The notes under the pieces: model-generated
The model's input: only the letters and a program-made list of their open reading frames with translations
What the model was told of the DNA's origin: nothing
Databases searched by the model: none
Made by a program: the position numbers and the translations under genes
Assembly (NCBI GenBank): GCA_026014735.1
Contig: JAOZHT010000002.1
Span: 248,001-312,000, forward strand
Direction: 5' to 3'
Source of the DNA: Candidatus Bathyarchaeota archaeon
GTDB taxonomy: Archaea; Thermoproteota; Bathyarchaeia; Bathyarchaeales; Bathycorpusculaceae
DNA: 64,000 nucleotides
In this document: one piece after another, positions 1 through 64,000 of the stretch
How the letters are laid out: each line of letters opens with the position of its first letter
Numbering within the stretch: position 1 is the first letter of the stretch

Positions 1-275
1 GTTACGGTGAACTGGTTTTGCTGCCCCACAAAAATGGGGCTTTGGGTTTTTTGTATCCCAAACGAAACCAGGTTTGGACCCGCAGTCACATCGTAGGCTC
101 GATAGCTGATTAAACAGAAAATGGCAATCAAGGCTGCGTAGGCCATAAGGTTGCGTTTTCTGCGGTAAGCCCTCATCGGAGGATACTTCCAAAACACCAC
201 TAAAACAACTAGTACACAGATTGCAAGAAGTATCAGGTATGGATAGGCGTTGACTACAGGGTCAATAATCATCAT
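1..275 (-). CDS. Membrane protein, N-terminal part (runs off the window)
   Basis: Reading leftward from ATG at 275, 91 codons stay open to the window edge. Residues about 11-30 form a hydrophobic helix, followed by a basic turn (MRAYRRKR) and a second hydrophobic helix at about 44-58. The remainder is polar. This looks like the start of a two-helix membrane protein with a short positively charged cytoplasmic loop and an outside domain that would be coded beyond position 1. No family is recognised. Two ATG codons in tandem (275 and 272) leave the exact start open. Confidence 0.6.
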   Translation of the reverse strand, partial: MMIIDPVVNAYPYLILLAICVLVVLVVFWKYPPMRAYRRKRNLMAYAALIAIFCLISYRAYDVTAGPNLVSFGIQKTQSPIFVGQQNQFTV

Positions 276-369
276 GGTAGTGTCTTCCTTGTGCTAAAAA
301 GAGGGACAGGTCGTTCTTAATGCGATGCTTTAGCACGTGTTGTTCTGGTTTTAGCACACAGAGAGCGTT

Positions 370-681
370 TTAATTCTTGTCGAGGTTTTTTTCTCTGAAG
401 AACAGCAGAACCACGGCTACACCGACGATTACCGCCGCAGCCGCGAACATGAGGAAGGCTGGGAGGGAGTAGAGGTCGGCCGCTGAAGCCATAGGCTGCG
501 GGGCCGCTGTCGGCACCGATGCACCCACTCGAGGCGTCGGGATTGGGTTAGCGCCATAATTTTCTGACCCCGTCGTGAACACATCGGCTTGTTCTTGGGG
601 TACAATCATGCTGATAGCGCCCGCTAACAGTAACGCAAGCGTTATTGCCAGAACCGGAGCCATCAGCATTTTAGTATTCAT
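370..681 (-). CDS. Small secreted, C-terminally anchored protein
   Basis: The 103-residue product has an N-terminal signal-type helix (about residues 6-27), a Pro/Ala/Thr-rich linker, a second hydrophobic helix at about 73-95 and a charged tail (FREKNLDKN). The layout is that of a small envelope protein with a short external stalk, and it resembles the larger surface proteins at 11-16 kb in architecture but not in sequence. It is divergent from the winged-helix regulator at 819. An inverted repeat sits over its expected transcription start, so it may be that regulator's target (inference). Confidence 0.65.
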   Translation of the reverse strand: MNTKMLMAPVLAITLALLLAGAISMIVPQEQADVFTTGSENYGANPIPTPRVGASVPTAAPQPMASAADLYSLPAFLMFAAAAVIVGVAVVLLFFREKNLDKN

Positions 682-693
682 TTTCTGAACCTT

Positions 694-711
694 TCAGTAA
701 TCAGTTACTGA
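694..711 (-). promoter_or_regulatory. Perfect inverted repeat over the promoter start region
   Basis: TCAGTAA-TCAG-TTACTGA is a perfect 7-bp inverted repeat with a 4-bp spacer. On the minus strand a TATA-like ATTAAATAAA lies at 723-732, which puts the expected transcription start near 702, inside the repeat. An archaeal repressor bound here would block initiation. The divergent winged-helix protein at 819 is the obvious candidate ligand, but that link is inferred from position only. Confidence 0.5.
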
Positions 712-818
712 ATATACAGACCTTTATTTAATGCTATTTTAGCGTAAAGATGTTCTAAAGTTTCGAACAGTCGCTGTCCATAGCTCTTAAATGCTTAAAC
801 AGAATATTCTCTGGGTAA

Positions 819-1250
819 GTGTCCTCTGTGTCAACTGGCGAATCCAAAGAAGTGCTTAAGGGAACAACCCTTGAAGTCTACCGTTTCCTACTGAAAAGCA
901 AAAAGCCAGTGGGCACGCGGGAACTCCAAAGGGCGCTTGACCTCAGCAGTTCATCGGTTGCCACCTACCATCTGGGCAAACTCGAAGAAGCGGGGCTGCT
1001 GCGCCGCGAACTGGGCGGATACAGCGTTGCCAAGTACCTGCTGGAGAACAGCATCAAAATCAGCCGGTTCCTCGTCCCACGGTACCTCTTCTACGCCATC
1101 TTCGCGGTGGCGGCGCTGGTTCTGGAGCTGACAGTTCTGCAGCCCTCGGTGATGTATCGGGAATACGTGTTTTCGTTGGCGGTAACGGCGGTTTTTGTGG
1201 TTTTTCTATGCTATGAAACCGCTAAGACATGGAAAAGCGGCACTCTATAG
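819..1250 (+). CDS. Winged-helix transcriptional regulator with membrane helices
   Basis: The 143-residue protein has an N-terminal winged-helix domain (about residues 12-70; GTRELQRALDLSSSSVATYH is the helix-turn-helix core) typical of archaeal ArsR/MarR-like regulators. Two hydrophobic helices follow at about 87-107 and 114-134. A membrane-tethered regulator is implied. The start is GTG at 819. A TATA-like stretch (CTTAAATGC) at about 785-793 would give a nearly leaderless mRNA. It is divergent from the small envelope gene at 681. DNA-binding fold is well supported; target and signal are unknown. Confidence 0.75.
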   Translation: MSSVSTGESKEVLKGTTLEVYRFLLKSKKPVGTRELQRALDLSSSSVATYHLGKLEEAGLLRRELGGYSVAKYLLENSIKISRFLVPRYLFYAIFAVAALVLELTVLQPSVMYREYVFSLAVTAVFVVFLCYETAKTWKSGTL

Positions 1251-1350
1251 CCCAGTTTGGCCGGCACTTGCAGTTTGCAAAGCAGCCCTCTTGTATGCAT
1301 CCGATTGCCTTGGTCGAGAATAAGTCATTCCTGTCTAAGAGGTTGATCAA

Positions 1351-1455
1351 TTGGATTCTATGCTTTCAAGCCTTGTAGATGTCTTAGAAGAAAAAGGAAT
1401 AATGACGCATTCTGAATGGGAAAGGAAAATAAAAGAAACCGTTAGAATCAGTTAA
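1351..1455 (+). CDS. Small 34-residue protein
   Basis: A TTG at 1351, 7 nt after GAGGT (1339-1343), opens a 34-residue frame ending at TAA 1453-1455. The peptide is amphipathic (SLVDVLEEKGIMTHSEWERK) and looks like a short helix-turn-helix or a remnant of the 'Glu-Lys-Gly-Ile-(L/M)-T-x-x-E-(W/F)' regions found at the ends of larger proteins. Its last codons overlap the convergent gene at 1452 by 4 nt. It could be a degraded gene end; the ribosome binding site favours translation. Confidence 0.35.
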   Translation: MDSMLSSLVDVLEEKGIMTHSEWERKIKETVRIS

Positions 1456-2537
1456 CCAACTTTGTGAGCAATCGTCTCTAGCCGCTTTATCGATTCCCTT
1501 TTTACTACCGCCGATTTAGTGGCTAAGTAAGGCTTTATTTTATGTTCTCCAATCAATGGTCTAACGTTTGATGTTTCTTTCGCTTGTTCAGACCTATTAA
1601 CATTCTTAATTGTTAGTGAGTTAACGCTATTGCCGAACTTTAATTTTAAGTCTGGTTCCAGCATTGTGTCGTAAGAATATTTTTCGCTCGAAAATATTCT
1701 GCCTTTTAGTGGACCGTTGCCACCGCCATGTCTTACCTTAAACGTTGAACCCAAAACATCTACATAAGCGAAGATGCTCAAGAAATCGTCTGAAACAACT
1801 TCTTTTGGATCGTAATAGCCAATTCCAGTATTAAAGGCAAAAACAACTGTTTTTTCGAGACCATCAACCCCTTTCTTGATTTTTGAAAGTGTATAGCAGA
1901 GGTCTTCCGCATTATTCATTAAATCACTAAAGTTAGCGTCGATTGCAAATGTGCGTACACCTTCAGCAAAATAATAGTCGATTATTTCTCTTTGATATTT
2001 AATAGGCAAAAAGAAGGGAATCATGCCAACAATTTCTTTCCCATTATGCATTCTTATTTCTTCAAACATAACTTTTAGCATATTTTTGTAACTTGAAAAT
2101 TTGTTGTCATCCCAATTAGGACCTTTTCTACCCTTAGGAATACTTTGCACTAGAGACTTTTGTATTGCTGGCAGGAAAACGGCTTTATCGCTTGCTCCAT
2201 GCAGTGCCTGTGCAATCAATCTAAGGGTATCCTCGTTTGGCATTATGCTATACTGCATGTCAAAAATTGTTATGTTGAGTTTATTGGGGCAAAAATAGCT
2301 TTTAATATCATCGGTAAAATTTTTTATCCTGTTATTCTCAAGAGTCCTTACTCTTTTGGGGTTAATATGTTGGACAATTTCGTTGACTTTATTATTATCA
2401 GCGTCAACTGGGGCTACCTTTTGCGTTACGACGGGTCCTTCGAAAGAGAAGCTATTGTCTGAAGCGTAAATTTTCTTCTTGGCTACACCTATTTCCTCTT
2501 CCCGTTCGAACTTATCGATTTTAAATATTTGTCCCAT
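1452..2537 (-). CDS. Uncharacterised 361-residue protein of the accessory island
   Basis: The product is soluble, Lys/Asn-rich and coded in clearly AT-richer DNA than the exosome operon that follows, which suggests acquisition by transfer. I do not recognise a family. Visible features are a charged N-terminus, a long alpha/beta region (about residues 70-290) with hydrophobic strands such as VGMIPFFLP and TVVFAFNTG spaced like a TIM-barrel or Rossmann fold, a Gly-rich stretch RHGGGNGPLKGR at about 283-294, and a basic C-terminus. It starts head-to-head with the antitoxin-like gene at 2572, only 34 bp apart, so the two are probably controlled together. Function is unknown. Confidence 0.6.
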   Translation of the reverse strand: MGQIFKIDKFEREEEIGVAKKKIYASDNSFSFEGPVVTQKVAPVDADNNKVNEIVQHINPKRVRTLENNRIKNFTDDIKSYFCPNKLNITIFDMQYSIMPNEDTLRLIAQALHGASDKAVFLPAIQKSLVQSIPKGRKGPNWDDNKFSSYKNMLKVMFEEIRMHNGKEIVGMIPFFLPIKYQREIIDYYFAEGVRTFAIDANFSDLMNNAEDLCYTLSKIKKGVDGLEKTVVFAFNTGIGYYDPKEVVSDDFLSIFAYVDVLGSTFKVRHGGGNGPLKGRIFSSEKYSYDTMLEPDLKLKFGNSVNSLTIKNVNRSEQAKETSNVRPLIGEHKIKPYLATKSAVVKRESIKRLETIAHKVG

Positions 2538-2540
2538 AGC

Positions 2541-2568
2541 TATTTAATCAACTTATTCCCCTTTTAAA
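2541..2568. promoter_or_regulatory. Interlocked divergent leaderless promoters
   Basis: The 34 bp between the divergent ATGs at 2537 (minus) and 2572 (plus) contain TATTTAAT (2541-2548), 27 bp before the plus-strand ATG, and TTTTAAAA (about 2562-2568), 28 bp before the minus-strand ATG. Each is at the TATA-to-start distance expected for a leaderless archaeal mRNA. Each TATA box therefore lies in the path of the other transcript, so a single bound protein could shut both. Confidence 0.5.
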
Positions 2569-2571
2569 ATT

Positions 2572-3138
2572 ATGTCCTATATTGAAGATTACGGTCTTGA
2601 TGCACCTACTAGAAAGTACTCGCTCGTAGCCTTAGCGCTAAAAGACCGTGAGGGTTGCTCGGATATAGACATAATGCACCTTCAAAAAATCATTCGTTAT
2701 TTTGAGTATCTAAGAAAAACCAATGACATCGCTTACTCCTATTACAAGTATGGAGTCGTATCATACGAACTTAAAGAAAATATCGAAAAGCTACAAGATA
2801 GTGGCTTAGTCGATATAGACGAAAAAGATACGGTAACGCTCACACCTGAAGGGCAAGATGCGGCAAGGGAACTATTACAAGGTCTAGATAAGAAAGAACT
2901 GGAAAAGCTGATGTTTGCAAAGCAACAGCTTAATGACCTAAAACCCGATGAATTGATGTTCTTTATGTACCATCTTATCCCTGAGTCAGTAGTTAACTCA
3001 ACAGAATTTTCACGGCTTGAGAAAAGGAGAGTACCTTTGGTGCAGAACCTCTTCTTGAAAGGGAAAGTAAATTCGGCAACCGCCGCTAAATGGCTTGATA
3101 TGAGCGAGAAAGATTTTCTTGAAGGACTCTGCAAGTAA
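2572..3138 (+). CDS. Antitoxin-like protein: winged-helix domain plus UPF0175-like C-terminus
   Basis: The 188-residue protein has an N-terminal region (about residues 15-100) that reads like the YwgA-type winged helix: a leading helix, 'LQKIIRYFEYL', and a beta wing ending TVTLTPEG. A helical linker follows, then a C-terminal segment (about 152-187) ending in ATAAKWLDMSEKDFLEGL. That segment matches the short helix-turn-helix of UPF0175 antitoxins (x-A-A-x-x-x-G/D-M-S-x-x-x-F-x-x-x-L). UPF0175 proteins pair with DUF3368 PIN toxins, exactly what follows with a 20-nt overlap. The likely role is antitoxin and autoregulator; the N-terminal extension is unusual for the family, whose members are normally under 100 residues. 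Confidence 0.65.
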   Translation: MSYIEDYGLDAPTRKYSLVALALKDREGCSDIDIMHLQKIIRYFEYLRKTNDIAYSYYKYGVVSYELKENIEKLQDSGLVDIDEKDTVTLTPEGQDAARELLQGLDKKELEKLMFAKQQLNDLKPDELMFFMYHLIPESVVNSTEFSRLEKRRVPLVQNLFLKGKVNSATAAKWLDMSEKDFLEGLCK

Positions 3139-3646
3139 GCCGAAGTTCATTTTCGATTGCTCGCCTTCTATTATGCTCCTTGAAAAGTGTCAACTGTTTG
3201 CCCAACTCAAAGCATTTTCCAAGATTTACACAATATTAGCTCCTAACCGTGTAATGGAAGAATATTCCGTCGGCGATGGTGAAAGCCCTAAGCCGAGCAT
3301 TGAACTATTCAAACAGGTTTTCAACCCTATTGATGTTAATGAGGATGAGGATTTATTACCATATTTCTTTAATGAATCCTCAAGTGGTGAGTTCTGGGTC
3401 ATTTCTTACGCTCGCCAACATCCAGAATTTACTTGTGTAATAGACGAAACTTTTGGAAGGGGCATCTGTGAAACTCTGGGCGTGAAAGTGACAGGAACAA
3501 TAGGTATAATCAAGGAGATGAAAAACAAAGCTCTTCTAACTCCTGAGGACTTAAAAGCAATTCGAATAGCCATTAAGAGTTCTAGATTTTATTTGTCAGC
3601 CAAATTGCTGCGAGAGCTTGATGAAATTTGTGGTTCACCCATTTAG
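3119..3646 (+). CDS. PIN-domain (DUF3368-type) ribonuclease toxin
   Basis: The 175-residue product has PIN-fold features in order: FIFDCSP with the first acidic residue at about 13, RVMEEY at about 44-49, SGEFWVISYAR with Glu at about 91, and VIDETFGR at about 108-115, followed by the DUF3368 hallmark LGVKVTGTIGIIKEMKNKALL and a C-terminal RFYLSAKLLRELD. DUF3368 proteins are VapC-like metal-dependent RNases. The usual Asp-Asp at the third site is Asp-Glu here. The start is TTG at 3119, overlapping the preceding gene by 20 nt, which implies translational coupling as in VapBC modules. The RNA target is unknown. Confidence 0.75.
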   Translation: MKDSASKPKFIFDCSPSIMLLEKCQLFAQLKAFSKIYTILAPNRVMEEYSVGDGESPKPSIELFKQVFNPIDVNEDEDLLPYFFNESSSGEFWVISYARQHPEFTCVIDETFGRGICETLGVKVTGTIGIIKEMKNKALLTPEDLKAIRIAIKSSRFYLSAKLLRELDEICGSPI

Positions 3647-3863
3647 GTCAAATACTAAACAATATCGGTAACAGAACCATCTCTGCGCCTTTATTAATGG
3701 GGAGGGAGGTCCTTCAGAGCATCATGACGGCTTGGCTTTGACTATAGCGCAGACCAGACCCGCGGCAGATGCCTAGGCAAAACAAGCCCCATCCAACAGC
3801 CGCCCAGCAGAAAAAGCGTATCCTCAACAGTTGCAGACAAACCCTTCAAGAAAGCCAGCAGTC

Positions 3864-3890
3864 GCTGAGCCTATAAATAGAGGGGGGGTA
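3864..3890 (+). repeat. TATA/G-run repeat, copy A
   Basis: GCTGAGCCTATAAATAG then AGGGGGGGTA: a TATA box followed directly by a G run. Copy C (60706) shares the GCTGAGCCTATAAATA half; copy B (minus strand, 8441-8482) shares AGAGGGGGGGTAGA. The surrounding gene-free stretch 3650-3911 is rich in CAGA/GCAGA words and contains nothing else I can name. The element points towards the 3' end of the exosome operon, so if it is a promoter the transcript would be antisense to pcc1. Confidence 0.5.
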
Positions 3891-3911
3891 GACGTGGCAG
3901 AGCAACAGTAG

Positions 3912-4169
3912 TTACGTTTTCTCTAGGGCTTCTAGGACGTTTAGGGTGGATTGTATCCAGTGCAGGTATGCGTTAAGGGTTGCCCGCAGCGCCACGGTGT
4001 CCTCTGCTGTGGCGTTTAGGGTGAGTTGGCTGCCGCTGCGTGTTAGCGCCACGTTTGATCGCTTTGTGGGCAGCGCCTTGGTTTCGGGTTGCAGTGCAGC
4101 GAGAACTGCGGTTAACTGTTTTTCGGTGGCGAATTTGAGGTGTATGGTGGCTTGTGCGCAGCTGGACAT
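3912..4169 (-). CDS. pcc1: KEOPS complex subunit Pcc1
   Basis: The 85-residue protein matches the small Pcc1/CTAG family: an N-terminal beta strand with the FATEKQLTAVLAAL helix, a PE (about residues 28-29), a short beta hairpin, and the signature AEDTVALRATLNAYLHWI (Ala-Glu-Asp...Leu-Arg-Ala...Asn-x-Tyr-Leu). Pcc1 dimerises within KEOPS, which installs the t6A modification at position 37 of ANN-decoding tRNAs; Sua5, which supplies threonylcarbamoyl-AMP, is coded at 56.3 kb. It is the last gene of the exosome operon. In many archaea prefoldin beta follows; here it does not. Confidence 0.85.
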   Translation of the reverse strand: MSSCAQATIHLKFATEKQLTAVLAALQPETKALPTKRSNVALTRSGSQLTLNATAEDTVALRATLNAYLHWIQSTLNVLEALEKT

Positions 4170-4238
4170 ATGGTTCCCTGTAGGGATTAAGCTGCAGGCT
4201 TAAATAAAAACTAAAATTGAAAAGGGGAAAAGGTAGGT

Positions 4239-4583
4239 TTACTCGGTTTCTTCTTCAGGCGCCGATTCAACATCGATGTCTGATTCCGCTTCCTCGACGG
4301 CTGCGGCAGCCCCGGCTTCCTCAGCAACCGTGCCCTTTGCTGCGCGACGAGCAACAGCGCCAAGCTTGGTGGTTGGAGTGTAAGCTCCGCCTGCAAAGGT
4401 GAATTCACATTTGCCGCATCGCCAGACACCCACGCTGACCCGGCGAACGCGGATAAAGCCGCATTGGGGGCAACGGTGAGGTTTCTTGAGTTCCGTGACT
4501 ACTTTAACGTACTGTTTTCTTACTGTGGAGCCGTACCTTGTTCCTAATCCTCGAGTTGGACCTACTTTCTTTGTCTTTGGCAT
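4239..4583 (-). CDS. rpl37ae: Large-subunit ribosomal protein eL43 (L37Ae)
   Basis: The N-terminus TKKVGPTRGLGTRYGSTVRK and a four-cysteine zinc ribbon (CPQCG at about 38-42, CGKCE at about 56-60) followed by FAGGAYTPTTK identify eL43. The core ends near residue 82; the last about 30 residues are an Ala/Glu-rich acidic tail (ending PEEETE) beyond the usual family length. The gene lies 7 nt downstream of rrp42. The RpoP (Rpb12) gene often found after eL43 in this operon is absent. Confidence 0.9.
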   Translation of the reverse strand: MPKTKKVGPTRGLGTRYGSTVRKQYVKVVTELKKPHRCPQCGFIRVRRVSVGVWRCGKCEFTFAGGAYTPTTKLGAVARRAAKGTVAEEAGAAAAVEEAESDIDVESAPEEETE

Positions 4584-4590
4584 TTATGGT

Positions 4591-5385
4591 TCACCAGCCA
4601 AGTTTCTTGCGAAGTTCAGCTGCTTTCTCCAGAGCAATCTTTGATGCATCTAAAATCTGTTGCGGTGTGAAATAGCTAGAGCCGCCCTTCTGTATGGCGC
4701 AGATGTTGCCTGCCTCGTTGGATGCGAAGGTTATGCGTGAATCCATCACGGATTCCTCTTCAAGCCAGGGGTCAACGACGAGTTTGTTGTTGATTTTGCC
4801 GATGGTGACGGTTATGGGGTGACTCTTAAGGGGCAGCTGACTGTAGCCTTGCTTGATTTTAAGTTCGCCGCTTTTGGTGATTTCGTAGTTAGGCATCTTG
4901 GTGTTAAGCAACGCTGCCATGGCTGCCAGAGCAGATGCATCGATGAGGTTGCCGTCGTGGTTAAGCACGTAGACATCGACGAAGACCACGAAGACTTTTT
5001 TGCCTTCCTCAATACAGAGTTTAGCGGTGTCGATAGCGTGGGATTCTCTGATGCCGCGGTCAACGACGCGTGCCAATTCGATGCTGTTTTCGTCTGGTGG
5101 ACCAGGCTCGAAGTTGGGGGAAGCCAACGGAACAAGCTCTGCGTTAACGGTCATGACGCCTTCGCCGGGTGTGTCGGGGAAGGGTTCGCCGGTTTCCACT
5201 TTGACGCCGACGAGAACCTCGGTTTTGCCCAGGAGCACTCGGGCGGAGCCTTCGGCTTTCTCGATGACGCCTTGCTCGATTTTGATTTCGCGGTAGTCAG
5301 TTAAGCCCCGTTCGTCGAGGCGCTGGTTCTTTTCGATGAGGCCTTCAATTTGCTTTAGCCGGACTTTAGTGATAAGAGATGACAT
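4591..5385 (-). CDS. rrp42: Exosome subunit Rrp42
   Basis: The 264-residue protein is an RNase PH-fold subunit: RLDERGLTDYREIKIEQGV at the N-terminus, GSARVLLGKTEVLVGVK, and a C-terminal RNase PH domain 2. Archaeal Rrp42 is the non-catalytic partner that forms the hexameric ring with Rrp41. The start ATG overlaps the rrp41 stop by one base (TAATG), so the two are translationally coupled and made in equal amounts. Confidence 0.92.
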   Translation of the reverse strand: MSSLITKVRLKQIEGLIEKNQRLDERGLTDYREIKIEQGVIEKAEGSARVLLGKTEVLVGVKVETGEPFPDTPGEGVMTVNAELVPLASPNFEPGPPDENSIELARVVDRGIRESHAIDTAKLCIEEGKKVFVVFVDVYVLNHDGNLIDASALAAMAALLNTKMPNYEITKSGELKIKQGYSQLPLKSHPITVTIGKINNKLVVDPWLEEESVMDSRITFASNEAGNICAIQKGGSSYFTPQQILDASKIALEKAAELRKKLGW

Positions 5386-6119
5386 TACTCTTCATCCTCC
5401 TTAACAACCATGTATTTAGTCTTTAACGCTTCCTTCTGCATCACGTAGATTTTGCGGCAGCCTTCCATAGCCATAGTGACTGCTTTCTCAAACTCAGCGG
5501 GGGCTAAGATGCCGTCCATCTGGAGCAGCGTCACAGCGTTGAGGCTGGGCATGAATGCGACTGGAACGTCTGCTGCACCTAACTTGTCTTCTGCATCAAA
5601 GAGGTCCAGAACTACGGTGTCGTCGACTTTGCCTGCGGCGCATGCCACGACTAAGTCGCGCATGGGGACGCCTGCGTCGGCGATGGCGAGTGCAGCGGCG
5701 GTGATGGCTGCGCATCTTGTTCCTCCGTCTGCCTGCAGGACTTCGACGAATACGTCAACGCCGGTGCGGGGGTAGAGTTCAAGGAATAGTGCGGGTTCAA
5801 GTGCTTCCTTTATGACTTTGCTTAATTCGACTTCGCGTCGTGAGGGTGCGGGGGATTTGCGTTCCTGCACTGAGAAGGGTGCCATGTGGTAGCGGCAGCG
5901 TAGAACCATGCGGTCGGGTTGGGCGAGGTGTTTAGGATGCATTTCTCTTGGGCCAAACGCGGCGGCTAGGATTTTGTTTTTGCCATGTTCAATGTAGGCT
6001 GAGCCGTCAGCGTTTGAGAGTACGCCAACTTGAAGTTTTAGGGGGCGCAGCTCATCGGCTTTTCTTCCATCGAGCCGAATGCCTTTTTTGTCGATTAACT
6101 TATCGGATTTTTCATTCAA
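5385..6119 (-). CDS. rrp41: Exosome catalytic subunit Rrp41
   Basis: The 244-residue RNase PH-fold protein begins with [20 protein letters not shown], has the [21 protein letters not shown] strand pair and the RNA-binding CRYHMAPFS(V) segment, and contains [17 protein letters not shown] and the catalytic acidic pair in [19 protein letters not shown]. It is the phosphorolytic 3'-5' exoribonuclease/polyadenylating subunit. It overlaps rrp4 by 8 nt and rrp42 by 1 nt. Confidence 0.93.
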
Positions 6120-6825
6120 CTTTGTTTTCCTCCACTTTAACGGGTTTCTTTTCTTTCAATAACTGGGTGATGCGATCGGTTAAACCGCTGGTGTGAGATT
6201 CCTCCTCGATTTTGCGGATAGCGCCTATGGCGATTTCCTCTTCTTCGAGAGTTTTACCCGTCACCAAGACAACGCCGTTTAGGCCCAGTATGATTTGGCA
6301 GTTGGTTTCCTGCTTAATCATGGAGATCATGGAGCCTTTGCGTCCGATGATGCGGGGAATCTTTGTCGGGGTCACCTGCAGGATTTGTCCACGGGTAATC
6401 TTTCCTAAGCCGGGTTCGCTCACGGTTAATTGGGGGTCGTGTGCGCGGTCGTAGGATGCTATTTTGGCAACGATTAAGTCGCCTGCGGTTAGGACTGCGG
6501 ATAACTCGTCGTTTTGGGGTTTGAAGGGTCTGCTGAGAACGTCTGATGCACGCAGGAGCGCGGTGTAGGGCGCTTTAATATCCACGGTCCAGCCGTTGAA
6601 GCCGACTTCCACGACTGTGCCGATGACGATGTCGCCTACTTTAGGCACATAAAAAGCCCTAAGTGCAACTACGTTAACTTTCTTGTTGTCGCTGTCTACG
6701 AGTCCAATCCTTGAGGCGTAAATCTTGCCGTTTTCTACGTACGTGTTTTCGCCGGGTAAATAGTCGCCTTCCGCGAGCATTTCACCGGGGGTCACGAGCT
6801 GTTTTTTTTCAAAGAATGCTGGCAT
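6112..6825 (-). CDS. rrp4: Exosome RNA-binding cap subunit Rrp4
   Basis: The 237-residue protein shows the Rrp4 order: an N-terminal beta domain ([19 protein letters not shown]), an S1 domain (about residues 60-135, including [19 protein letters not shown]) and a KH domain (about 147-205) with [19 protein letters not shown], whose GRKGS matches the KH GxxG loop. The cap trimer feeds RNA into the Rrp41/42 ring. The C-terminus is a basic helical tail. Confidence 0.93.
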
Positions 6826-6846
6826 AAAATCACCTTAACTTCATAT

Positions 6847-7533
6847 TTAGATTACTTTTGCTTCTCCACTTCCCTTGGTTACGTCACCCAACTTGTTGAG
6901 CAGTGAGGCATATGAACCAGCGGGCAACTCGAGTTCGCCATACCATGAGCCGTCGCCACGCCATTCTTCACGTTTGATGGCGCCATAGTTCTTGATGGAG
7001 CCATATGCGCGTGCTGCGTATTGCGCGGGGATTCTCACTGCCACCTTCATCTGCTCTACTTTGAGGGGCAGAATGGGGCGGAGTAGCTTCACGATGTCTC
7101 GTGCTTGCTCCTCTACGGGTTTGTAGGGGTCGATGGGATAGCGGATTTGCTCCATGGCGTTTTCGATGCGCATGGGGGGGTGAGGCAGGTTGGTTTTTGG
7201 GTCGACTGCTTCTCGGGAGATGAAGTCTATTACTTGTCTTTTTTTGTCTTCAACCATCTTTCTTCTTTGGTCGGTTGTTAATTGCAGGGTTCCTTTTTTG
7301 AGGATTTCATCTGCGATTTTCTGGGGGTCCACCGTTTTGAAGGCTTTCTTCATGGCGTCTTCGGAGACTTTGGTGCCTTTGTTTGCGTCGCTGAAAATGG
7401 TTTCGGCGGCTAAAACCTCCGTTATACCGGTGATTTTGCCGTTTCGATAATCCAGTGCCTTCTGGGGTTTAACTAGGATCTCGAAATGCTCATTGTCGCG
7501 GGTTAAACGTGCGACGGTGAACCTTTCACTCAT
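6847..7533 (-). CDS. sbds: Ribosome maturation protein SBDS
   Basis: The 228-residue product has the three SBDS domains: the N-terminal FYSH domain (starting FTVARLTRDNEHFEILV), a helical middle (TTDQRRKMVEDKKRQVIDFI) and the C-terminal ferredoxin-like domain (QMKVAVRIPAQYAARAY). SBDS promotes release of the anti-association factor aIF6 from the 50S subunit. Its location between psmA and rrp4 is the classical archaeal order. Confidence 0.93.
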   Translation of the reverse strand: MSERFTVARLTRDNEHFEILVKPQKALDYRNGKITGITEVLAAETIFSDANKGTKVSEDAMKKAFKTVDPQKIADEILKKGTLQLTTDQRRKMVEDKKRQVIDFISREAVDPKTNLPHPPMRIENAMEQIRYPIDPYKPVEEQARDIVKLLRPILPLKVEQMKVAVRIPAQYAARAYGSIKNYGAIKREEWRGDGSWYGELELPAGSYASLLNKLGDVTKGSGEAKVI

Positions 7534-7540
7534 TAGCGGG

Positions 7541-8269
7541 TCACTTGCTTGAACCCAGCTCTTTAATGTAGCCTTCCACTGTGTCGTCGTTTAGCATTTC
7601 CATTTTCTTGGTCGCGGCTGGGATTACGGCGATTTTGATTCTGGGTGGAAGCTGACGTGCTTCAAGGGCTTTAACTAGGCATTTCACTGCGAGTTTTATG
7701 GTGCCGTCGAGGGTCGAGTTGTCCTTGTATTCTTCCTTGAGTATGCCAAGAACGGTTTCGCGTCCTGCGCCAAGCGCAGTGGCTTTGTATCCGCGGTAGG
7801 TTCCGCTGGGGTGTGTTCCGAAGACTCTGGGGCCGGTTTTGTCGACGCCGCCAAAGATGATGGATACGCCGAATGGTCGCACACCTGCGTGCTGGGTGTA
7901 CATTTGTTGGATGTCGCATATGCGTTTAGTTACGACTTCTATATCGATGGGTTCGTCGTATGTTAGTTTGTTGCTTTGCGCGTAGATGCGTGCTTGGTCG
8001 ATTAGGATGCGTGCGTCTGAGCTTAACCCCACGATGGCGGCTCCAATGTGATCGTCCACCTTGAAGATTTTCCATGAGTACCCTGCTTCTTCAAGGACCT
8101 CTATGTTTTCCTCTGAGCCGAGAACTAATCCATCGCTGGTCTGTATGCCCAGTATGGTTGCGCCGCGGTTAACGAGTTCCATGGCGTATTCGACTTGGAA
8201 GAGTCGCCCATCGGGTGAGAATACAGTAATTGCACGGTCATATGCTCCTGGTGCTGCAAATACAGACAT
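7541..8269 (-). CDS. psmA: 20S proteasome alpha subunit
   Basis: The 242-residue protein carries the alpha signature YDRAITVFSPDGRLFQVEYA, used for ring assembly and gate formation, and the conserved GATILGIQ and DHIGAAIVGLSSDARIL segments. It has no N-terminal propeptide or catalytic Thr, as expected for alpha rather than beta. A GAGGT ribosome binding site precedes ATG by 8 nt. It is the first gene of the exosome operon. Confidence 0.93.
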   Translation of the reverse strand: MSVFAAPGAYDRAITVFSPDGRLFQVEYAMELVNRGATILGIQTSDGLVLGSEENIEVLEEAGYSWKIFKVDDHIGAAIVGLSSDARILIDQARIYAQSNKLTYDEPIDIEVVTKRICDIQQMYTQHAGVRPFGVSIIFGGVDKTGPRVFGTHPSGTYRGYKATALGAGRETVLGILKEEYKDNSTLDGTIKLAVKCLVKALEARQLPPRIKIAVIPAATKKMEMLNDDTVEGYIKELGSSK

Positions 8270-8336
8270 AATTTAACCTCACTTAACTCTGTTGACTTTT
8301 TCACAGACTCATACAATAACTATACTAAAAACCTTC

Positions 8337-8346
8337 CTATAAAAGC
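8337..8346 (-). promoter_or_regulatory. Promoter of the psmA-exosome operon
   Basis: On the minus strand GCTTTTATAGG provides a good TATA box, placing transcription start near 8312 and giving a leader of about 40 nt that contains the GAGGT ribosome binding site. Six of the seven genes downstream follow with gaps of 25 nt or less or with overlaps; pcc1 follows eL43 after 69 nt without an obvious promoter. All seven are likely transcribed from here. Confidence 0.55.
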
Positions 8347-8440
8347 AAAACCCCAAATTCCCCGCCTAGAAGGCACCTGCACCCAAAAAACTGCGAAACT
8401 CAGAGCTTAGGGACATCTGGATGCCTGCAGAAGCGCTAGA

Positions 8441-8482
8441 GCTCACGTGCGATTCTCTCTCTACCCCCCCTCTTAATATACC
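8441..8482 (-). repeat. TATA/G-run repeat, copy B
   Basis: On the minus strand this reads GGTATATTAAGAGGGGGGG followed by TAGAGAGAGAATCGCACGTGAGC. It shares AGAGGGGGGGTAGA with copy A and the layout TATA box / G run / AGAGA-purine tract / CGCACGT-AGC with copy C. The gene-free stretch 8346-8781 also contains CTTTATAGGAGAGGTGCGCAC on the plus strand (about 8652-8672), a possible degenerate opposing copy, and many GCAGA words. No credible reading frame fills it. Copies A and B face each other across the exosome operon. Confidence 0.5.
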
Positions 8483-8781
8483 CTCAACAAATGCAGACTC
8501 AGGGCAAAGAGGGCAATGCATCTGCCGAGGGGAAACTGATCTTTGTCTGCACCTGCCGGGTTTAGCGGTTCTTCTCTGTGCACCTGCAACTCAAGGCTGC
8601 CAGCGCAGATGCCATGGATGCGGTTGCTCAGGGCAGACCTCCCGCCCCTTTATAGGAGAGGTGCGCACTTCAGCCCGCATTGTGAATACGAAGTAAACGA
8701 CTGTCCACTTAGGCAGAACCGTTCATTAAGGCGAAAAAACGCCATCTAAGGCAGAGGGGGACTTTTAGCTGTGGAAAAAAG

Positions 8782-9828
8782 TCATTGCTTTAAGTTAGTG
8801 GTTTTTCGATGCCTTCTAAAAAGTAGTAGAGAAACTATGCCTGCTGTAATAGCTACTGTAATAATAGCTATCAGTAGTGCGGTATCTAAGTTAGATACTG
8901 ATTTGGTAGACATATGATAGGGCTCACTTAGGGGGTAATAGTCTATGTTGTTTTGGTCGATTACATAATTTCCCTGACCGTTAAAGTCGCTCCAAAAATT
9001 GCCGACCTCACCGTTGTCCCATTTTGCAACAGTTGAATTGTAGACCTCGCCTATCTGCACTTGCCGGGAGTTGTTGATGAAATTATTGCCGTAAATAGAG
9101 TTACTAACAGCATAGGCCCAAAAGTAGAGTGCGCAACCAGTGTTTTGAATTGTGTTATTAAATATCTTGTTGTTATTTCCGCCCATCATAACTCCATATT
9201 TGCCTGAAAAAGTGTTATTTATGATAGCGCATTGAGATGCCATGGTGTATATTCCATCAATTATTTGATTGCTAGAGATAACATGGTTTTCTCCACCCGC
9301 ACATAGAAGTCCCGAATTGAGAAAGTTGCCTGTAATGTTTTGTGCATTCCCCGAAATTGTAAGTGGCGTTGTAATATTATTGAAGACAATGATAGCTCCA
9401 ATTCCATTTATTGAGATACTGCTGGATTGGTCACTTACGATTTTAAAACCTGAGAATGATACATTGTTCCCAGTTATTTTTATTGGACTATCATAGCCGT
9501 AATCGGGTTGAACTCCAGTACCGTTGAGGTGAAATCCGCCTGTAAATACCCATTGAGGATGACAGCTTATGGTAGTACTTTCAGCTCCTGCACCAATCAA
9601 CGTTAATGTTTTATCTATTACAAGCGTCTGCTCTTCATAGGTTCCTTGCTTTACAAGTATTGTTATTCCTTCTGTGGAATTACCGATAGCTGAGCTGATT
9701 GTTGGATAATCGTCTGGAACAGTGATTGTGTTCGATTCCGCATTTACCCTTGGAGATTGAAAGATAAGTGCTGAGCTTAAAAGAAGTACAGTCATCAGCG
9801 CAAATGTAGCTTTAGGTATCTTCCGCAT
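8782..9828 (-). CDS. Secreted right-handed beta-helix (NosD/CASH-type) protein
   Basis: The 348-residue product has a signal peptide (about residues 8-30), then ITVPDDYPTISSAIGNSTEG, the entry motif of periplasmic-copper-binding/NosD and pectate-lyase-like beta-helices. Repeated Asn-rich coils follow, such as NNTFSGKYGVMMGGNNNKIFN (shortened here to its Asn ladder). There is a C-terminal membrane helix (about 316-338) with a basic tail RRHRKTTN. It is probably a surface-anchored carbohydrate-binding or structural protein. The shared inverted repeat lies about 50 nt upstream. Confidence 0.8.
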   Translation of the reverse strand: MRKIPKATFALMTVLLLSSALIFQSPRVNAESNTITVPDDYPTISSAIGNSTEGITILVKQGTYEEQTLVIDKTLTLIGAGAESTTISCHPQWVFTGGFHLNGTGVQPDYGYDSPIKITGNNVSFSGFKIVSDQSSSISINGIGAIIVFNNITTPLTISGNAQNITGNFLNSGLLCAGGENHVISSNQIIDGIYTMASQCAIINNTFSGKYGVMMGGNNNKIFNNTIQNTGCALYFWAYAVSNSIYGNNFINNSRQVQIGEVYNSTVAKWDNGEVGNFWSDFNGQGNYVIDQNNIDYYPLSEPYHMSTKSVSNLDTALLIAIITVAITAGIVSLLLFRRHRKTTNLKQ

Positions 9829-9872
9829 ACTCCAATCTTGAGATAAATATGGTTAAAAGCGTTATTATCCAG

Positions 9873-9897
9873 ATTTCTTGACTAAGCCTTGTCAACA
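9873..9897 (-). promoter_or_regulatory. TTGAC-N8-GTCAA inverted repeat, copy 1
   Basis: TTGAC-TAAGCCTT-GTCAA (9878-9895) lies 50 nt upstream of the beta-helix gene start. The same sequence, including the spacer, recurs upstream of the genes at 15330 and 16293. It is placed just upstream of the TATA-like region, the position of an activator or upstream operator. Confidence 0.55.
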
Positions 9898-9936
9898 TTT
9901 CTTAACCCTAATCAAATAAGAGGGCAGGTACTTTTT

Positions 9937-9990
9937 TGGTGAGCAGAATGGGATTTGAACCCTCTTACATACTCAGGCATGAGTCTTATC
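9937..9990 (-). pseudogene. tRNA 3' fragment (T arm and acceptor strand with CCA)
   Basis: On the minus strand GAGGG-TTCAAAT-CCCAT forms a T arm (three G-C pairs and the invariant TTCAA loop), followed by TCTGCTC, discriminator A and an encoded CCA (9937-9939), all at correct tRNA spacing. The matching 5' acceptor strand GAGCAGA is not found in the adjoining 200 bp and no D arm precedes it. The upstream hairpin ACTCA-TGCC-TGAGT does not make a normal 7-nt anticodon loop. I read this as a tRNA 3' remnant, as left at an integration site, rather than a working tRNA. Confidence 0.5.
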
Positions 9991-10130
9991 CATCGTCAAT
10001 CTCGCAAACCCTAAAGCAAGGACGTTTAGAACAGCTTTTCCGCTAAAATCGGTATAGAGGGTTGTTTGATAATGTTTTTAGTCAAAAGCCCTTAAATGCC
10101 TCAGCCGCCCAAATAGCCTTGGAGATGCAT

Positions 10131-11006
10131 ATGATTAATCAGCAAGAACCCAGTTTGCCCCCGTTGGCGGCGCCAAGCAGCCCCGAGCCAGCAGCCGGAA
10201 AGCCCCGCCGCAAAATGTACTTTGCCGTGGCGGCTATAGCGTTAATTGCAGTCATAGTTGCTGCCGCGTTGATGGTTCCACAGATCGCAGGCGCATCTAT
10301 GCAGCTTAGCCTCAGCTACACCGTCGGGGAGCGCATGGTGTACCAGAACACCAACCAGGTAACTAACCAAGCCGCCAACGCATCCCTCACCTTGCCGGGG
10401 ATGTCAAGTAGCCAAAGCTACAATTCCACCCTGCGACTGGACATACTGGAGGATAAAGGCGAATACTACGTTGTCGACGAGAAAATCACTACAGAAGCCG
10501 ACCTTTCCAGAAACATCGAGCTGCCCCTGATAACCCTAAACATCAGCAAAGCAGGCTACTACAACAATTTCATGGCGCCCGGCGGCCCGCTAATCTTTTA
10601 CAACGCCACCGACCCCGCCATACTGGCTTATCTGGCGCAGAGCACCGTGAGGGCAGGCGACGTGTGGACTATCCCCGTAAACACAGGCAACGCCACCCTG
10701 GGCTTAACCGGCGAGGTCACCTTGAAGTTTGTGGGATTCGAGGAAATCACGGTTCCAGCAGGCACCTACACGGTGATGCATATCGAAGTATCCAGCGGCA
10801 CCTTGACGTTGCACTCAGATAATTCCCTGATAAGTGGCGTAGATGGCATGACGCTGCGTCTTAGCGGAAACACCTACATTGAGCAGAGCAGCTGCCGCCT
10901 CATCAAAGCTGACCTCACCCAGCAGAGCAGCCTCGTCTCCTCGGGGGTAGAAAGAAGCTCCACCGTGACTACAGAGAAAACCCTCATAGAACACACCCAC
11001 CCCTAA
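10131..11006 (+). CDS. Membrane-anchored extracytoplasmic protein
   Basis: Start chosen at ATG 10131, preceded at 6 nt by GGAG; the frame is open further upstream to a TTG at 10062 but without a binding site. The 291-residue protein has a short Pro-rich cytoplasmic N-terminus, PRRK, and one membrane helix (about residues 29-52). An outside domain of beta strands follows, containing YTVGERMVYQ, KFVGFEEITVPAGTYTVMHI and a repeat of Thr/Ser strands, reminiscent of DUF3108-like beta sandwiches. No catalytic motif is seen. It is convergent with the surface-protein operon ending at 11071. Confidence 0.65.
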   Translation: MINQQEPSLPPLAAPSSPEPAAGKPRRKMYFAVAAIALIAVIVAAALMVPQIAGASMQLSLSYTVGERMVYQNTNQVTNQAANASLTLPGMSSSQSYNSTLRLDILEDKGEYYVVDEKITTEADLSRNIELPLITLNISKAGYYNNFMAPGGPLIFYNATDPAILAYLAQSTVRAGDVWTIPVNTGNATLGLTGEVTLKFVGFEEITVPAGTYTVMHIEVSSGTLTLHSDNSLISGVDGMTLRLSGNTYIEQSSCRLIKADLTQQSSLVSSGVERSSTVTTEKTLIEHTHP

Positions 11007-11008
11007 AT

Positions 11009-11041
11009 TAAGAGGCACCCCCCTCTTACTTTCACCTTTTT
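11009..11041 (+). terminator. Hairpin and T-run terminator
   Basis: TAAGAGG-CACCCC-CCTCTTA is a perfect 7-bp stem with a 6-nt loop, followed by a pyrimidine/T-rich tract ending in TTTTT. It lies directly after the stop codon at 11006 and before the convergent gene end at 11071, so it may serve both strands. Confidence 0.55.
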
Positions 11042-11070
11042 GAAGTCTTAGGTGGAAAGATTGCATGCTA

Positions 11071-11982
11071 CTATGTTGCCAACTTGCCCTCCAACACTTG
11101 GACTTTATGGCTTAAAGCAACAACAAACACAGCCAACAAAACAACCACAACCACCAATCCAGTGAAAGCAGAAATTTCTATCCAGCTTAACGGGGGAACC
11201 TCAAAAGTGCCTTCTGGCTGAGCCGATGTTGCTGTTGGTAGCGGGGATGAGGCAGAAGGTAACGTGGGGTCAGGTGAGGAGGTGTGGTTTGGCGTGGCTT
11301 GAATGGTGACTGAGGAATCGGCGAGGTTTATTGTTTTGGTGCCGCTCCAGCCGCTATCGCTATCATAAGCCACTGAATCCACGTAGTAACCGCCATACTC
11401 TGGATTAAGCGGATGCTGAATCGCCCAACTTTGCGCGGCGTGCCCAACTAATGCTTCTACTTGGAAGTCCAATTGAGCGCTGTCGGGCAGATGACTTAGG
11501 GGGTATCGTGGATTTTCGTCTAGAGGCAAATTTACGGTGGTGTATTGACCGCTTGATTGGATGGGTGTTTGGAGCGCCAGCGGCATCTCTTGGGTGTATA
11601 GGTACTGGGAGTAAGTCCATGTTTCTGTGTCCCAATCGTATCGCGCTGTAGGCAGCTTCCAAAGTGGGTATAGTTCCGTCCAGTTACCCTCAAAATGCGG
11701 TCGAACACGAATGTTATAGTAGATTGAGTGGTTGCTGCCTATTGTGGGCTGGTTTGTCATGGTTATTTGTATGGTCCGGTTGGGGTGCTGTGTGGTTGTG
11801 GTTTGGCCCGTGTAGGGGTCGGTGGTGGTAGTACTGTAACTTGCAGGGACATATTTTATGGTGAACTGGGGCACCGCTGGTTTAGGTACAGATTCAGCGC
11901 TTATTGCCCCTAAACAGCCGAGGGCTACTCCACCAAGCAGCAACGCAATCAGGAAAAAGCTGCAGGTTCTATTCAGCGCCAC
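11071..11982 (-). CDS. Tandem surface-protein paralogue A
   Basis: The 303-residue product has a signal peptide (MALNRTCSFFLIALLLGG), the family entry motif PKPAVPQFTIKY, a beta-rich domain with TNQPTIGSNHSIYYNIRVR and a conserved DFQVEALVGH strand, a Ser/Thr/Pro stalk (about residues 225-260), a C-terminal membrane helix (about 267-290) and a short charged tail. Start is GTG at 11982, lying inside the last codons of paralogue B (14-nt overlap). The family is not named that I know; it looks like a glycosylated cell-surface protein. Confidence 0.75.
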   Translation of the reverse strand: MALNRTCSFFLIALLLGGVALGCLGAISAESVPKPAVPQFTIKYVPASYSTTTTDPYTGQTTTTQHPNRTIQITMTNQPTIGSNHSIYYNIRVRPHFEGNWTELYPLWKLPTARYDWDTETWTYSQYLYTQEMPLALQTPIQSSGQYTTVNLPLDENPRYPLSHLPDSAQLDFQVEALVGHAAQSWAIQHPLNPEYGGYYVDSVAYDSDSGWSGTKTINLADSSVTIQATPNHTSSPDPTLPSASSPLPTATSAQPEGTFEVPPLSWIEISAFTGLVVVVVLLAVFVVALSHKVQVLEGKLAT

Positions 11983-12796
11983 TTTGCTTTGCCTCCAAAA
12001 CCCTAATTCTTCTTTGCATCAGAACAAGAAACACAACCAGCAGCGCAACCACGGCAACCAGCACAGCAAAAGCAACCGGCTCTATCCAGTTCAATAGGGG
12101 TGCATCTGATGCCGTGGCTGATTGGGCAACGGTTGCAGTTGGCGAGGGGGAGACAACAACCGAATTAGCGGGTATAGGTGTCGGGGTTGACATGGAAGAG
12201 GGGGTTGAAGTGGAACCTAACGGGACATTTGCTGGAACACTGACGCTCTGTGTGCTGCTCCAATCGCTTGTTTCCCCACTAAACATCCATCCGCCAAAAA
12301 CGTAGACATGCCCATAATAGAAGTCGCCTAACATTGCTCGAACCTGAATTTCAGTTTGGGTACCTGCAAGATTTGGTACACCCCATTGACCCTGTATGCT
12401 GAGGGTTAATTCGGTGACCTCGGAGTTTGTTGTCTGCTTTGGGTTGGGACCGTCATAGGTGACATTTTGCCATTGATGGCCGGTATTCTGGTTTTTTATT
12501 TGGATTTGATAATAGAGCTCCCCATGGGAAGAGTCAAACTGTTGATTCTTTATGGTTAAAACTAGGTAGCTGTACTGGTTAGTGTAGCCGATGTCAGCGA
12601 CGACTTCGCCTGTGTTTTGGTCTAAATGATAAGTCGTGTTCAGCGTAAAAGAGGGACCATCAAAGGTTACGGTGAACTGGGGCACTGACGGCTTAGGTAT
12701 GGATGCTTGAGCGTTTACAGCGCCCAGACAACTGAGGGCTACCCCACAGAGCAGTAACGCAATCAGAAAAAAGCTGCATGCCCTATTCAGCGCCAT
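11969..12796 (-). CDS. Tandem surface-protein paralogue B
   Basis: The frame is open to 12910, but the first 38 codons overlap the 3' end of paralogue C. ATG at 12796 begins MALNRACSFFLIALLL, matching the signal peptides of A and C, so it is chosen. The 275-residue protein has KPSVPQFTVTFDGPSF, the IKNQQF strand, a stalk rich in Ser/Thr/Pro (about 205-240) and a C-terminal helix with the tail MQRRIRVLEAKQSGAE. That tail is shared with paralogue D. It overlaps paralogue C by 14 nt. Confidence 0.75.
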   Translation of the reverse strand: MALNRACSFFLIALLLCGVALSCLGAVNAQASIPKPSVPQFTVTFDGPSFTLNTTYHLDQNTGEVVADIGYTNQYSYLVLTIKNQQFDSSHGELYYQIQIKNQNTGHQWQNVTYDGPNPKQTTNSEVTELTLSIQGQWGVPNLAGTQTEIQVRAMLGDFYYGHVYVFGGWMFSGETSDWSSTQSVSVPANVPLGSTSTPSSMSTPTPIPANSVVVSPSPTATVAQSATASDAPLLNWIEPVAFAVLVAVVALLVVFLVLMQRRIRVLEAKQSGAE

Positions 12797-13724
12797 TTTG
12801 TTTCCGCTCCAAACCCCTGATTCTACTACGCATAACCCACAGAACCAAAAACAGCCCCAGAACCAGCACCGCCAACAACACAAGAGCAAAATCGCGTAAG
12901 TCCAGCCCAAAAGGCAAAGCGGATTCCGTCACTGGCCGAGCAGGGATTTCAGTTGGGTTTTGAAGGGCTGCACTTGGATCAGGCGTCTCGGTTGCAGTGG
13001 AGGTAGGAGGGCTGGTATTTGCGGAGGCTTCTTTGGGGATTGTTAACGTTTGGGTGCTGCTCCAGCCGCTTGATTGGCCATGAAAAAGGTTGTAGGTTCG
13101 AGGGCTATCCATAGAAGGGGGTACCGTAAATTGAATGGGTTCCTGTGTATAGTAGCCGATGAACGCTTGAACCTGAACATCTACTTCCCCGCCAGACGTA
13201 GGGTCAGGAATTCTAAAGGTGTTGTATGGGCCAAATTCTCCTGTGCCATTATTGTTTTTGAAGCCTATTTTCATCTTCGTTGTCTCTGCAAGTGGACTCT
13301 GCTGGTCCTCGGCGTTAGCCTGGTCTGCTAACAGGAATGCCCCATAGTAGGAAGTTGTGTTTATACTAAACCAGTAGTTGCTTTCGGAAAAGTGTCCTCG
13401 CCACCGTACATCAAACATCAACTGCAGTGTTTCGTTCCCATATCTTGTTGGCGCAAATGGCTGGTTCTTTATGGCAACTTCCAGGTACTTAATTTGGATA
13501 TGACTCCCAGGTTGGGTAGTTACTACTTGCTTTCCAGTAAACTGGTCTGTAGAATATGTGCTCGTGGCTGGAGTGTCATAAGAGGCATCAACGAAGGTTA
13601 CTGTGAACTCTGGCACTGACGGTTTAGGAGTAGATTCGGCGCCTACTACACCAAAATAACTGAAAGCTACTCCGCCCAGCAGCAACGCAATCAGGAAAAA
13701 GCTGCAGGTTTTATTCAGCGCCAC
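12783..13724 (-). CDS. Tandem surface-protein paralogue C
   Basis: The 313-residue protein has the same plan: signal peptide, KPSVPEFTVTFVDASYD, AIKNQPFAPT, VDVQVQAFIGYY, SSGWSSTQTLTIPKEA, a Ser/Thr/Pro stalk, and a C-terminal helix ending RSRIRGLERKQNGAE. GTG start at 13724 is embedded in the end of paralogue D. Its last about 80 residues are almost identical to those of paralogue F at 15460, although the N-terminal halves are much less alike. Confidence 0.75.
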   Translation of the reverse strand: MALNKTCSFFLIALLLGGVAFSYFGVVGAESTPKPSVPEFTVTFVDASYDTPATSTYSTDQFTGKQVVTTQPGSHIQIKYLEVAIKNQPFAPTRYGNETLQLMFDVRWRGHFSESNYWFSINTTSYYGAFLLADQANAEDQQSPLAETTKMKIGFKNNNGTGEFGPYNTFRIPDPTSGGEVDVQVQAFIGYYTQEPIQFTVPPSMDSPRTYNLFHGQSSGWSSTQTLTIPKEASANTSPPTSTATETPDPSAALQNPTEIPARPVTESALPFGLDLRDFALVLLAVLVLGLFLVLWVMRSRIRGLERKQNGAE

Positions 13725-14544
13725 TTTGCTTTGCCTCCAAAACCCTAATTTTTCGATGCATCAGAACAAGAAACACAACCAACAAAGTAACTACAATTCC
13801 TACAATAACAGAAGCGGCAACAGCTAGCCAATTGAATTCAGCGTCTGATTGAGTATATTCTATTGCTGATGATGTAGGCGCGTTGGTATCTGGGGTTTGG
13901 GAGCTCGTTTGGCCAGGTTGAGATGAGGCAAAAACTGAGTCCTCAGGTATGCTTATTGTCTGTGTGCTGCTCCAGCTGCTTGTTTCCCCCTCAAACACCC
14001 AGGGAAACATATCCAATGGGTCCTGGTTCCCTCCAGTGATATTGGAGATGCGATGCACAGCGCCAATTAATGCTTGAACCTGGAAGTCCACGGTTCCGCC
14101 GTCAACGAGGTGGTCCCAGAAGGGATACTCGTTTCGGTCTATCAAGTAATACAGGACTGTGGTATCAGATGCTGATTGGGTTGGATAATAAAGGTCAGGG
14201 TTATAGACGGTTATCCAGTCGCTGGTGTATTGCCCCTTTACTTTGACGTTGTAATAGAAAGAGACGTTTTGCCCATCCAGCAAAGTTGAGGTGAACGGTT
14301 GGTTCTTGATGGCGAGTTGCAGGGTTCGGTTCATGACATGGTAGCCAGGGGTAGTCACCGTTTTTCCCGAGTACTGGTCTATGCTTGTGGTTGCGGGGAC
14401 ATCGTAGGATAAATCAACATATGCGACGGTGAACTCGGGCACTTTCGGCTTAGGAATTGACTGGGCAAAGGCAGCGGGGAATAAGCTGGCAGCTAATAAA
14501 ACCAGCAAAAAAGCGAACGTGGAAGCCTTTCTTGTTCTGCCCAT
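13711..14544 (-). CDS. Tandem surface-protein paralogue D
   Basis: The 277-residue protein has a signal peptide (about residues 8-28) different from the MALN type, then PKPKVPEFTVAYVDLSYDVP, a conserved AIKNQPFTST, VDFQVQALIG and SSWSSTQTISIPE, a Ser/Thr stalk, and a C-terminal helix with the tail RKIRVLEAKQSGAE. It starts 9 nt after the stop of gene E and so belongs to the same transcript. Confidence 0.75.
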   Translation of the reverse strand: MGRTRKASTFAFLLVLLAASLFPAAFAQSIPKPKVPEFTVAYVDLSYDVPATTSIDQYSGKTVTTPGYHVMNRTLQLAIKNQPFTSTLLDGQNVSFYYNVKVKGQYTSDWITVYNPDLYYPTQSASDTTVLYYLIDRNEYPFWDHLVDGGTVDFQVQALIGAVHRISNITGGNQDPLDMFPWVFEGETSSWSSTQTISIPEDSVFASSQPGQTSSQTPDTNAPTSSAIEYTQSDAEFNWLAVAASVIVGIVVTLLVVFLVLMHRKIRVLEAKQSGAE

Positions 14545-14553
14545 AGGTATGTC

Positions 14554-15330
14554 TCAATAGGTTTTTGAATTAAAGCCTTCTTGTATAGGTTTCTTGTCTA
14601 AGCTATTTCTGGTTTTTCTACGATTCAGCAAAACCACAACCGCTAGGGTTAACAGCGCAACCACTATTGCAAAGACCACGATGGCGGTTTGTTCAAAGTC
14701 CAAGGCAACTGGATGGTCACCGCTGACGGGGGAAGGGGTAGTGGTGGGGGAATCCGTGGGGGTAGATGGGGTTGTGGGTTGCGGCGCTGGGGAAGCGGCG
14801 TTTGCCTTGTAAACTAACTCGTAGTATGCAAAGTGCGTTGGTCCGCCATAGCTGCTCTGGATTGTTGAGAACCGAAAAGTCAACGTGAACTCTGCATGGG
14901 GGTTGGTGGCGCCGACGGTTACGCTGCCGGTTTCAAGGGGCTGCGCGGTGCCTGTTAGCAGGTAAACATGAAAAGTGTCTTCTATTCCGCCTCTTGCAGA
15001 TCGAATGTCCAAAACGAAATCCCCAAAATTGTAGGTCACGGTTTCCCCAAAATTGTACGAAGCCGTAACACGCAAGGTCACCACTGTTTCATCGCCGTCG
15101 GTTGCTTGGCTGACTTCCTCATAATCCAAAGATATGCTAGGTACCGGTGTAGGCGGGGGAGTGGGTGTGGAGGTGGGAGTGGTCGTTGGCAATGGGGGAG
15201 GGGTGGGGGTGGCGATGATGACGGGGCTGGACAGTGGCTGCACAGGGGTTGCTTCTGCTAACGCGTATCCGGCAGCAAACAGGCTTGAAACTAACAGCGC
15301 TATAAAAGCGTAGACCAGATGTTTTTTCAA
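14554..15330 (-). CDS. Surface protein with Pro/Thr-rich N- and C-terminal stalks (gene E)
   Basis: The 258-residue product has a signal peptide (about residues 5-26), a Pro/Thr-rich segment (about 35-68), a beta-sandwich-like middle (ISLDYEEVSQATDGDETVVT onward), a second Thr/Pro stalk (about 183-208), a membrane helix (about 217-238) and a basic tail. It is not clearly homologous to A-D and F but is first in their transcript. The start is TTG at 15330, 6 nt after GAGGG; nearby ATGs are out of frame or stopped. Confidence 0.7.
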   Translation of the reverse strand: MKKHLVYAFIALLVSSLFAAGYALAEATPVQPLSSPVIIATPTPPPLPTTTPTSTPTPPPTPVPSISLDYEEVSQATDGDETVVTLRVTASYNFGETVTYNFGDFVLDIRSARGGIEDTFHVYLLTGTAQPLETGSVTVGATNPHAEFTLTFRFSTIQSSYGGPTHFAYYELVYKANAASPAPQPTTPSTPTDSPTTTPSPVSGDHPVALDFEQTAIVVFAIVVALLTLAVVVLLNRRKTRNSLDKKPIQEGFNSKTY

Positions 15331-15376
15331 GTCATTCCCTCATACTTGCGTGGCATTTTTTTGGATAAAAGATTTT

Positions 15377-15414
15377 TTGTTCAGGTTTCTTGACTAAGCC
15401 TTGTCAAGGATTCT
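15377..15414 (-). promoter_or_regulatory. TTGAC-N8-GTCAA inverted repeat, copy 2
   Basis: CTTGAC-TAAGCCTT-GTCAAG (15389-15408) is a 6-bp perfect inverted repeat about 60 nt upstream of gene E. The surrounding 38 bp (15377-15414) are identical to 16329-16366 upstream of paralogue F. A TATA-like CTTTTATCC follows at about 15365-15373 on the minus strand. Confidence 0.55.
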
Positions 15415-15459
15415 GGACTAAAACCAAAATGGGTGGTTTTGAGAATGCTCAACACCATC

Positions 15460-16293
15460 TCAGCCGCTTTGTTTCCGCTCCAAACCCCTGATTCTGCTAC
15501 GCATAACCCACAGAACCAAAAACAGCCCCGGAACCAGCACCGCCAACAACACAAGAGCAAAATCGCGTAAATCCAGCCCAAATGGCAAGTCTGACTCCGT
15601 CACTGGTCGAGCAGGGACTTCGGTTGGGTTTTGTAGGGCTGCACTTGGATCAGGCGTCTCGGTTGCAGTGGAGGTAGGAGTGCTGGTGGTTGCGGAGGCT
15701 TCTTTGGGGATTTTTAACGTTTGGGTGCTGCTCCAGCCGCTTGTTTTCCCTTCGAAAACCTCGGATTCAAAGGGTCCGGGGTCAACGATGTAACCTATCA
15801 TTGCTTGCACTTGGAAGTCAATTTGGTCGCCTGGTGAAAAATCAGCGGTGACGGGGATATGGAAACCGCAGGTGTATTGGCCATCGGTGGAAAACACAGT
15901 TTCCGACCCCGCGGCACGGGGGAAAAACCCTGACCCGTAGTTGGCTGCGAAGGCGGAAATCCATTCGTCCTCGAAATGGCCTTTCCAGCGGATGTTATAG
16001 TAGTAGTTAACTTGCGCGCCTGAGTCTGCCGTGAAGGGGCTAAACGCCTCGTTTTTTATGTGAATTTCTATCGCGGAAGCTTTAACGTGGTAGCCGTCGA
16101 CAGTTATGTTTTGTCCATTATAAGGGTCCACAGTCGTGGTTGGTAAAACATCATACGATTTGTCGATGAAGGCAAGGGTGAACGTGGGAACAGACGGAGT
16201 GGCGATAGAGGAAGCAAAAGTTGTTCCAGCCAACAAAGAGGACAGTAACAAAGCAAACAATACAAGCAACCAGGGTTTGCTGTGCTTAGACAT
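15460..16293 (-). CDS. Surface-protein paralogue F
   Basis: The 277-residue protein has a signal peptide (about residues 9-28), ATPSVPTFTLAFIDKSYDVL, HIKNEAFSPF, IDFQVQAMIGY and SGWSSTQTLKIPKEA, then the stalk and helix nearly identical to paralogue C. It ends KQSG: compared with C and B two bases are missing in the last codons, so the conserved GAE ending and the downstream overlapping start are lost. It is transcribed separately, with its own inverted repeat upstream. Confidence 0.75.
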   Translation of the reverse strand: MSKHSKPWLLVLFALLLSSLLAGTTFASSIATPSVPTFTLAFIDKSYDVLPTTTVDPYNGQNITVDGYHVKASAIEIHIKNEAFSPFTADSGAQVNYYYNIRWKGHFEDEWISAFAANYGSGFFPRAAGSETVFSTDGQYTCGFHIPVTADFSPGDQIDFQVQAMIGYIVDPGPFESEVFEGKTSGWSSTQTLKIPKEASATTSTPTSTATETPDPSAALQNPTEVPARPVTESDLPFGLDLRDFALVLLAVLVPGLFLVLWVMRSRIRGLERKQSG

Positions 16294-16328
16294 AATTAAA
16301 GCTGAAGGGAAGTAAATAAAAAGCCTTC

Positions 16329-16366
16329 TTGTTCAGGTTTCTTGACTAAGCCTTGTCAAGGATTCT
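16329..16366 (-). promoter_or_regulatory. TTGAC-N8-GTCAA inverted repeat, copy 3
   Basis: CTTGAC-TAAGCCTT-GTCAAG (16341-16360) lies about 49 nt upstream of paralogue F. A TATA-like GCTTTTTATTTAC is at about 16312-16324 on the minus strand; that spacing suggests a leaderless mRNA with the repeat immediately upstream of TATA. Confidence 0.55.
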
Positions 16367-16430
16367 AAACTAAGCTGCCCCCGGCTAAGTCTTATAGCCA
16401 AAAACCCCCACTATACCTTGAGGGACAGCT

Positions 16431-17006
16431 TTGAGCCAGCAGCAGGAGAACGCCGTGTACACCATCGGGCACAGCACCCGCACCTTGGAGGAATTCTTGG
16501 AGCTGCTGCAGACCTACGGCGTCACGGTGCTCATCGACGTGCGTACGGTGCCCCGCAGCCGCCACAACCCCCAATTCAACAAAGAAACCCTGCCCGAGCA
16601 CCTCAAAGCCGCCGGCACCAGATACATCCACCTTCCCGGCATCGGAGGATTGCGCCACCCCAAACGCGACAGCATCAACCAAGCCCTGGAGAACCCGAGT
16701 TTCCGCGGCTACGCCGACTTCATGCAGACTAAAGAATTCAGCGAGGAACTCCTAAAAATCGTGGCGCTCTCAAGGAGCAACTGCATGGCGCTTATGTGCG
16801 CGGAGGCGCTGCCCTGGAAATGCCACCGAAACCTCATATCCGACGCGCTGGCTGCACGGGGCATCCGGGTGCTGCATATCATAAGCAAAACCAGCACCAT
16901 CACCCACCACCTAAGCGAACTCGCACATGTGGAGGGCACCAAAGTAACGTATCCGCTTTACCCCAAAGAGACCCCGCAGCGGACACTGGGGGATTTTGGA
17001 AGTTAG
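16431..17006 (+). CDS. DUF488 family protein
   Basis: The 191-residue protein opens with VYTIGHSTRTLEEFLELL and LIDVRTVPRSRHNPQFN, and has IHLPGIGGLRHPK, FRGYADFMQT and the C-terminal CAEALPWKCHRNLISDAL. These are the DUF488 landmarks, with two conserved Cys (about 122 and 130). DUF488 proteins are often found near RNA-modification or Fe-S genes, but their reaction is not established. Start is TTG at 16431, after GAGGGAC. It is transcribed away from the surface-protein operon. Confidence 0.85.
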   Translation: MSQQQENAVYTIGHSTRTLEEFLELLQTYGVTVLIDVRTVPRSRHNPQFNKETLPEHLKAAGTRYIHLPGIGGLRHPKRDSINQALENPSFRGYADFMQTKEFSEELLKIVALSRSNCMALMCAEALPWKCHRNLISDALAARGIRVLHIISKTSTITHHLSELAHVEGTKVTYPLYPKETPQRTLGDFGS

Positions 17007-17089
17007 TTTGAAGCTGGAAGTTCCTCGTATAGAGGTTTGATAAATCAAATAAGCAAGGAAGCAGAGGTAATAGTAACCGAGGAAGAAAA

Positions 17090-17995
17090 ATGAACCAACA
17101 ACGTATCTTCGTTTCCTCGACTTTCACTGATTTGAAAGACTATCGTGCTACCGTGCGGGAAGCAATAAGAAAACTTGGGCACATTGACATTTCCATGGAG
17201 CACTTCGGCGCAAGAGATGAAAGAGCTTTAGATGAGTGCTTACGACTAATACGTGAAGAAAGCGATTTCTTTGTAGGAATTTATGCTCACAGATATGGTT
17301 TTATTCCAAAAGGCCAGAGCAAATCAATCATTGAAGCAGAATACGAAATGGCAAGCGCAGTAGGACTCAAACGATTTATCTATTTAGTCAATGAAGATGC
17401 GCCTTGGCTCCCCTCTAAGCTCGATGATGGAGAGGTAAAAATTAAGCTACGCAGCCTGAAAGACCGACTAAAAGCAGACCACATTTGTTCATTTTTCTCT
17501 AACAAGGACGAATTAGCGGCACAAGTCGCAGCAGATTTAGGAAGAGAGCTACAGCTCCTAAGTTTGAAACATGTTTCACAAGTAACATTTGAAAAAGACA
17601 GCCCATCTTCAAAATCATGCGACATTAAAACTATTGGTGAATGGAATGAATTTAGGCAGGGAGTCTACGAAGAGTGTAAATTCACTTTCATCGCTCACAC
17701 CATTAAACCGTCAAGAACAAAAAACCAAAAATTTGACATAGCGATTTATCTCTTGAGACATCAAGCGCAGTCGTTGGACTCTTATGAGTTGGAGGACATT
17801 GACCATGCCGAATTTTTCTTGGGACCAAAATGGGATGATAAAATATTTAACATTACAAATAGCGGTGGTATAATCGGCATTTCAGTTTCAGCCTATGGAC
17901 CTTTCCTTTGTACCTGTAGGGTTACATTAAAAAACAAAAAACAACTGTTCCTAAGTAAATACATTGATTTTGAAATGGAAAGCGTACTCAAGTAA
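17090..17995 (+). CDS. DUF4062-domain protein, candidate defence effector/sensor
   Basis: The N-terminal about 155 residues match DUF4062: RIFVSSTFTDLKDYRATVRE, SMEHFGARDERALDECL, SDFFVGIYAHRYGFIPKG, SIIEAEYEMASAVGLKRFIY. DUF4062 is a TIR-like/nucleoside-binding fold commonly fused to STAND ATPases in antiviral proteins. Here it is followed only by an unrecognised alpha/beta domain (about 185-301). DNA is AT-richer than the flanking DUF488 and NSUN genes, suggesting transfer. GAGGAAG precedes ATG by about 6 nt. A defence role is inferred. Confidence 0.7.
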   Translation: MNQQRIFVSSTFTDLKDYRATVREAIRKLGHIDISMEHFGARDERALDECLRLIREESDFFVGIYAHRYGFIPKGQSKSIIEAEYEMASAVGLKRFIYLVNEDAPWLPSKLDDGEVKIKLRSLKDRLKADHICSFFSNKDELAAQVAADLGRELQLLSLKHVSQVTFEKDSPSSKSCDIKTIGEWNEFRQGVYEECKFTFIAHTIKPSRTKNQKFDIAIYLLRHQAQSLDSYELEDIDHAEFFLGPKWDDKIFNITNSGGIIGISVSAYGPFLCTCRVTLKNKKQLFLSKYIDFEMESVLK

Positions 17996-18026
17996 GGCGA
18001 GTTTACGCTGACCAGTTCATCAAAGT

Positions 18027-19373
18027 CTATTGTTTTTGTAGTTTTGCTATGAAGAATCCGTTGCAGTGGTGGATGTGGGGGTAGAGGCGCTGGCACGCTG
18101 TGAGGCCCGCCAGTCCGGGCAAGCCGATTTTGGGTTCTATCTCCACCAGCTTAAACTCTGGATGCGCCGCCAGAAATTGGCCGATTACGCCCTCGTTCTC
18201 CTCGAGCGTGACGCTGCAGGTCGAATACGCCAAAGCGCCGCCGACGCGGACTTTCTCCGCGCAGTTATTGATCATTTTCTGCTGGATCGCCGCCATGTTC
18301 TGGATGCTTTTTGTGCTCAGCCGCCACTTTGCGCTGGGCTGCTTGCCAAAGACGCCTGTGCTGGTGCAGGGCGGATCCAAAACAACAAGGTCAGCTTGCC
18401 CTTTGAGCGGCACCGAAACCCGTGCATCCGCCACCAAAGCCTCCGCGTTTTCCGCGCCCATCCGAGCCGTCTCCCGCTGCCAAGTCCGCATGCGCTTAGC
18501 CGAGAAATCCACGGAAACGATGCTGCCGCTGTTGCCCATAAGCTGCGCAAGATAGGTGGTTTTGGCTCCCGGCGCCGCACAAACATCAAACACGACGCTG
18601 CCCGGCTGCGGGTTGGCGGCTTGCGTCGCAAAGCAGCTGGCTTTATCCTGCACGTAGAAGAGCCCCGCTTTAAGGCTCGGCGAGGTGTTCAGCGTGGCTT
18701 TTTGCTCGGTGACTTGGTAGGTGAATTTGAGGTCGGGGACCCTTTGGAGCTTGATGCCTTCGCCTTCGAGTTTCGTTTGGATTTCCTCTTCGGATGCGGC
18801 GAGGGTGTTGAGGCGGATGTAGGTGGGCGGGGGGTTAAGGTTGCCCTGCAGAAACGCGGCTGCTTGCTCTTTGCCGAAGAGTTTAAAGCAGTACTCCACA
18901 AACCAGACGGGATTGTAGGTTTGCAACGCGATTTTCTCGGCGACTGGCGCCTCAGCGATGAGGGGGGCGACCTGGCGCGTTAACAGGAAACCCAGATACG
19001 GCTCGACTTCACGCATGACCTGCCAGCCCAAGATGGCTCGGCCCAGGCTTGCGATGTTTTCGGCTTCTTTAAGGTGATATTTGCCCCAGTTCTTGGCTAC
19101 GCGGGTCTGGTACACGTAGAGCCGCAGAAACGCCTGGATGCCCTGCTGATAGTCACCGAGGGTTTTTGGCGCCAAGACGGCGTTGATGAGTTTGTCGATG
19201 AGGTTTTTGCGGCGGGTCGTCTCCACCACGAGGCTGTAGGCGAGGCGTATGGCCTGAGGATTGTTTATGCCCAGCTGCTGGGTGGTCCGAAGCAGCGCGG
19301 AGCGTTCGTTGAGGCGCCGCATCTCCATCCAGCTTAAGGTTTCAATGGCTACTGTGTAGGTTTCCCGCAGCAA
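18027..19373 (-). CDS. NSUN/RsmB-type RNA cytosine-C5 methyltransferase
   Basis: The 448-residue protein has an N-terminal NusB-like helical domain (about residues 1-150) and a SAM methyltransferase domain: FDVCAAPGAKTTYLAQL (motif I, about 260), VSVDFSAKRM, LVVLDPPCTSTGVFG with the conserved PPC cysteine (about 336), and GGALAYSTCSVTLEENE with the catalytic TCS cysteine (about 388). Such enzymes make m5C in rRNA or tRNA. Start is TTG at 19373; the first in-frame ATG (residue 16) is possible. Confidence 0.88.
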   Translation of the reverse strand: MLRETYTVAIETLSWMEMRRLNERSALLRTTQQLGINNPQAIRLAYSLVVETTRRKNLIDKLINAVLAPKTLGDYQQGIQAFLRLYVYQTRVAKNWGKYHLKEAENIASLGRAILGWQVMREVEPYLGFLLTRQVAPLIAEAPVAEKIALQTYNPVWFVEYCFKLFGKEQAAAFLQGNLNPPPTYIRLNTLAASEEEIQTKLEGEGIKLQRVPDLKFTYQVTEQKATLNTSPSLKAGLFYVQDKASCFATQAANPQPGSVVFDVCAAPGAKTTYLAQLMGNSGSIVSVDFSAKRMRTWQRETARMGAENAEALVADARVSVPLKGQADLVVLDPPCTSTGVFGKQPSAKWRLSTKSIQNMAAIQQKMINNCAEKVRVGGALAYSTCSVTLEENEGVIGQFLAAHPEFKLVEIEPKIGLPGLAGLTACQRLYPHIHHCNGFFIAKLQKQ

Positions 19374-19527
19374 GTTTTTTCACAACCAAACCAAATGCGT
19401 TGCTACTAAATAAGGGCTTTAGGGCAACCTGATGTAACTGCACATGAACAGCCACATATATTTATGAAGTCTCCAAGGTGCTAGACCCCTGTGTTCCGGA
19501 AATGCTCCCAAAATGGAGGTGACCTAT

Positions 19528-19671
19528 TTGTCGAAAAACCGCAGAACCGAAGACATGGACACAAACAGGGGAAAAATGACGGTGCAGGAAGCTGGACGCA
19601 GAGGCGGCGCTAAAGGTGGTCCACGTGTCCGTGAACTCATAGAGGAAGGCAAAGAATACGAGGAGGAGTAA
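19528..19671 (+). CDS. 47-residue KGG/Em-like small protein
   Basis: A strong GGAGGTGA (19515-19522), 5 nt before TTG 19528, opens a frame of 47 codons. The peptide contains MTVQEAGRRGGAKGG and RELIEEGKEYEEE, matching the short Gly-rich KGG motif of stress/Em-like proteins widespread in archaea and bacteria. A TATA-like ATATATTTATG lies at about 19453-19463. An imperfect hairpin TGTGCGTG/CACACACA (19672-19697) follows and may end the transcript. Function of the family is not established. Confidence 0.65.
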   Translation: MSKNRRTEDMDTNRGKMTVQEAGRRGGAKGGPRVRELIEEGKEYEEE

Positions 19672-19748
19672 TGTGCGTGCGGATTTGGTCACACACAATA
19701 GTTTAAGCCTCTTTCTCCTTTTCCTTATATGCTAGAGGTGCAAGTTGA

Positions 19749-19916
19749 TTGAATCAACCAATCAGGCGCAGATGCACACCGCAGACCCATGCGGGACAGT
19801 ACATGTGCGTGGAATGCGGAGAAATCTTCGACACCAAAAAAGAAGTTGAAAACCACCGCCACCAAAAACATAACCCGAATCTGCGCAGCACACGAAGAGA
19901 ACTCTACGTTTTCTAA
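19749..19916 (+). CDS. 55-residue C2H2 zinc-finger protein
   Basis: TTG at 19749, 8 nt after GAGGTG, opens a 55-codon frame coding YMCVECGEIFDTKKEVENH followed by RHQKH: Cys-x2-Cys-x12-His-x4-His, a single classical C2H2 finger, with a basic tail (RSTRRELYVF). Small one-finger proteins of this kind are common in archaea and are probably DNA- or RNA-binding. It lies between the KGG-like gene and the polymerase gene. Confidence 0.65.
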   Translation: MNQPIRRRCTPQTHAGQYMCVECGEIFDTKKEVENHRHQKHNPNLRSTRRELYVF

Positions 19917-20034
19917 CATGGTTTTTGGCTATTTCCTGTCTATTCTGCCCATGTGATGTATGGGTTATTCTGGCTGTTTTGTTTAGTAAACACTTTTAGG
20001 CGCCACGCTGACTTAACAAGCAAGGTTAAGTGGG

Positions 20035-22800
20035 ATGGCAAGCACACTCGACAAATGGTTCAGTCAACCAGCTATGCCTGCGCCTAAAGCAGAGCAGAAA
20101 GCGCCAGCTCCGCCCCCCCAGCCCCAAGCATTGCCGCCCAGCCCCCAGCCCGAGGAGCCCACGGTGGCGGTTAAACCCAAGAAACGGGAACGCCTGCCTT
20201 ACCCGCCTGTTGCCCCCGATAATTTGCCGCCCTGCTACTTTGTTTCCGCCAGCTACGACGGCAAACAGCGCAAGGCAGTTATCAAGCTCTATGAGCCGGA
20301 GATGGGGCAAATCTACTTCTGGTACGATAACACCGGACATTTACCTTACTGCTTAACCAGCATAGCAAAGCAGGAAATGGAGCTCTTCGAGAGGGTGAAG
20401 ACCCATGAGGGCTTTGATCACTACGAAACCGAGCAGCGCATCGACCCCCTCAACGATAAAGCCGTCGAGGTTACAAAAATCGTCTGCAAAGACCCCCTAG
20501 CCATCGGCGGCAGACCAGCCGGCACCATCCGAGACATCATCCCAGAGGATTTCCCTGGAGTCTTCGGAGCCCGCATGCAGGATTCAGGAGCTAAAATCTG
20601 GGAATCCAAAATCAAATACTACCAATCATACATCTTCGACCGCCGATTAATGCCCGGCATGGAGTACAAGGTGGAAAACGGCAGCCTCATCCAAGTCGCC
20701 AACCACGCCGCATCTGAGAACCTCACCAAAATCCGGGGCCTCTTCAAGGACTGCACAGGGGAGGAACAGGAGTACGCGGAGATGTGGGCTGAGCTGCTTG
20801 AGTATCCCGCGCCGATGTTTCGCCGAGCCGCCATAGACATCGAGGTTTACTCGCCTCTTGCTAGCCGCGTGCCCGACGCCCGCGAAGGCATCTGTCCCGT
20901 CATCGCATGTTCGATTTACAGCAGCGACGGAGACAAAAAAGTGCTGGTGCTTAAACGCGAGGGCATGGTGATGGGTGACCCAGCGTTGACGGCGGGGCTG
21001 CAGGTGGAGTATTGCGAAACCGAGATGGAGCTGCTGAAAAAGGTCTTTGATGTGCTCGATGAGTTTCCCTTTATTTTGACCTTTAACGGCGACGACTTTG
21101 ACCTGCGCTATCTGGCTCACCGCGCCGCCAACTTGGGCTTCTACAAAAAAGACGTACCCATCGAAATCGGCAAACGCGTCTGCCTGCTGCGCAGCGGCAT
21201 CCACATTGACCTCTACAAGTATTTCTTCAACCGTAGCGTCCAAATCTACGCTTACGGCGGCAAATACAAAGACGTGGGCCTCGACGACGTCGGCAACGCG
21301 TTGATCGGCACCCCCAAAATCAAGCTTGACAAGGACTTCGGCGACCTCAGCTACAGCGAACTCGCTGCGTATTGCCTGCGGGACAGCGAAATCACCTATA
21401 AACTCACCAGCTACGACAACGACTCCGCCATGAAACTCATATTGGTGCTCTCCCGCATCTCCAGCATGCCCATGGAGGACGTGAGCCGCCAAGGCGTAAG
21501 CCGCTGGATCCGCAACTTTATGCAACGCGAACACCGCAAAAAGGGCCTGCTTATCCCCAACGCCGAAGACATCCTCACCAAAAAAGGCAAAACCTCAACC
21601 ACCGCCGTGATTAAGGGCAAAAAATACAAGGGCGCCATCGTGGTGGAGCCAAGACCCGGCGTGCACTTCAACGTGGCAGTCATGGACTTTCCCAGCCTGT
21701 ACCCCTCCATCATCAAAGTCTGGAATCTGGGCTACCAATCCATCTGCTGCAACCACCCCGGCTGCAAAGCCCACACCATCCCCGACACCCAGCACTGGGT
21801 CTGCACCGAAAAACGCGCCCTCGAAAGCCTCCTCATCGGTTCACTCCGCGATTTGCGTGTGCGCTGGTACAAGAGCCGCGCCAAAGACAAAACGTTGCCG
21901 CCGGAGCTCCGCAGCTGGTATGGCATCACGCAGGGCGCGCTTAAAGTCATTTTAAACGCCAGCTACGGTGTATTTGGCGCCGACAGCTTTGACCTCTACT
22001 GTCCACCCGTCGCAGAAGCCACCGCCGCCATCGGACGCTACAGCATCACCCAAATCCTCAAACACGCCGAAACCGTAGGCATCACGGTGCTCTACGGCGA
22101 CACCGACAGCGTCTTCCTCAAAAACCCCACACGCGAACAAATCGAAGACGTCATCCACTACACCGAACACGAGTTGGGCATGGGCATCGACATGGAGAAA
22201 ACCTACCGCTACGCCGTGTTTAGCAGCCGCAAAAAGAACTATCTGGGCGTACTCGAGGACGGCACCGTGGACGTGAAGGGCTTAACGGGCAAGAAAAAGC
22301 ATATTCCCCTCTTCATCAAAGACGCATTTAACCAAATGAAGGCTCGCCTCGCACAGGTTAAGAACCCCGAGGACTTCGAGAAAGCCAAAAAAGACATCGC
22401 TAACATCGTCCGCGACCGCTACAACACCCTTAAGCGCCGCGAATGGGCAGACATGAACGATTTAGCCTTCCACATGGTCCTCGGCGACGACCTTGACCGA
22501 TACACCAAAACCACGCCGCAGCATGTGAAAGCCGCAAGGATTCTGCAGAAGAACGGCAAAGAAATCCGCTCAGGCGACCAAATCAGCTTCGTGAAGGTGC
22601 TTAAGCCGGGAAACCGCAATGCATCCGCCGAAGACAACGCAGGCGTAAAACCCGTTGAGTTAACCTCACGCAACGAAGTCGACGTGGACAAGTACGTGGC
22701 GTATCTGCAGTCCACTTTTGATCAGGTGCTTGATGCTTTGGGGCTGAACTTTGAGGAAATCATAGGCATGACGCGGCTAGCCAGCTTTCTAGGCGCATAG
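20035..22800 (+). CDS. polB: DNA polymerase family B with 3'-5' exonuclease
   Basis: The 921-residue replicative-type polymerase has exonuclease motifs AAIDIEVYSP (about residue 266), LTFNGDDFDLRYL (about 350) and YCLRDSEITYKL (about 445). The polymerase motifs are A, VMDFPSLYPSIIK (about 549), B, KVILNASYGVFG (about 636), and C, LYGDTDSVF (about 686). All catalytic acidic residues are present. The first 12 residues (STLDKWFSQ) resemble a PIP/clamp-binding motif joined to the core by a Pro-rich linker (about 15-45), an unusual N-terminal location. Confidence 0.95.
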   Translation: MASTLDKWFSQPAMPAPKAEQKAPAPPPQPQALPPSPQPEEPTVAVKPKKRERLPYPPVAPDNLPPCYFVSASYDGKQRKAVIKLYEPEMGQIYFWYDNTGHLPYCLTSIAKQEMELFERVKTHEGFDHYETEQRIDPLNDKAVEVTKIVCKDPLAIGGRPAGTIRDIIPEDFPGVFGARMQDSGAKIWESKIKYYQSYIFDRRLMPGMEYKVENGSLIQVANHAASENLTKIRGLFKDCTGEEQEYAEMWAELLEYPAPMFRRAAIDIEVYSPLASRVPDAREGICPVIACSIYSSDGDKKVLVLKREGMVMGDPALTAGLQVEYCETEMELLKKVFDVLDEFPFILTFNGDDFDLRYLAHRAANLGFYKKDVPIEIGKRVCLLRSGIHIDLYKYFFNRSVQIYAYGGKYKDVGLDDVGNALIGTPKIKLDKDFGDLSYSELAAYCLRDSEITYKLTSYDNDSAMKLILVLSRISSMPMEDVSRQGVSRWIRNFMQREHRKKGLLIPNAEDILTKKGKTSTTAVIKGKKYKGAIVVEPRPGVHFNVAVMDFPSLYPSIIKVWNLGYQSICCNHPGCKAHTIPDTQHWVCTEKRALESLLIGSLRDLRVRWYKSRAKDKTLPPELRSWYGITQGALKVILNASYGVFGADSFDLYCPPVAEATAAIGRYSITQILKHAETVGITVLYGDTDSVFLKNPTREQIEDVIHYTEHELGMGIDMEKTYRYAVFSSRKKNYLGVLEDGTVDVKGLTGKKKHIPLFIKDAFNQMKARLAQVKNPEDFEKAKKDIANIVRDRYNTLKRREWADMNDLAFHMVLGDDLDRYTKTTPQHVKAARILQKNGKEIRSGDQISFVKVLKPGNRNASAEDNAGVKPVELTSRNEVDVDKYVAYLQSTFDQVLDALGLNFEEIIGMTRLASFLGA

Positions 22801-22862
22801 GCTGCTGCTCCGCCAGTCTCTCCCTCCCTCGTAAAAAGGGCTCAAGGATTATCTGCGTCTGG

Positions 22863-23657
22863 TTAGGCTTTCTTTATGATGTTTTCAAAGCGCGTGTTGC
22901 TTATGGGGTGATGGCTGAGGATTTTGCCGTCTTTAATTATGCAGAATGTGCCAAAGGCGCAGGGTGACTGCTGAGCCGACTCGGCAGTATCGAAGTCAAG
23001 CAGCTTGGTTTTCAGCCCCATCTCTTTAGCTGTCTCCAAAATCGCATCTACATTCTTCACCGAGTAGGGACACTGCGGCGAGCGAATGACGGTTAAGCCT
23101 TCAGCGTAGTCGGCGGTGGAGGCAACTTTGAATTTGGGGTCTTCTGCGTCGGCGCGGAATTTGAGGGCTAAAAGCTCGAAGTCGGGTTTAGCGAGGTCAA
23201 CTACGTGGAAGCCCTTTTTTATGAAAATGTCTTTTTTAGCCATAAACGACCCTTTGCGGGTGACTACCGCTACGCCTTTCATGCCTGCGTCTTTGGCTTC
23301 CGCAATAACGAGGTCAAGCATTCGGGAGGCGTGGCCTTTGCCCTTGAATTCGCCTTTGAAACCCACGAAAATGCAGTGTATGAACATGTAGCCGTCGGCT
23401 TGAACGGGGCGATGCGCGTATTTGCCGGGGATGTACTCGAGCATGCCCTGGTAGCCGCCGGATTTTGAAACCAGCGCCTTGATGCGCAGCCCCAGCGGGT
23501 AGTACTGTTTGAACCAGGCGATTTTGCGTTGCAACTCCAGGTGCTTGGCTACGTCTTTGTAGCCGCAGACGCCCCAGTCCGCAATGTTGTCAGGTGTCAA
23601 ATCAATGATTGTGGTGTCGCTTGAAGGAAGGTTTTGTGGCATACGGTTTCTCCACAA
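22863..23657 (-). CDS. GNAT acetyltransferase with YoaP-like C-terminal domain
   Basis: The 264-residue protein has a GNAT fold (about residues 15-165) with FVGFKGEFKGKGHASRMLDL as the acetyl-CoA loop (Gly-x-Gly-His-Ala), then a thioredoxin-like C-terminal domain (about 185-264) with GLTVIRSPQCPYSV and SPCAFGTFCIIKDGKI. This GNAT plus YoaP-type pairing is known in bacteria and archaea; the substrate is not. The start could be the second Met (23642). Confidence 0.8.
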   Translation of the reverse strand: MWRNRMPQNLPSSDTTIIDLTPDNIADWGVCGYKDVAKHLELQRKIAWFKQYYPLGLRIKALVSKSGGYQGMLEYIPGKYAHRPVQADGYMFIHCIFVGFKGEFKGKGHASRMLDLVIAEAKDAGMKGVAVVTRKGSFMAKKDIFIKKGFHVVDLAKPDFELLALKFRADAEDPKFKVASTADYAEGLTVIRSPQCPYSVKNVDAILETAKEMGLKTKLLDFDTAESAQQSPCAFGTFCIIKDGKILSHHPISNTRFENIIKKA

Positions 23658-23698
23658 GTAAAGGGGATGCCTGATAGTTTAAGGGTTTAGCTTCCGGC

Positions 23699-24562
23699 TT
23701 AAGTGAAGAGGTAAACCAGCGCCGAGAGCAGGGTGAATAGGGTAACTATGCCTGCGATGATGACGACGATTTGGCGTTCCGTAAGAGGGCGATGGTAGGT
23801 TATGGTGGTGACGAGGCTTTTGCGGCTATCCGAGCTGAGGCGTTTGCCATCGAAGACCACAGCTGCTTTTTTATGCACAAAAAACGCGGAGAGCAAAATG
23901 AGGGCGGAGTTGAAGACAAATGGGATTATCGAGATAAACAGGTTCACTTTCAAATCAGAGATAACTGCGAAGGAAGCCACTGTCATGCCGATTGCAAACG
24001 AGCCTGTGTTACCTACAAAGATTTTGCCTGAGAAATTCAGGACGGCTAGAACCACCCAGAATAGCAGGGGCCCCAGCATTAAGATCCAGTTGGGGGAGAA
24101 CGCCATTAAGCCAGCGATGACTATGGCGGGGCATACTGATTCCAGCCCGTTTAAGCCGCCAAGCTGATTCACTGTGTTTGTCACGATCATGACGATTAAG
24201 GGTATTATTATGTAGAAGTAGGCGACGCCGAAATCTATCATGCCCACGAATGGGAGAGTTATGGTTGTTCGTGCACCGATAAACTGGGCGTAGTAAATGA
24301 GTGGCAACGCCGCGATTAGGGGCATGAATGCTTTGTAGCGCCATTTTAGGTCAATCCAGTCATCCATCATTCCCATGAAGCCGCCGAATAGGATGCATGC
24401 TGCAAGGGTGAAGGCTGCGGAGACAGGTTCAGGGTTTGTGCTTTGCTGTAAAAAGTAAACCAAGAAAAGATAAACGGTGGTGAATAGGACGTAAAAAACG
24501 CCTAAACCCCAGGGAACAAGGGGGCGACCGACTTTATGCTGGTCAGGGACCCTGGGGAACAC
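23699..24562 (-). CDS. Polyprenyl-phosphate GlcNAc-1-phosphate transferase family (AglH/MraY-like)
   Basis: The 287-residue integral membrane protein carries MGMMDDWIDLKWRYK (the metal-binding Asp pair), VNQLGGLNGLE and FVGNTGSFAIG, landmarks of the MraY/WecA/AglH family that loads the first sugar phosphate onto a lipid carrier. Compared with the family it begins at the HKVGRPLVP loop, so the usual first membrane helix is missing; an in-frame TAG lies just upstream of the GTG start. It follows aglB by 16 nt, consistent with a shared N-glycosylation operon. Confidence 0.85.
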   Translation of the reverse strand: MFPRVPDQHKVGRPLVPWGLGVFYVLFTTVYLFLVYFLQQSTNPEPVSAAFTLAACILFGGFMGMMDDWIDLKWRYKAFMPLIAALPLIYYAQFIGARTTITLPFVGMIDFGVAYFYIIIPLIVMIVTNTVNQLGGLNGLESVCPAIVIAGLMAFSPNWILMLGPLLFWVVLAVLNFSGKIFVGNTGSFAIGMTVASFAVISDLKVNLFISIIPFVFNSALILLSAFFVHKKAAVVFDGKRLSSDSRKSLVTTITYHRPLTERQIVVIIAGIVTLFTLLSALVYLFT

Positions 24563-24578
24563 TTCGGTCGCTTCCTAC

Positions 24579-26879
24579 TTACCCTGTTGCTCCGACGGCG
24601 GCGTTGTATGCGTCCCAATCGATTTCGTAGATAGCTACTATCGGGACGATTCCGCCGTATTGGCTGGGCGAGGCGCTTATGCCTGAGAAGTAGGCTTGCT
24701 TGAAGTATGTCGGCGCCGCCACGGTCTGGTCAGGGGTTAAGTTTACGCCGGCTGCCTGCATTACGCTGCAGTAGGTGGCTTCGGCGTTGTTTAGCAGCTT
24801 AAAGACGGTGCTGCTTAAGCCCTTATTGTTCCATACCCAGGTGCCTGTTTGTTGATCAGAGGAGCCGAATGCGGATTCATTGGCCCATGAGTCTGCCGCG
24901 CTGACGAAACCTGAATCTATGAAGCGCTGCTGGGCTTGCCCCGAGATTCTTGCCATCCAGTACCATTTGCCTTCATCAGCAAAGCCAGCGGGGTACGCAA
25001 TGTACTCTCCACCTGAACTTGAAGTCGAGGAGGAATTCTGGTAGAAGGTTAAGGTGAGGAAGACAGCGATGTATTTAACGCGGGACTGATCGTAGGTTGA
25101 AAGCATACGCAGCGTCTGATTTTCGTTTCCCATGAATGCGAAGCCCACGTTCTCTATCTGCGTGCTGTTACTTGTGGTGTTATCCGCCAGGCTGGTCACG
25201 TTGCCTATGTCGGTAAGCCAGTTGCCATAGTCCCACCACATCACAACAACGTCGGATGGCGCCGCATTGGTGTCAAGCCATTCGAGCGCGTCAAGCCATG
25301 CAGTGATGGGTTCGTTGAGGTTTGCTCCGCCCACTGGCAAACTTGAGGCGCTAATTGCAGTTGGGGTATAGGCCTGGGAGACCGCTCGGGGGGTTCCGCC
25401 TGTTTGGGGCGAAAACGCTAAGCTGGTCACCAGCAGCATGAATATGACGAGGACAGCGATGCCGCCGAATTCTTTGCTGACCCGGGGCATTTTGCGTTTA
25501 GCCTTCACAACCATCCGCGGTGCCTCCTGCAGCATATTAAAGAAGGGCGAGATTAAGCCAACGATGCCTATGCCCGCGATTATCGCGAAAGCCGGCGCTA
25601 AAATAACCAGCAACCGAACCATGGAGGTTGAGAAGTAAAGTGCGGTTGCACCGAAGAGCAGCAGGAAGATGTTTCGGTTGGTTGGCTTTTTGAGTACGAA
25701 GTAGAAGCCGACGAGGAAGAAGAGGATGCTGACGCCCATTTCGATGTAGAGGTTGCCCCATGCTGAAATGCGCTGCTCAGCCACTGAATCGATGAGTGGA
25801 GATGCTGAGCGGATGAAGGGGTCAAGGACCGTGATGAATTTTCCAGCTAGGCTAGTTAATGCGCCAGTGGCGGCTAACACGGCGAATACGGCGACTATCG
25901 CAACCACGGAGCCGGCAACCAGCGTCATTTTGTTTCGGACGGTTATGTTGTTGCGTAGAAGCTCAGCTACCAGAAGCACCACGAACCCAGCAGCTACAAG
26001 CAGCACTACGGCTGACACCAGATAGTTAAATGAGAGGTAGGGTACCTGCATGCCGATGAACAGAGCCAAGCCGAAGGTTATGCTGTAGCTGATGAGCAGT
26101 CTTTGGCTGTAGCGCCGGAGCAGCACCATCGCGAATACGAAGAGCACGGATAAGCCGATGATGTAGTAAGCTGCGCCCCAGCCGCCGATGAAGTATGCCA
26201 GCGCTAAACCCGCGCCGACTGAATAGAACAGAGAGCCCTTAAGCGATCGGTTGCCATCTAAGGAACGCAGGAACAGGAAAATGAACAGGACTAAACCTAA
26301 GACACCGGGGACTTCTGTGTCGAAGAATCCCAGGGAGCTTCTTTGAAGGAACGAGGGGGCAACTGCAAGGAACAGGGCTGCGAATAAGCCGACTGTGCGT
26401 CCACCCATGTCTTTGCCCAGTAAGTAGAGGATGGTGCAGGATATTACCGCTATGAATGCCGGTAGAATCGAGCAGAAAGTCATCAAATCAAAGCTGCCGA
26501 ACACCGAAGCTATGCTGTAGAGCGCCCACGCGGTCATGGGCAGAGAGGGCAATGCGCCAGACATGTCTAAGCCGTTAGGGTACCATTTCATCATGTCAAA
26601 CCATGGAGTCGGATAATACGGGGAAAGCGGACCAAACTCCACCATATGCTTGGTTAAGCTCAATTGATAGTAGGGGTCAAACTCGTTAAGGTAGGCTGTG
26701 CCTGCAGCAAGGTTTTCCCAGCGAAGCGGCAAAATGCGTACGGTAAAGGCGATAAAGAGAATAAGGATTAATGCTGCGTATGCGAGGATTGTGCCGTGGC
26801 TTACCTGTATGCCTACTCTGTTGAAGACTGACAAGCCATTGCCAAGCCTTTCTTTAATTGATTCCCCCACTTTAGCCAT
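24579..26879 (-). CDS. aglB: Oligosaccharyltransferase catalytic subunit AglB (STT3)
   Basis: The start is set at ATG 26879, because the TATA box (26927-26936) lies between it and the earlier in-frame ATG at 26951. The 766-residue protein has EFDPYYQLSLTKHMVEFG (the acidic metal site in the first outside loop), GFFDTEVPGVLG (second acidic loop), about 13 membrane helices and the hallmark VVMWWDYGNWL (WWDYG, about residue 548) in the outside C-terminal domain. It transfers lipid-linked glycans to Asn sequons of surface proteins such as those at 8-16 kb. Confidence 0.93.
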   Translation of the reverse strand: MAKVGESIKERLGNGLSVFNRVGIQVSHGTILAYAALILILFIAFTVRILPLRWENLAAGTAYLNEFDPYYQLSLTKHMVEFGPLSPYYPTPWFDMMKWYPNGLDMSGALPSLPMTAWALYSIASVFGSFDLMTFCSILPAFIAVISCTILYLLGKDMGGRTVGLFAALFLAVAPSFLQRSSLGFFDTEVPGVLGLVLFIFLFLRSLDGNRSLKGSLFYSVGAGLALAYFIGGWGAAYYIIGLSVLFVFAMVLLRRYSQRLLISYSITFGLALFIGMQVPYLSFNYLVSAVVLLVAAGFVVLLVAELLRNNITVRNKMTLVAGSVVAIVAVFAVLAATGALTSLAGKFITVLDPFIRSASPLIDSVAEQRISAWGNLYIEMGVSILFFLVGFYFVLKKPTNRNIFLLLFGATALYFSTSMVRLLVILAPAFAIIAGIGIVGLISPFFNMLQEAPRMVVKAKRKMPRVSKEFGGIAVLVIFMLLVTSLAFSPQTGGTPRAVSQAYTPTAISASSLPVGGANLNEPITAWLDALEWLDTNAAPSDVVVMWWDYGNWLTDIGNVTSLADNTTSNSTQIENVGFAFMGNENQTLRMLSTYDQSRVKYIAVFLTLTFYQNSSSTSSSGGEYIAYPAGFADEGKWYWMARISGQAQQRFIDSGFVSAADSWANESAFGSSDQQTGTWVWNNKGLSSTVFKLLNNAEATYCSVMQAAGVNLTPDQTVAAPTYFKQAYFSGISASPSQYGGIVPIVAIYEIDWDAYNAAVGATG

Positions 26880-26926
26880 CTCTCTTTCCAATGTAGTTTT
26901 AGATTGTACTATTTTACACATTGCAG

Positions 26927-26936
26927 ATTTATTTAT
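26927..26936 (-). promoter_or_regulatory. aglB promoter TATA box
   Basis: ATAAATAAAT on the minus strand; transcription would begin near 26906, about 27 nt before ATG 26879. Confidence 0.55.
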
Positions 26937-27170
26937 GGCTTTCCAAAACAATGAGGCAGGGGGTTTGAAAGCTTCAGCTGTTCATCAACTCGCCCCTGAA
27001 CTAATCGGCAACCCCGCATCCATGGCGAACAAGAAAAAGCGTCAAGCCCACAAAACAAACCAAAAATTCATGCAAAAACAGCTTTTCGGCAAAACACCCC
27101 AGCCCCCACTGCAAGCCATTTTAGAACTCTGTTTTGGACAGCCGCAACAGGATAAGCACGCGAAGAATGT

Positions 27171-27341
27171 TTATCGCTTGTTTACCGGCTTAACTTCTAC
27201 ATCGATAGGCAGCAGAGAAAGTTTGCGCCCACATTTAGGGCAGTTTCCACCGCTCAACTGGATTATTTCGTCGGGAGGCTTGAGTTCTGCTCCTTCGTAG
27301 AGGACATGACTGCAGCCATGACAGATGACACGTTGCGGCAT
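27171..27341 (-). CDS. 56-residue zinc-ribbon protein
   Basis: ATG at 27341 opens a 56-codon minus-strand frame with RVICHGCSHVLYEG and GGNCPKCGRKLSLLP: two Cys-x2-Cys knuckles 24 residues apart, a classical zinc ribbon. Small zinc ribbons of this type are common in archaea, and their partners are usually unknown. The frame on the opposite strand at this site is longer but lacks any recognisable feature. The about 230 bp between this gene and the aglB promoter show nothing else. Confidence 0.65.
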   Translation of the reverse strand: MPQRVICHGCSHVLYEGAELKPPDEIIQLSGGNCPKCGRKLSLLPIDVEVKPVNKR

Positions 27342-27439
27342 CCCAACCATCCTGAATGTTATAGGGGTATGTTGCCGCGGTATTTATCAGTTTTCTGGGA
27401 AAGTTATTTATCCCTCAGCAGGCGACTTTGACCTAAGAT

Positions 27440-28471
27440 GTGGATTGCTTGAATAAAACGCCGCTTATCACCATCGGAATCGTCGCGTATAACCGCGCGT
27501 GGATAATTGATAAAATGCTGGCTTCCATACAGAGCCAAACCTACCCCCACAGCAGCCTATACGTGCTCTTTGTCGACGGGGAAAGCAAAGATGGAACCGC
27601 ACAACATGCACAAACCATGCTTAAACAATCCGATTTCGAGGGTTACCAAGTCATCGTCAAGAAATGCAACATACCCGAAGGCCGAAATATTTGCCTCAGC
27701 CAGATGCGGGGGGAGCTGCTTTTGTTCTGGGACAGCGACGTAATCATGCCCCAAGACGCCGTTTCAAGGCTTGTTGATTCGTTGCAGCGGGAAGGGGCCG
27801 ATTTGATGTCGGCTGTGGTGAGGCAAATCACCGTTGCATCAACCGATGAGATTGCAGAAAAAATCCGGGAAATCACCGCTCCAACGGATCAGCCGCAGAA
27901 GCCAACAGAAACAATCAAGGCGGCGATGATGGGGCAATCATTGCTCACCCAGAAACTAGCCAAGGCGGTTTCCTTCGATGAGCAACTCACCATCCAAGAG
28001 GACACGGATTTCTGTCTACGCGCCCGCGAGCAGGGTTTCCGTTTAATGCTGGATCCCAACATCACGGTTTTAGATGTTAACATGTTTAACGTGGCCTACA
28101 GCGACATCTGCATCGACATGTCCTTTGGCGACGCCTTGAAGGGCATCCGCAAAAAATCCAAGGTGCAGGTCTACGCTTACCCATTCCAGAGGGGGTGGCG
28201 CCGCAACTTTTTCTGGCAATACAAACGCTACGTGTTCTATCTGCTCTACCTCCCCGCCTTAGCCCTGACGCTGTATGGGCTAATAGCGCAGAACCTCATC
28301 GCTGCCCTGATATTCCCAGCTTACGCCCTGTTTTATTTGGCGCTGCAGATCCGGCGGCGAGGCGCAGGCAGGGGATTTAGGGCGTTTGCTTTGAGTCTGC
28401 TGGTAGGCATCCCCAACGCATTGTGGGTGGCGGTTTACTGGGTGAAATACAAGATATCAAAACCCAAGTAG
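27440..28471 (+). CDS. Family 2 glycosyltransferase with C-terminal membrane helices
   Basis: The 343-residue protein begins LITIGIVAYNRAWIIDKMLA, has the GT-A sugar-nucleotide sites LFVDGESKDGT and LLFWDSDVIMPQDA, and an acceptor-region EDTDFCLRAREQGF. Two or three hydrophobic helices follow at about residues 262-330. It is a membrane-associated sugar transferase, probably for glycan assembly with the nearby AglH-like and AglB proteins. Start is GTG at 27440. Confidence 0.85.
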   Translation: MDCLNKTPLITIGIVAYNRAWIIDKMLASIQSQTYPHSSLYVLFVDGESKDGTAQHAQTMLKQSDFEGYQVIVKKCNIPEGRNICLSQMRGELLLFWDSDVIMPQDAVSRLVDSLQREGADLMSAVVRQITVASTDEIAEKIREITAPTDQPQKPTETIKAAMMGQSLLTQKLAKAVSFDEQLTIQEDTDFCLRAREQGFRLMLDPNITVLDVNMFNVAYSDICIDMSFGDALKGIRKKSKVQVYAYPFQRGWRRNFFWQYKRYVFYLLYLPALALTLYGLIAQNLIAALIFPAYALFYLALQIRRRGAGRGFRAFALSLLVGIPNALWVAVYWVKYKISKPK

Positions 28472-28515
28472 CCAACTTGCATAGTTACGTAACAGTTACC
28501 CCATCCAATTAGGGC

Positions 28516-30594
28516 ATGAAAGGCTTGAGTAAGTACACCTTAATCATCACCGAAAAACCCGATGCAGCAAACCGCATAGCAACCGCCCTCGACGAGCAAG
28601 GCAGCCCCAAAAAATCCCTGAAAAACGGCGTCCCCATCTACCATGCCAACCGCGGCGGCGACATCATGGTTGTTCCGGCGCTGGGGCACCTCTACACCAT
28701 CACCGCCCAGAAGGGCACCCGCGGCTACCCAGTTTTCGATTACCGATGGGTCCCCCGATACGTAGCTGAGCGAAAAGCCAAGCATATCCGGGTGTGGCTA
28801 GACGTCATCAGCAAGCTTGCATTGGATGCTGAGGCGTTTGTGGATGCCTGCGACTTCGACGTGGAGGGCAGCATCATCGGCTTTAGCATTCTGCATTACG
28901 CCTGCAGCGGCAAAGACGCAGTGGCTAAACGCATGAAGTACTCCACCCTAACCGAGGAGGAACTACAGGACGCCTACGCGCATCTGCTGCCCCACCTGGA
29001 TTTCCGGCTTATCGAGGCGGGGCTAACCCGGCATGAACTGGACTGGCTCTTTGGCATAAACCTCTCCCGCGCCCTCACCCAAGCCGCCAAAAACAGCAGC
29101 GGACAATACGCCACCTTAAGCACGGGCCGGGTGCAGGGACCGACATTGAGGTTTTTAGAGGAGCGAGAACGGGAAATCCGAGGGTTTGTGCCCTCGCCTT
29201 ACTGGACCCTCACCGCGAAGGTAGCTGTGGGCGACGTGGCTTTTGATGTGGAATATGGCAAATCCATCCAAACCGAGGCGGAGGCAACCGCGCTGCGGGA
29301 CAGCTGCAGAACCAGGCAGGGCATAATCGTGTCGGTGGAGGCTAAGGAGTGCTTTGTGGCGCCGCCGGTGCCCTTTGACCTTGGCAGCCTGCAAAGCGAA
29401 GCCTACAAGCATTTCCGCTACACCCCCATGCGCACGCTGAGCATTCTTCAGCGGCTATACCTTGATGCGCTGGTTTCTTATCCCCGGACCAGCAGCCAAA
29501 AGCTCCCAGCGTCCATCGGCTATCGGGGCATACTGGGGAAACTAACCCGAGCCGCCAGCTACAGCAAACACGCCGCTGAACTGCTCGTTAAAGCGGACCT
29601 CAAGCCTAATGAGGGCAAAAAAACCGACCCGGCTCACCCAGCTATCTACCCCACAGGCAACTTTGCACAGAAACCCCTAGGGTCAGCAGAGAAAAATGTT
29701 TACGACCTGGTGGTTAAGCGGTTTCTAGCGGTTTTCGGCGACCCCGCATTGCGCCAATGCATCAACGCCACCGTAAACCTCAACGATGTCCCCTTCGGCT
29801 TTGCGGCGGCGCGGACGCTTCGGGAAGGCTGGTTTAAGCTTTACAGGCCCTATGTTGCACTGAAAGATGATGCGGTGCCGCCTTTAGCTGAGGGATGCCC
29901 CGTGGATGTTAAGCGCCTATTGGTCAGGCAGCATTTTACGCAGCCGCCGCCCCGATATAACCCCCGAAGCCTCCTCCAGAAGATGGAGAAGGAGGAAATC
30001 GGAACCAAAGCCACGCGGGCAGCCATCATCGACATACTGCAGAAGCGCCGCTACCTAAACGGAGCCGACAGCCTATCCGTCAGCGATTTAGGGCTCTCAG
30101 TCACGGAGGTTCTAGAACAATATTGCCCAACGTTGGTTTCCTCTGAGATGACGCGGACGCTGGAGGCAAAGATGGAGCAGATTGAGAGGGGCCAAGAAAC
30201 CAAGCAGCAGGTGCTTTCAGAGGCCGTGGAAACCCTCAAAGCAGTCACTGCCGCCCTTAAAAGCCAAGAGGCACAGGTCGGAGCCCACCTAAGCAGGGCA
30301 ATCGCGGATGCCCGCCAAGAGGAAAAAACCGTTGGGAAATGCCCCGGGTGCGGTGGGAAACTGGTTGTTTTGCGTTCCAAAAAAAGCGGGAAGCGGTTTG
30401 TAGGCTGCATGGGCTATTTCGAGGGCAAATGCAAGGTGACTTATCCGCTGCCGCAGACGGGGACGGTTAAGCCGTTGCCTGATGCCTGCAAAAGCTGCGG
30501 TGCACCCGTCGTGGCGGTGTATATGCGGGGGCGCAAAGCATGGCGGCTATGCCTTAATCCCCAGTGTTCCTCGAAGGCGAAAAAGCAGTCCTGA
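28516..30594 (+). CDS. topA: DNA topoisomerase IA
   Basis: The 692-residue enzyme starts with a Toprim domain (LIITEKPDAANRIATAL; acidic DACDFDVEGSIIGF at about 111-124), has RALTQAAKNSSGQYATLSTG, and the active-site Tyr in LVSYPRTSSQKLP (about 321). Two C-terminal zinc ribbons (CPGCGGKLVVLRSKKSGKRF at about 609, CKSCG...CLNPQC at about 658-684) complete the archaeal layout. It relaxes negative supercoils by single-strand passage. Confidence 0.93.
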   Translation: MKGLSKYTLIITEKPDAANRIATALDEQGSPKKSLKNGVPIYHANRGGDIMVVPALGHLYTITAQKGTRGYPVFDYRWVPRYVAERKAKHIRVWLDVISKLALDAEAFVDACDFDVEGSIIGFSILHYACSGKDAVAKRMKYSTLTEEELQDAYAHLLPHLDFRLIEAGLTRHELDWLFGINLSRALTQAAKNSSGQYATLSTGRVQGPTLRFLEEREREIRGFVPSPYWTLTAKVAVGDVAFDVEYGKSIQTEAEATALRDSCRTRQGIIVSVEAKECFVAPPVPFDLGSLQSEAYKHFRYTPMRTLSILQRLYLDALVSYPRTSSQKLPASIGYRGILGKLTRAASYSKHAAELLVKADLKPNEGKKTDPAHPAIYPTGNFAQKPLGSAEKNVYDLVVKRFLAVFGDPALRQCINATVNLNDVPFGFAAARTLREGWFKLYRPYVALKDDAVPPLAEGCPVDVKRLLVRQHFTQPPPRYNPRSLLQKMEKEEIGTKATRAAIIDILQKRRYLNGADSLSVSDLGLSVTEVLEQYCPTLVSSEMTRTLEAKMEQIERGQETKQQVLSEAVETLKAVTAALKSQEAQVGAHLSRAIADARQEEKTVGKCPGCGGKLVVLRSKKSGKRFVGCMGYFEGKCKVTYPLPQTGTVKPLPDACKSCGAPVVAVYMRGRKAWRLCLNPQCSSKAKKQS

Positions 30595-30783
30595 CCGGGA
30601 AAGCCACCGCTGGTTAGCCAAGAACGGGTTTTCGCCGCAGTATCATGGGGTTTAGGGGTTGGGTTTTTTGGCGATGCGTGGTTTGGCTGAGGGCATCTAG
30701 GGCGTCGTTGAGGCGATATTTTGTTGGCTTTCAGAAAAATTCATTAACTGGAGAAGGGGCTAAAGAAGTAGCACAGTACCTAT

Positions 30784-31236
30784 TTGAGGATGAGGAAGAA
30801 AGCAGCTATGTCTGGAAAAATGAAGAAAACCTCCGAAAACATGTCGTTTTCGCTGAGTCGATGGTTCCGCAAATTAACCCAGAATGCACCCGCAGCAACC
30901 ATAGTAACCCTCGTCGGCATATCCTACGCCATATTTCTCTTCGGCGGAGGCCTCTATGACCTTATCAACGCGGGAACAATTCAGCCCTCAGGCTACAGTG
31001 CAACTACAGGGCAATTCTTCTTCCTCTACCCGGACATAAGCCAGCAGTTCGTGGCAGACACCATCGTAGCCATAACGCTCTACGCATTGGGCTTTGTGGG
31101 GATGCTGGCGGTTTACCAGAGCACCAAAAACTTCAACAAGCCACGGCAAGCCTACATGCTGCTGGTGATAGGCGTTACCTTCCTGCTGCTCTCATACATA
31201 TTCCTGGAAGGCGCAGTCCTGTTCAAAACGAGCTAA
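30784..31236 (+). CDS. OST3/OST6/OSTC-like oligosaccharyltransferase accessory subunit
   Basis: The protein of up to 150 residues has three membrane helices (about 38-58, 86-108, 121-142). It aligns by eye with the DC2/OSTC subunit of the eukaryotic oligosaccharyltransferase: GGGLYDLIN after the first helix, YPDISQQFVADTIVAITLY, GMLAVYQSTKN then a short Asn-Lys-Pro loop, and the third helix LLLSYIFLE. It has no thioredoxin domain, like OSTC and unlike OST3/OST6. aglB lies 4 kb away. Start codon is uncertain among TTG 30784, ATG 30790 and ATG 30808. The 189 bp before it hold nothing I can name. Confidence 0.55.
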   Translation: MRMRKKAAMSGKMKKTSENMSFSLSRWFRKLTQNAPAATIVTLVGISYAIFLFGGGLYDLINAGTIQPSGYSATTGQFFFLYPDISQQFVADTIVAITLYALGFVGMLAVYQSTKNFNKPRQAYMLLVIGVTFLLLSYIFLEGAVLFKTS

Positions 31237-31297
31237 ACGCTCCCCTTCTCTTCAAATAATTTAGCTATAGTTTCTAAGTTTATGTTTCTGGTTTGCT

Positions 31298-31816
31298 CTA
31301 CCAGGGGTTCTTTTTCAGCTTAAGCTTATACGCTAAGTAATTAGTGAACAAGTGAATCGGCGGAGTAATCAAAAGAACCGTTATGGCCACTGCCCAGTTC
31401 ACGCCAGCCCAACCTGCCAGAGCCAGCGGCAAAGAAAACACCACGGCGCCCACCACGAAGTCAACCTGATCCACGACAGGCAACAACCCGCCGGGTGCAA
31501 TGTCGAGGCGTCTCTTTATGAATGCACCCGTTAAGTCGCCAAGCAAGGCACCGAGGGGAATCAGCAAGGCAAAGGCAACGGGGTAGTTGTCAAAACCGAA
31601 AACTGCGCCCTCCGCTAAGCCGACGCCTACGCCCACCAGCCAACCGAAGAAGAAGCCGCGCCAGGTTTTGTTGTTGCCGAAGACCCGTTTGCCGTCGACA
31701 AAGTTTCTGCCGAAATCCATCTTTTTGCCGCCGCCTGCCAGAACGGGGGTGCCGTTGGCGCAATAAGCGGGGAAAATGAATATGAGGGCTTGCGCGACTA
31801 TGAGGGCAACATCCAT
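31298..31816 (-). CDS. carS: CDP-archaeol synthase CarS
   Basis: The 172-residue membrane protein has PAYCANGTPVLAGGGKKMDF, FVDGKRVFGNNKTWRGFFFG and GDLTGAFIKRRLDIAPG, the DUF46/CarS landmarks. It transfers CMP from CTP to digeranylgeranylglyceryl phosphate, an essential archaeal lipid step. About five helices are visible. It lies 6 nt downstream of radB. Confidence 0.93.
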   Translation of the reverse strand: MDVALIVAQALIFIFPAYCANGTPVLAGGGKKMDFGRNFVDGKRVFGNNKTWRGFFFGWLVGVGVGLAEGAVFGFDNYPVAFALLIPLGALLGDLTGAFIKRRLDIAPGGLLPVVDQVDFVVGAVVFSLPLALAGWAGVNWAVAITVLLITPPIHLFTNYLAYKLKLKKNPW

Positions 31817-31822
31817 TGGGTT

Positions 31823-32530
31823 TCAACCGTACTTTGGGAATTGTGTATCTCTTATTCCGACTTCCCCTATTTGTATGTAGCATATGTTTTGAGCCACAAG
31901 CTGTGGAGCCTTCTCAAGGGTCACTTTGATTGCTGGAGGATACTCGGTGGGTTTAAGCGCGATTATTAGGTCAGCCCAGAACTTGAGGACACGCGTGGCA
32001 ACGGGGCGGACGCTTTCGTTTTCCTCATTCATTATACTGCGGACCTGGCTGGTTAAGATAAGGGGGATACGGCGGGTTTTCACGGTCTGCGCCAAAATCG
32101 CCAGCTGCCGATTAAGTTCACGGTTCACACTGTAGGCTTTGGCGTGGGCGGCGGCTTGGGCGCTGTAGAGCGAAGTGAAAGTGTCAATCACGATTAAGCC
32201 CACGTTGACAGTGTAGTCTTCAATGTGATCTACCACGGCGGTTTGCTCCCGGAAGTCCCGGGGCTTAACCAGCACAATCCGCTCGGCCACCGCATCGAAT
32301 CTGTCACCTGCAAGCTGCGAGAGCCGCTTTGCCGAAAAAGTGTTATCGCAGTCCACATAGAGCACTTTTCGGTTTTGCATGGCGGCGTGGAGGGCGCATT
32401 GCATGGCCAGCGTGGATTTGCCGGTTTCGGGTTCTCCATAGATTAGGGTGATGGTTTGGGGCTGGATGCCTCCGCCTAAGGCGTTGTCGATGCATTCTAT
32501 GCCCGTTGCTGTTTGCGCCATGGAGTTCAC
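31823..32530 (-). CDS. radB: DNA repair protein RadB
   Basis: The 235-residue recombinase paralogue has Walker A GEPETGKSTLAMQC (about residues 32-45), VLYVDCDNTFSAKRL, Walker B VGLIVIDTFTSLY and the LILTSQVRS strand. It lacks the RadA N-terminal HhH domain, as RadB does. Start could be GTG 32530 or ATG 32521. Confidence 0.92.
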   Translation of the reverse strand: MNSMAQTATGIECIDNALGGGIQPQTITLIYGEPETGKSTLAMQCALHAAMQNRKVLYVDCDNTFSAKRLSQLAGDRFDAVAERIVLVKPRDFREQTAVVDHIEDYTVNVGLIVIDTFTSLYSAQAAAHAKAYSVNRELNRQLAILAQTVKTRRIPLILTSQVRSIMNEENESVRPVATRVLKFWADLIIALKPTEYPPAIKVTLEKAPQLVAQNICYIQIGEVGIRDTQFPKYG

Positions 32531-32593
32531 GTCAACGTATTTAATGTGAAAATAAATAAGGTGTTTTGCACTTAAACGTTAAGGATTGCGTGT

Positions 32594-33250
32594 ATGAAGG
32601 GAAAAGTTGCCGTTGCAACGGTGCAGGGAAAAACCTACTTTTATTTAGTTAACGCGCTAAAGGAACACGCAATCCCATTTACCAGCCTGATTCCGGGGGA
32701 GGCAGTGCCGGCGAGGGTAAAGCTGGTTTTAACTACGCCGCAGGAGCAATCCAAAGTGCTGTTTGAGCCCCTGATGGTTTTCCGCAGCGAAGCCGAATTG
32801 GACCAGTTGATGATTGAGGTGATGCGGGTGCTGCATGGCAAATCTGCCTACAATAAAATCATCGTGGGAATCGACCCCGGCGAAGCCACTGGGTTGGCGA
32901 TTATAGCGGATGGCATCGTTATCTTGGAGGAGAACTGCTATAGCATTCACCAAACAATCACTAACATTCTTAAGGTAATGCGGACAGTTAATCTTGCAGT
33001 TACCGATGTCACGGTGAAAATCGGCAACGGCGTCCCCGTCTACCGTGAGATCCTAGAGGAACTTGACTATGCGTTGCCACCGCAGGTCACTTTAGAGGTG
33101 GTGGGGGAAGCGGGAACCAATCGCCCGCTAAAAGAGCACCGGCGCAGCCGAAAGATTAGACATATATCCTCTGCTATCCGTATAGCTGGCAGAACAGGAC
33201 GCCAAGCGATGAGGAGAAAAACACTTGAGGCAGACCATACAGCCCAATAA
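32594..33250 (+). CDS. RuvC/RNase H-fold protein
   Basis: The 218-residue protein contains IIVGIDPGEATGLAIIADG (about residues 91-108), the first acidic strand of the RuvC/YqgF fold, then alternating strands and helices and a basic C-terminus (HRRSRKIRHISSAIRIAGR). The first about 85 residues form a separate small alpha/beta domain. The family is an archaeal uncharacterised group; a nuclease or RNA-processing role is possible. It overlaps the Clp1-type kinase gene by 26 nt, so the two are co-translated. Confidence 0.6.
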   Translation: MKGKVAVATVQGKTYFYLVNALKEHAIPFTSLIPGEAVPARVKLVLTTPQEQSKVLFEPLMVFRSEAELDQLMIEVMRVLHGKSAYNKIIVGIDPGEATGLAIIADGIVILEENCYSIHQTITNILKVMRTVNLAVTDVTVKIGNGVPVYREILEELDYALPPQVTLEVVGEAGTNRPLKEHRRSRKIRHISSAIRIAGRTGRQAMRRKTLEADHTAQ

Positions 33251-34313
33251 CACCCTACTAGTGGATGGACCAGCATCCGTTTGCCTAGTCGCTGGAAAAG
33301 TCGAGGTTTTCGGTTACCCCATCAAGGTAAACCAGCATATCGTAGTCCGCACAGGAAAACGCCTGCCCTTCTACGCTGAACAAGCAGCTGAGGTGGAGGT
33401 GCTGCTGGGCGCCAACGCGGCTGTGGCGGAGTTTGGGGGAAACACCGTCCCCGCCTCATGGAGCCAGCCGGTTCAATCCGCACTTGGCATCGAGAAGAAA
33501 CCCGTGGTCATCGCGGTCATAGGCGCTTCGGATTCGGGAAAAAGCAGCTTCTGCACTTACCTATTCAATAAACTCATAGAAGCCGGCGGCAGAGTAGCGG
33601 TTGTAGACGGCGACCTGGGGCAATCTGACATCGGACCCTCCGCCACCGTAGGCTACGGCATGGCATCTAGGCATATAACGCAGCTTCATAATCTGCGAAT
33701 GCGAAACGGCTTCTTCGTCGGCGTCACCTCACCTGCTACGATGCAGGCCAAAGCCATCGAGGCAGTTAAAGCGATGCTTACCGAGGTTTACCCCAGGGGA
33801 GCAGACTATATTTTAGTTAACACTGACGGCTGGATCAGCGGTGCAGAGGCGGCGCTCTATAAGATAGCGTTGCTTACGGCTGTTCAGCCTGATTTGATTG
33901 TTGGCGTGCAGGTGCAGGGGGAACTGGAGCTTCTACGGGGCAGCTTAACCGCTAAGCCGGTGATGCTCATTGAAGCCTCAGCTGCCCTCAATCCCCGCAG
34001 CCCAGAGAAACGCAAAGTCCTCCGGGAAATGACCTATGCCCGCTACCTCAAAAAAGCCAAGCTCCAATGTTACCCGCTTAGCCAAATAAAAGTGGAGCCC
34101 AGAGGCTCAGTTCCTAAAAAGCAGGAGCCCGACAAAGGCGTCCTCGTGGGGCTCTATGGAGGCGGAGCCAAATTTTTAGGCATCGGAGTGCTGCGCGCCA
34201 TCAACGTGGGCAGACGCGTCTTGAAGGTTCAAACCTCAGTTACAGATAAGCCTATGCGGCTTACATTCGGCAAGGTGCTGCTGAACCGTAAGCTGCAGGA
34301 AAATCAGGATTAA
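33225..34313 (+). CDS. Clp1/Grc3-type polynucleotide 5'-hydroxyl kinase
   Basis: The 362-residue protein has an N-terminal beta domain, a P-loop VIGASDSGKSSFCTYL (about residues 97-112), VAVVDGDLGQSDIGPSATVG (Walker B and substrate lid) and a C-terminal beta domain with GVLVGLYGGGAKFLGIG. This is the Clp1 layout; the archaeal enzyme phosphorylates 5'-OH ends of RNA and DNA. Start is TTG at 33225 inside the preceding gene. It converges on the XPD-like gene with a 4-nt overlap. Confidence 0.88.
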   Translation: MRQTIQPNNTLLVDGPASVCLVAGKVEVFGYPIKVNQHIVVRTGKRLPFYAEQAAEVEVLLGANAAVAEFGGNTVPASWSQPVQSALGIEKKPVVIAVIGASDSGKSSFCTYLFNKLIEAGGRVAVVDGDLGQSDIGPSATVGYGMASRHITQLHNLRMRNGFFVGVTSPATMQAKAIEAVKAMLTEVYPRGADYILVNTDGWISGAEAALYKIALLTAVQPDLIVGVQVQGELELLRGSLTAKPVMLIEASAALNPRSPEKRKVLREMTYARYLKKAKLQCYPLSQIKVEPRGSVPKKQEPDKGVLVGLYGGGAKFLGIGVLRAINVGRRVLKVQTSVTDKPMRLTFGKVLLNRKLQENQD

Positions 34314-36289
34314 CGCGAAAAGAAGCAGCGCACCTCATCCGCGAGCAAACCGGGTTTGTCTGGGAGTGTTTTCATGCCGCTGGTTATCCAGGAGGGCAAA
34401 AAGCTCTTGCAGTAGGCGGTGCCGAAGCGGAAATCCAGAAACACAATCGCGCCTTTATCGTCGAGTGTGCGGATGGGTCTGCCGGCGGCTTGGGAGGCCT
34501 TTTTCATGGCGGGCAACACGTAGCCGTATTCGCGTCCCCTGCCGGGGAACTGCCGCTCATAGTAATCTATCTGCGCCTTCACACGGGGAGTCGGCTCCGC
34601 GTAAGGCACCCCCACAACCACGACGCTGTTCATCTGGTTACCGGGGAAATCCACGCCCTCCGAGGTGCGTCCGCCCTGCACGCCGAGGAACACTGCGCCG
34701 CCGCGGTCTCCGCAGGCTTTGAAATCTGAGACCAGCTTCTCGTTGGCTTTGCTGGTCATGCCGCTTTTCTCGTGGTAGAGGGGCTTTAGCAGCTGGTTTT
34801 CCAGTCCCTCCGAGAGCAGGCTATTTAGAACCTGGAAGGACGCGGCGAAGATGCCGGTGTTGGTGGGGGTGCTGTTGACAACTTCGTTTATGCGGTCAAT
34901 CATGGTCTGGTACATTTTGGGCGTGCGTTTCTCCATAGAGGTAGTGACGCCGTTGCAGACTGCGGAGAACACGTGTTCACGCGGGAAGGGGGAAGCGGCC
35001 AGGAACTGCACCGTGCTCGCCGGCAGCTTGGTGATGCGGGCGAAAGCCTCCAGAGGCTGCAGCGTACCCGACATAATCACGTTAGCGTAGGTTGCCGAGA
35101 AAACCGGCTCGGTGATTTTAGCGGGGTCCAACGCGACGATTTCGAGTTTGCCGGATTTGCCGCCGTCTTTGCCGAAGTATTTGCTGGCAACGTTGATGTA
35201 GGCTTCGTCGCCGATGGTTTCCGCCCACTTCTGCAGAAACTCCCCCAGCGAGTTAACGTAGCTGCGGGGGTTCTTGCCGTCTGCCAAAAGAGCTTTTTTG
35301 ATAGCCATGCCGGCTTCGTGGATGTGCTCGAAGAACTCTTTGGGGCGCTTGATGTTGCCCTGCTTCTCGATGATTTCGATGATGCGGCTGGGCGAGATGA
35401 TTTCTTCCTTATGGATTTTGTCAGTTATCGCCTCGACTTCGCCGCGGAAGAAATGCGTGAACTCCTCGATGTCTTTATAACCGAATCTCTCCGCCTCCAT
35501 CTCCGCCGCCTTAAGCACAAACAGCGTAAGCTGGTTACTGGATATGTCAATGGCGGTTTCAGGCAGATTATGGGCTTCGTCGACGACAAGGATAATTTTT
35601 GAGAGGTCAGTTTCAAGGTTCTTAAGAAAAGCCGTGCGGATCTGGGGATCAAACACGTAGAGGTAACTGAGCGCTATAACGCGTGCTTCGCCGATTGCAC
35701 CCTTCACTAGCTCATAGGCGCATAGCTCCTTTTTTTTGCAGACACGCAGAATCTCCGAGCCCATGTAGGGGCGGCTGGCAACCTGCTGCTGAAGCTGCAA
35801 ATACTCGTATGTGCGCTCATCCACGTTGCGATAGAAGGGGCAGCGTCCCTTGGCTTTAAGCAGCTCGCAGACCTCCATGAGCGATTTGGAGTCGAAGGCG
35901 CCGTTGGCGGCGAAGGCGTTGAGGCACATCTCGTTGCGTCCGCGGATGGAGACGCCTGTGACGGGGCGGCGCTTGTAGATGGCGCGGAGTTCCTCGATGA
36001 CGCGGTCATGTTGGCGGTGTGTGCGGGCAACGTAGAGGACTTTAAGGTTCTTCTTCATGGCGACCGGCAGAACTGCGGAGAGTGAACTGATGGTTTTGCC
36101 TAAGCCGTTGGCGCCCTCAATAAGCACGCTTTTGCGGTCGTTGACGGCTTGGTTGACGGTGGCTATGAATTCGTCTTGGTGGGGGCGGGCGCCGCTGTAG
36201 GGAAAGTACTCGGCGACTTCCAGGGGCAGCTTACTTATGGCTTGGCGCCTCCGCAGGTGTTGGATGGGCAGTAGCATCTGACTGGGCAT
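34310..36289 (-). CDS. xpd: XPD/Rad3-family Fe-S DNA helicase
   Basis: The up to 659-residue SF2 helicase has Walker A IEGANGLGKTISSL (about 57-70), four Fe-S cysteines (about 122, 150, 184 and 190; CPFYRNV, CKKKELC), VVDEAHN (DEAH box) and the C-terminal motifs LGVQGGRTSEGVDFPG and ASQAAGRPIRT. It unwinds DNA 5'-3'. ATGs at 36289 and 36277 lie inside nth. An ATA at 36238, 9 nt after GGAGG and overlapping the nth stop as ATAA, is an alternative start just before the conserved YFPYSGARPHQ. Confidence 0.9.
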   Translation of the reverse strand: MPSQMLLPIQHLRRRQAISKLPLEVAEYFPYSGARPHQDEFIATVNQAVNDRKSVLIEGANGLGKTISSLSAVLPVAMKKNLKVLYVARTHRQHDRVIEELRAIYKRRPVTGVSIRGRNEMCLNAFAANGAFDSKSLMEVCELLKAKGRCPFYRNVDERTYEYLQLQQQVASRPYMGSEILRVCKKKELCAYELVKGAIGEARVIALSYLYVFDPQIRTAFLKNLETDLSKIILVVDEAHNLPETAIDISSNQLTLFVLKAAEMEAERFGYKDIEEFTHFFRGEVEAITDKIHKEEIISPSRIIEIIEKQGNIKRPKEFFEHIHEAGMAIKKALLADGKNPRSYVNSLGEFLQKWAETIGDEAYINVASKYFGKDGGKSGKLEIVALDPAKITEPVFSATYANVIMSGTLQPLEAFARITKLPASTVQFLAASPFPREHVFSAVCNGVTTSMEKRTPKMYQTMIDRINEVVNSTPTNTGIFAASFQVLNSLLSEGLENQLLKPLYHEKSGMTSKANEKLVSDFKACGDRGGAVFLGVQGGRTSEGVDFPGNQMNSVVVVGVPYAEPTPRVKAQIDYYERQFPGRGREYGYVLPAMKKASQAAGRPIRTLDDKGAIVFLDFRFGTAYCKSFLPSWITSGMKTLPDKPGLLADEVRCFFSR

Positions 36290-36852
36290 TCGCAGTGAAG
36301 GGGCTTTTGGGCTCTGCAGAACTGCCTGCCTAAGCCGATGAGCAGCAGATGCACAGAAAGGTAATCTTTGGCTTCAAAATGAGCTTGCAGACTCAGGCGC
36401 ACAACTTCGTAGCCACCAGTCTGTGGGGCAAGCCCTAGCCGCCTTGAAACGCGGTTAACATGCGTATCCACTGGGATGGTGGGTTTGCCAGCGCTGAAAA
36501 GCAGCACCACATCGGCGGTTTTAGGCCCCACGCCCTGCATCGCCATAAGTGCCCTACGCGCCTCCTCCACGGGCAAGCCCACGACGGCGTCAAGCGAGCC
36601 CCCGTAGCGATTGAGGATAGTTTTGGAGGCAGCTTGGATGGCTTCCGCCTTGGCTTGCCAGAGCCCCGCCACTTTGATGGCGTTCTCAATCTGGCTTTTT
36701 GGCGCTTCTGCGAGGGCTTTTGGGGTGATTTTTAGGGTGCCTTGTAGTTTTTGGTAGGCGCGTTCGGTGTTGGCGTCGGCGGTGTTCTGCGAAATAATCG
36801 TGGCCACCAGTGTCTCGAACGCTTCGGAGCTGGCTTTGACGAGCCGCGGCAT
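36235..36852 (-). CDS. nth: Endonuclease III (DNA glycosylase/AP lyase)
   Basis: The 205-residue protein has TLVATIISQNTADANTE, the helix-hairpin-helix MQGVGPKTADVVL with the catalytic Lys, VDTHVNRVSRRLG with the catalytic Asp, and a C-terminal cysteine cluster. The usual Cys-x6-Cys-x2-Cys-x5-Cys is here Cys-x7-Cys-x1-Cys-x5-Cys, with His at the normal second position. The frame stays open upstream of ATG 36852 and codes ILKTLQETL, which looks like the missing first helix; an ATT at 36897 or ATC at 36882 would be needed to include it. A TATA-like box lies at about 36953-36963. Confidence 0.88.
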   Translation of the reverse strand: MPRLVKASSEAFETLVATIISQNTADANTERAYQKLQGTLKITPKALAEAPKSQIENAIKVAGLWQAKAEAIQAASKTILNRYGGSLDAVVGLPVEEARRALMAMQGVGPKTADVVLLFSAGKPTIPVDTHVNRVSRRLGLAPQTGGYEVVRLSLQAHFEAKDYLSVHLLLIGLGRQFCRAQKPLHCECPVRCYCPSNTCGGAKP

Positions 36853-37102
36853 CGGCAGCGTCTCCTGTAGGGTCTTTAGGATTGTTGCCGCATAAATTTG
36901 ACTTGCCGTTTGCCTTCACGCCCCCTAGTGGTAATGCCAAAGTATGGTCTGTTTAGTTATAAATACCATCTTGACACAAAAAAATAAAAACAGAAGAAAA
37001 GGTGACTCCAAGCTTAGAGGTTTATTTCTGAGTTGCAAGCAGCGGGTTTAATTTACTCTGTTAAGGCCTCTGCCAGCGTATCCGTCACTAACCGATAACG
37101 CA

Positions 37103-38581
37103 TCATTTTAGGTAAAATAAGTAAAGATAGTAGTCGCCGCAGGGCATAGTTTCATAGCGGTAATTCTCCATTAAATAGGCGAGTTCTGCGGGGTTTAGGT
37201 TGCTAAGTTCAGGGTACTGGAAGTACAAGAATAAGTCGTAGTCCTTTTCTTTGAGTTCTGCCCTAAGGATTTCAACGTTATGTTGCTGCGTTAATATGCA
37301 ATCGACTTGGTTGATTCTGTTTATTGGGGGAAGAGGTTTAGAAGTGCTGTTTGTGGCTGAAATAAAAAAAATCAGCCCTTGAAAACAGTTTGAAAGGATA
37401 CTTTTGTTTGCGAATTTGCCTTCGTCAACGAGGTGCTGAATGGGTTCTTGGGGGTTCCAACCTGAATATTGAAAATGGCTCTGCAAGGCAAAGTTAGGAA
37501 TCAACAAAACTGCTATCAATACAACCAATAATATCGGGTACTTTTTTACAGAGAATTTTTTCTGCAGACAAGTCACCTTGGAGAGGGCGGTAAAAAATAA
37601 AGTTGAGAGCAAAATAGCAAGGGCAAAGTAATTAATCACGTAAACCCGAGGGGTTGTTTTCGGCGCCATAAAGAAGGCTACGGTATAAAAAATAAGCATG
37701 GAGGCAATCAGAAGGTACCGGGTGTCTTTTACCTTAAAAACCGCGAATAACGAAATAAACGATAGGAGAAAAAGAAGGGGCTGAAAGCCGAAAGCCAAGG
37801 GCAGGTAATAGTAGAAGCCTGCGTTGCTAACATGAGATACCGCCCACTGGCTTGTGAAAAAATTGGTGTAAACAAACTTCCAAGGCAGATACTCTAATTG
37901 ACCAACATAGAGGTAGGTTGAGAGGGTTTCCAAGAAAACGGCGATAAAGAGGAAGGGGAAGAGGTAAATGAAGAAGCTCCTTCGGTCTTTAAACAAAAGA
38001 TAAATGAAGAGAGGCAAAATCAAAATCGCCATATCAAACCGAATAAGGAAACTAAACCCCATAATCACTGACGAAATAAGGTAATCTCTGGTACGTGTTT
38101 GCTGTGCCTCGAATCCGTGGAAAAAGGCATATAATCCAGCTAAAAAAAAGGCAATGGCTGGAAGGTCACTCATTACCCACCTTGTAAAATCTAAAAGGTA
38201 GGGAATTGTGCCAAAAGCAACCGAGGCAACAAAGGCGAAATCGAGTCTTTTTGTTAATTGGCGAACAAGCAAAAAAATGAAGAGGGTAGAAATCAGAAGG
38301 TAAGCAATCATTAAAAACCGGGCAACCTCAATTTCGGGTGGTATGAAGAGGATAAGCAGGGGAGACCGCAGGGGGTCAATCCAGTATTTTAAGCCGCCAG
38401 AAATATGGCTCCATATGCTTCCAACGGTGTTAAGGTAGCAGAAGCCATCGATGTCAGCATAGTAATTTGAGGCATATTGCGAGTAAACGAAGGCTGAAAA
38501 GGAACCAACAATAAGCAAGACAGAAATTATTGTAATCAAAGTAGCGTTCTTTAAAATTATTGAACTGATACTTTGATTCAT
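37103..38581 (-). CDS. Multi-pass membrane glycosyltransferase (PMT/ArnT-like)
   Basis: The 492-residue protein has about ten membrane helices and, after the first helix, the acidic outside-loop ASNYYADIDGFCYLNTVG, matching the GT-C Asp motif of PMT/ArnT-like enzymes. A loop RSPLLILFIPPE and RWVMSDLPAIAFFL are also typical. A C-terminal soluble domain holds the last about 110 residues. It probably moves sugars from polyprenyl phosphate at the outer face. It is followed by the beta-helix gene's upstream region, not an operon. The preceding about 140 bp (36960-37100) contain only the nth promoter and AT-rich sequence. Confidence 0.75.
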   Translation of the reverse strand: MNQSISSIILKNATLITIISVLLIVGSFSAFVYSQYASNYYADIDGFCYLNTVGSIWSHISGGLKYWIDPLRSPLLILFIPPEIEVARFLMIAYLLISTLFIFLLVRQLTKRLDFAFVASVAFGTIPYLLDFTRWVMSDLPAIAFFLAGLYAFFHGFEAQQTRTRDYLISSVIMGFSFLIRFDMAILILPLFIYLLFKDRRSFFIYLFPFLFIAVFLETLSTYLYVGQLEYLPWKFVYTNFFTSQWAVSHVSNAGFYYYLPLAFGFQPLLFLLSFISLFAVFKVKDTRYLLIASMLIFYTVAFFMAPKTTPRVYVINYFALAILLSTLFFTALSKVTCLQKKFSVKKYPILLVVLIAVLLIPNFALQSHFQYSGWNPQEPIQHLVDEGKFANKSILSNCFQGLIFFISATNSTSKPLPPINRINQVDCILTQQHNVEILRAELKEKDYDLFLYFQYPELSNLNPAELAYLMENYRYETMPCGDYYLYLFYLK

Positions 38582-38630
38582 ATAAACGCTTGTACGGTTG
38601 ACTGTAATATAAAATTTGGGTAACCCAGAA

Positions 38631-40088
38631 CTATGGAGTAGACGCTTGCAATGGGTTTCCAGACGGTGCAGCTGTTTTTTTGTTGAAGTTAAGGTTCCAG
38701 TTTCCCAATGTGTTTGCGCTTAGAATATTATTTTTATCGATTGTGACGCGGTCCGTGTGTGAGTCTTCGAAAGCCAAGCCGTATCCGCCGGAACTTCGAA
38801 CTCGATTGCCTGTCACGGTTGCATCTGTTACCCATTTTATGCGGATGCCATCCGCTCCTGCGCCGTCAACCACATTGTTGACAATCAATACGGCCACAGT
38901 CCGTTTATCCACCGATGCACCTGAAATGAGGATTCCTTGATCAGATTGCTTTCCACATTGCCTCAGGACGTTACCTGAAATGACTGCGCCGTTGCTCGAT
39001 GCATCTGCCCCGCCGAAATAAATTCCTGGGCAGCCGGTTCCGGTGACAAAGTTGTTTGCTATGGTGGCGTTGTTGGCTCCATCAGCCACCTCGATCCCAG
39101 CCATGTAGGCGTCTTGGATGCTGTTATGTAAAACTACATTGCCGCAGCAGACGTTTAGGCCTTGGTTGCCGTCAACTGCGATTCCATGTGCAAAGCCACC
39201 CGCATAGTTGCCGCCTGCATTCTTCACTATGTTGCCTATGATGCTGTTGTAGCTGCCGCCTGTGCTTACTATCCCATGGTACCCTGTCAGGTCGATGTAG
39301 TTGCCGTAGACTAAGTTGTGGTTTGCGCGGCTAAGCATCACGCCCTCCCCTAAGGCGTCTTTGACGGTGTTGTTGGAGAGGTTGTTGAAGATGCCCCCTG
39401 TGGTTTCGACGCTTATGCCCCTGCCGCCGCTAAAAAAGACGTTGTTGGCGGCAATCAGGTTGCGGCTGGAGCCGTCGCCATCGGGGGTGTCTTTGATAAC
39501 AATGGGTGTTCCAACGTAGAGGTCTCGGTTTCCATAGAGGTCCGAGCCTACCAAGGCACTGTCGTTTACTCCTGAGAATTCAAACATCGTTCCATTGTAG
39601 CCCAAAATGAACCGGGCGCCTGAGCCGCATAATAACGCTACTCTGCTAGCCATGTAAACTGCACTGCTGAGTGTGTATTCTCCTTTTTGGATCAAAATTA
39701 AGCCGCCGGAAGCATTCAAAGACGCCACCGCGGAGTTCAGAACCGCCGCTGCTTCTGTGCCCTCTGCGCCTCCGACGCCGCCGGGTCCGCCGTAGACAAG
39801 TTGCTTGTTGGCTTTTGCGTATGTGTATTTGCCGTCGGTTGTTATGTTATAGTAGGCTTGATTGGCATCCAAAATATACGTGGGGTAGCTGCTGTTGGTT
39901 AGCGGGGCAGAGGTTGCGGGGGGTGCTTTTATTTCTGCGGTGCTTGGAGGATCAGTTGCGGCGTGGTTAGGCGGGTTTTGAATGAAAAGCACGGTGGCTA
40001 AGGCAAAGATGCATATGCCCGTTATGGATATAACGATGGCGCGGGTTAATTTTCTGTTTCTCTTTATAGCCTTCTCCAGTTTTGCCAC
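38631..40088 (-). CDS. Membrane-anchored right-handed beta-helix protein
   Basis: The 485-residue product has a signal-anchor helix (about residues 16-36), a Pro/Thr-rich linker, then about 18 beta-helix coils. Asn ladders such as NVFFSGGRGISVETTGG, LVYGNYIDLTGYHGIV and VVLHNSIQDAYMAGIEV are visible. This is the Parallel-beta-helix/pectate-lyase-3 fold, typical of polysaccharide-active or surface proteins. It has no obvious catalytic motif. Start is GTG at 40088. Confidence 0.78.
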   Translation of the reverse strand: MAKLEKAIKRNRKLTRAIVISITGICIFALATVLFIQNPPNHAATDPPSTAEIKAPPATSAPLTNSSYPTYILDANQAYYNITTDGKYTYAKANKQLVYGGPGGVGGAEGTEAAAVLNSAVASLNASGGLILIQKGEYTLSSAVYMASRVALLCGSGARFILGYNGTMFEFSGVNDSALVGSDLYGNRDLYVGTPIVIKDTPDGDGSSRNLIAANNVFFSGGRGISVETTGGIFNNLSNNTVKDALGEGVMLSRANHNLVYGNYIDLTGYHGIVSTGGSYNSIIGNIVKNAGGNYAGGFAHGIAVDGNQGLNVCCGNVVLHNSIQDAYMAGIEVADGANNATIANNFVTGTGCPGIYFGGADASSNGAVISGNVLRQCGKQSDQGILISGASVDKRTVAVLIVNNVVDGAGADGIRIKWVTDATVTGNRVRSSGGYGLAFEDSHTDRVTIDKNNILSANTLGNWNLNFNKKTAAPSGNPLQASTP

Positions 40089-40222
40089 GTCCTTGGCTCA
40101 AAGGCAAAAAATCGTAAATCACTACAACCATTTTCGCATTAACTAAGTTAAACCTTGTTTCAACAGCAAAGCCGATTTGAAGACATTAGTTATTGGGCTT
40201 CTCAGACAACCAGAGGGGCATC

Positions 40223-40327
40223 ATGCTTTCTGAAAAAAGCCTAAAAGACCAGATAACAAATAGGCCGCGTCGAAAAGTGGACAAAGCACCCGGTTCAAAG
40301 CGAAAGCAGCCCTATGTCTTGCTATAA
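40223..40327 (+). CDS. Small basic 34-residue protein
   Basis: ATG at 40223 is preceded at 6 nt by GAGG and opens 34 codons (ITNRPRRKVDKAPGSKRKQP), ending inside the start of the acyltransferase gene (14-nt overlap). It may be a leader peptide for coupled translation. No family is recognised. Confidence 0.35.
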   Translation: MLSEKSLKDQITNRPRRKVDKAPGSKRKQPYVLL

Positions 40328-41090
40328 AAGCTTCATTTCCACCTTGAAAATAAAGTATTTAAGACAGCGCTATCTTATTAAAAAAACAAATAATTTATTG
40401 TTATTTAGGTTGTATTGTCCGATGGCAAATTTGGGACTGATGACTAAAAACAGAATCGGGCCACGCACTATCTACAAGACCCTCAAGTTTAACTCGGCGG
40501 CTTTAGGCAAATCAATACCTTCACGTCACCTATTAGGTAATCTCGTCGATGGAAAAACAAAAATAAGTATAGAAAAAGGCGCTCAACTCGAAATCAAAGG
40601 TAACCTCGAGATGGGAATTAACCCTGAGAACTTTTTTCCCTCAAATGCGCCTTGCATTCTCACAATGGGGGAGAACAGCAGAATCATTTTCCATGGAAAC
40701 ATAAACATTGGGAGGGGAGTTATTATTGAAGCTCAAAGGAATGCCACCATCGAGTTTGGTAAAAACGTCTGTATTAACTCCAATGCTACGATAATTGCTT
40801 CTCAAAGCATCAAAATAGGAGATAGCACCGGAATCGGGTGGAACTCAGAGATCATTGATACTGATTACCATGGAATGTTGAATACTATTGGCGATGTTAA
40901 AGTAGCTGGACCCATCGAAATTGGGAGCCACGTGTTTATCGCTCGCCATGTCTATATAATGAAAGGCATAAAAATCGGTGACGGATCAATCATAGGAGCC
41001 GGCGCAATTGTCACACATGACGTACCGCCGAATTGTTTAGCAGGCGGGATACCTGCAAAAATAATTAAAGAAAACATCCAATGGAAATAA
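40314..41090 (+). CDS. Hexapeptide-repeat acyltransferase
   Basis: The 258-residue protein has left-handed beta-helix repeats over about residues 85-250 (IGRGVIIEAQRNATIEFGKN, INSNATIIASQSIKIGD), and the acceptor/CoA region TDYHGM then IGSHVFIARHVYIMKGIKIGDGSIIGAGAIVT and the closing AGGIPAKII (long pieces shortened). This is a trimeric O-acetyltransferase of the LbH family, probably decorating cell-surface sugars. AT-richer DNA than the neighbours suggests transfer. Starts further in (ATG at about 40422) are possible. Confidence 0.82.
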   Translation: MSCYKSFISTLKIKYLRQRYLIKKTNNLLLFRLYCPMANLGLMTKNRIGPRTIYKTLKFNSAALGKSIPSRHLLGNLVDGKTKISIEKGAQLEIKGNLEMGINPENFFPSNAPCILTMGENSRIIFHGNINIGRGVIIEAQRNATIEFGKNVCINSNATIIASQSIKIGDSTGIGWNSEIIDTDYHGMLNTIGDVKVAGPIEIGSHVFIARHVYIMKGIKIGDGSIIGAGAIVTHDVPPNCLAGGIPAKIIKENIQWK

Positions 41091-41283
41091 TATAAGGCAG
41101 CAGGCGGCTTACCGATAAAACTATTCTCAGTTAACGCATATCCACAAGTTTAACCTATCAACAAAGCGCAATCAATTTATCCACATATATGCAATCAGAG
41201 GTAACGGCAGGCAACAGCGCTTTAGCCGCCAAATCAGTAAACTTATAAATTGAGCGTGCCCAGCATAAGGGTAGGCGCACAGG

Positions 41284-41628
41284 ATGCTTCAAGCAAAAAT
41301 CAAAGCCCTCAGCCCAGCCCAACGCTTAGCCACCGTCTTCTATGCAGCCACGGGACTGCTGCTACTGGCGTTTCTGCCCCTCTCAGGGTATCCCCCCCAC
41401 GTAGGGTTTCTGGGCATCTTTAGCCTCATCGGCGCCTACAGCCTATTCACAAAACGGTCATGGGCGCCCTGGCTGGTTTTTGTGTTGCTGATAACAAACA
41501 GTGTCTTCTCACTCTACACCCTCTACGCCGTGGGCTTAAGCAACATCATAGTCGCGTTAACCATGATTGGCTACGCGTTGCTCACCTGGCTATTCACCTA
41601 TATTGCAGCGGTCAAGCGCTACGATTAG
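41284..41628 (+). CDS. Small four-helix membrane protein
   Basis: The 114-residue product is almost entirely hydrophobic, with four helices (about 18-35, 43-58, 62-80, 84-105) and a basic end. A TATA-like CTTATAAATT lies about 35-45 nt upstream (about 41241-41250). No family is recognised. It converges on moeA with a 4-nt overlap. Confidence 0.6.
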   Translation: MLQAKIKALSPAQRLATVFYAATGLLLLAFLPLSGYPPHVGFLGIFSLIGAYSLFTKRSWAPWLVFVLLITNSVFSLYTLYAVGLSNIIVALTMIGYALLTWLFTYIAAVKRYD

Positions 41629-42845
41629 GTTCTGCCTGCGTAACCGCGGAAAAGCCAAACTGTAACCTGCCTCTCCACATCCACAAAGTCCTCGTCGGGG
41701 GCAACATCCACAAAGCCATCTGCTGCAGCCAACCCAGAAACCCCGCTGGCTAAACCTATCGGCTGAGCAATCAAGCGGCATTTCTCGTCAAAGAGCAACC
41801 GAACCAACGTGTAGCTGCGGATGCCTTTAGCGCTAAACATGCGTGCCCCTGCAAACGCGGTGACTGCACGTAAACCCGCCACGGGGCGTCCAGCCAGCCG
41901 CTGCAGCAGCGAGCGAGCAAAGATATGGAACATCAACAGCGCCGCGGAGGGCTCAGATGGCAGCAGCAAGACGGGTTTGCCAGCTGCGTAAGCGGCAGAG
42001 AAGCCTTTTCCGGGTTTAGCTGCGACGCCGTTGACAACTAAGCCGGGTTTCCCCAGCGTATCGATGGTTTCCGCAGCTTCTGAGCCGCCGCAGACCAGCA
42101 CCATATCGGCTGAGAATAGGGCAGCCTCCAGAAGCCTATGCAGTTCTGACCTGCCGGATGCCACGCCGAAGTATACGGGTTTGCCTCCGCAGTCCATAAT
42201 TGCCGTGGAGAGGCAGTAGCCGTTGACATCGAAGGTTTTGCCTGCAGGCAGAGGTTTGCCGAGTTCAGCAACGTCGCCGCCAACACACAGAACCGCCACC
42301 ATCGGGATCCTTAAAACCTTAACTTGCGTGTAGCCCAAAGCAGCTAAGACACCGATTTCCGCGGCGCCCAAAACCTGCCCCTGTTTAAGAACCACTTTGC
42401 CTTTGGGGATGTCGCTGCCCTGCGCCTGCACGCCCTCGCCCGAGTTGACGGAGCCGTAGATTTCCACCGTGTCGTCTTCGCGTTGGGCATCTTCAAGGGC
42501 AACCACGGCGTCTGCGCCTTCGGGAAGCACTGCTCCGGCTGCAACCTCGACGGCTTCACCCTTCACGTGGGCAGATGCTGCCATGCCGGGAACCATGCAG
42601 CCCCCCACTTTGAGCACCAAAGGTTCCTCCTCGGAGGCACCGGCGGTATCTGCTGCCTTCACGGCGTAGCCATCCTGCCTTGCAGAGTTAAAGGAGGGGA
42701 CATCAAAGGCTGCCTCCACGTCCACTGCGAGCACGCGGTTGTAGGCTTCCAGCAGCACCGCCTCTTCCACGCCTAAATCGGCGGGTTTAAAGTCTGCTTC
42801 GATGGCTCGTTTAGCTTCCTCAAAGGTTAAAGGCTTGCGAATCAT
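41625..42845 (-). CDS. moeA: Molybdopterin molybdenumtransferase MoeA
   Basis: The 406-residue protein has the MoeA domain order: VLAVDVEAAFDVPSFNSARQDGYAV, domain with EGADAVVALED, the MoCF-binding domain with FDVNGYCLSTAIMDCGGKP and VLVCGGSEAAETIDTLG, and GKPVLLLPSEPSAALLMF. In typical MoeA the first motif reads Ser-Ala-Met-Asp-Gly; here it is Ser-Ala-Arg-Gln-Asp-Gly. It inserts molybdate or tungstate into molybdopterin; no molybdoenzyme is coded in the window. Confidence 0.88.
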   Translation of the reverse strand: MIRKPLTFEEAKRAIEADFKPADLGVEEAVLLEAYNRVLAVDVEAAFDVPSFNSARQDGYAVKAADTAGASEEEPLVLKVGGCMVPGMAASAHVKGEAVEVAAGAVLPEGADAVVALEDAQREDDTVEIYGSVNSGEGVQAQGSDIPKGKVVLKQGQVLGAAEIGVLAALGYTQVKVLRIPMVAVLCVGGDVAELGKPLPAGKTFDVNGYCLSTAIMDCGGKPVYFGVASGRSELHRLLEAALFSADMVLVCGGSEAAETIDTLGKPGLVVNGVAAKPGKGFSAAYAAGKPVLLLPSEPSAALLMFHIFARSLLQRLAGRPVAGLRAVTAFAGARMFSAKGIRSYTLVRLLFDEKCRLIAQPIGLASGVSGLAAADGFVDVAPDEDFVDVERQVTVWLFRGYAGRT

Positions 42846-42948
42846 GTAGGCTCACACCTTAGCAGACTGCTCTACACCTAAAAACGTATCGAAGCCGCAC
42901 AGCGCCGAGGAATCAACGGATTCCGCAAGGAGACGCTGTAAAAAACAA

Positions 42949-43467
42949 TTAAACAAATTTTTCCTTTGTTGCCGCAGTCATTTTCCTGATGAGATCTTTG
43001 ATTTCGCTTATTTGGCCATGCACCAGCAGCTTGCCGTCGCTCTGCAGCTTGATTTGCAACCCATGCGCCTTAGCCATCTGCTCAATCCGCTCAGCCGTCA
43101 AATCATCATGCGGCTCCACACGAACCCACTTCTGGTCCCGCGGCACCCCCGTAACAAACACATTTTCCTCGGGGGGTTCCTCGCAGACTTCCGAGGTGGC
43201 CTGCTCAAGCTGCATGAGCCATTCATCTACCCGCTCGGAGCCGAAGGTTTTCTGCGCCTCCGTAACCAAATATGCCTCGACGTTAGCTTGGAGTTCCTCT
43301 GCCTTCATGATGGCGTCGCCGTGGCTGCCTTCGCTGCAGGCAAGCTTAATCATGGATTTTGATGCACGCAGGTCCTCTATGATTTTTGTGGGTATCTCTA
43401 CGCCTGCCTTTTTGAGGGCAAGCATCATGTCCTCAAGTAGCCTCCAAGTTGCCATGGTGTGGCCCAT
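42949..43467 (-). CDS. DUF2096 family archaeal protein
   Basis: Start set at ATG 43467 because MGHTMATWRLLEDMMLALKK matches the usual N-terminus of DUF2096; the frame is open to 43530. The 172-residue protein has a helical N-terminal half with EDLRASKSMIKLAC and DEWLMQLEQA, and a C-terminal alpha/beta part (KWVRVEPHDDLTAERIEQMA, LLVHGQISEIKDLIRKM). The family is conserved in archaea without known function. Confidence 0.7.
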   Translation of the reverse strand: MGHTMATWRLLEDMMLALKKAGVEIPTKIIEDLRASKSMIKLACSEGSHGDAIMKAEELQANVEAYLVTEAQKTFGSERVDEWLMQLEQATSEVCEEPPEENVFVTGVPRDQKWVRVEPHDDLTAERIEQMAKAHGLQIKLQSDGKLLVHGQISEIKDLIRKMTAATKEKFV

Positions 43468-43581
43468 ACACTCAGCCTCACATAAACTAAGCAGGCTTCG
43501 GCTTTTAAGGGTTAATTGCGCATTTGGCAATTTGGAAAGGATTAAATCACAATTATGCCTAGATAGTGGTGAGGTAATTTT

Positions 43582-44004
43582 TTGTCACAAACCAGTAAGG
43601 TAACCTTTGATTTTGGAAGCCTAACCCAAACCCAACTCAACCCCCTCTTAAACACTCTCCCAGTTGAAATCACCTTCATCGACGAAAACGACACCGTCCA
43701 GTACTTCAACAACCCCCCGAAAATGATTTTTATCCGCACCAAAGGGGTCGTCGGCATGAAAGTCCAGAACTGCCACCCAGCCAAAAGCTTACACACAGTA
43801 ACTAGGATAACGGAATCCTTCAGGTCAGGCAATAAAAACGCCGCTGAATTCTGGATAAACTCGCATGGACACGTGATTTACATCCGCTTCTTCGCAGTCA
43901 GAGACGCCGCCGGCAAATATTTGGGTGTGGTGGAGGTGGTGCAGGACGTGACTGAAATTCAGGGGCTGAAGGGTGAGCGGCGACTGCTTGACTGGACCGA
44001 TTAG
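43582..44004 (+). CDS. PAS-domain sensor protein
   Basis: The 140-residue protein is a single PAS domain of the DUF438-associated type: LNTLPVEITFIDENDTVQYF, KGVVGMKVQNCHPAKSLHTV, AAEFWINSHGHVIYIRFFAV and LGVVEVVQDVTEIQGL. The Cys-His-Pro motif (about 55-57) may take part in heme or metal binding (inference). Start is TTG after GTGAGGT. It lies 9 nt before the MBL-rhodanese gene and is probably co-transcribed, suggesting redox or sulfur sensing. Confidence 0.82.
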   Translation: MSQTSKVTFDFGSLTQTQLNPLLNTLPVEITFIDENDTVQYFNNPPKMIFIRTKGVVGMKVQNCHPAKSLHTVTRITESFRSGNKNAAEFWINSHGHVIYIRFFAVRDAAGKYLGVVEVVQDVTEIQGLKGERRLLDWTD

Positions 44005-44013
44005 GCGAGCGCT

Positions 44014-45381
44014 ATGAAGCTGGTTAAGGTCCGCTCTGAGGGGCTGGCGCATAACAGCTACTACCTCTCCAGCCGCGGCGAAGCAGCAGTCATTGATCCC
44101 CGACGCGACAGCCAAATCTACAGCCAACTCGCCGCCGAGGACTGCAGCAAAATCCGCTACATCCTTGAAACCCACCGAAACGAAGACTACATCGTCGGTT
44201 CACTGGAACTGCAGAACCAAACAGGCGCCCAGATCTGCCACAGCAAAATGCTGCCTTTCCGCTACGGAGAACAGAACCTTAGCGGCGGCGACACCCTAAA
44301 CCTTGGCGACGTCAAAATCAAGGCCCTCTACACGCCGGGGCACACCGACGAATCCCTCTGCTATCTGGTCTATGAAGGCGAGGAGGCGAAGCTGGTTTTT
44401 TCAGGCGACACCCTCTTTGCGGGCTCCGTGGGCAGAACCGACCTCTACGGCGCAAACAAATGGGCAACGCAGGCCCAGAAGCTCTATGATAGCCTCCAGG
44501 GGGAGCTGTTGACGCTGGACAGCGGAGTTTTGGTTTACCCAGCGCATGGCGCAGGCAGCGTATGCGGAGGCGGCATCACAGGATACGAGCCTACCAGCAT
44601 AGGCTACGAGAAGCAAACTAACCCGTATCTGCGGTTGACCAAAGAGGGGTTTGTCGAGAGGGCGATGGCGGAGCAGCTGGTTAAGCCAAGATACTTCAAA
44701 ACGATGGAGGAACAAAACCTCAACGGGGCGCCGCTGCTAAGTGAACTCTCATATCCTAAACCGCTGACGCTAAGCCAGTTTGAGGAGCAAATGCAGCATC
44801 CAGGCATGGTAGTGCTTGATACGCGGCGACCCTACAGTTACGCGGGCGCCCATGTCCCCAACGCATTAAGCCTCTGGCTAAACGGAAGTAGCGCCTACAC
44901 GGGCTGGCTGCTTGACCCCGCCCAGCAAGTCATCTTTATCCATGAGCGAGCAAGCGACAACGACACCGCGACCACGTGGCTGCGCAGGCAGGGCTTTGAT
45001 AACCTAGGCGGTTTTCTCTGCGGCGGCATGGAGGAGTGGCAGGAAGCCGGCAACCCCATCAAGAGCAACCCCACAATAACCGCCTCTCTGCTGCGCGGTA
45101 AGCTTGATAGGGGGGAAGTTGCGCTGCTGGATGTGCGGGAACCCCACGAGTGGCTCAAGGACGGCTACGTCGGAGGCGCCACGCTGATAAACTTCGCTGA
45201 ACTACCCCAGAAAACCGCTGAGTTACCCATGGATAAGCCTTGGGCGGTGACGTGTTCAGTGGGGAACCGAAGCAGCATCGCAGTCAGCATCCTTGAAAGG
45301 GCAGGCATCAGCGGCGCCAACGTGCTGGGCGGCATGACGGCCTGGACAAACCTTGGGTACCCAACAAAAAAGGGGTTTTAG
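44014..45381 (+). CDS. MBL-fold hydrolase fused to two rhodanese domains
   Basis: The 455-residue protein has an N-terminal metallo-beta-lactamase domain (YYLSSRGEAAVIDPRRDSQI; ALYTPGHTDESLCYLV; VFSGDTLFAGSVGRTDLYG). The primary metal motif, normally THxHxDH, is THRNEDY here. Rhodanese domain 1 (about 250-340) lacks a cysteine at the active loop (IFIHERAS); domain 2 (about 360-455) has AVTCSVGNRSSIAV with an active-site Cys. Related fusions are persulfide dioxygenases or sulfurtransferases. The altered metal site suggests a one-metal or different reaction. Confidence 0.85.
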   Translation: MKLVKVRSEGLAHNSYYLSSRGEAAVIDPRRDSQIYSQLAAEDCSKIRYILETHRNEDYIVGSLELQNQTGAQICHSKMLPFRYGEQNLSGGDTLNLGDVKIKALYTPGHTDESLCYLVYEGEEAKLVFSGDTLFAGSVGRTDLYGANKWATQAQKLYDSLQGELLTLDSGVLVYPAHGAGSVCGGGITGYEPTSIGYEKQTNPYLRLTKEGFVERAMAEQLVKPRYFKTMEEQNLNGAPLLSELSYPKPLTLSQFEEQMQHPGMVVLDTRRPYSYAGAHVPNALSLWLNGSSAYTGWLLDPAQQVIFIHERASDNDTATTWLRRQGFDNLGGFLCGGMEEWQEAGNPIKSNPTITASLLRGKLDRGEVALLDVREPHEWLKDGYVGGATLINFAELPQKTAELPMDKPWAVTCSVGNRSSIAVSILERAGISGANVLGGMTAWTNLGYPTKKGF

Positions 45382-46109
45382 GGCTTCTGCCCTGCCTCTT
45401 TAAGGGCTGTAGCTAAACGGGTGCTTTTGGCGGTCTCCTTGGGCTCAAGCATCTCCTTGACGAGCCCATACTGCCGCTGGTAGATATGGCAGTTTTTAGA
45501 GTGAAAAACAAGTTTACCCGTCTTAAGCGAGAGGTTGCCGCGTTCATTGATCTCTGAGACAAATGCCTCGTTGAAGAGCTGTAGCCCCGCGATGTTGGCA
45601 GGTAACCCTCCGAAGGCGTCCCAGCTTCGGAAATAACATGTCAGGTGCATTTGTCCATCGTGGATTTCGGTGTCGATGAGGCTTAGGCAGGGCGGCTCGC
45701 TTTTGTTGCCTTTCGCATCGTATTTAGCGATGTCGTCTGGTCGCCGGATAACCATGGTGACTTGGCGGTCCCGCTGCTCTTCTACGTAGCGTTTTATGGC
45801 TTCTTGAATTTGGTCTATTGGCTTGTTAAGTCGGCTGCCATAAGTGTAAACCTCGGTATCTGCACATTCTCCAGACCACAGATACTCAAGTGCATACCCC
45901 TGAACATACTTAAAGTCACATGAGGCCTTATCGCTGACCAGCGGGCGATTTTCTGGGTGAGTGATTTCTATGGTTAGGTTGAGTTTTTTTGTTTCTGTTT
46001 CCTCGGAGCCAAACCCCACACGGAAAACGTCGCCTTCCCTCCAGATGCTGTTTAACGCCTTAAACCATGCGTCTGGACAGTCAAATGCAGTTATCTTCAC
46101 ATGCTTCAC
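45378..46109 (-). CDS. thyA: Archaeal-type thymidylate synthase
   Basis: Start set at GTG 46109, 7 nt after GGAGG; the frame is open to 46130. The 243-residue protein has SEPPCLSLIDTEI with the catalytic Cys (about 140) and TCYFRSWDAFGGLPANIAGLQ, diagnostic of the shorter ThyA group first seen in methanogens. It methylates dUMP with a methylene-pterin donor. It converges on the rhodanese gene with a 4-nt overlap. A TATA box (CTTATATT, 46148-46155) fits a leader of about 18 nt. Confidence 0.88.
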   Translation of the reverse strand: MKHVKITAFDCPDAWFKALNSIWREGDVFRVGFGSEETETKKLNLTIEITHPENRPLVSDKASCDFKYVQGYALEYLWSGECADTEVYTYGSRLNKPIDQIQEAIKRYVEEQRDRQVTMVIRRPDDIAKYDAKGNKSEPPCLSLIDTEIHDGQMHLTCYFRSWDAFGGLPANIAGLQLFNEAFVSEINERGNLSLKTGKLVFHSKNCHIYQRQYGLVKEMLEPKETAKSTRLATALKEAGQKP

Positions 46110-46270
46110 AACTATGCCTCCGAGATACAACTATTGTTTGCGTGTTTGAATATAAGTTTACGGCTAAATCATCCCAGCCAGCCACCGATATCTAATCGGG
46201 TGCCAGATGGCTTTTTCCGTAAATAATAAACCGAACCGCCGACACAGCTTACAGTAAGAAGGTGCCCTAA

Positions 46271-47863
46271 ACGAACAAGCCAGCAGCATTCGCCGTTTTA
46301 TTTGCGATTTTACTCAGCGGATTAGTTATAATTAACGTCGGACAACTTGACGCTGCGCAGGCCACTCAATCAGGCCAGCCTATAGTTCGGGTGCAATCCA
46401 TCGACGGCGGCGCCGTTAACCATGGAAAGCAATGGTGGGATAACAGTACCCAGCAGAACATGCTTGACCCCGCAAGCACCCAAATATCGGCGACTTTAAC
46501 CAAGCAGCCCACTGAAGGCAACGTACTCATCGCCACAGTAGGCCTCCAAACGCTACTCACCAACAGCCCATTCTACTCCATTAACGTTTCAAGCATAACA
46601 CAAGACGGGGTAACCTGGACGCGGCAAGCAGGAAACAGTTACCGCGGATGGTCAAGCGGCGTTGAAATCTGGCTGGGCATAGTCGGCGCAAACGCGGCTT
46701 CAACATTAACCTTCAACGTAGCCGTTGACCCAGCGATACCCGATTTCGTCGCGGCGGCATATGCTGTCTGCGAATACTCAGGCGTCGCCACCGCTGCTCC
46801 GCTGGATCAAACCGCGGTTTCCCACAGCACCGACGCCAAAACAAACACCGGAAAAACCGCTCCCACAACCGCCCCCAACGAGCTTTGGATAGGCGCAGTT
46901 TATGTTGAGTCCTCAGTTAACCAAATCTCGGGGCTAAACGGCTTCTCGCTTGTCGGCGGAACCACCCGGGGCACCGAGGGGCGGATAACGACGGCGCTGC
47001 TGGAGCGGGTCGCCACCGAAAAAGCGGAGGCATGGTCAGGCAGCGAAATAAGCGGCCAAAACATGATGGTGGGCTACATAGGCTGCATAGCTACCTTTTA
47101 TGGCAGCGACCAAACACCCCGAGAAACCCCATCTCCCTCCCCCTTATCGGGGAACGGCACCGCACTGCAGTTCACCTGCCAAAGCGTCGCCGCCGCAAAC
47201 ATAAAAGTAAACATCGAAGGCTCCTTAAGCGGCAACGGAACAGGCATAGCCGGCGAGCCGGTTATCTTCACCTACAGCGTCAACAACGGCGCCTCATGGC
47301 TGGACCTCACCTGCGTAAACACCGACGAGCAAGGATGCTTCAGCGTCACCTGGACGCCGCAGGTCACCGGCAACTACCTTATTAAAGCGGACTGGGCAGG
47401 CAACGCAGCCTTTGGGGCGGCAAGCACGACTGTGAGCTTAGCCATAGCGGCCACGCAGAGCCAGAGCAGCTTCACAGTGAACTCCAATTCGACGCTTTCC
47501 GCGCTGAGTTTTGATTCAGACAGCCAGCAGCTTGGCTTCTCAGTTTCGGGGCCAGATGGAACATGCGGCTACGTGGAAGTTTATGTTCCAAAAACCCTGC
47601 TAAGTGAGGCTTCGGGTTTGACGGTGACTATGGATGGGACCCCTGTGCAGTTCAGTTACCAATCCATGGGGGATGCTTGGCTGATTTCTTTTTCTTACCA
47701 TCACAGCAGCCACCAAGTCACCATGAACCTAAACGGGGCAGAGGCGGGTGGAGCCGTTGATTCCATGATGGGATGGATTGTGGCAGCGGCGGTTCTGGTT
47801 CCCCTGGCGATTCTGGTGGCAGTGATTGGTTTAGATAAAAAGGGCAGGGCAAAAAAGGCTTAA
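46271..47863 (+). CDS. Large secreted, C-terminally anchored protein; apparent ACG start
   Basis: The first standard start in frame is GTG 46391, but the frame is open back to a TAA at 46268 and codes a perfect signal peptide (NKPAAFAVLFAILLSGLVII) directly after ACG 46271. AAGGTG (46259-46264) is 6 nt upstream. Taking ACG gives 530 residues. The mature part holds a lectin-like beta domain with many Thr/Ser/Asn, an Ig-like repeat (VIFTYSVNNGASWLDLTC, GCFSVTWTPQVTGNYLIKAD), a third beta domain and a C-terminal helix (about 500-520) with a basic tail. It is a surface protein of unknown ligand. Confidence 0.75.
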   Translation, partial: TNKPAAFAVLFAILLSGLVIINVGQLDAAQATQSGQPIVRVQSIDGGAVNHGKQWWDNSTQQNMLDPASTQISATLTKQPTEGNVLIATVGLQTLLTNSPFYSINVSSITQDGVTWTRQAGNSYRGWSSGVEIWLGIVGANAASTLTFNVAVDPAIPDFVAAAYAVCEYSGVATAAPLDQTAVSHSTDAKTNTGKTAPTTAPNELWIGAVYVESSVNQISGLNGFSLVGGTTRGTEGRITTALLERVATEKAEAWSGSEISGQNMMVGYIGCIATFYGSDQTPRETPSPSPLSGNGTALQFTCQSVAAANIKVNIEGSLSGNGTGIAGEPVIFTYSVNNGASWLDLTCVNTDEQGCFSVTWTPQVTGNYLIKADWAGNAAFGAASTTVSLAIAATQSQSSFTVNSNSTLSALSFDSDSQQLGFSVSGPDGTCGYVEVYVPKTLLSEASGLTVTMDGTPVQFSYQSMGDAWLISFSYHHSSHQVTMNLNGAEAGGAVDSMMGWIVAAAVLVPLAILVAVIGLDKKGRAKKA

Positions 47864-48022
47864 CTCGGCTACCGCATAAATGCAGCCTCAGAATCCGAAG
47901 CGGCAGTAGCCCGAGTTATTATAGATAATAAGTATTCTAATACGGCAACCTTTAATCAAGGCACCTTTGCACTCTCTACACGAGAGAGGAGAAGTCCTCG
48001 AAAAACCCAGAGGAGACCAAAA

Positions 48023-48295
48023 ATGCTTGAAGAACAAGGAATCATAGTGAACAGCGAATTCAAAATAGAGAAAGCACTAAAAGAAAGAGGAGCCTTCGAC
48101 GAAAAATCCGCCGCAGACGCCGAAAAAGCCGACGTGAACTACGAGGGCGTGCTGGAGTTAATGGAGAAAAACGGCTTAATCGCCAAAACTTCAGAGGGCA
48201 AAGTTTACCTCACTGAAAAAGGAAAAACCCATCAGCCAAGGTCTACACGCCAAGGCATCGTGCGCAGATTCATCAGGTTCTCAAGAAACAAGTAA
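48023..48295 (+). CDS. Small winged-helix-like protein
   Basis: The 90-residue product has a helical N-terminus (SEFKIEKALKERGAFDEKSA) and a wing-like DVNYEGVLELMEKNGLIAKT then VYLTEKGKTH, the layout of a short archaeal winged helix, with a basic tail (RRFIRFSRNK). AGAGGAG precedes ATG by about 9 nt. TATA-like TTATTATAG lies at about 47917-47925. A DNA-binding role is likely; target unknown. Confidence 0.6.
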   Translation: MLEEQGIIVNSEFKIEKALKERGAFDEKSAADAEKADVNYEGVLELMEKNGLIAKTSEGKVYLTEKGKTHQPRSTRQGIVRRFIRFSRNK

Positions 48296-48298
48296 ACG

Positions 48299-48326
48299 AT
48301 TTTTGTTTTTTAAAAAATTAAAGGGG
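48299..48326. terminator. Bidirectional T-run terminator between convergent genes
   Basis: ATTTTTGTTTTTTAAAAAATTAAA gives T runs on both strands between the convergent ends at 48295 and 48342, the usual form of archaeal intrinsic termination. Confidence 0.5.
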
Positions 48327-48341
48327 AAAAAGGCCGCTGGG

Positions 48342-50012
48342 TTAGTAGGGCATTCCGCCCATACCGCCCATGCCACCCATACCTCCCATTCCGCCCATTC
48401 CTCCCGGGGGCATCGGAGGTGCTTTGCCGCCTTTTATGCTGATGAGGTCGTCGATTTTCAGGATCATGTTGGTGGCTTCGGTTGCGGATTTGATGACTTG
48501 CTGCTTAACGCGGAGCGGCTCCACGACAAGTTTGGGGCACATGTCCACGATTTTGCCTGTGTTGACGTCTATGCCGAAGGTTTTGCTGTCTGGCTTCTCA
48601 TGCTGAGCCCGCAGTGCAACCATGATGTCGATGGGGTCAAGGCCAGCGTTCTCTGCGAGAGTCAAGGGGATTTCCTCCACTGCCTCCGCAAAGGCTTCGA
48701 TGGCAAGTTGCTCTCGTCCGCCGACTTTAACTGCAAAGGCACGCAGACCCTTCGAAAGTTCAGCTTCGGGTGCGCCGCCGCCTGCAACGATTTTGCCGTC
48801 TTCGATTACGTTGCGGACAACACATAAGCCGTCGTGTAGACTGCGTTCTGCTTCGTCGAGAACATGATTGGCTGAGCCGCGGATAACAATAGTTACGGCT
48901 TTGGGGTTCTTGCAGTCGCGGATGTAGATTAGTTTGTCATCGCCGATTTTGACTTCTTCGACGCGTTTAGCTTTGCCCAAAACATCTGCGTTTAATTCTT
49001 TAACGCTGGCAACAATCATGGCGCCGGTGGCTTTGCTGAGCTTTTCCATGTCGCCGCTGCTTAAGCTTTTAACCGCGAGGACGCCGGCTTTACCCAGGAA
49101 ATGCAGTGCCATATCATCGATGCCTTTCTCGCAGAAGACCACGTTGGCGCCTGCTTTGGTGACGGATGTAACCATCTCTTTAAGCATGCGTTCTTCTTCG
49201 TCGAGGAAAAGTTTCATCTGGTCTGGGCTTTCTATGTTGATTTTTGCGTCGAACTCGGTTTTCTCGATTTCGAGTTTGGCGTTGAGGAGGGCGATTTTTG
49301 CGTTGTCGATTAGTTTTGGCATGCCGCTGCTGGCGACTTCTTTGTCGATAACCATGCCTTTAACAAGCTCGGTTTCGTCTAGGCTTTGACCGTGCTTCTT
49401 AACGATTTTGACCAGGTCTATGTCGGCGACGTATTTGTCTTCGACTTTCTCGCTGACCTGCTTGACGGAGTCAACGATGATTTTTGCGAAGTGTTCCTCG
49501 GCGACGTTGATGCTTTTGCTTGAGATAGAGGTAATTGCGACTTCCCTGAGGGTTTTTTCGTTGTCGAATGCAACGGGTAAGGCGATGTTTTGAAGGATCT
49601 TTTGGGCTTCTTCGCTGGCTTTCTTGTAGCCCTCAATTATGACGGTGGGGTGAATGTTCTTGTCGAGGAGCCCCTCGGCTTTCGCGAGCAGTTCACCTGC
49701 CAAAATAACGGCGGTTGTTGTTCCGTCACCGACCTCTTTGTCCTGCGCCTTGGCAACTTCGACGAGCATCTTGGCAGCTGGATGCTGAACATCAAGTTCC
49801 TTCATGATGGTTGCGCCATCGTTGGTTATTGCAACGTCGCCCATGCCGCTGACAAGCATCTTATCCATGCCGCAGGGGCCAAGCGTTGATTTAACTGATT
49901 CAGCAACGATTTTCGCTGCCATAATGTTGTTTCTTTGGGCTTCACGGCCAGTACTTCTACCTGTGCCTTCCTTTAGAACTAGAACGGGAATGTTTCCTGC
50001 ACCTTGTGACAT
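48342..50012 (-). CDS. Thermosome subunit (group II chaperonin)
   Basis: Start set at ATG 50012 ([19 protein letters not shown], the normal thermosome start); GTG 50024 is less likely. The 556-residue protein has [36 protein letters not shown] with the ATPase Asp, the helical-protrusion apical domain, and [17 protein letters not shown]. It ends in a Gly-Gly-Met repeat. It folds proteins in a double-ring chamber; only one subunit gene is in the window. Confidence 0.95.
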
Positions 50013-50025
50013 AACTTTCACCAAT

Positions 50026-50077
50026 GTTCAATCTTAAGTATAAGTTGGGATTGAACAATCAAACTTTTGAATATAAG
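50026..50077 (-). promoter_or_regulatory. Thermosome promoter with palindromic operator
   Basis: CTTATAT (50071-50077, minus strand) is the TATA box, giving a start near 50048. GATTG-AA-CAATC (50049-50060) is a perfect palindrome at the start site, and GTTCAATC (50026-50033) repeats one arm in inverted orientation 15 bp further into the leader. This fits a heat-shock repressor site; the repressor is unknown. Confidence 0.5.
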
Positions 50078-50136
50078 TTTTTCTCAGCATCCCGGCTAAT
50101 ACTTGAATCCAGCAACATGTAAACGGGCATGGAAAG

Positions 50137-50295
50137 CTAGGTTTTAGTTTCGCCCTTCTCCCGTCTAGTCTTATTCACGGTCGCCGCGGCTATAAGTTCG
50201 GCATCTTCCTCGGATGCCCCGCGTTTAAGTTCGGATTCCTTGATGTGCTGGTACTGGCGTTTACGTTTGGGTTTTTCTACGCCTCTTGGAGGCAA
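50137..50295 (-). CDS. 52-residue plasmid-stabilisation-like small protein
   Basis: TTG at 50295, preceded by GGTGAT, opens 52 codons coding RKRQYQHIKESELKRGASEE and LIAAATVNKTRREKGET. This matches the short conserved proteins often labelled plasmid stabilisation protein (RQYEHIKES...RG...AEEIAARTVNKxR). Their function is not established. It is in the gap between thermosome and hemerythrin genes, on the same strand. Confidence 0.65.
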   Translation of the reverse strand: MPPRGVEKPKRKRQYQHIKESELKRGASEEDAELIAAATVNKTRREKGETKT

Positions 50296-50308
50296 ACTAT
50301 CACCTGCC

Positions 50309-50343
50309 CGGGAAATAAAAAATGGTTTTTTACAAAAAGAAAG
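50309..50343 (-). terminator. T-run terminator after the hemerythrin gene
   Basis: On the minus strand the sequence after the stop at 50347 reads CTTTCTTTTTGTAAAAAACC then ATTTTTTATTT: three T runs within 30 nt, a typical archaeal termination signal. Confidence 0.5.
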
Positions 50344-50346
50344 GGC

Positions 50347-50838
50347 CTAAAGTGCAGGCAGCTTGTTCATTTTCTCAGCCATAAATTGCTTGGCTAAGTC
50401 ATGTTCATCAAAGCTGGAGAGCACCTTCTTTGATTTCTTGAAGAGTTCCCCTTCCTCCTCCTCTATGTGGTGGCTTATTGTTTCGCTTAGAACCTTAACC
50501 TTCGCCAACTTGGTTTCTTCATCTGAGGATTCATCGATATCCGACATCACCTTCCTTGCTAGGTCATGCTCTTCGAAGGCTTCCAATGTGGCACTTCTGG
50601 TTTCTTGGGCATTCTGCAGCCGAGGATAGATTAGTTTCTCTTCGCCCTCCATATGCATCATCAGGGCTTTGCGGATTTGCTCATAGACGTTTCCCTGGAA
50701 GCTTTCTTCGTCCACAATCTGCTTAAACAGGTTCTTAACGTCTTTATGTTCCAGCTTCAGCAAATCATAGATGGTGGGGTTCTTCTCCATTTCTTTACGT
50801 TCTTTCTTGATTTCTTTCTCGATAGCGGTTTCTTCCAT
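50347..50838 (-). CDS. Hemerythrin-like (HHE) protein
   Basis: Start set at ATG 50838, 6 nt after GGAGGTGA; a TTG at 50844 is too close to it. The 163-residue helical protein has DLLKLEHKDVKNLF, MMHMEGEEKLIYPRL, FEEHDLARKVM, ISHHIEEEEGELF and FDEHDLAKQF: His and Glu residues placed as in HHE diiron domains. It may bind oxygen or act in redox or nitrosative stress. The Cys-rich gene at 50888 is 49 nt upstream on the same strand. Confidence 0.88.
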   Translation of the reverse strand: MEETAIEKEIKKERKEMEKNPTIYDLLKLEHKDVKNLFKQIVDEESFQGNVYEQIRKALMMHMEGEEKLIYPRLQNAQETRSATLEAFEEHDLARKVMSDIDESSDEETKLAKVKVLSETISHHIEEEEGELFKKSKKVLSSFDEHDLAKQFMAEKMNKLPAL

Positions 50839-50887
50839 TCTCAATCACCTCCACGTTTCTCTGCAAGATAACAAAAAATGGTTGCAC

Positions 50888-51460
50888 TCACCTTGCCATC
50901 TCCCGACAGGACTCAGCACATCGCCTACAGACGCTTGCGCATTCCTTCATGAAGTCATCTTCGAAGCGGTCGCAGACGTCACTGCATTCATCGCAGATGT
51001 CAGCGCATATGCCGCAGGTTTGTGGGTAGTAGGGGGAGTTTCGGATGATGAAATCGGCGTTGTTGCTGCAGATTTTAGCGCAGTCCATAAGCAAGTTGAT
51101 GTGTCCAGGCTCAGAATGTTTACCGCGCATTCGCAGGCACCGCATGGTGGTTTCAGTACAGCTTTGATAGCAATCCAAAGAGTCTTTGAGGCATTCGCGG
51201 ACTTCATCACTATACATCATCTCGCAGCTTTGGATGCGCTCAAGCTCCTCCATGGTTCCGGAAATTCTGCCTGCGAGGGGCGACTGATTTTTCTCTGACC
51301 AATCCCCCTCAGCAGCCTCTTGCACGGGAGCCCCGGCTTGCGCCGTTTTATCTGGCTCTTGGCTTTTAGACGCGTTTTGGACCTTAGGGTCAGTTAATTC
51401 TTCGACGACATCAGGTTGATTCTTCTCAACTTCCGCTTGGTTTTTGACAGTTTTAGATAT
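50888..51460 (-). CDS. Cys-rich four-helix (DUF326/Csp-like) protein; apparent ATA start
   Basis: The core (about residues 70-190) has Cys spaced along four helices (CYQSCTETTMRCLRMRGKHS, DCAKICSNNADFI, CGICADICDECSDVCDRFE, CASVCRRCAESC), as in copper-storage Csp/DUF326 proteins. The first standard start is GTG 51325. The frame is open to 51461 and an ATA at 51460 lies exactly 6 nt after a perfect GGAGGTGA (51474-51467), giving 190 residues with a polar, Glu/Lys/Gln-rich N-terminal tail. It is upstream of hemerythrin and probably co-transcribed. Copper binding is inferred. Confidence 0.75.
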   Translation of the reverse strand: MSKTVKNQAEVEKNQPDVVEELTDPKVQNASKSQEPDKTAQAGAPVQEAAEGDWSEKNQSPLAGRISGTMEELERIQSCEMMYSDEVRECLKDSLDCYQSCTETTMRCLRMRGKHSEPGHINLLMDCAKICSNNADFIIRNSPYYPQTCGICADICDECSDVCDRFEDDFMKECASVCRRCAESCREMAR

Positions 51461-51677
51461 GCCTCTTCACCTCCCATCAATCAGCCGTGGAAAAAAACAG
51501 TTGCAAGAGAACCCTCTACCTAGCTCGTTGGGGTTGAATGTGACTGATGATAGGATTACATCTTTACTTCTCGTTGGCTTTGATTTAAAAATATGTGGCT
51601 ACTTTTTGCGCCTACATAAAAACCACACTTTTAAAGAGGAAAAGATGGGTTGCCTAAGCGAACCATAGCTTAAGCAT

Positions 51678-52571
51678 TTATTTCTTGGGTAAAAGCTCAC
51701 TTAACTCGTAGCTTGCGCCGCAAAGCACGCTGTCTGCTCCGCCATAGTAAACTATGACTTGATCGTCGATTTGGACGTTGCCGCAGCTGAAAACCACGTT
51801 TGGCACGTCGCCGAGGCATTCATACTGTTCCGAGGGTGTCAAGATCGCGTTTTCTGTGCGGTGAAGCACCTTTTCGGGGTTAGCCTTGTCCAGTAAAGCC
51901 GCGCCCAGTGAATAATGGTTGTTTTCGTCTACGCCATGGTAAATGAACAGGTAGCCTTCGTTTAATTCGATGGGTGTGCCTGCTGCGCCGATTTTTTTGC
52001 TGTCCCACTTTCCGTCCCGTGGCTCCATGATGGATTTGAAGTCGTGCCAACGTTTCAGGTCCTCTGAGTAGGATACACAGATGCTGGGTTCGATCCGATG
52101 GAACATCATGTATTTTCCGTCAACTTTGCCAGGCAAGATAACTGCGTCTTTGTTTCGTACACCCGGGAATGGTAAGCTGCGTTCTTTCCAGTTCCAGTTG
52201 CGGTGAACGAAGTCTCTGAGATTTATCGATGTTAGCGAAATCTGGAAGATAACTGGGAAATCGTGGTTTCGGTATGCTGTGTAGGCCATTATGCATTGGT
52301 CGCCGATTATGGTTAAGCGTGGGTCTTCGCAGCCGTCGCGTTCTGCATGGTGCAGCGGCGTAAAAATCGGTTGCTCTAAACGTTCAGTTATGTTAAAACC
52401 GTCGTTGGATGTTGCTAAGCCTAGTCTTGAGACCATATCGGTTCCTTGTGCTCGATAGACAATGTGGACTTGGCCTTCGCTGTATATGGCTGCAGCGTTA
52501 AATACGGACCTATTCTCCCAAGAGTTCGACTTAATTGGTTCTAATATGGGATTATGTGCAAAGCGTTTCAC
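51678..52571 (-). CDS. GH130 glycoside phosphorylase/hydrolase, copy 1
   Basis: Start set at GTG 52571 (KRFAHNPILEPIKSNSWENR), aligning with copy 2; the frame is open to 52673. The 297-residue five-bladed propeller has RDGCEDPRLTIIGD, whose acidic EDPR holds the family's general acid, LPFPGVRNKDAVILPG, the phosphate/sugar-binding HRIEPSICVSYSEDLKRW and VPNVVFSCGN. GH130 enzymes phosphorolyse or hydrolyse beta-mannosides. It is divergent from the GT4 gene, with both promoters in 150 bp. Confidence 0.85.
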   Translation of the reverse strand: MKRFAHNPILEPIKSNSWENRSVFNAAAIYSEGQVHIVYRAQGTDMVSRLGLATSNDGFNITERLEQPIFTPLHHAERDGCEDPRLTIIGDQCIMAYTAYRNHDFPVIFQISLTSINLRDFVHRNWNWKERSLPFPGVRNKDAVILPGKVDGKYMMFHRIEPSICVSYSEDLKRWHDFKSIMEPRDGKWDSKKIGAAGTPIELNEGYLFIYHGVDENNHYSLGAALLDKANPEKVLHRTENAILTPSEQYECLGDVPNVVFSCGNVQIDDQVIVYYGGADSVLCGASYELSELLPKK

Positions 52572-52720
52572 TAAACCCCTCTCCCTTCGGAAAAAGTCAT
52601 CGGCTAGGTGAAATATAAACCTCATGCAAAACCTAAGACAAAACGTCCTGTGTGACTGACCATACACAATCACATGCGCTTAAACAGAGCAAAATGCTTT
52701 AATTAAAACGTGATTTACTT

Positions 52721-53929
52721 TTGGCTAACACTATCCTTGGCGTCCCTCAACTGAGTAGCGTTAAAGAAGTTGCCTTCGTAAGCACTTTTCCCCCAAGAAA
52801 ATGTGGGATAGCAACCTTTACAGCTGACTTAGTTAACTCCATCGGGGAACTGCATAAGCTTAAAAACCAAACTGTAATCTCCATCGATGGACGCCGCTTC
52901 TTTAAGCCATCGTTCGAGCAGTTAGAACATAAAATCGGACGCGACTTTCAGGAGGATTATTTGTTGATGGCGGATTTTCTAAACAAATCCAGCGTCAACG
53001 CTGTTAATGTGCAGCATGAATTCGGCATCTTCGGGGGAGAAGCAGGCGAGTACATCTGCTCTTTTCTGGAGAGGCTCAAGCATCCAGTTGCCACTACACT
53101 CCACACAGTGCTGCCGAACTTTGAAGACAAACCCAAAGAGGTCTTCGAGAAGGTGGTTGAGAGAAGCCAAGCCATCGTGGTGCTAAACGAAACCACCCGT
53201 TCACTTGTCAGGCGCTATGGGGTTCCGGACCGAAAAGTTAAGTTGATTCCCCACGGCTGCCCAGATTTACCCCTGGTGCCCACGGAGAAAGCCAAGGCTG
53301 AAATTGGCTTAAAGGACAGAGTGGTGCTCTCGACGTTTGGGCTACTATCTAAGGGCAAGGGCATCGAGCACGTTATTGAAGCGTTGCCGGAGCTAGTTAA
53401 GAGGGAGCCACGCATCATCTACTATGTTTTGGGGGTAACGCATCCTGAAGTGAAAAAACAGGAGGGAGAAGCCTACCGCAACAGGCTCCACCGCATGGCC
53501 AAGAGCCGCGGGCTCAGCGGACACGTGCGATTCCTCAACCGTTTCCTCTCTAAACCCGAACTCTACAGATATCTGCAGGCAACCGACGTGTACATCACGC
53601 CTTATGTGTCACCCAATCAGGTAAGCAGCGGCACGTTAAGTTACGCTTTAGCCGCGGGCAAAGCCGTGGTTTCCACCCCCTACCTGCACGCGCAAGAGGC
53701 CCTTGGCGAGGGACGCGGGGTCTTCTGCGGCTTCAACGACAGCGACTCCGTAGCCGAACGCGTCAACGAAGTTATCGAAAACAAGGCGCTGCGTGAATCT
53801 TTAGAGCAGAAAGCCTACAGCTACAGCAGACAATTCACTTGGCCGCTAGTTGCCAAAAAATACCTAGACCTCTTCGATGAGTTAACCAGAGAATCGGAGA
53901 TGAATCAGCCATACACTTATCCCCCATAA
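52721..53929 (+). CDS. Family 4 glycosyltransferase
   Basis: The 402-residue GT-B enzyme has FVSTFPPRKCGIATFTADLV, VQHEFGIFGGEAGEYI, LSTFGLLSKGKGIEHVIEAL (nucleotide-sugar domain start) and TDVYITPYVSPNQVSSGTLS with the EX7E-like region altered to a Gln/Ser version. Start is TTG at 52721. It overlaps the next gene by 19 nt. This GT4 subfamily is regularly linked to the toroid gene that follows and to GH130, so it probably uses GDP-mannose (inference). Confidence 0.85.
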   Translation: MANTILGVPQLSSVKEVAFVSTFPPRKCGIATFTADLVNSIGELHKLKNQTVISIDGRRFFKPSFEQLEHKIGRDFQEDYLLMADFLNKSSVNAVNVQHEFGIFGGEAGEYICSFLERLKHPVATTLHTVLPNFEDKPKEVFEKVVERSQAIVVLNETTRSLVRRYGVPDRKVKLIPHGCPDLPLVPTEKAKAEIGLKDRVVLSTFGLLSKGKGIEHVIEALPELVKREPRIIYYVLGVTHPEVKKQEGEAYRNRLHRMAKSRGLSGHVRFLNRFLSKPELYRYLQATDVYITPYVSPNQVSSGTLSYALAAGKAVVSTPYLHAQEALGEGRGVFCGFNDSDSVAERVNEVIENKALRESLEQKAYSYSRQFTWPLVAKKYLDLFDELTRESEMNQPYTYPP

Positions 53930-54963
53930 AAATAGATTACCTCAAAGCCCTAACCGACGACACCGGCGTTTTCCAACATGCCAAATTCTGCATACCCAAA
54001 CGGGGAGAAGGCTACACAACCGACGACAACGCCCGCGCCCTCATCGCAGCCATAAAATATCACCGCCTCACAGGAGACCCCGACATGCAGCGGCTTGCCC
54101 ATGTTTACCTTGCTTTTCTTAATCATATGCAGAAGCCCGACGGCAACTTCCACAACTACCTCGGCTACGACCGCAGCTTCCTTGACATCGACGGCTCCGA
54201 GGACTGTGCGGGGCGGACGCTTTGGGCTTGCGGATGCACCCTTAATTCCCAGTTGCCCAGGGACATGCGGCTGGTGGCAAAGGACATTTTTGACCGTGGG
54301 CTACCGTGGGTGTGGAAATCGATGTCGCTGAGGTTTTATTCCTCGGCTATACTGGGCTTAGCTGAATACTACCAGGCATTACCCTCCGAGGACATTAAGG
54401 CCAATTCTATGCAGCTTGCCGACAGCATGGTGCAGCGTTACCGAGATGAAGCTAAAGAGAATTGGCGCTGGTTTGAACCCCACTTAACCTACGGCAACGC
54501 CCGATTAACCCAAGCCCTCTACGTCGCCTTTACTCTGCTAAAAGAGCCCCGTTACTTGGAGGTGGCGGAGGAAGCGATGGATTTTCTGCTCCAGACCCAG
54601 ATGTTAAACGGCGTGTACGCGCCCATAGGCAACGACGGCTGGTATAGGCGCGGAGAAAAAAGAGCGCTTTATGACCAGCAGCCCATAGAAGCCGCCTGCA
54701 TGGTGGAAGCAGCCGTCGACGCCTACTACGCAACCAAAAAACGCCGCTACCTCACCGTAGCCAACCAGGTTTTCGGGTGGTTTCTGGGACGCAACAGCCG
54801 CGGGGAGGTCATGTATAACTGTGAGAGCGGAGGATGCTATGATGGCCTCGGGGCGGATTGGGTGAACATGAATCAGGGCGCGGAATCCTCCATCTGCTAT
54901 CTGCTGGCGCGGCTAAAGCTTGAGGAAGCAAAGCAGGGGGCAGGCTGGCAGAAGAGAATTTAA
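53911..54963 (+). CDS. Alpha/alpha-toroid sugar-active protein; apparent ATA start
   Basis: The first standard start is ATG 54085, but the 58 codons before it code the conserved family N-terminus (IKIDYLKALTDDTGVFQHA, GEGYTTDDNARALIAA). The frame has no ATG/GTG/TTG before a stop. ATA 53911 lies 7 nt after GGAGATGA (53896-53903) and gives 350 residues. The rest has the helical-toroid motifs DGNFHNYLGYDRSFLDIDGS, CAGRTLWACG, LTYGNARLTQALY and SGGCYDGL. It is probably a glycosidase or glycosyl-binding partner of the GT4. It is co-translated with GT4. Confidence 0.8.
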   Translation: MHLSPIKIDYLKALTDDTGVFQHAKFCIPKRGEGYTTDDNARALIAAIKYHRLTGDPDMQRLAHVYLAFLNHMQKPDGNFHNYLGYDRSFLDIDGSEDCAGRTLWACGCTLNSQLPRDMRLVAKDIFDRGLPWVWKSMSLRFYSSAILGLAEYYQALPSEDIKANSMQLADSMVQRYRDEAKENWRWFEPHLTYGNARLTQALYVAFTLLKEPRYLEVAEEAMDFLLQTQMLNGVYAPIGNDGWYRRGEKRALYDQQPIEAACMVEAAVDAYYATKKRRYLTVANQVFGWFLGRNSRGEVMYNCESGGCYDGLGADWVNMNQGAESSICYLLARLKLEEAKQGAGWQKRI

Positions 54964-55017
54964 GGGAAACCCCCAAGTATTTTTGGGTTAAACTGCGTTT
55001 TTTTGGAGGCATAATTT

Positions 55018-55431
55018 TTGTGTGAACCTGTGCTTAAGGTAAGGGACATAATGTGCAAAACAGTCATCACGGCCAAAGAGGACATGTCCATTCAGTTGGC
55101 TGTGCAGTTGCTTAATGAGCGGCATGTGGGGTCAGTGGTGGTGGTTGATGACGAGGATAAAGTCATCGGCATCTTCACTGAGCGGGATGCCGTGCGGTTG
55201 ATGGCAAGCAAGTTCTCCACGCAGGAGCCGCTGAGCAAAATTATGAGTCGCCACGTCGTCACGATTTCTTATCAGGCCTCCTATGATGAGGCGAAAGAGC
55301 TTATGCTAATCCATGACATACGCCATCTCCCCGTGATAGACGAAACCGGCAAGCTCATCGGGTTGTTTTCGCTGCGGGCGTTCTTTGACGAAATCATGGG
55401 GATTAAAACGCCGCTTCCAAGCGCCACGTAG
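55018..55431 (+). CDS. CBS-domain pair protein
   Basis: The 137-residue protein has two CBS modules: VRDIMCKTVITAKEDMSIQL, VVVDDEDKVIGIFTERDAVR, then LSKIMSRHVVTISYQASYDE and HLPVIDETGKLIGLFSLR. Such pairs bind adenine nucleotides and report energy state. GGAGG precedes TTG 55018 by 8 nt. Its position between the toroid and second GH130 genes suggests it regulates sugar metabolism (inference). Confidence 0.88.
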   Translation: MCEPVLKVRDIMCKTVITAKEDMSIQLAVQLLNERHVGSVVVVDDEDKVIGIFTERDAVRLMASKFSTQEPLSKIMSRHVVTISYQASYDEAKELMLIHDIRHLPVIDETGKLIGLFSLRAFFDEIMGIKTPLPSAT

Positions 55432-55440
55432 GAATCCGCC

Positions 55441-56340
55441 ATGGAACGCTACATCGGCAACCCCATCCTGCAGCCTATAGAGGCGCATCCGTGGGAGTCC
55501 CGTGAAGTCTTCAACGCCGCAGCCGTCTACCTTAACGGCAAAGTCCATTTGCTCTACCGCGCCATAGGCAACGATAACATCTCAAGAATCGGTTACGCCT
55601 CCTCCAGCGACGGAGTCCACATCGACGAGCGGCTGGCAGAGCCCGTTTATTCTCCGAGGACGGCATATGAGAAAGACGGCTGCGAAGACCCCCGCCTCAT
55701 AGCCATCGACGACGAGTTAATCATGGCCTACACTGCCCTACGCGAATACAGCCACCTGCAAGTCTACCAGATCGCCCTAACCACCATTAGGCAAACCGAT
55801 TTTTTAGCCAAAAAATGGAAGTGGACGCCGCCTAAGCTGCCGTTTCCAGGCATCCGCAACAAGGACGGCGTGTTGTTTCCCCAGAAAGTCGGCGGCAGAT
55901 ATGTGCTGATGCATCGGGTGGAACCTGACCTCTGCATTGCCTTCTCGGAAGATCTGAATCATTGGTGTGATATACGTTCGGTTATGGGTCCGCGGGCACG
56001 CGGGTGGGATAACTGGAAAATCGGCGGCGGCGCCACCCCGATTAGGATGGGGAATTATTGGCTGGTGGTTTATCATGGCGTAAGCGTGGAGCGGCTTTAC
56101 TCGCTGGGCATCATACTGCTGGATGCCGACAAACCCGAGCGGGTGCTTTACCGCTCCAGAAAAGCGGTTCTTTCGCCGAAAAGAGACTATGAACGCTTCG
56201 GCAAAGTCCCCAACGTCGTGTTCAGCTGCGGCAACGTAGTCATCGGCGAGGACCTCTTCATTTACTATGGCGCCGCCGACAGCAGCGTCTGCGTAGCCAA
56301 AATAGGGCTGGAAAAACTCCTTGCCTCCCTGCGCCAGTAA
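55441..56340 (+). CDS. GH130 glycoside phosphorylase/hydrolase, copy 2
   Basis: The 299-residue paralogue has IGNPILQPIEAHPWESREVF, KDGCEDPRLIAIDDELIMAY, LPFPGIRNKDGVLFPQK, HRVEPDLCIAFSEDLNHW and VPNVVFSCGN. All family landmarks of copy 1 are kept. The two copies are alike along the whole length but not close, so they may act on different chain lengths, as for known tandem beta-1,2-mannoside phosphorylases (analogy). ATG 55441 lies 9 nt after the CBS gene. Confidence 0.87.
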   Translation: MERYIGNPILQPIEAHPWESREVFNAAAVYLNGKVHLLYRAIGNDNISRIGYASSSDGVHIDERLAEPVYSPRTAYEKDGCEDPRLIAIDDELIMAYTALREYSHLQVYQIALTTIRQTDFLAKKWKWTPPKLPFPGIRNKDGVLFPQKVGGRYVLMHRVEPDLCIAFSEDLNHWCDIRSVMGPRARGWDNWKIGGGATPIRMGNYWLVVYHGVSVERLYSLGIILLDADKPERVLYRSRKAVLSPKRDYERFGKVPNVVFSCGNVVIGEDLFIYYGAADSSVCVAKIGLEKLLASLRQ

Positions 56341-57408
56341 CTATGCCTTAAGGATGTGGTAGCCTGAGGCTTTCCGCAGCCGATTCATAACCGCCAACCC
56401 CAACCCCTCCGAGGGCACACTCTCAGCTAAGATAACATCCACGCCCTCCGCATCGACCTCTCGGAGCAGCCGAAACAGGTTCTGGGCAACGGAGGGAAGG
56501 TTATGGCGGCTGCCCATCGACTGCACCACGTAGGCGCGGTAAGCCGGCAACGTCTCATCGGTTGCAAGCACGCCGACTCTGCTGCCTTTTTGCTTGTAAG
56601 CGTCAATTAACTCGCGGATTTTGCGGATAACCGCCTCCACGTTGCCCTCCACCAGCACCACCTCGGCTCTGGGCGCGTAATGCTTATGTTTCATGCCGGG
56701 GGACCGGGTTTGCTCCAGCGGCAACTCGGATTCCGCCTCCACAAACGGATGCAGCCGCAGGGATGGCAACGCAGCCTTCAATGCCTCGTAGGGGGTTCCG
56801 CCGGGCCGCAGCAGCATCGGGGGATCAGCGCTTAAGTCCACAACGGTGGATTCCACGCCTATGCTGGTGGCTCCGCCGTCCACGATGGCGTCGATGCGTC
56901 CGTTGAGGTCCTCGAAAACGTGGGCTGCGGTGGTTGGGCTGGGTTTGCCTGCGAGGTTGGCGCTGGGCGCGGCGATGGCGCAGCCGCTCTGGCGGATTAG
57001 TTCAAGCGCAACGGGGTGCCTTGGCATGCGGATGGCAACGGTGTCTAAGCCGGCGACGGTTACGCTTGGCAGCTTGGGGGAGCGCCTAAAGACAAGCGTT
57101 AAGGGCCCAGGCCAAAACTGCGTCATAAGCGTCTCCGCGTCGTGGGGTACCTCCAAAACCAGGGGGGTAACGTCTTTGGCGTCGGCAACATGCACAATCG
57201 GGGGGTTGTCCAGTGGACGCTGTTTGGCTTGGAAAAGACGCGTAACCGCCTCGCCGTTAAGTGCATCCGCGCCGAGTCCATAAACGGTCTCTGTGGGAAA
57301 CGCCACCAAGCCGCCGCGCCGGATAATCTCAGCTGCTTTTTGCATCAGGAATGCATCGGGGCTTTGGGGGTCCACTCGGAGCATAAGCGTGTTCATTTCA
57401 TCTGCCAC
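56341..57408 (-). CDS. sua5: Threonylcarbamoyl-AMP synthase Sua5
   Basis: The 355-residue protein has a YrdC domain (RRGGLVAFPTETVYGLGADA, FQAKQRPLDNPPIVHVA, FWPGPLTLVF, CAIAAPSANLAGKPSPT, VESTVVDL) and the C-terminal Sua5 domain after the linker SPGMKHKHYAP. It makes the activated intermediate used by KEOPS for t6A. It overlaps the GNAT gene by 16 nt. Confidence 0.94.
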   Translation of the reverse strand: MADEMNTLMLRVDPQSPDAFLMQKAAEIIRRGGLVAFPTETVYGLGADALNGEAVTRLFQAKQRPLDNPPIVHVADAKDVTPLVLEVPHDAETLMTQFWPGPLTLVFRRSPKLPSVTVAGLDTVAIRMPRHPVALELIRQSGCAIAAPSANLAGKPSPTTAAHVFEDLNGRIDAIVDGGATSIGVESTVVDLSADPPMLLRPGGTPYEALKAALPSLRLHPFVEAESELPLEQTRSPGMKHKHYAPRAEVVLVEGNVEAVIRKIRELIDAYKQKGSRVGVLATDETLPAYRAYVVQSMGSRHNLPSVAQNLFRLLREVDAEGVDVILAESVPSEGLGLAVMNRLRKASGYHILKA

Positions 57409-57884
57409 CTATCCAGCACCACGGAGGTTTCGATTTGCCGCCACGGTATATTCCAGTATGTCCGCAGAAGCTTATTTGTCTCTTCCCTACCAAGCAGCCT
57501 GAATCCATGTTTCTGGTAGAACCCGATTGCCCAGATTGCATCTGTCCATGTTCCCACCAGTATCCGCCTGGTCTGGGCTAAGTCAAGCAGATAGCTGAGG
57601 AGTTTTTCGCCTATGCCCCGCCGCTGATGGCTGGTAAGGGTGTAGGCATGGCGGATCAGGGTGACGTCGCCGACTTCCTGGATGCCCATAACCGCCACCA
57701 ACACACCGCCGTCGAGGTACCCGTAGAATTTTACGCCCGAGTCGATTTCGCCCTGCAGCTCCTCGGCGGGCATGTAGGGGGTTTTCCAGCAGTCCAAGGG
57801 GATTTTGCCGCGGTAAGCTTCTGAGGCGTCATCTATTATGTTGTAGATGGCTTGGAAGTCCTCGGCGAGGAGCCTGCGAATCAT
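57393..57884 (-). CDS. GNAT acetyltransferase
   Basis: Start set at ATG 57884 (MIRRLLAEDFQAIYNIIDDA), because the longer frame to 58001 would overlap the preceding gene by about 100 nt and the earlier residues are low complexity. The 163-residue protein has VLVAVMGIQEVGDVTLIRHA, TLTSHQRRGIGEKLLSYLLD (acetyl-CoA loop Arg-Arg-Gly-Ile-Gly) and IGFYQKHGFRLLG. Substrate is unknown. Confidence 0.85.
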   Translation of the reverse strand: MIRRLLAEDFQAIYNIIDDASEAYRGKIPLDCWKTPYMPAEELQGEIDSGVKFYGYLDGGVLVAVMGIQEVGDVTLIRHAYTLTSHQRRGIGEKLLSYLLDLAQTRRILVGTWTDAIWAIGFYQKHGFRLLGREETNKLLRTYWNIPWRQIETSVVLDRWQMK

Positions 57885-57897
57885 GAAACCACGGGGG

Positions 57898-58275
57898 CTA
57901 TATGGCGGTGGGTTCTTTTTGGTTGCTGCCTTCGGTTTTAAGCACCTTATCGATGAGGTGCATGAAGAATTCCTGCGCCTGGATTTCGCTGATGCGGTCA
58001 AGGTAAACTGAGACCATGGCGATTTTGCCCTTTTTGGCTGCGACGTACTCTGAGAACATGCGGGCGGAGATGATGTGTTTGTCGCCTAGAAGCACCGAGG
58101 AGGTAACTTGGCCTATGTTGCCGGCGGGTTTAGGCACCGCAATAGCTAAGGTTCCCATGCGGTCCTCTTTTTCGCTAAGCATAATCATAACTGAGTTTTT
58201 AGCTTCCACATACACAGCCAGAAACCGAGTGTCCTGCTGCTGAATCTCTTCCTTCTTAACGTTGGCGCGTGTCAA
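57898..58275 (-). CDS. Small alpha/beta protein, possibly proteasome-assembly-chaperone-like
   Basis: The 125-residue protein has strands (FLAVYVEAKNSVMIML, GTLAIAVPKP), then SSVLLGDKHIISARMFSEYV and KGKIAMVSVYL, with a C-terminal helix and charged tail. The order and the Leu-Gly-x-x-x-x-x-Ser-x-x-hydrophobic pattern recall the PAC3/PAC4 (Pba3/Pba4) fold. This is a weak, by-eye resemblance. It precedes the GNAT gene and Sua5 on the same strand. Confidence 0.5.
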   Translation of the reverse strand: MTRANVKKEEIQQQDTRFLAVYVEAKNSVMIMLSEKEDRMGTLAIAVPKPAGNIGQVTSSVLLGDKHIISARMFSEYVAAKKGKIAMVSVYLDRISEIQAQEFFMHLIDKVLKTEGSNQKEPTAI

Positions 58276-58452
58276 CTTTCTCCCTCGTATTTTGGTTATG
58301 CATCAAACACTTAAAAATACTTCACACACAAAAGGGGCAGTTATCCAAGCTGCAGCAGGGCGACTGATCGGTTGGGCAGCGGCGGAGTAGGGGGCTTTTT
58401 TGGCAAAACTATAAGCAGAACCAGGTCACAGTGGTCAGGGTAGGCTTGAGGC

Positions 58453-59748
58453 ATGAAGAAAAGCAGCCGAATCAGGTACTTCTTGATTCCCATATTCCTC
58501 ATCGCCGTATTGACGGTTTCAGCCCTTGCTCTGCAGCAGACCTTCTCAGGCGCACCCCAAGCAAAAGCTGACCCAGGCGTGTATGTGGGAGTGGCTTTCG
58601 GCGGAAACACCACCGAGCAGGCCAAGCTGCTTATCGACAAAGTCAAAGACTACACGAACCTCTTCATTTTGGCATCCGGCAGAAACCCCATAAGCGAAAA
58701 CCAAACTAAAGTGGAGGAAATCTGCAACTACGCCGTTGATAACGGCTTAAGCGTCATAGTTAACTTGGGTATCAAAGATTACAGAAACTCCTCTTTCGCA
58801 GACTGGTTTTGGGACCAAGCCTCCTTAGACCCCATTAAGCAGCGCTGGACGGAAATGTGGGGCGACAAGTTTCTGGGCGTCTACTACAACGATGAACCCG
58901 GCGGCATTCAGCTGGATGGCTCCTGGAGACGCTTCTTTGAAAGGCAAGGCGACCGCCTTGGCGAGAGCGATTCTGCTGCGTTGCAGTCGCTTGAGGAAAT
59001 ACGCCAAAAACTGCTTGCGTATGTGGAAAACGGAACACGGCCCAACGCAGATGACTACGAGTTGGAAGCCAACTTCTTTTTGGAGTACATCATTATGGGT
59101 GACCCCGGCATCGGAAACTTGACTTACTCCGACATCACCTCGTTTACCTCGGATTATGGGTTGTACTGGTGGGATTACAAGGGAGGCTACAACGTGATGC
59201 TGGCGGAACTCGGCTGGAACGTGAGCTTAGCGGAGCAGATTGACCTTGTGAAGGGCGCCGCGCGGCTGCAGGATAAGGAATGGGGCACCATGATTACCTG
59301 GAAGTATTATCAGCCGCCCTACTTGGACAGCGGCGACGAAATCTACGCTCAGATGCTATCCTCGTATCAGGCGGGAGCGAAATACATCGCCGTCTTCGAT
59401 TACCCCTACAACGACACCGCCAACCCCTATGGCGTCCTCACCGACGACCACTTCGCGGCGATGCAGCGGTTCTGGAGCGACGTCACCACCAAAAGCTTCC
59501 CCGACATGAGCCAGCCCGTGGCGGCGCTGGTGCTGCCTAAAAACTTCGGGTGGGGACTACGCAACCCCGACGATAACATCTGGGGCTTCTGGACAAGCGA
59601 TAACCGCACTGAGCAAACCGCAGTGGTTACAAGCCAGCTGCTCTCGTACTATGGCACCCAGCTTGACATTATCTATCAGGATCCGCATTTCCCAATATCT
59701 AGCGTCGACTACCAGCACATCTACTACTGGAACTCAACCGTGCCCTGA
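58453..59748 (+). CDS. Secreted TIM-barrel-like protein, possible glycoside hydrolase
   Basis: The 431-residue product has a signal peptide (about residues 9-28), then GVYVGVAFGGNTTEQAKLLI, DYTNLFILASGR, SVIVNLGIKDY, DKFLGVYYNDEPGGIQLDGS with an acidic Asp-Glu pair (about 147-148), and GAKYIAVFDYPYNDTANPYG. Alternating strands and helices and the acidic ends of strands fit a (beta/alpha)8 hydrolase. The family is not recognised. There is no C-terminal anchor. Confidence 0.65.
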   Translation: MKKSSRIRYFLIPIFLIAVLTVSALALQQTFSGAPQAKADPGVYVGVAFGGNTTEQAKLLIDKVKDYTNLFILASGRNPISENQTKVEEICNYAVDNGLSVIVNLGIKDYRNSSFADWFWDQASLDPIKQRWTEMWGDKFLGVYYNDEPGGIQLDGSWRRFFERQGDRLGESDSAALQSLEEIRQKLLAYVENGTRPNADDYELEANFFLEYIIMGDPGIGNLTYSDITSFTSDYGLYWWDYKGGYNVMLAELGWNVSLAEQIDLVKGAARLQDKEWGTMITWKYYQPPYLDSGDEIYAQMLSSYQAGAKYIAVFDYPYNDTANPYGVLTDDHFAAMQRFWSDVTTKSFPDMSQPVAALVLPKNFGWGLRNPDDNIWGFWTSDNRTEQTAVVTSQLLSYYGTQLDIIYQDPHFPISSVDYQHIYYWNSTVP

Positions 59749-59817
59749 CCCCAAAAACTGTGTAGGCACCGACGCGAGTTATTGCCCCTTATTGAGCAAT
59801 AAAGTCTGGAAGAAGCT

Positions 59818-60282
59818 TTATTGAGGGTTGAGGTTACCGCTTGGTTTTTTCCTCAGTTCCACAAGCAGTAAAGCCGTCAAAGCAGGAAAGAAAAAGCCAA
59901 CGATACCGGAAACAGCGGAACTTGCAGCCATGCTTAAGTAAACTCCAAAATACGATGGATACAGGAGTATGTTGACTGAGTACAGAATTGCCGGCCCTAA
60001 TGTGGCGCCTAAAAGCGTGGCTAACACCGTTGACTTCTTTGCTTTAAGGTTACCGTGGTTAGCTAATAAATAAAACACGGCGAAAAATACTCCAAGCCCC
60101 ACCAGGCTAAAAAATGTTCCAAGCAGCAGGTTTGTTGACAACATGGATTGAGCAGCTATGCTTGGTACTGCAGAGAGCGATGCACCGGTCATCAGAGGCA
60201 GAAACGTAAATCCCATGGATAATAAGAATGCAACAGAAAAGGCGATCAAAGCGTTTTTCATTTGCTTCCCACAAGTCAGCAT
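59818..60282 (-). CDS. Four-helix membrane protein
   Basis: The 154-residue product has hydrophobic helices at about 10-30, 48-70, 84-105 and 113-137 with a Lys-Lys-Ser loop and a basic end. It has no recognised motif. A TATA-like CTTTTATTTAAG lies at about 60295-60306 on the minus strand. The start could be one of two Mets (residues 1 and 7). Confidence 0.6.
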   Translation of the reverse strand: MLTCGKQMKNALIAFSVAFLLSMGFTFLPLMTGASLSAVPSIAAQSMLSTNLLLGTFFSLVGLGVFFAVFYLLANHGNLKAKKSTVLATLLGATLGPAILYSVNILLYPSYFGVYLSMAASSAVSGIVGFFFPALTALLLVELRKKPSGNLNPQ

Positions 60283-60384
60283 TTTATTATTAACTTAAAT
60301 AAAAGGTTTGCCCCATGCTGATATATATGCACCTTAACGCTTAAAAATTATTGTGAATACCACCGATAATCTTTGATGGGCAAG

Positions 60385-60519
60385 TTATTTCTCTTTTTTG
60401 GGGCAGCCAGCATGGTGCGAGGTTAACTCGTGGTAAACCACTTTTTCGTAATCCACATCTGAGAAGCTGTGGCAGTACTGGCAGCACCATTCTTCGCCGT
60501 CAAGTCTCTTATGGGGCAT
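60385..60519 (-). CDS. 44-residue zinc-finger-like protein
   Basis: ATG at 60519 opens 44 codons coding EEWCCQYCHSFSDVDYEKVV then YHELTSHHAGCPKKEK. Cys-x2-Cys and His-x4-His/His plus a final Cys make a C2H2-type metal site. The frame continues upstream to 60678 but that part is hydrophobic low-complexity antisense sequence. No TATA box is obvious. Confidence 0.5.
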   Translation of the reverse strand: MPHKRLDGEEWCCQYCHSFSDVDYEKVVYHELTSHHAGCPKKEK

Positions 60520-60705
60520 ACAAGGGTAATGTTGATTCAGGGATAAAAAGGAGGCCTCGTATACGGAAGCATCGCCAAAACACAGAAAAACCGCAGAAAA
60601 CCAAAAACAGACGCCTAAACAGAAAACAAAAAACCCAGCAGACGCCCAGCTGCCCCAGCCTGCAGTCGGCAAACGCATGGCAATCCAACGGAAACCCCGG
60701 CAGAT

Positions 60706-60756
60706 GCTGAGCCTATAAATAAGGGGGTATAGAGAAAAAAACGCACGTCAGCGCAG
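60706..60756 (+). repeat. TATA/G-run repeat, copy C
   Basis: GCTGAGCCTATAAATAA then GGGGGTATAGAG, an A run and CGCACGTCAGCGC. The first half matches copy A, and the AGAGA / CGCACGT / AGC half matches copy B. It points towards prefoldin beta, whose TTG start is 160 bp away. The flanking gene-free stretch 60540-60880 is C/A-rich with repeated CAGAC and GCAGA words, like the sequence around copies A and B. Confidence 0.5.
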
Positions 60757-60880
60757 ATTTCCCCAATCGCCTCCACAGACAACCCAGAGCCAACCCAAGC
60801 GCCCAGACGCCAACAGCCAAAAACAGTTCGGAAATCCTTAATATATGCGGTATTCATTTCTGTGCTGGAAGGAATAAACA

Positions 60881-61255
60881 TTGAGTGACGATATATCCAG
60901 ATTACCACCTAACGTTCAAGAGAGACTGCTACGGCTCCAGCAGCTCCAGCAAACCCTGCAGACCATCATGGCGCAGAAGCAGCAGGTTGAAATGGAGAAA
61001 AACGAGGTAGAGCAAACCCTCGCTGAACTCACCAAAACCGCAGACGACGCCAACATCTACAAAGCCATCGGCTCACTGTTGGTGAAAGCAGACAAAGCCA
61101 AAGTCACCGAAGACCTAAACGAGCGCAAAGAGCTTCTGGGAACCCGCAGCACCGTCATTGCACGGCAAGAGGAACGCATAAAAAGCCAGGTTAAAGAAGC
61201 CCAAACTAAACTCCAAGAAGACCTCAGCCCAGTTTCAGGTCAACCCCTATCCTAA
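60881..61255 (+). CDS. pfdB: Prefoldin beta subunit
   Basis: The 124-residue protein is two coiled-coil helices joined by a beta hairpin: LPPNVQERLLRLQQLQQTLQ, KNEVEQTLAELTKTADDANI, YKAIGSLLVKADKAKVTEDL and RQEERIKSQVKEAQTKLQED. Prefoldin delivers unfolded proteins to the thermosome (48.3 kb). Start is TTG at 60881. DUF3194 follows at once, as in many archaea. Confidence 0.92.
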   Translation: MSDDISRLPPNVQERLLRLQQLQQTLQTIMAQKQQVEMEKNEVEQTLAELTKTADDANIYKAIGSLLVKADKAKVTEDLNERKELLGTRSTVIARQEERIKSQVKEAQTKLQEDLSPVSGQPLS

Positions 61256-61268
61256 ACTGGATGTATGC

Positions 61269-61559
61269 TTGATGGTTGAACTGGGCTTTCCAGAGTTAAC
61301 CATCGAGCAAATCGAACTTTTATGCCAAACCGCCGAAGCAGCAGCCCAAAAATTCATCACTGGCAAGGTCTCGGGCAAAAACATCCAACGCCTCGACATC
61401 AGCGTGGAAGCCGATGGAGCTAAACCCGTCAACGTCACCGTCGAAATTGACCTGCAACTTGACAAAACCGCAGGCGACATAGACGCGGAAACGTTGGTTA
61501 AGCAAGCCACTGATGAAGCACATAGGGCAGTAGAGAATTTTCTGAGAAAACTAACATGA
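61269..61559 (+). CDS. DUF3194 family protein
   Basis: The 96-residue protein (LTIEQIELLCQTAEAAAQKF; KNIQRLDISVEADGAKPVNV; TVEIDLQL) matches DUF3194, a small archaeal family nearly always next to prefoldin beta. Start is TTG 61269 or ATG 61272. Its stop overlaps the next start as ATGA. Function is unknown. Confidence 0.8.
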   Translation: MMVELGFPELTIEQIELLCQTAEAAAQKFITGKVSGKNIQRLDISVEADGAKPVNVTVEIDLQLDKTAGDIDAETLVKQATDEAHRAVENFLRKLT

Positions 61560-62551
61560 GCTTCCAAGACATCGTCAAACTCCTCGAGGAAACAAAGGCA
61601 GGGTTTGTGCTGCTGCTTTGTCACCGCAGCGCAGACGCAGACGCCATCTGCTCAGCGTATGGCTTGCAGGGACTGCTTAAGCGGTTTTTGCCCAACGTCG
61701 TTGTGGAGATTGGTTGTCCCCAAGGCATCAATAAGCCCGCCAAGACGCTGCTGGAGAATATGCCTATAACGGTGAACTTGAAACCCAACATTGAATCAGC
61801 CGAAGCCATCATGCTCGTGGACATGAACACCATCGAGCAACTCGACGAAGTCGCAGCAGTAATCAAGAAGTCACCTGCCCCCAAACTCATCGTTGACCAC
61901 CATGCACCAAGCCAGGAAACCCTCCAAATCTGCAAGGTCTGCATCATCGACGAGAAAGCCGCCGCAAACTGCGAACTCACCTATCGCCTCTACGAGCAAG
62001 CCAACGTAAAACCCACCCATAACGAAGCCAAAGCCCTCTTCATCGGCATCGCCTTTGACACACGCCACTTCGCCCTAGCCAATTCCCCCACGTTTGAAGT
62101 CATCGCCAAACTGGTTGTGGAAGGCATCGACGCCCAGCAGACACTGGCAACCTTCGCCTTACCCATCGAACCCTCCGAACGAGTCGCCAAACTCAAAGCA
62201 GCCAAACGCGCAAAAATGGTAAAAGTCGAAGGCTGGATAGTGGCGCTTTCCCACGTCAGCGCGTTTCAGGCGCCAGCAGCCAAGGCACTGGTGGATTTGG
62301 GAGCACATATGGCAGCGGTTGCAGGCAAAAAAAACGGGAAACTTGAAATCAGCCTGCGCAGCACACGCCAATTCCAAGAGGGCACAGGAGTGCATTTGGG
62401 CGTGGACATTGCCACTCCGCTAGGCGAGTACCTCTCAGGTGTTGGCGGTGGACACGCGATGGCGGCTGGGGTGAGCGGCAAGGGTGAAATCCAGGATGCG
62501 CTCAAGCAGTGCCTGAAGCTTTTGAAGAAGAAAATGGTTAAACCCGAGTAG
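61556..62551 (+). CDS. DHH/DHHA1 family phosphoesterase
   Basis: The 331-residue protein has the DHH metal-site motifs: LLLCHRSADADAICSAYGL (motif I), AIMLVDMNTIEQL (II), KLIVDHHAPSQETLQIC (III, DHH) and the fourth Asp in GIAFDTRHF. The C-terminal DHHA1 domain ends with GVGGGHAMAAGVSG. It is related to nanoRNase/pAp phosphatase and archaeal GAN proteins; the substrate is probably short RNA or a nucleotide. It overlaps DUF3194 by 4 nt. Confidence 0.88.
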   Translation: MSFQDIVKLLEETKAGFVLLLCHRSADADAICSAYGLQGLLKRFLPNVVVEIGCPQGINKPAKTLLENMPITVNLKPNIESAEAIMLVDMNTIEQLDEVAAVIKKSPAPKLIVDHHAPSQETLQICKVCIIDEKAAANCELTYRLYEQANVKPTHNEAKALFIGIAFDTRHFALANSPTFEVIAKLVVEGIDAQQTLATFALPIEPSERVAKLKAAKRAKMVKVEGWIVALSHVSAFQAPAAKALVDLGAHMAAVAGKKNGKLEISLRSTRQFQEGTGVHLGVDIATPLGEYLSGVGGGHAMAAGVSGKGEIQDALKQCLKLLKKKMVKPE

Positions 62552-62703
62552 CATCAGCCCAAAGTAGCGATTAATGCTGTTTAGAGGGTTTAGTTATGTA
62601 TAGAGGGTTTAACGGAAATGCTTATTTAAGGTTAAAACTTATGAACTGAAAACCCCAAAACTGGGTAGCTACGCTTAAATTCAAACAACCACGCTTAAGG
62701 TGG

Positions 62704-63564
62704 ATGGGCACACAAATGGCTATAATCGAAACTAGAAACCTCACATACACCTATCCAGGAGCATCCAAACCCTCAATCAGCGATGTATCCATCAAGGTGG
62801 AGAAAGGAGAGTTTGTGCTCATAACCGGCCCCAGCGGCTGCGGCAAAACCACGCTTTGCCGAACCTTCAACGGGTTAGTGCCGCATTTCTACAAGGGCGA
62901 AATCAAAGGCGAAATCACTGTGGCAGGCATAAACACCCTAGACCACCACACCTACGAACTCGCCAAACACGTTGGGTTAGTTTTCCAGAACCCCGAAAAC
63001 CAGCTATTCGCATTATCCATCGAAAAAGACGTTGCATTCGGCCTTGAAAACGTAAGTTTGCCCCGTGCAGAGATGCGCAAGAAAGTGGATTGGGCACTAA
63101 ACCAAACAGGCATCTATGACATCCGCGAACGCAGCCCTCATGAAATCAGTGGGGGACAGCAGCAGCGGGTGGCGATTGCAGCGGTTTTAGCGATGGAACC
63201 CGACATCATTGTGCTTGATGAACCCACTTCTTTTCTGGATCCGCTGAGCGCCGAAAAAATCTTCGAAGTCATCTACCGCCTCAACAAGGAACAGGGCATA
63301 ACCGTGATTCTAGTCGAGCACCGCCTGGATTTAACCGCCAAATACACCGACCACCTCATCGTTATGGATCAGGGCACAGTGCGCTTAGAAGGTGACCCCA
63401 GACAGATTCTAAGCAACGAGGAAACAAGACTAATCGGCGTAGGCATCCCGAAAGCCACGCTGCTCTACCAGATGCTGCGCAAAGAAGGCTGGAACCTAAG
63501 CGACAAAACACCGCTGTCAAGCGAGGAACTGGCAGATCAACTTTTGGAGGCGCTATCGCCCTGA
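62704..63564 (+). CDS. ecfA1: ECF transporter ATPase 1 (EcfA1/CbiO-like)
   Basis: The 286-residue ABC ATPase has Walker A ITGPSGCGKTTLCRTFNGLV, Q-loop VFQNPENQLFALSIEKDVAF (the EcfA form), signature ISGGQQQRVAIAA, Walker B IIVLDEPTSFLDP and the switch His in VILVEHRLDL. It energises vitamin or metal uptake with EcfA2 and an EcfT protein. A TATA-like CTTAAATTC at about 62675-62683 suggests a leaderless mRNA from ATG 62704; ATG 62716 is possible. Confidence 0.9.
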   Translation: MGTQMAIIETRNLTYTYPGASKPSISDVSIKVEKGEFVLITGPSGCGKTTLCRTFNGLVPHFYKGEIKGEITVAGINTLDHHTYELAKHVGLVFQNPENQLFALSIEKDVAFGLENVSLPRAEMRKKVDWALNQTGIYDIRERSPHEISGGQQQRVAIAAVLAMEPDIIVLDEPTSFLDPLSAEKIFEVIYRLNKEQGITVILVEHRLDLTAKYTDHLIVMDQGTVRLEGDPRQILSNEETRLIGVGIPKATLLYQMLRKEGWNLSDKTPLSSEELADQLLEALSP

Positions 63565-64000
63565 TAGAAGCCCAAAACGTCCACTACAGCTACCCCAGCA
63601 AAGTCGAAGCCCTAAAAGGCGTCACACTCACAGTAAAAGACGGAGAATTCGTCGCCATCATGGGGCAGAACGGCGCAGGCAAATCCACCTTCGTTAAACA
63701 CTTCAATGGCCTGCTTAAGCCCTCATCGGGCACAGTCAAAATCGATTGGGTAGAAACCACCAAATCCTCCGTGGCATCGCTGGCACGCAACGTGGGCTTT
63801 GTCTTCCAAAACCCCGATCATCAACTCTTCAGCGAAACCGTCGAGGAAGAAATCAGTTTCGCCCTCAAAAACTTCGGCTTCGACACAAAAGTCATCGAAG
63901 ACCGCGTAACATGGGCACTCAACCTGCTCTCGCTCAGCCAGTACCGCAAGACCTCACCGTTTCTGCTCAGCGGCGGCGAACGCAAACGAGTAGCATTGGC
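63561..64000 (+). CDS. ecfA2: ECF transporter ATPase 2, cut by window end; apparent CTG start
   Basis: The partial protein has IEAQNVHYSYPSKVEALKGV, Walker A IMGQNGAGKSTFVKHFNGLL, Q-loop VFQNPDHQLFSETVEEEISF and the signature LLSGGERKRVALA at the window edge. No ATG/GTG/TTG lies in frame before the conserved N-terminus. CTG 63561, 10 nt after GGAGG (63546-63550) and overlapping the EcfA1 stop as CTGA, is the most likely start; ATA 63564 is the alternative. Confidence 0.88.
   Translation, partial: MIEAQNVHYSYPSKVEALKGVTLTVKDGEFVAIMGQNGAGKSTFVKHFNGLLKPSSGTVKIDWVETTKSSVASLARNVGFVFQNPDHQLFSETVEEEISFALKNFGFDTKVIEDRVTWALNLLSLSQYRKTSPFLLSGGERKRVAL

What the first reader, a model, noticed from the sequence alone, without database searches (positions are those of the whole stretch)
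53896..54085. ATA start codon reconstructs the toroid gene's conserved N-terminus
The 58 codons before the first ATG (54085) code a family-conserved segment (TDDTGVFQHA, GEGYTTDDNARALIAA). There is no ATG, GTG or TTG between the upstream stop and that segment. An ATA at 53911 sits 7 nt after GGAGATGA. Seen directly: frame, motif, spacing. Inference: ATA is the initiator. Standard gene callers would cut the protein by 58 residues and lose conserved residues.
Basis: partly seen in the sequence, partly recalled or inferred. Interest (0 to 1): 0.7.

Follow-up and report, generated by a model that had tools for sequence, protein, structure and literature searches.

The report
Archaeal gene starting at ATA codon
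In an uncultured archaeon (Bathyarchaeia), a sugar-enzyme gene has no normal start codon and almost certainly begins at the unusual codon ATA; related species use ATA, ATC, ATT, ATG or GTG at the same spot, and several other genes of this genome show similar unusual starts that standard gene finders miss.

Summary
In detail: the toroid frame opens after TGA 53878-53880, has no ATG/GTG/TTG before 54085, and the 58 codons from ATA 53911 encode a strongly conserved part of the protein. Sister genomes settle most of the question. At the codon aligned with ATA 53911, 17 orthologues of the genus read ATA 2, ATC 5, ATT 6, ATG 2, GTG 1, GCG 1; seven paralogues read GTG, TTG or ATG. Eight genomes, the window included, have no canonical codon at all. 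A Shine-Dalgarno-like motif lies about 9-10 nt upstream in most members, canonical or not. The frame of the upstream GT4 gene relative to the toroid gene varies, so one frameshift type cannot explain the family. Best reading: SD-directed initiation at a near-cognate AUN codon. It is not confined to this gene: a second gene in the window (minus strand) has ATA where sisters have ATG/GTG/TTG; atpC and a NUDIX gene have CTG where sisters have NTG; mobB and dnaG have ACG where relatives have ATG. AUN starts are known in bacteria (infC, pcnB, ccpN); I found no archaeal report in the papers searched. No protein-level evidence exists. New variant of a known kind.

The parts
53878..53880 (+). in-frame TGA stop that opens the toroid reading frame
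53896..53903 (+). GGAGATGA, Shine-Dalgarno-like motif (7 of 11 matches to AGGAGGTGATC, aligned spacing 10 nt)
   Evidence: ATG starts of this genome peak at spacing 7-10
53911..53913 (+). ATA, proposed start codon (read as Met by initiator tRNA, inferred)
   Evidence: aligned codon is ATG/GTG/TTG/ATN in 22 of 23 other clade and paralogue sequences
53911..54084 (+). 58 codons upstream of the first ATG; hold 14 invariant residues and the first barrel helix
53911..54963 (+). toroid (alpha/alpha barrel) carbohydrate-enzyme-like gene, 350 aa
54085..54087 (+). first canonical in-frame codon (ATG), internal Met59
52721..53929 (+). GT4 glycosyltransferase gene; its 3' end overlaps the toroid gene by 19 nt in another frame
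55018..55431 (+). CBS-domain gene, TTG start
55441..56340 (+). GH130 family gene (manno-oligosaccharide phosphorylase family)
51458..51460 (-). second ATA start, of the cysteine-rich gene 50888-51460(-), 6 nt after GGGAGGTGA (51467-51475)
   Evidence: sisters have ATG/GTG/TTG at the same codon

Best explanation
The toroid protein is initiated at the near-cognate codon ATA 53911. The Shine-Dalgarno-like GGAGATGA positions the small subunit inside the 3' end of the GT4 gene, and initiator Met-tRNA pairs with A and U of AUA despite the mismatch at the third base, so the protein begins Met-His-Leu-Ser-Pro (inferred). Across the genus the start position is kept while its third base drifts (ATA, ATC, ATT, ATG). 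The likely effect is weak initiation, which would keep the toroid enzyme below the GT4 enzyme of the same transcript (inferred). Shown here: position, conservation, SD spacing, absence of alternatives in eight genomes. Not shown: the initiating residue, the protein level, any regulation.
For: No NTG in frame before the conserved motif in the window, L004, L007, L008, L010, L012, L013 and L018. The aligned codon is ATG in L003 and L016, GTG in L015, and NTG in 7 of 7 paralogues; L003 (ATG) and L004 (ATA) are sister rows (98/92 support) with the same GGAGG at the same 9-nt spacing. Valine and leucine codons at this position are only GTG and TTG. In GT4-toroid fusions of other phyla the aligned residue is E, A, G, Q or S, so it is not a conserved Ile. 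The stretch is under purifying selection and holds barrel helix 37-54. L018 has ATT overlapping the GT4 stop as ATTAG, the -5 overlap that PMC10666635 says ATT would allow. A second ATA gene, two CTG genes and two ACG genes in the same genome are supported by relatives at the same codon. Bacterial precedent for SD-assisted AUA and AUU starts: PMC13009471.
Against: In L005, L006, L009, L014 (NTG about 1 nt from GGAGG) and L011 (TTG) a canonical codon lies two codons upstream of the site and may be the start there; the window has TCA. The window's SD is one of the weaker ones (longest run 4). No excess of ATA/ATT/ATC at SD distance over the whole screened set. aIF1, which discriminates against non-canonical starts, is present in 29 of 32 genomes, own included. 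No proteomic or ribosome data.
Confidence: 0.86

Rival explanations
1. Programmed frameshifting: ribosomes leave the GT4 frame in the overlap and enter the toroid frame, making a GT4-toroid fusion like the fused proteins of Mucilaginibacter, Caldithrix and others.
For: Fused homologues exist elsewhere; the two ORFs overlap in most of the toroid clade; a CCCCCA run lies before the GT4 stop in the window.
Against: The window would need -1 and most other NTG-less genomes +1, since the frame relation differs. L018 leaves only about 14 nt between the two stops. Canonical starts occur at the same site in L003, L015 and L016. An SD motif at fixed spacing is not expected.
Confidence: 0.06
2. Translation starts at another non-canonical codon close by (ATC 53893, ATA 53926 or 53932).
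For: Such codons are in frame.
Against: They are not aligned with the NTG codons of sisters and paralogues, and lie off the SD spacing.
Confidence: 0.04
3. The protein starts at ATG 54085 and the upstream stretch is not translated, or the gene is a decayed copy or carries a base error.
For: It is what an NTG-only gene finder would return.
Against: Purifying selection and 14 invariant residues upstream, loss of barrel helix 1, and the same lack of NTG in seven other genomes.
Confidence: 0.02
4. Initiation depends mainly on translational coupling with GT4 (termination-reinitiation), the codon itself mattering little. This is a variant of the main reading, since it would still initiate at the ATN codon.
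For: The genes overlap; L018 has the ATTAG overlap.
Against: Overlaps of 19, 25, 26, 47 and 50 nt fall outside the -8 to +6 nt window given for coupling in PMC10666635, and the geometry is not conserved.
Confidence: 0.15

Closest known systems
Conserved AUA/AUU starts of bacterial infC, pcnB, ccpN, cvfC1 (PMC13009471)
   Same: AUN initiator, SD motif upstream, position conserved across species
   Different: Archaeal; the third base varies between species; the start lies inside the upstream gene; the gene is a metabolic enzyme, not a known regulator; no expression data
GT4-toroid fusion proteins (Mucilaginibacter, Caldithrix, Chitinispirillum, Thermoleophilia)
   Same: Same two domains in the same order
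   Different: One ORF there; two overlapping ORFs with a separate start here
Archaeal programmed -1 frameshifting (Saccharolobus alpha-fucosidase, PMC8211752)
   Same: Two overlapping ORFs in different frames
   Different: Frame relation not constant here; SD motif and canonical starts at the site in relatives
AGE-superfamily and GH127-like alpha/alpha toroids (7tem, cellobiose 2-epimerases, PF07944)
   Same: Predicted fold, TM-score 0.79 to 7tem_B
   Different: Sequence identity under 20%; function untested

Membership tests
Non-canonical (AUN) translation start | no AUG/GUG/UUG available in frame before conserved coding sequence | tested here: met
Non-canonical (AUN) translation start | aligned with the canonical start of homologues | tested here: met
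   five sisters have NTG two codons upstream
Non-canonical (AUN) translation start | Shine-Dalgarno motif at productive spacing | tested here: met
   the window's own motif is only moderately strong
Non-canonical (AUN) translation start | initiating Met shown by peptide or ribosome data; reduced yield against AUG | not testable with these tools
   uncultured lineage, no such data held
Programmed ribosomal frameshift | constant frame relation across orthologues | tested here: not met
   offset 1 in some and 2 in other orthologues
Termination-reinitiation coupling | stop and start within about -8 to +6 nt | tested here: not met
   19 nt overlap in the window, 5-50 nt in the clade; only L018 (5 nt) fits
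Alpha/alpha toroid carbohydrate enzyme (PF07944-like) | profile match and fold | tested here: met
   PF07944 26.9 bits, cut-off 24.9; fold match; activity not tested

The most novel reading that the evidence does not exclude
This archaeal lineage has generally relaxed start-codon choice: AUA, AUC, AUU, CUG and ACG serve as initiators in about 1% or more of genes, including an ACG start of the primase gene dnaG that is kept through nearly the whole family and seen also in a second family of the order.
Probability: 0.55. Interest if true: 0.82.

Novelty: new variant of a known kind. Interest (0 to 1): 0.68.

Why it matters
Archaeal start codons are described as AUG, GUG and UUG (review PMC7531240). 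A start site that stays in place for a whole genus while its third base drifts is a natural experiment on what archaeal initiation tolerates. If ACG really starts dnaG through nearly a whole family, near-cognate starts are kept by selection in archaea as the infC and pcnB starts are in bacteria. In practice, NTG-only gene callers truncate or misplace such proteins (58 residues here; the first NTG is 100 codons in for trpE and 143 for dnaG).

Tried and rejected
(1) SD-distance codon counts over own-genome ORFs: peaks for ATG, GTG and TTG, none for ATN, so AUN use is not widespread by that measure. (2) Reciprocal-best ORF pairs against 400 kb of G011: swamped by antisense shadow ORFs and upstream overlaps; useful only as a cross-check. 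(3) Loss of aIF1 as cause: aIF1 is present. (4) Control genome G048 with the same screen: 5 hits in 350 genes against 20 in 704, most hits in both unverified, so a lineage-specific excess is not claimed. (5) tRNA scan of 864 kb of the own genome: no initiator tRNA in the stretches held, uninformative. (7) One search with a mistaken coordinate failed, one script failed on a file name, one paper was not held.

Full report
OBSERVATION. The toroid frame follows TGA 53878-53880 and runs to the stop at 54961-54963. No ATG, GTG or TTG occurs before 54085. ATA 53911 lies 7 nt after GGAGATGA (53896-53903), and 58 codons separate it from ATG 54085. The gene overlaps the GT4 gene 52721-53929 by 19 nt. 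Downstream lie a CBS-domain gene and a GH130 gene. The genome belongs to a Bathyarchaeia genus; named relatives in the genome collection include Candidatus Bathycorpusculum species.

THE STRETCH IS TRANSLATED. Against 15 sister proteins the 57 codons after ATA are 54-82% identical, as conserved as the remainder or more so, with substitutions mostly at third positions. The alignment has 66 invariant columns, 14 of them in this stretch. The AlphaFold2 model (mean pLDDT 85.7, pTM 0.89) places the first barrel helix at residues 37-54; starting at Met59 would remove it and cut the next helix (58-73). Residues 1-30 of the model are of low confidence.

SISTER GENOMES. The codon 14 positions before the TDD motif (window 53911) was read in every locus of the genus that reaches it. 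Orthologous clade: window ATA, L003 ATG, L004 ATA, L005 ATC, L006 ATT, L007 ATT, L008 ATC, L009 ATC, L010 ATT, L011 ATC, L012 and L013 ATT (one codon further out), L014 GCG, L015 GTG, L016 ATG, L018 ATT, L077 ATC. Paralogous clade: L019, L020, L024 GTG; L026, L030, L031 TTG; L029 ATG. No NTG at all precedes the motif in the window, L004, L007, L008, L010, L012, L013 and L018; L077 has TTG only at and after the conserved LPP. The set ATG/GTG/TTG/ATN, with valine and leucine codons present only as GTG and TTG, is what a start codon would leave, not a conserved hydrophobic residue. In GT4-toroid fusions of other phyla the aligned residue is E (6), A, G, Q or S. L003 (ATG) and L004 (ATA) are sister rows with 98/92 support and share GGAGG at spacing 9. 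On the tree the ATN/NTG label needs at least three changes.

SPACING. Aligned spacing from the SD motif is 9-10 nt in L003, L015, L016, L019, L024, L026, L031 (canonical) and in the window, L004, L007, L008, L011, L012, L013, L018 (ATN). ATG starts in this genome peak at 7-10.

COMPLICATION. L005, L009 and L014 have ATG, L006 GTG and L011 TTG two codons upstream of the site. In L005, L006, L009 and L014 this codon is about 1 nt from GGAGG; in L011 the spacing is 4. In L014 the aligned codon is GCG, so its start must be that ATG. The NTG there may also reflect a TGG (Trp) codon of the GT4 frame. These sisters may use that start; the window cannot, having TCA.

FRAMESHIFT RIVAL. Fusions elsewhere make a frameshift worth testing. 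The GT4 frame is offset by 1 in the window, L005, L006, L009, L011, L014, L016 and by 2 in L003, L004, L007, L008, L010, L012, L013, L015, L018, so both -1 and +1 shifts would be needed. In L018 the overlap from start to GT4 stop is 5 nt, ATTAG, the very overlap that PMC10666635 says an ATT start would permit. I consider frameshifting unlikely, not excluded.

IS IT CONFINED TO THIS GENE? A screen of 704 own-genome genes for coding signal upstream of the first NTG gave more cases, checked against relatives. (i) Window gene 50891-51466(-): ATA at 51460-51458, 6 nt after GGGAGGTGA; sisters have TTG 3, GTG 3, ATG 2 at the aligned codon, the others not alignable there without gaps. (ii) atpC: own CTG; sisters TTG 11, ATG 1, three others misaligned by small indels. 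(iii) NUDIX gene: own CTG; sisters TTG 9, GTG 4, ATG 3. (iv) mobB: own ACG and four sisters ACG; ten ATG and one GTG in others. (v) dnaG: no NTG for 143 codons in the own genome; the codon nine before K-Y is ACG in nearly all genomes of the family examined and in one genus of a second family (f6/g16), and ATG in other families and in one genome of the same genus (L268); an SD motif precedes it. (vi) trpE: no NTG for 100 codons, with a conserved block across the genus; ATC start or +1 shift, unresolved. A control genome of another family (G048) gave fewer screen hits but shares the dnaG ACG, so a general excess in this genus is not shown. aIF1 is present.

MECHANISM. Shown: position, conservation, spacing, lack of alternatives. 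Inferred: initiator Met-tRNA decodes AUN, the SD motif compensates, yield is low. In Staphylococcus aureus, AUA and AUU starts with extended SD motifs give about 10% of AUG, up to 30% for ccpN in rich medium (PMC13009471). In Sulfolobus aIF1 favours discrimination against non-canonical starts (cited in PMC6237735).

KNOWN OR NEW. Searches of the open-access library for AUA, ACG or other non-canonical starts with archaea found no archaeal case; a review names AUG, GUG and UUG (PMC7531240). That is absence in this library, not proof of novelty. I file it as a new variant of a known kind.

Noticed in passing
50891-51466 (-): Second gene in the window with an ATA start (51460-51458), 6 nt after GGGAGGTGA; sisters have ATG, GTG or TTG at that codon.
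   Followed up: yes
L167:3-1205(-) (G000 C1:739970-741205): dnaG primase lacks NTG for 143 codons; ACG at the start position in nearly the whole family and in genus g16 of another family, ATG in others.
   Followed up: yes
L152:10651-11223(-): mobB: ACG start in own genome and four sisters, ATG or GTG in eleven others at the same codon.
   Followed up: yes
L085:10796-11866(-) and L166:6350-6790(+): atpC and a NUDIX gene start with CTG where sisters have TTG, GTG or ATG.
   Followed up: yes
L090:8957-10369(-): trpE has no NTG for 100 codons; the block ATGATNNAAATGGGGAATCGCCTTTGGC is conserved across most of the genus with its ATG in another frame; L112 has an in-frame TGA just before GGA ATC. 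ATC start or +1 frameshift.
   Followed up: partly
L198:4830-6386(-) (G048 C1:164830-166386): A homocitrate/isopropylmalate-synthase-like gene in G048 has a leader (AAATGGGGGATCGCT, KWGIA) similar to that of trpE of the genus; perhaps a shared leader element of biosynthetic genes.
   Followed up: no
L022, about 1415-1425: In family f7, L022 (G042) has ATA where L021 has ATG at the toroid start, and no NTG before the start of the conserved region.
   Followed up: partly
G000 C1:236807-237628(-): cobJ-like gene without NTG before VSVVGIGPG; the sister reads ATG CGA where the own genome has ATG TGA.
   Followed up: no
51678-52673 (-) and 55441-56340 (+): Two GH130-like genes flank the GT4-toroid pair, suggesting a mannan or manno-oligosaccharide locus (only the second was checked with Pfam).
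   Followed up: no
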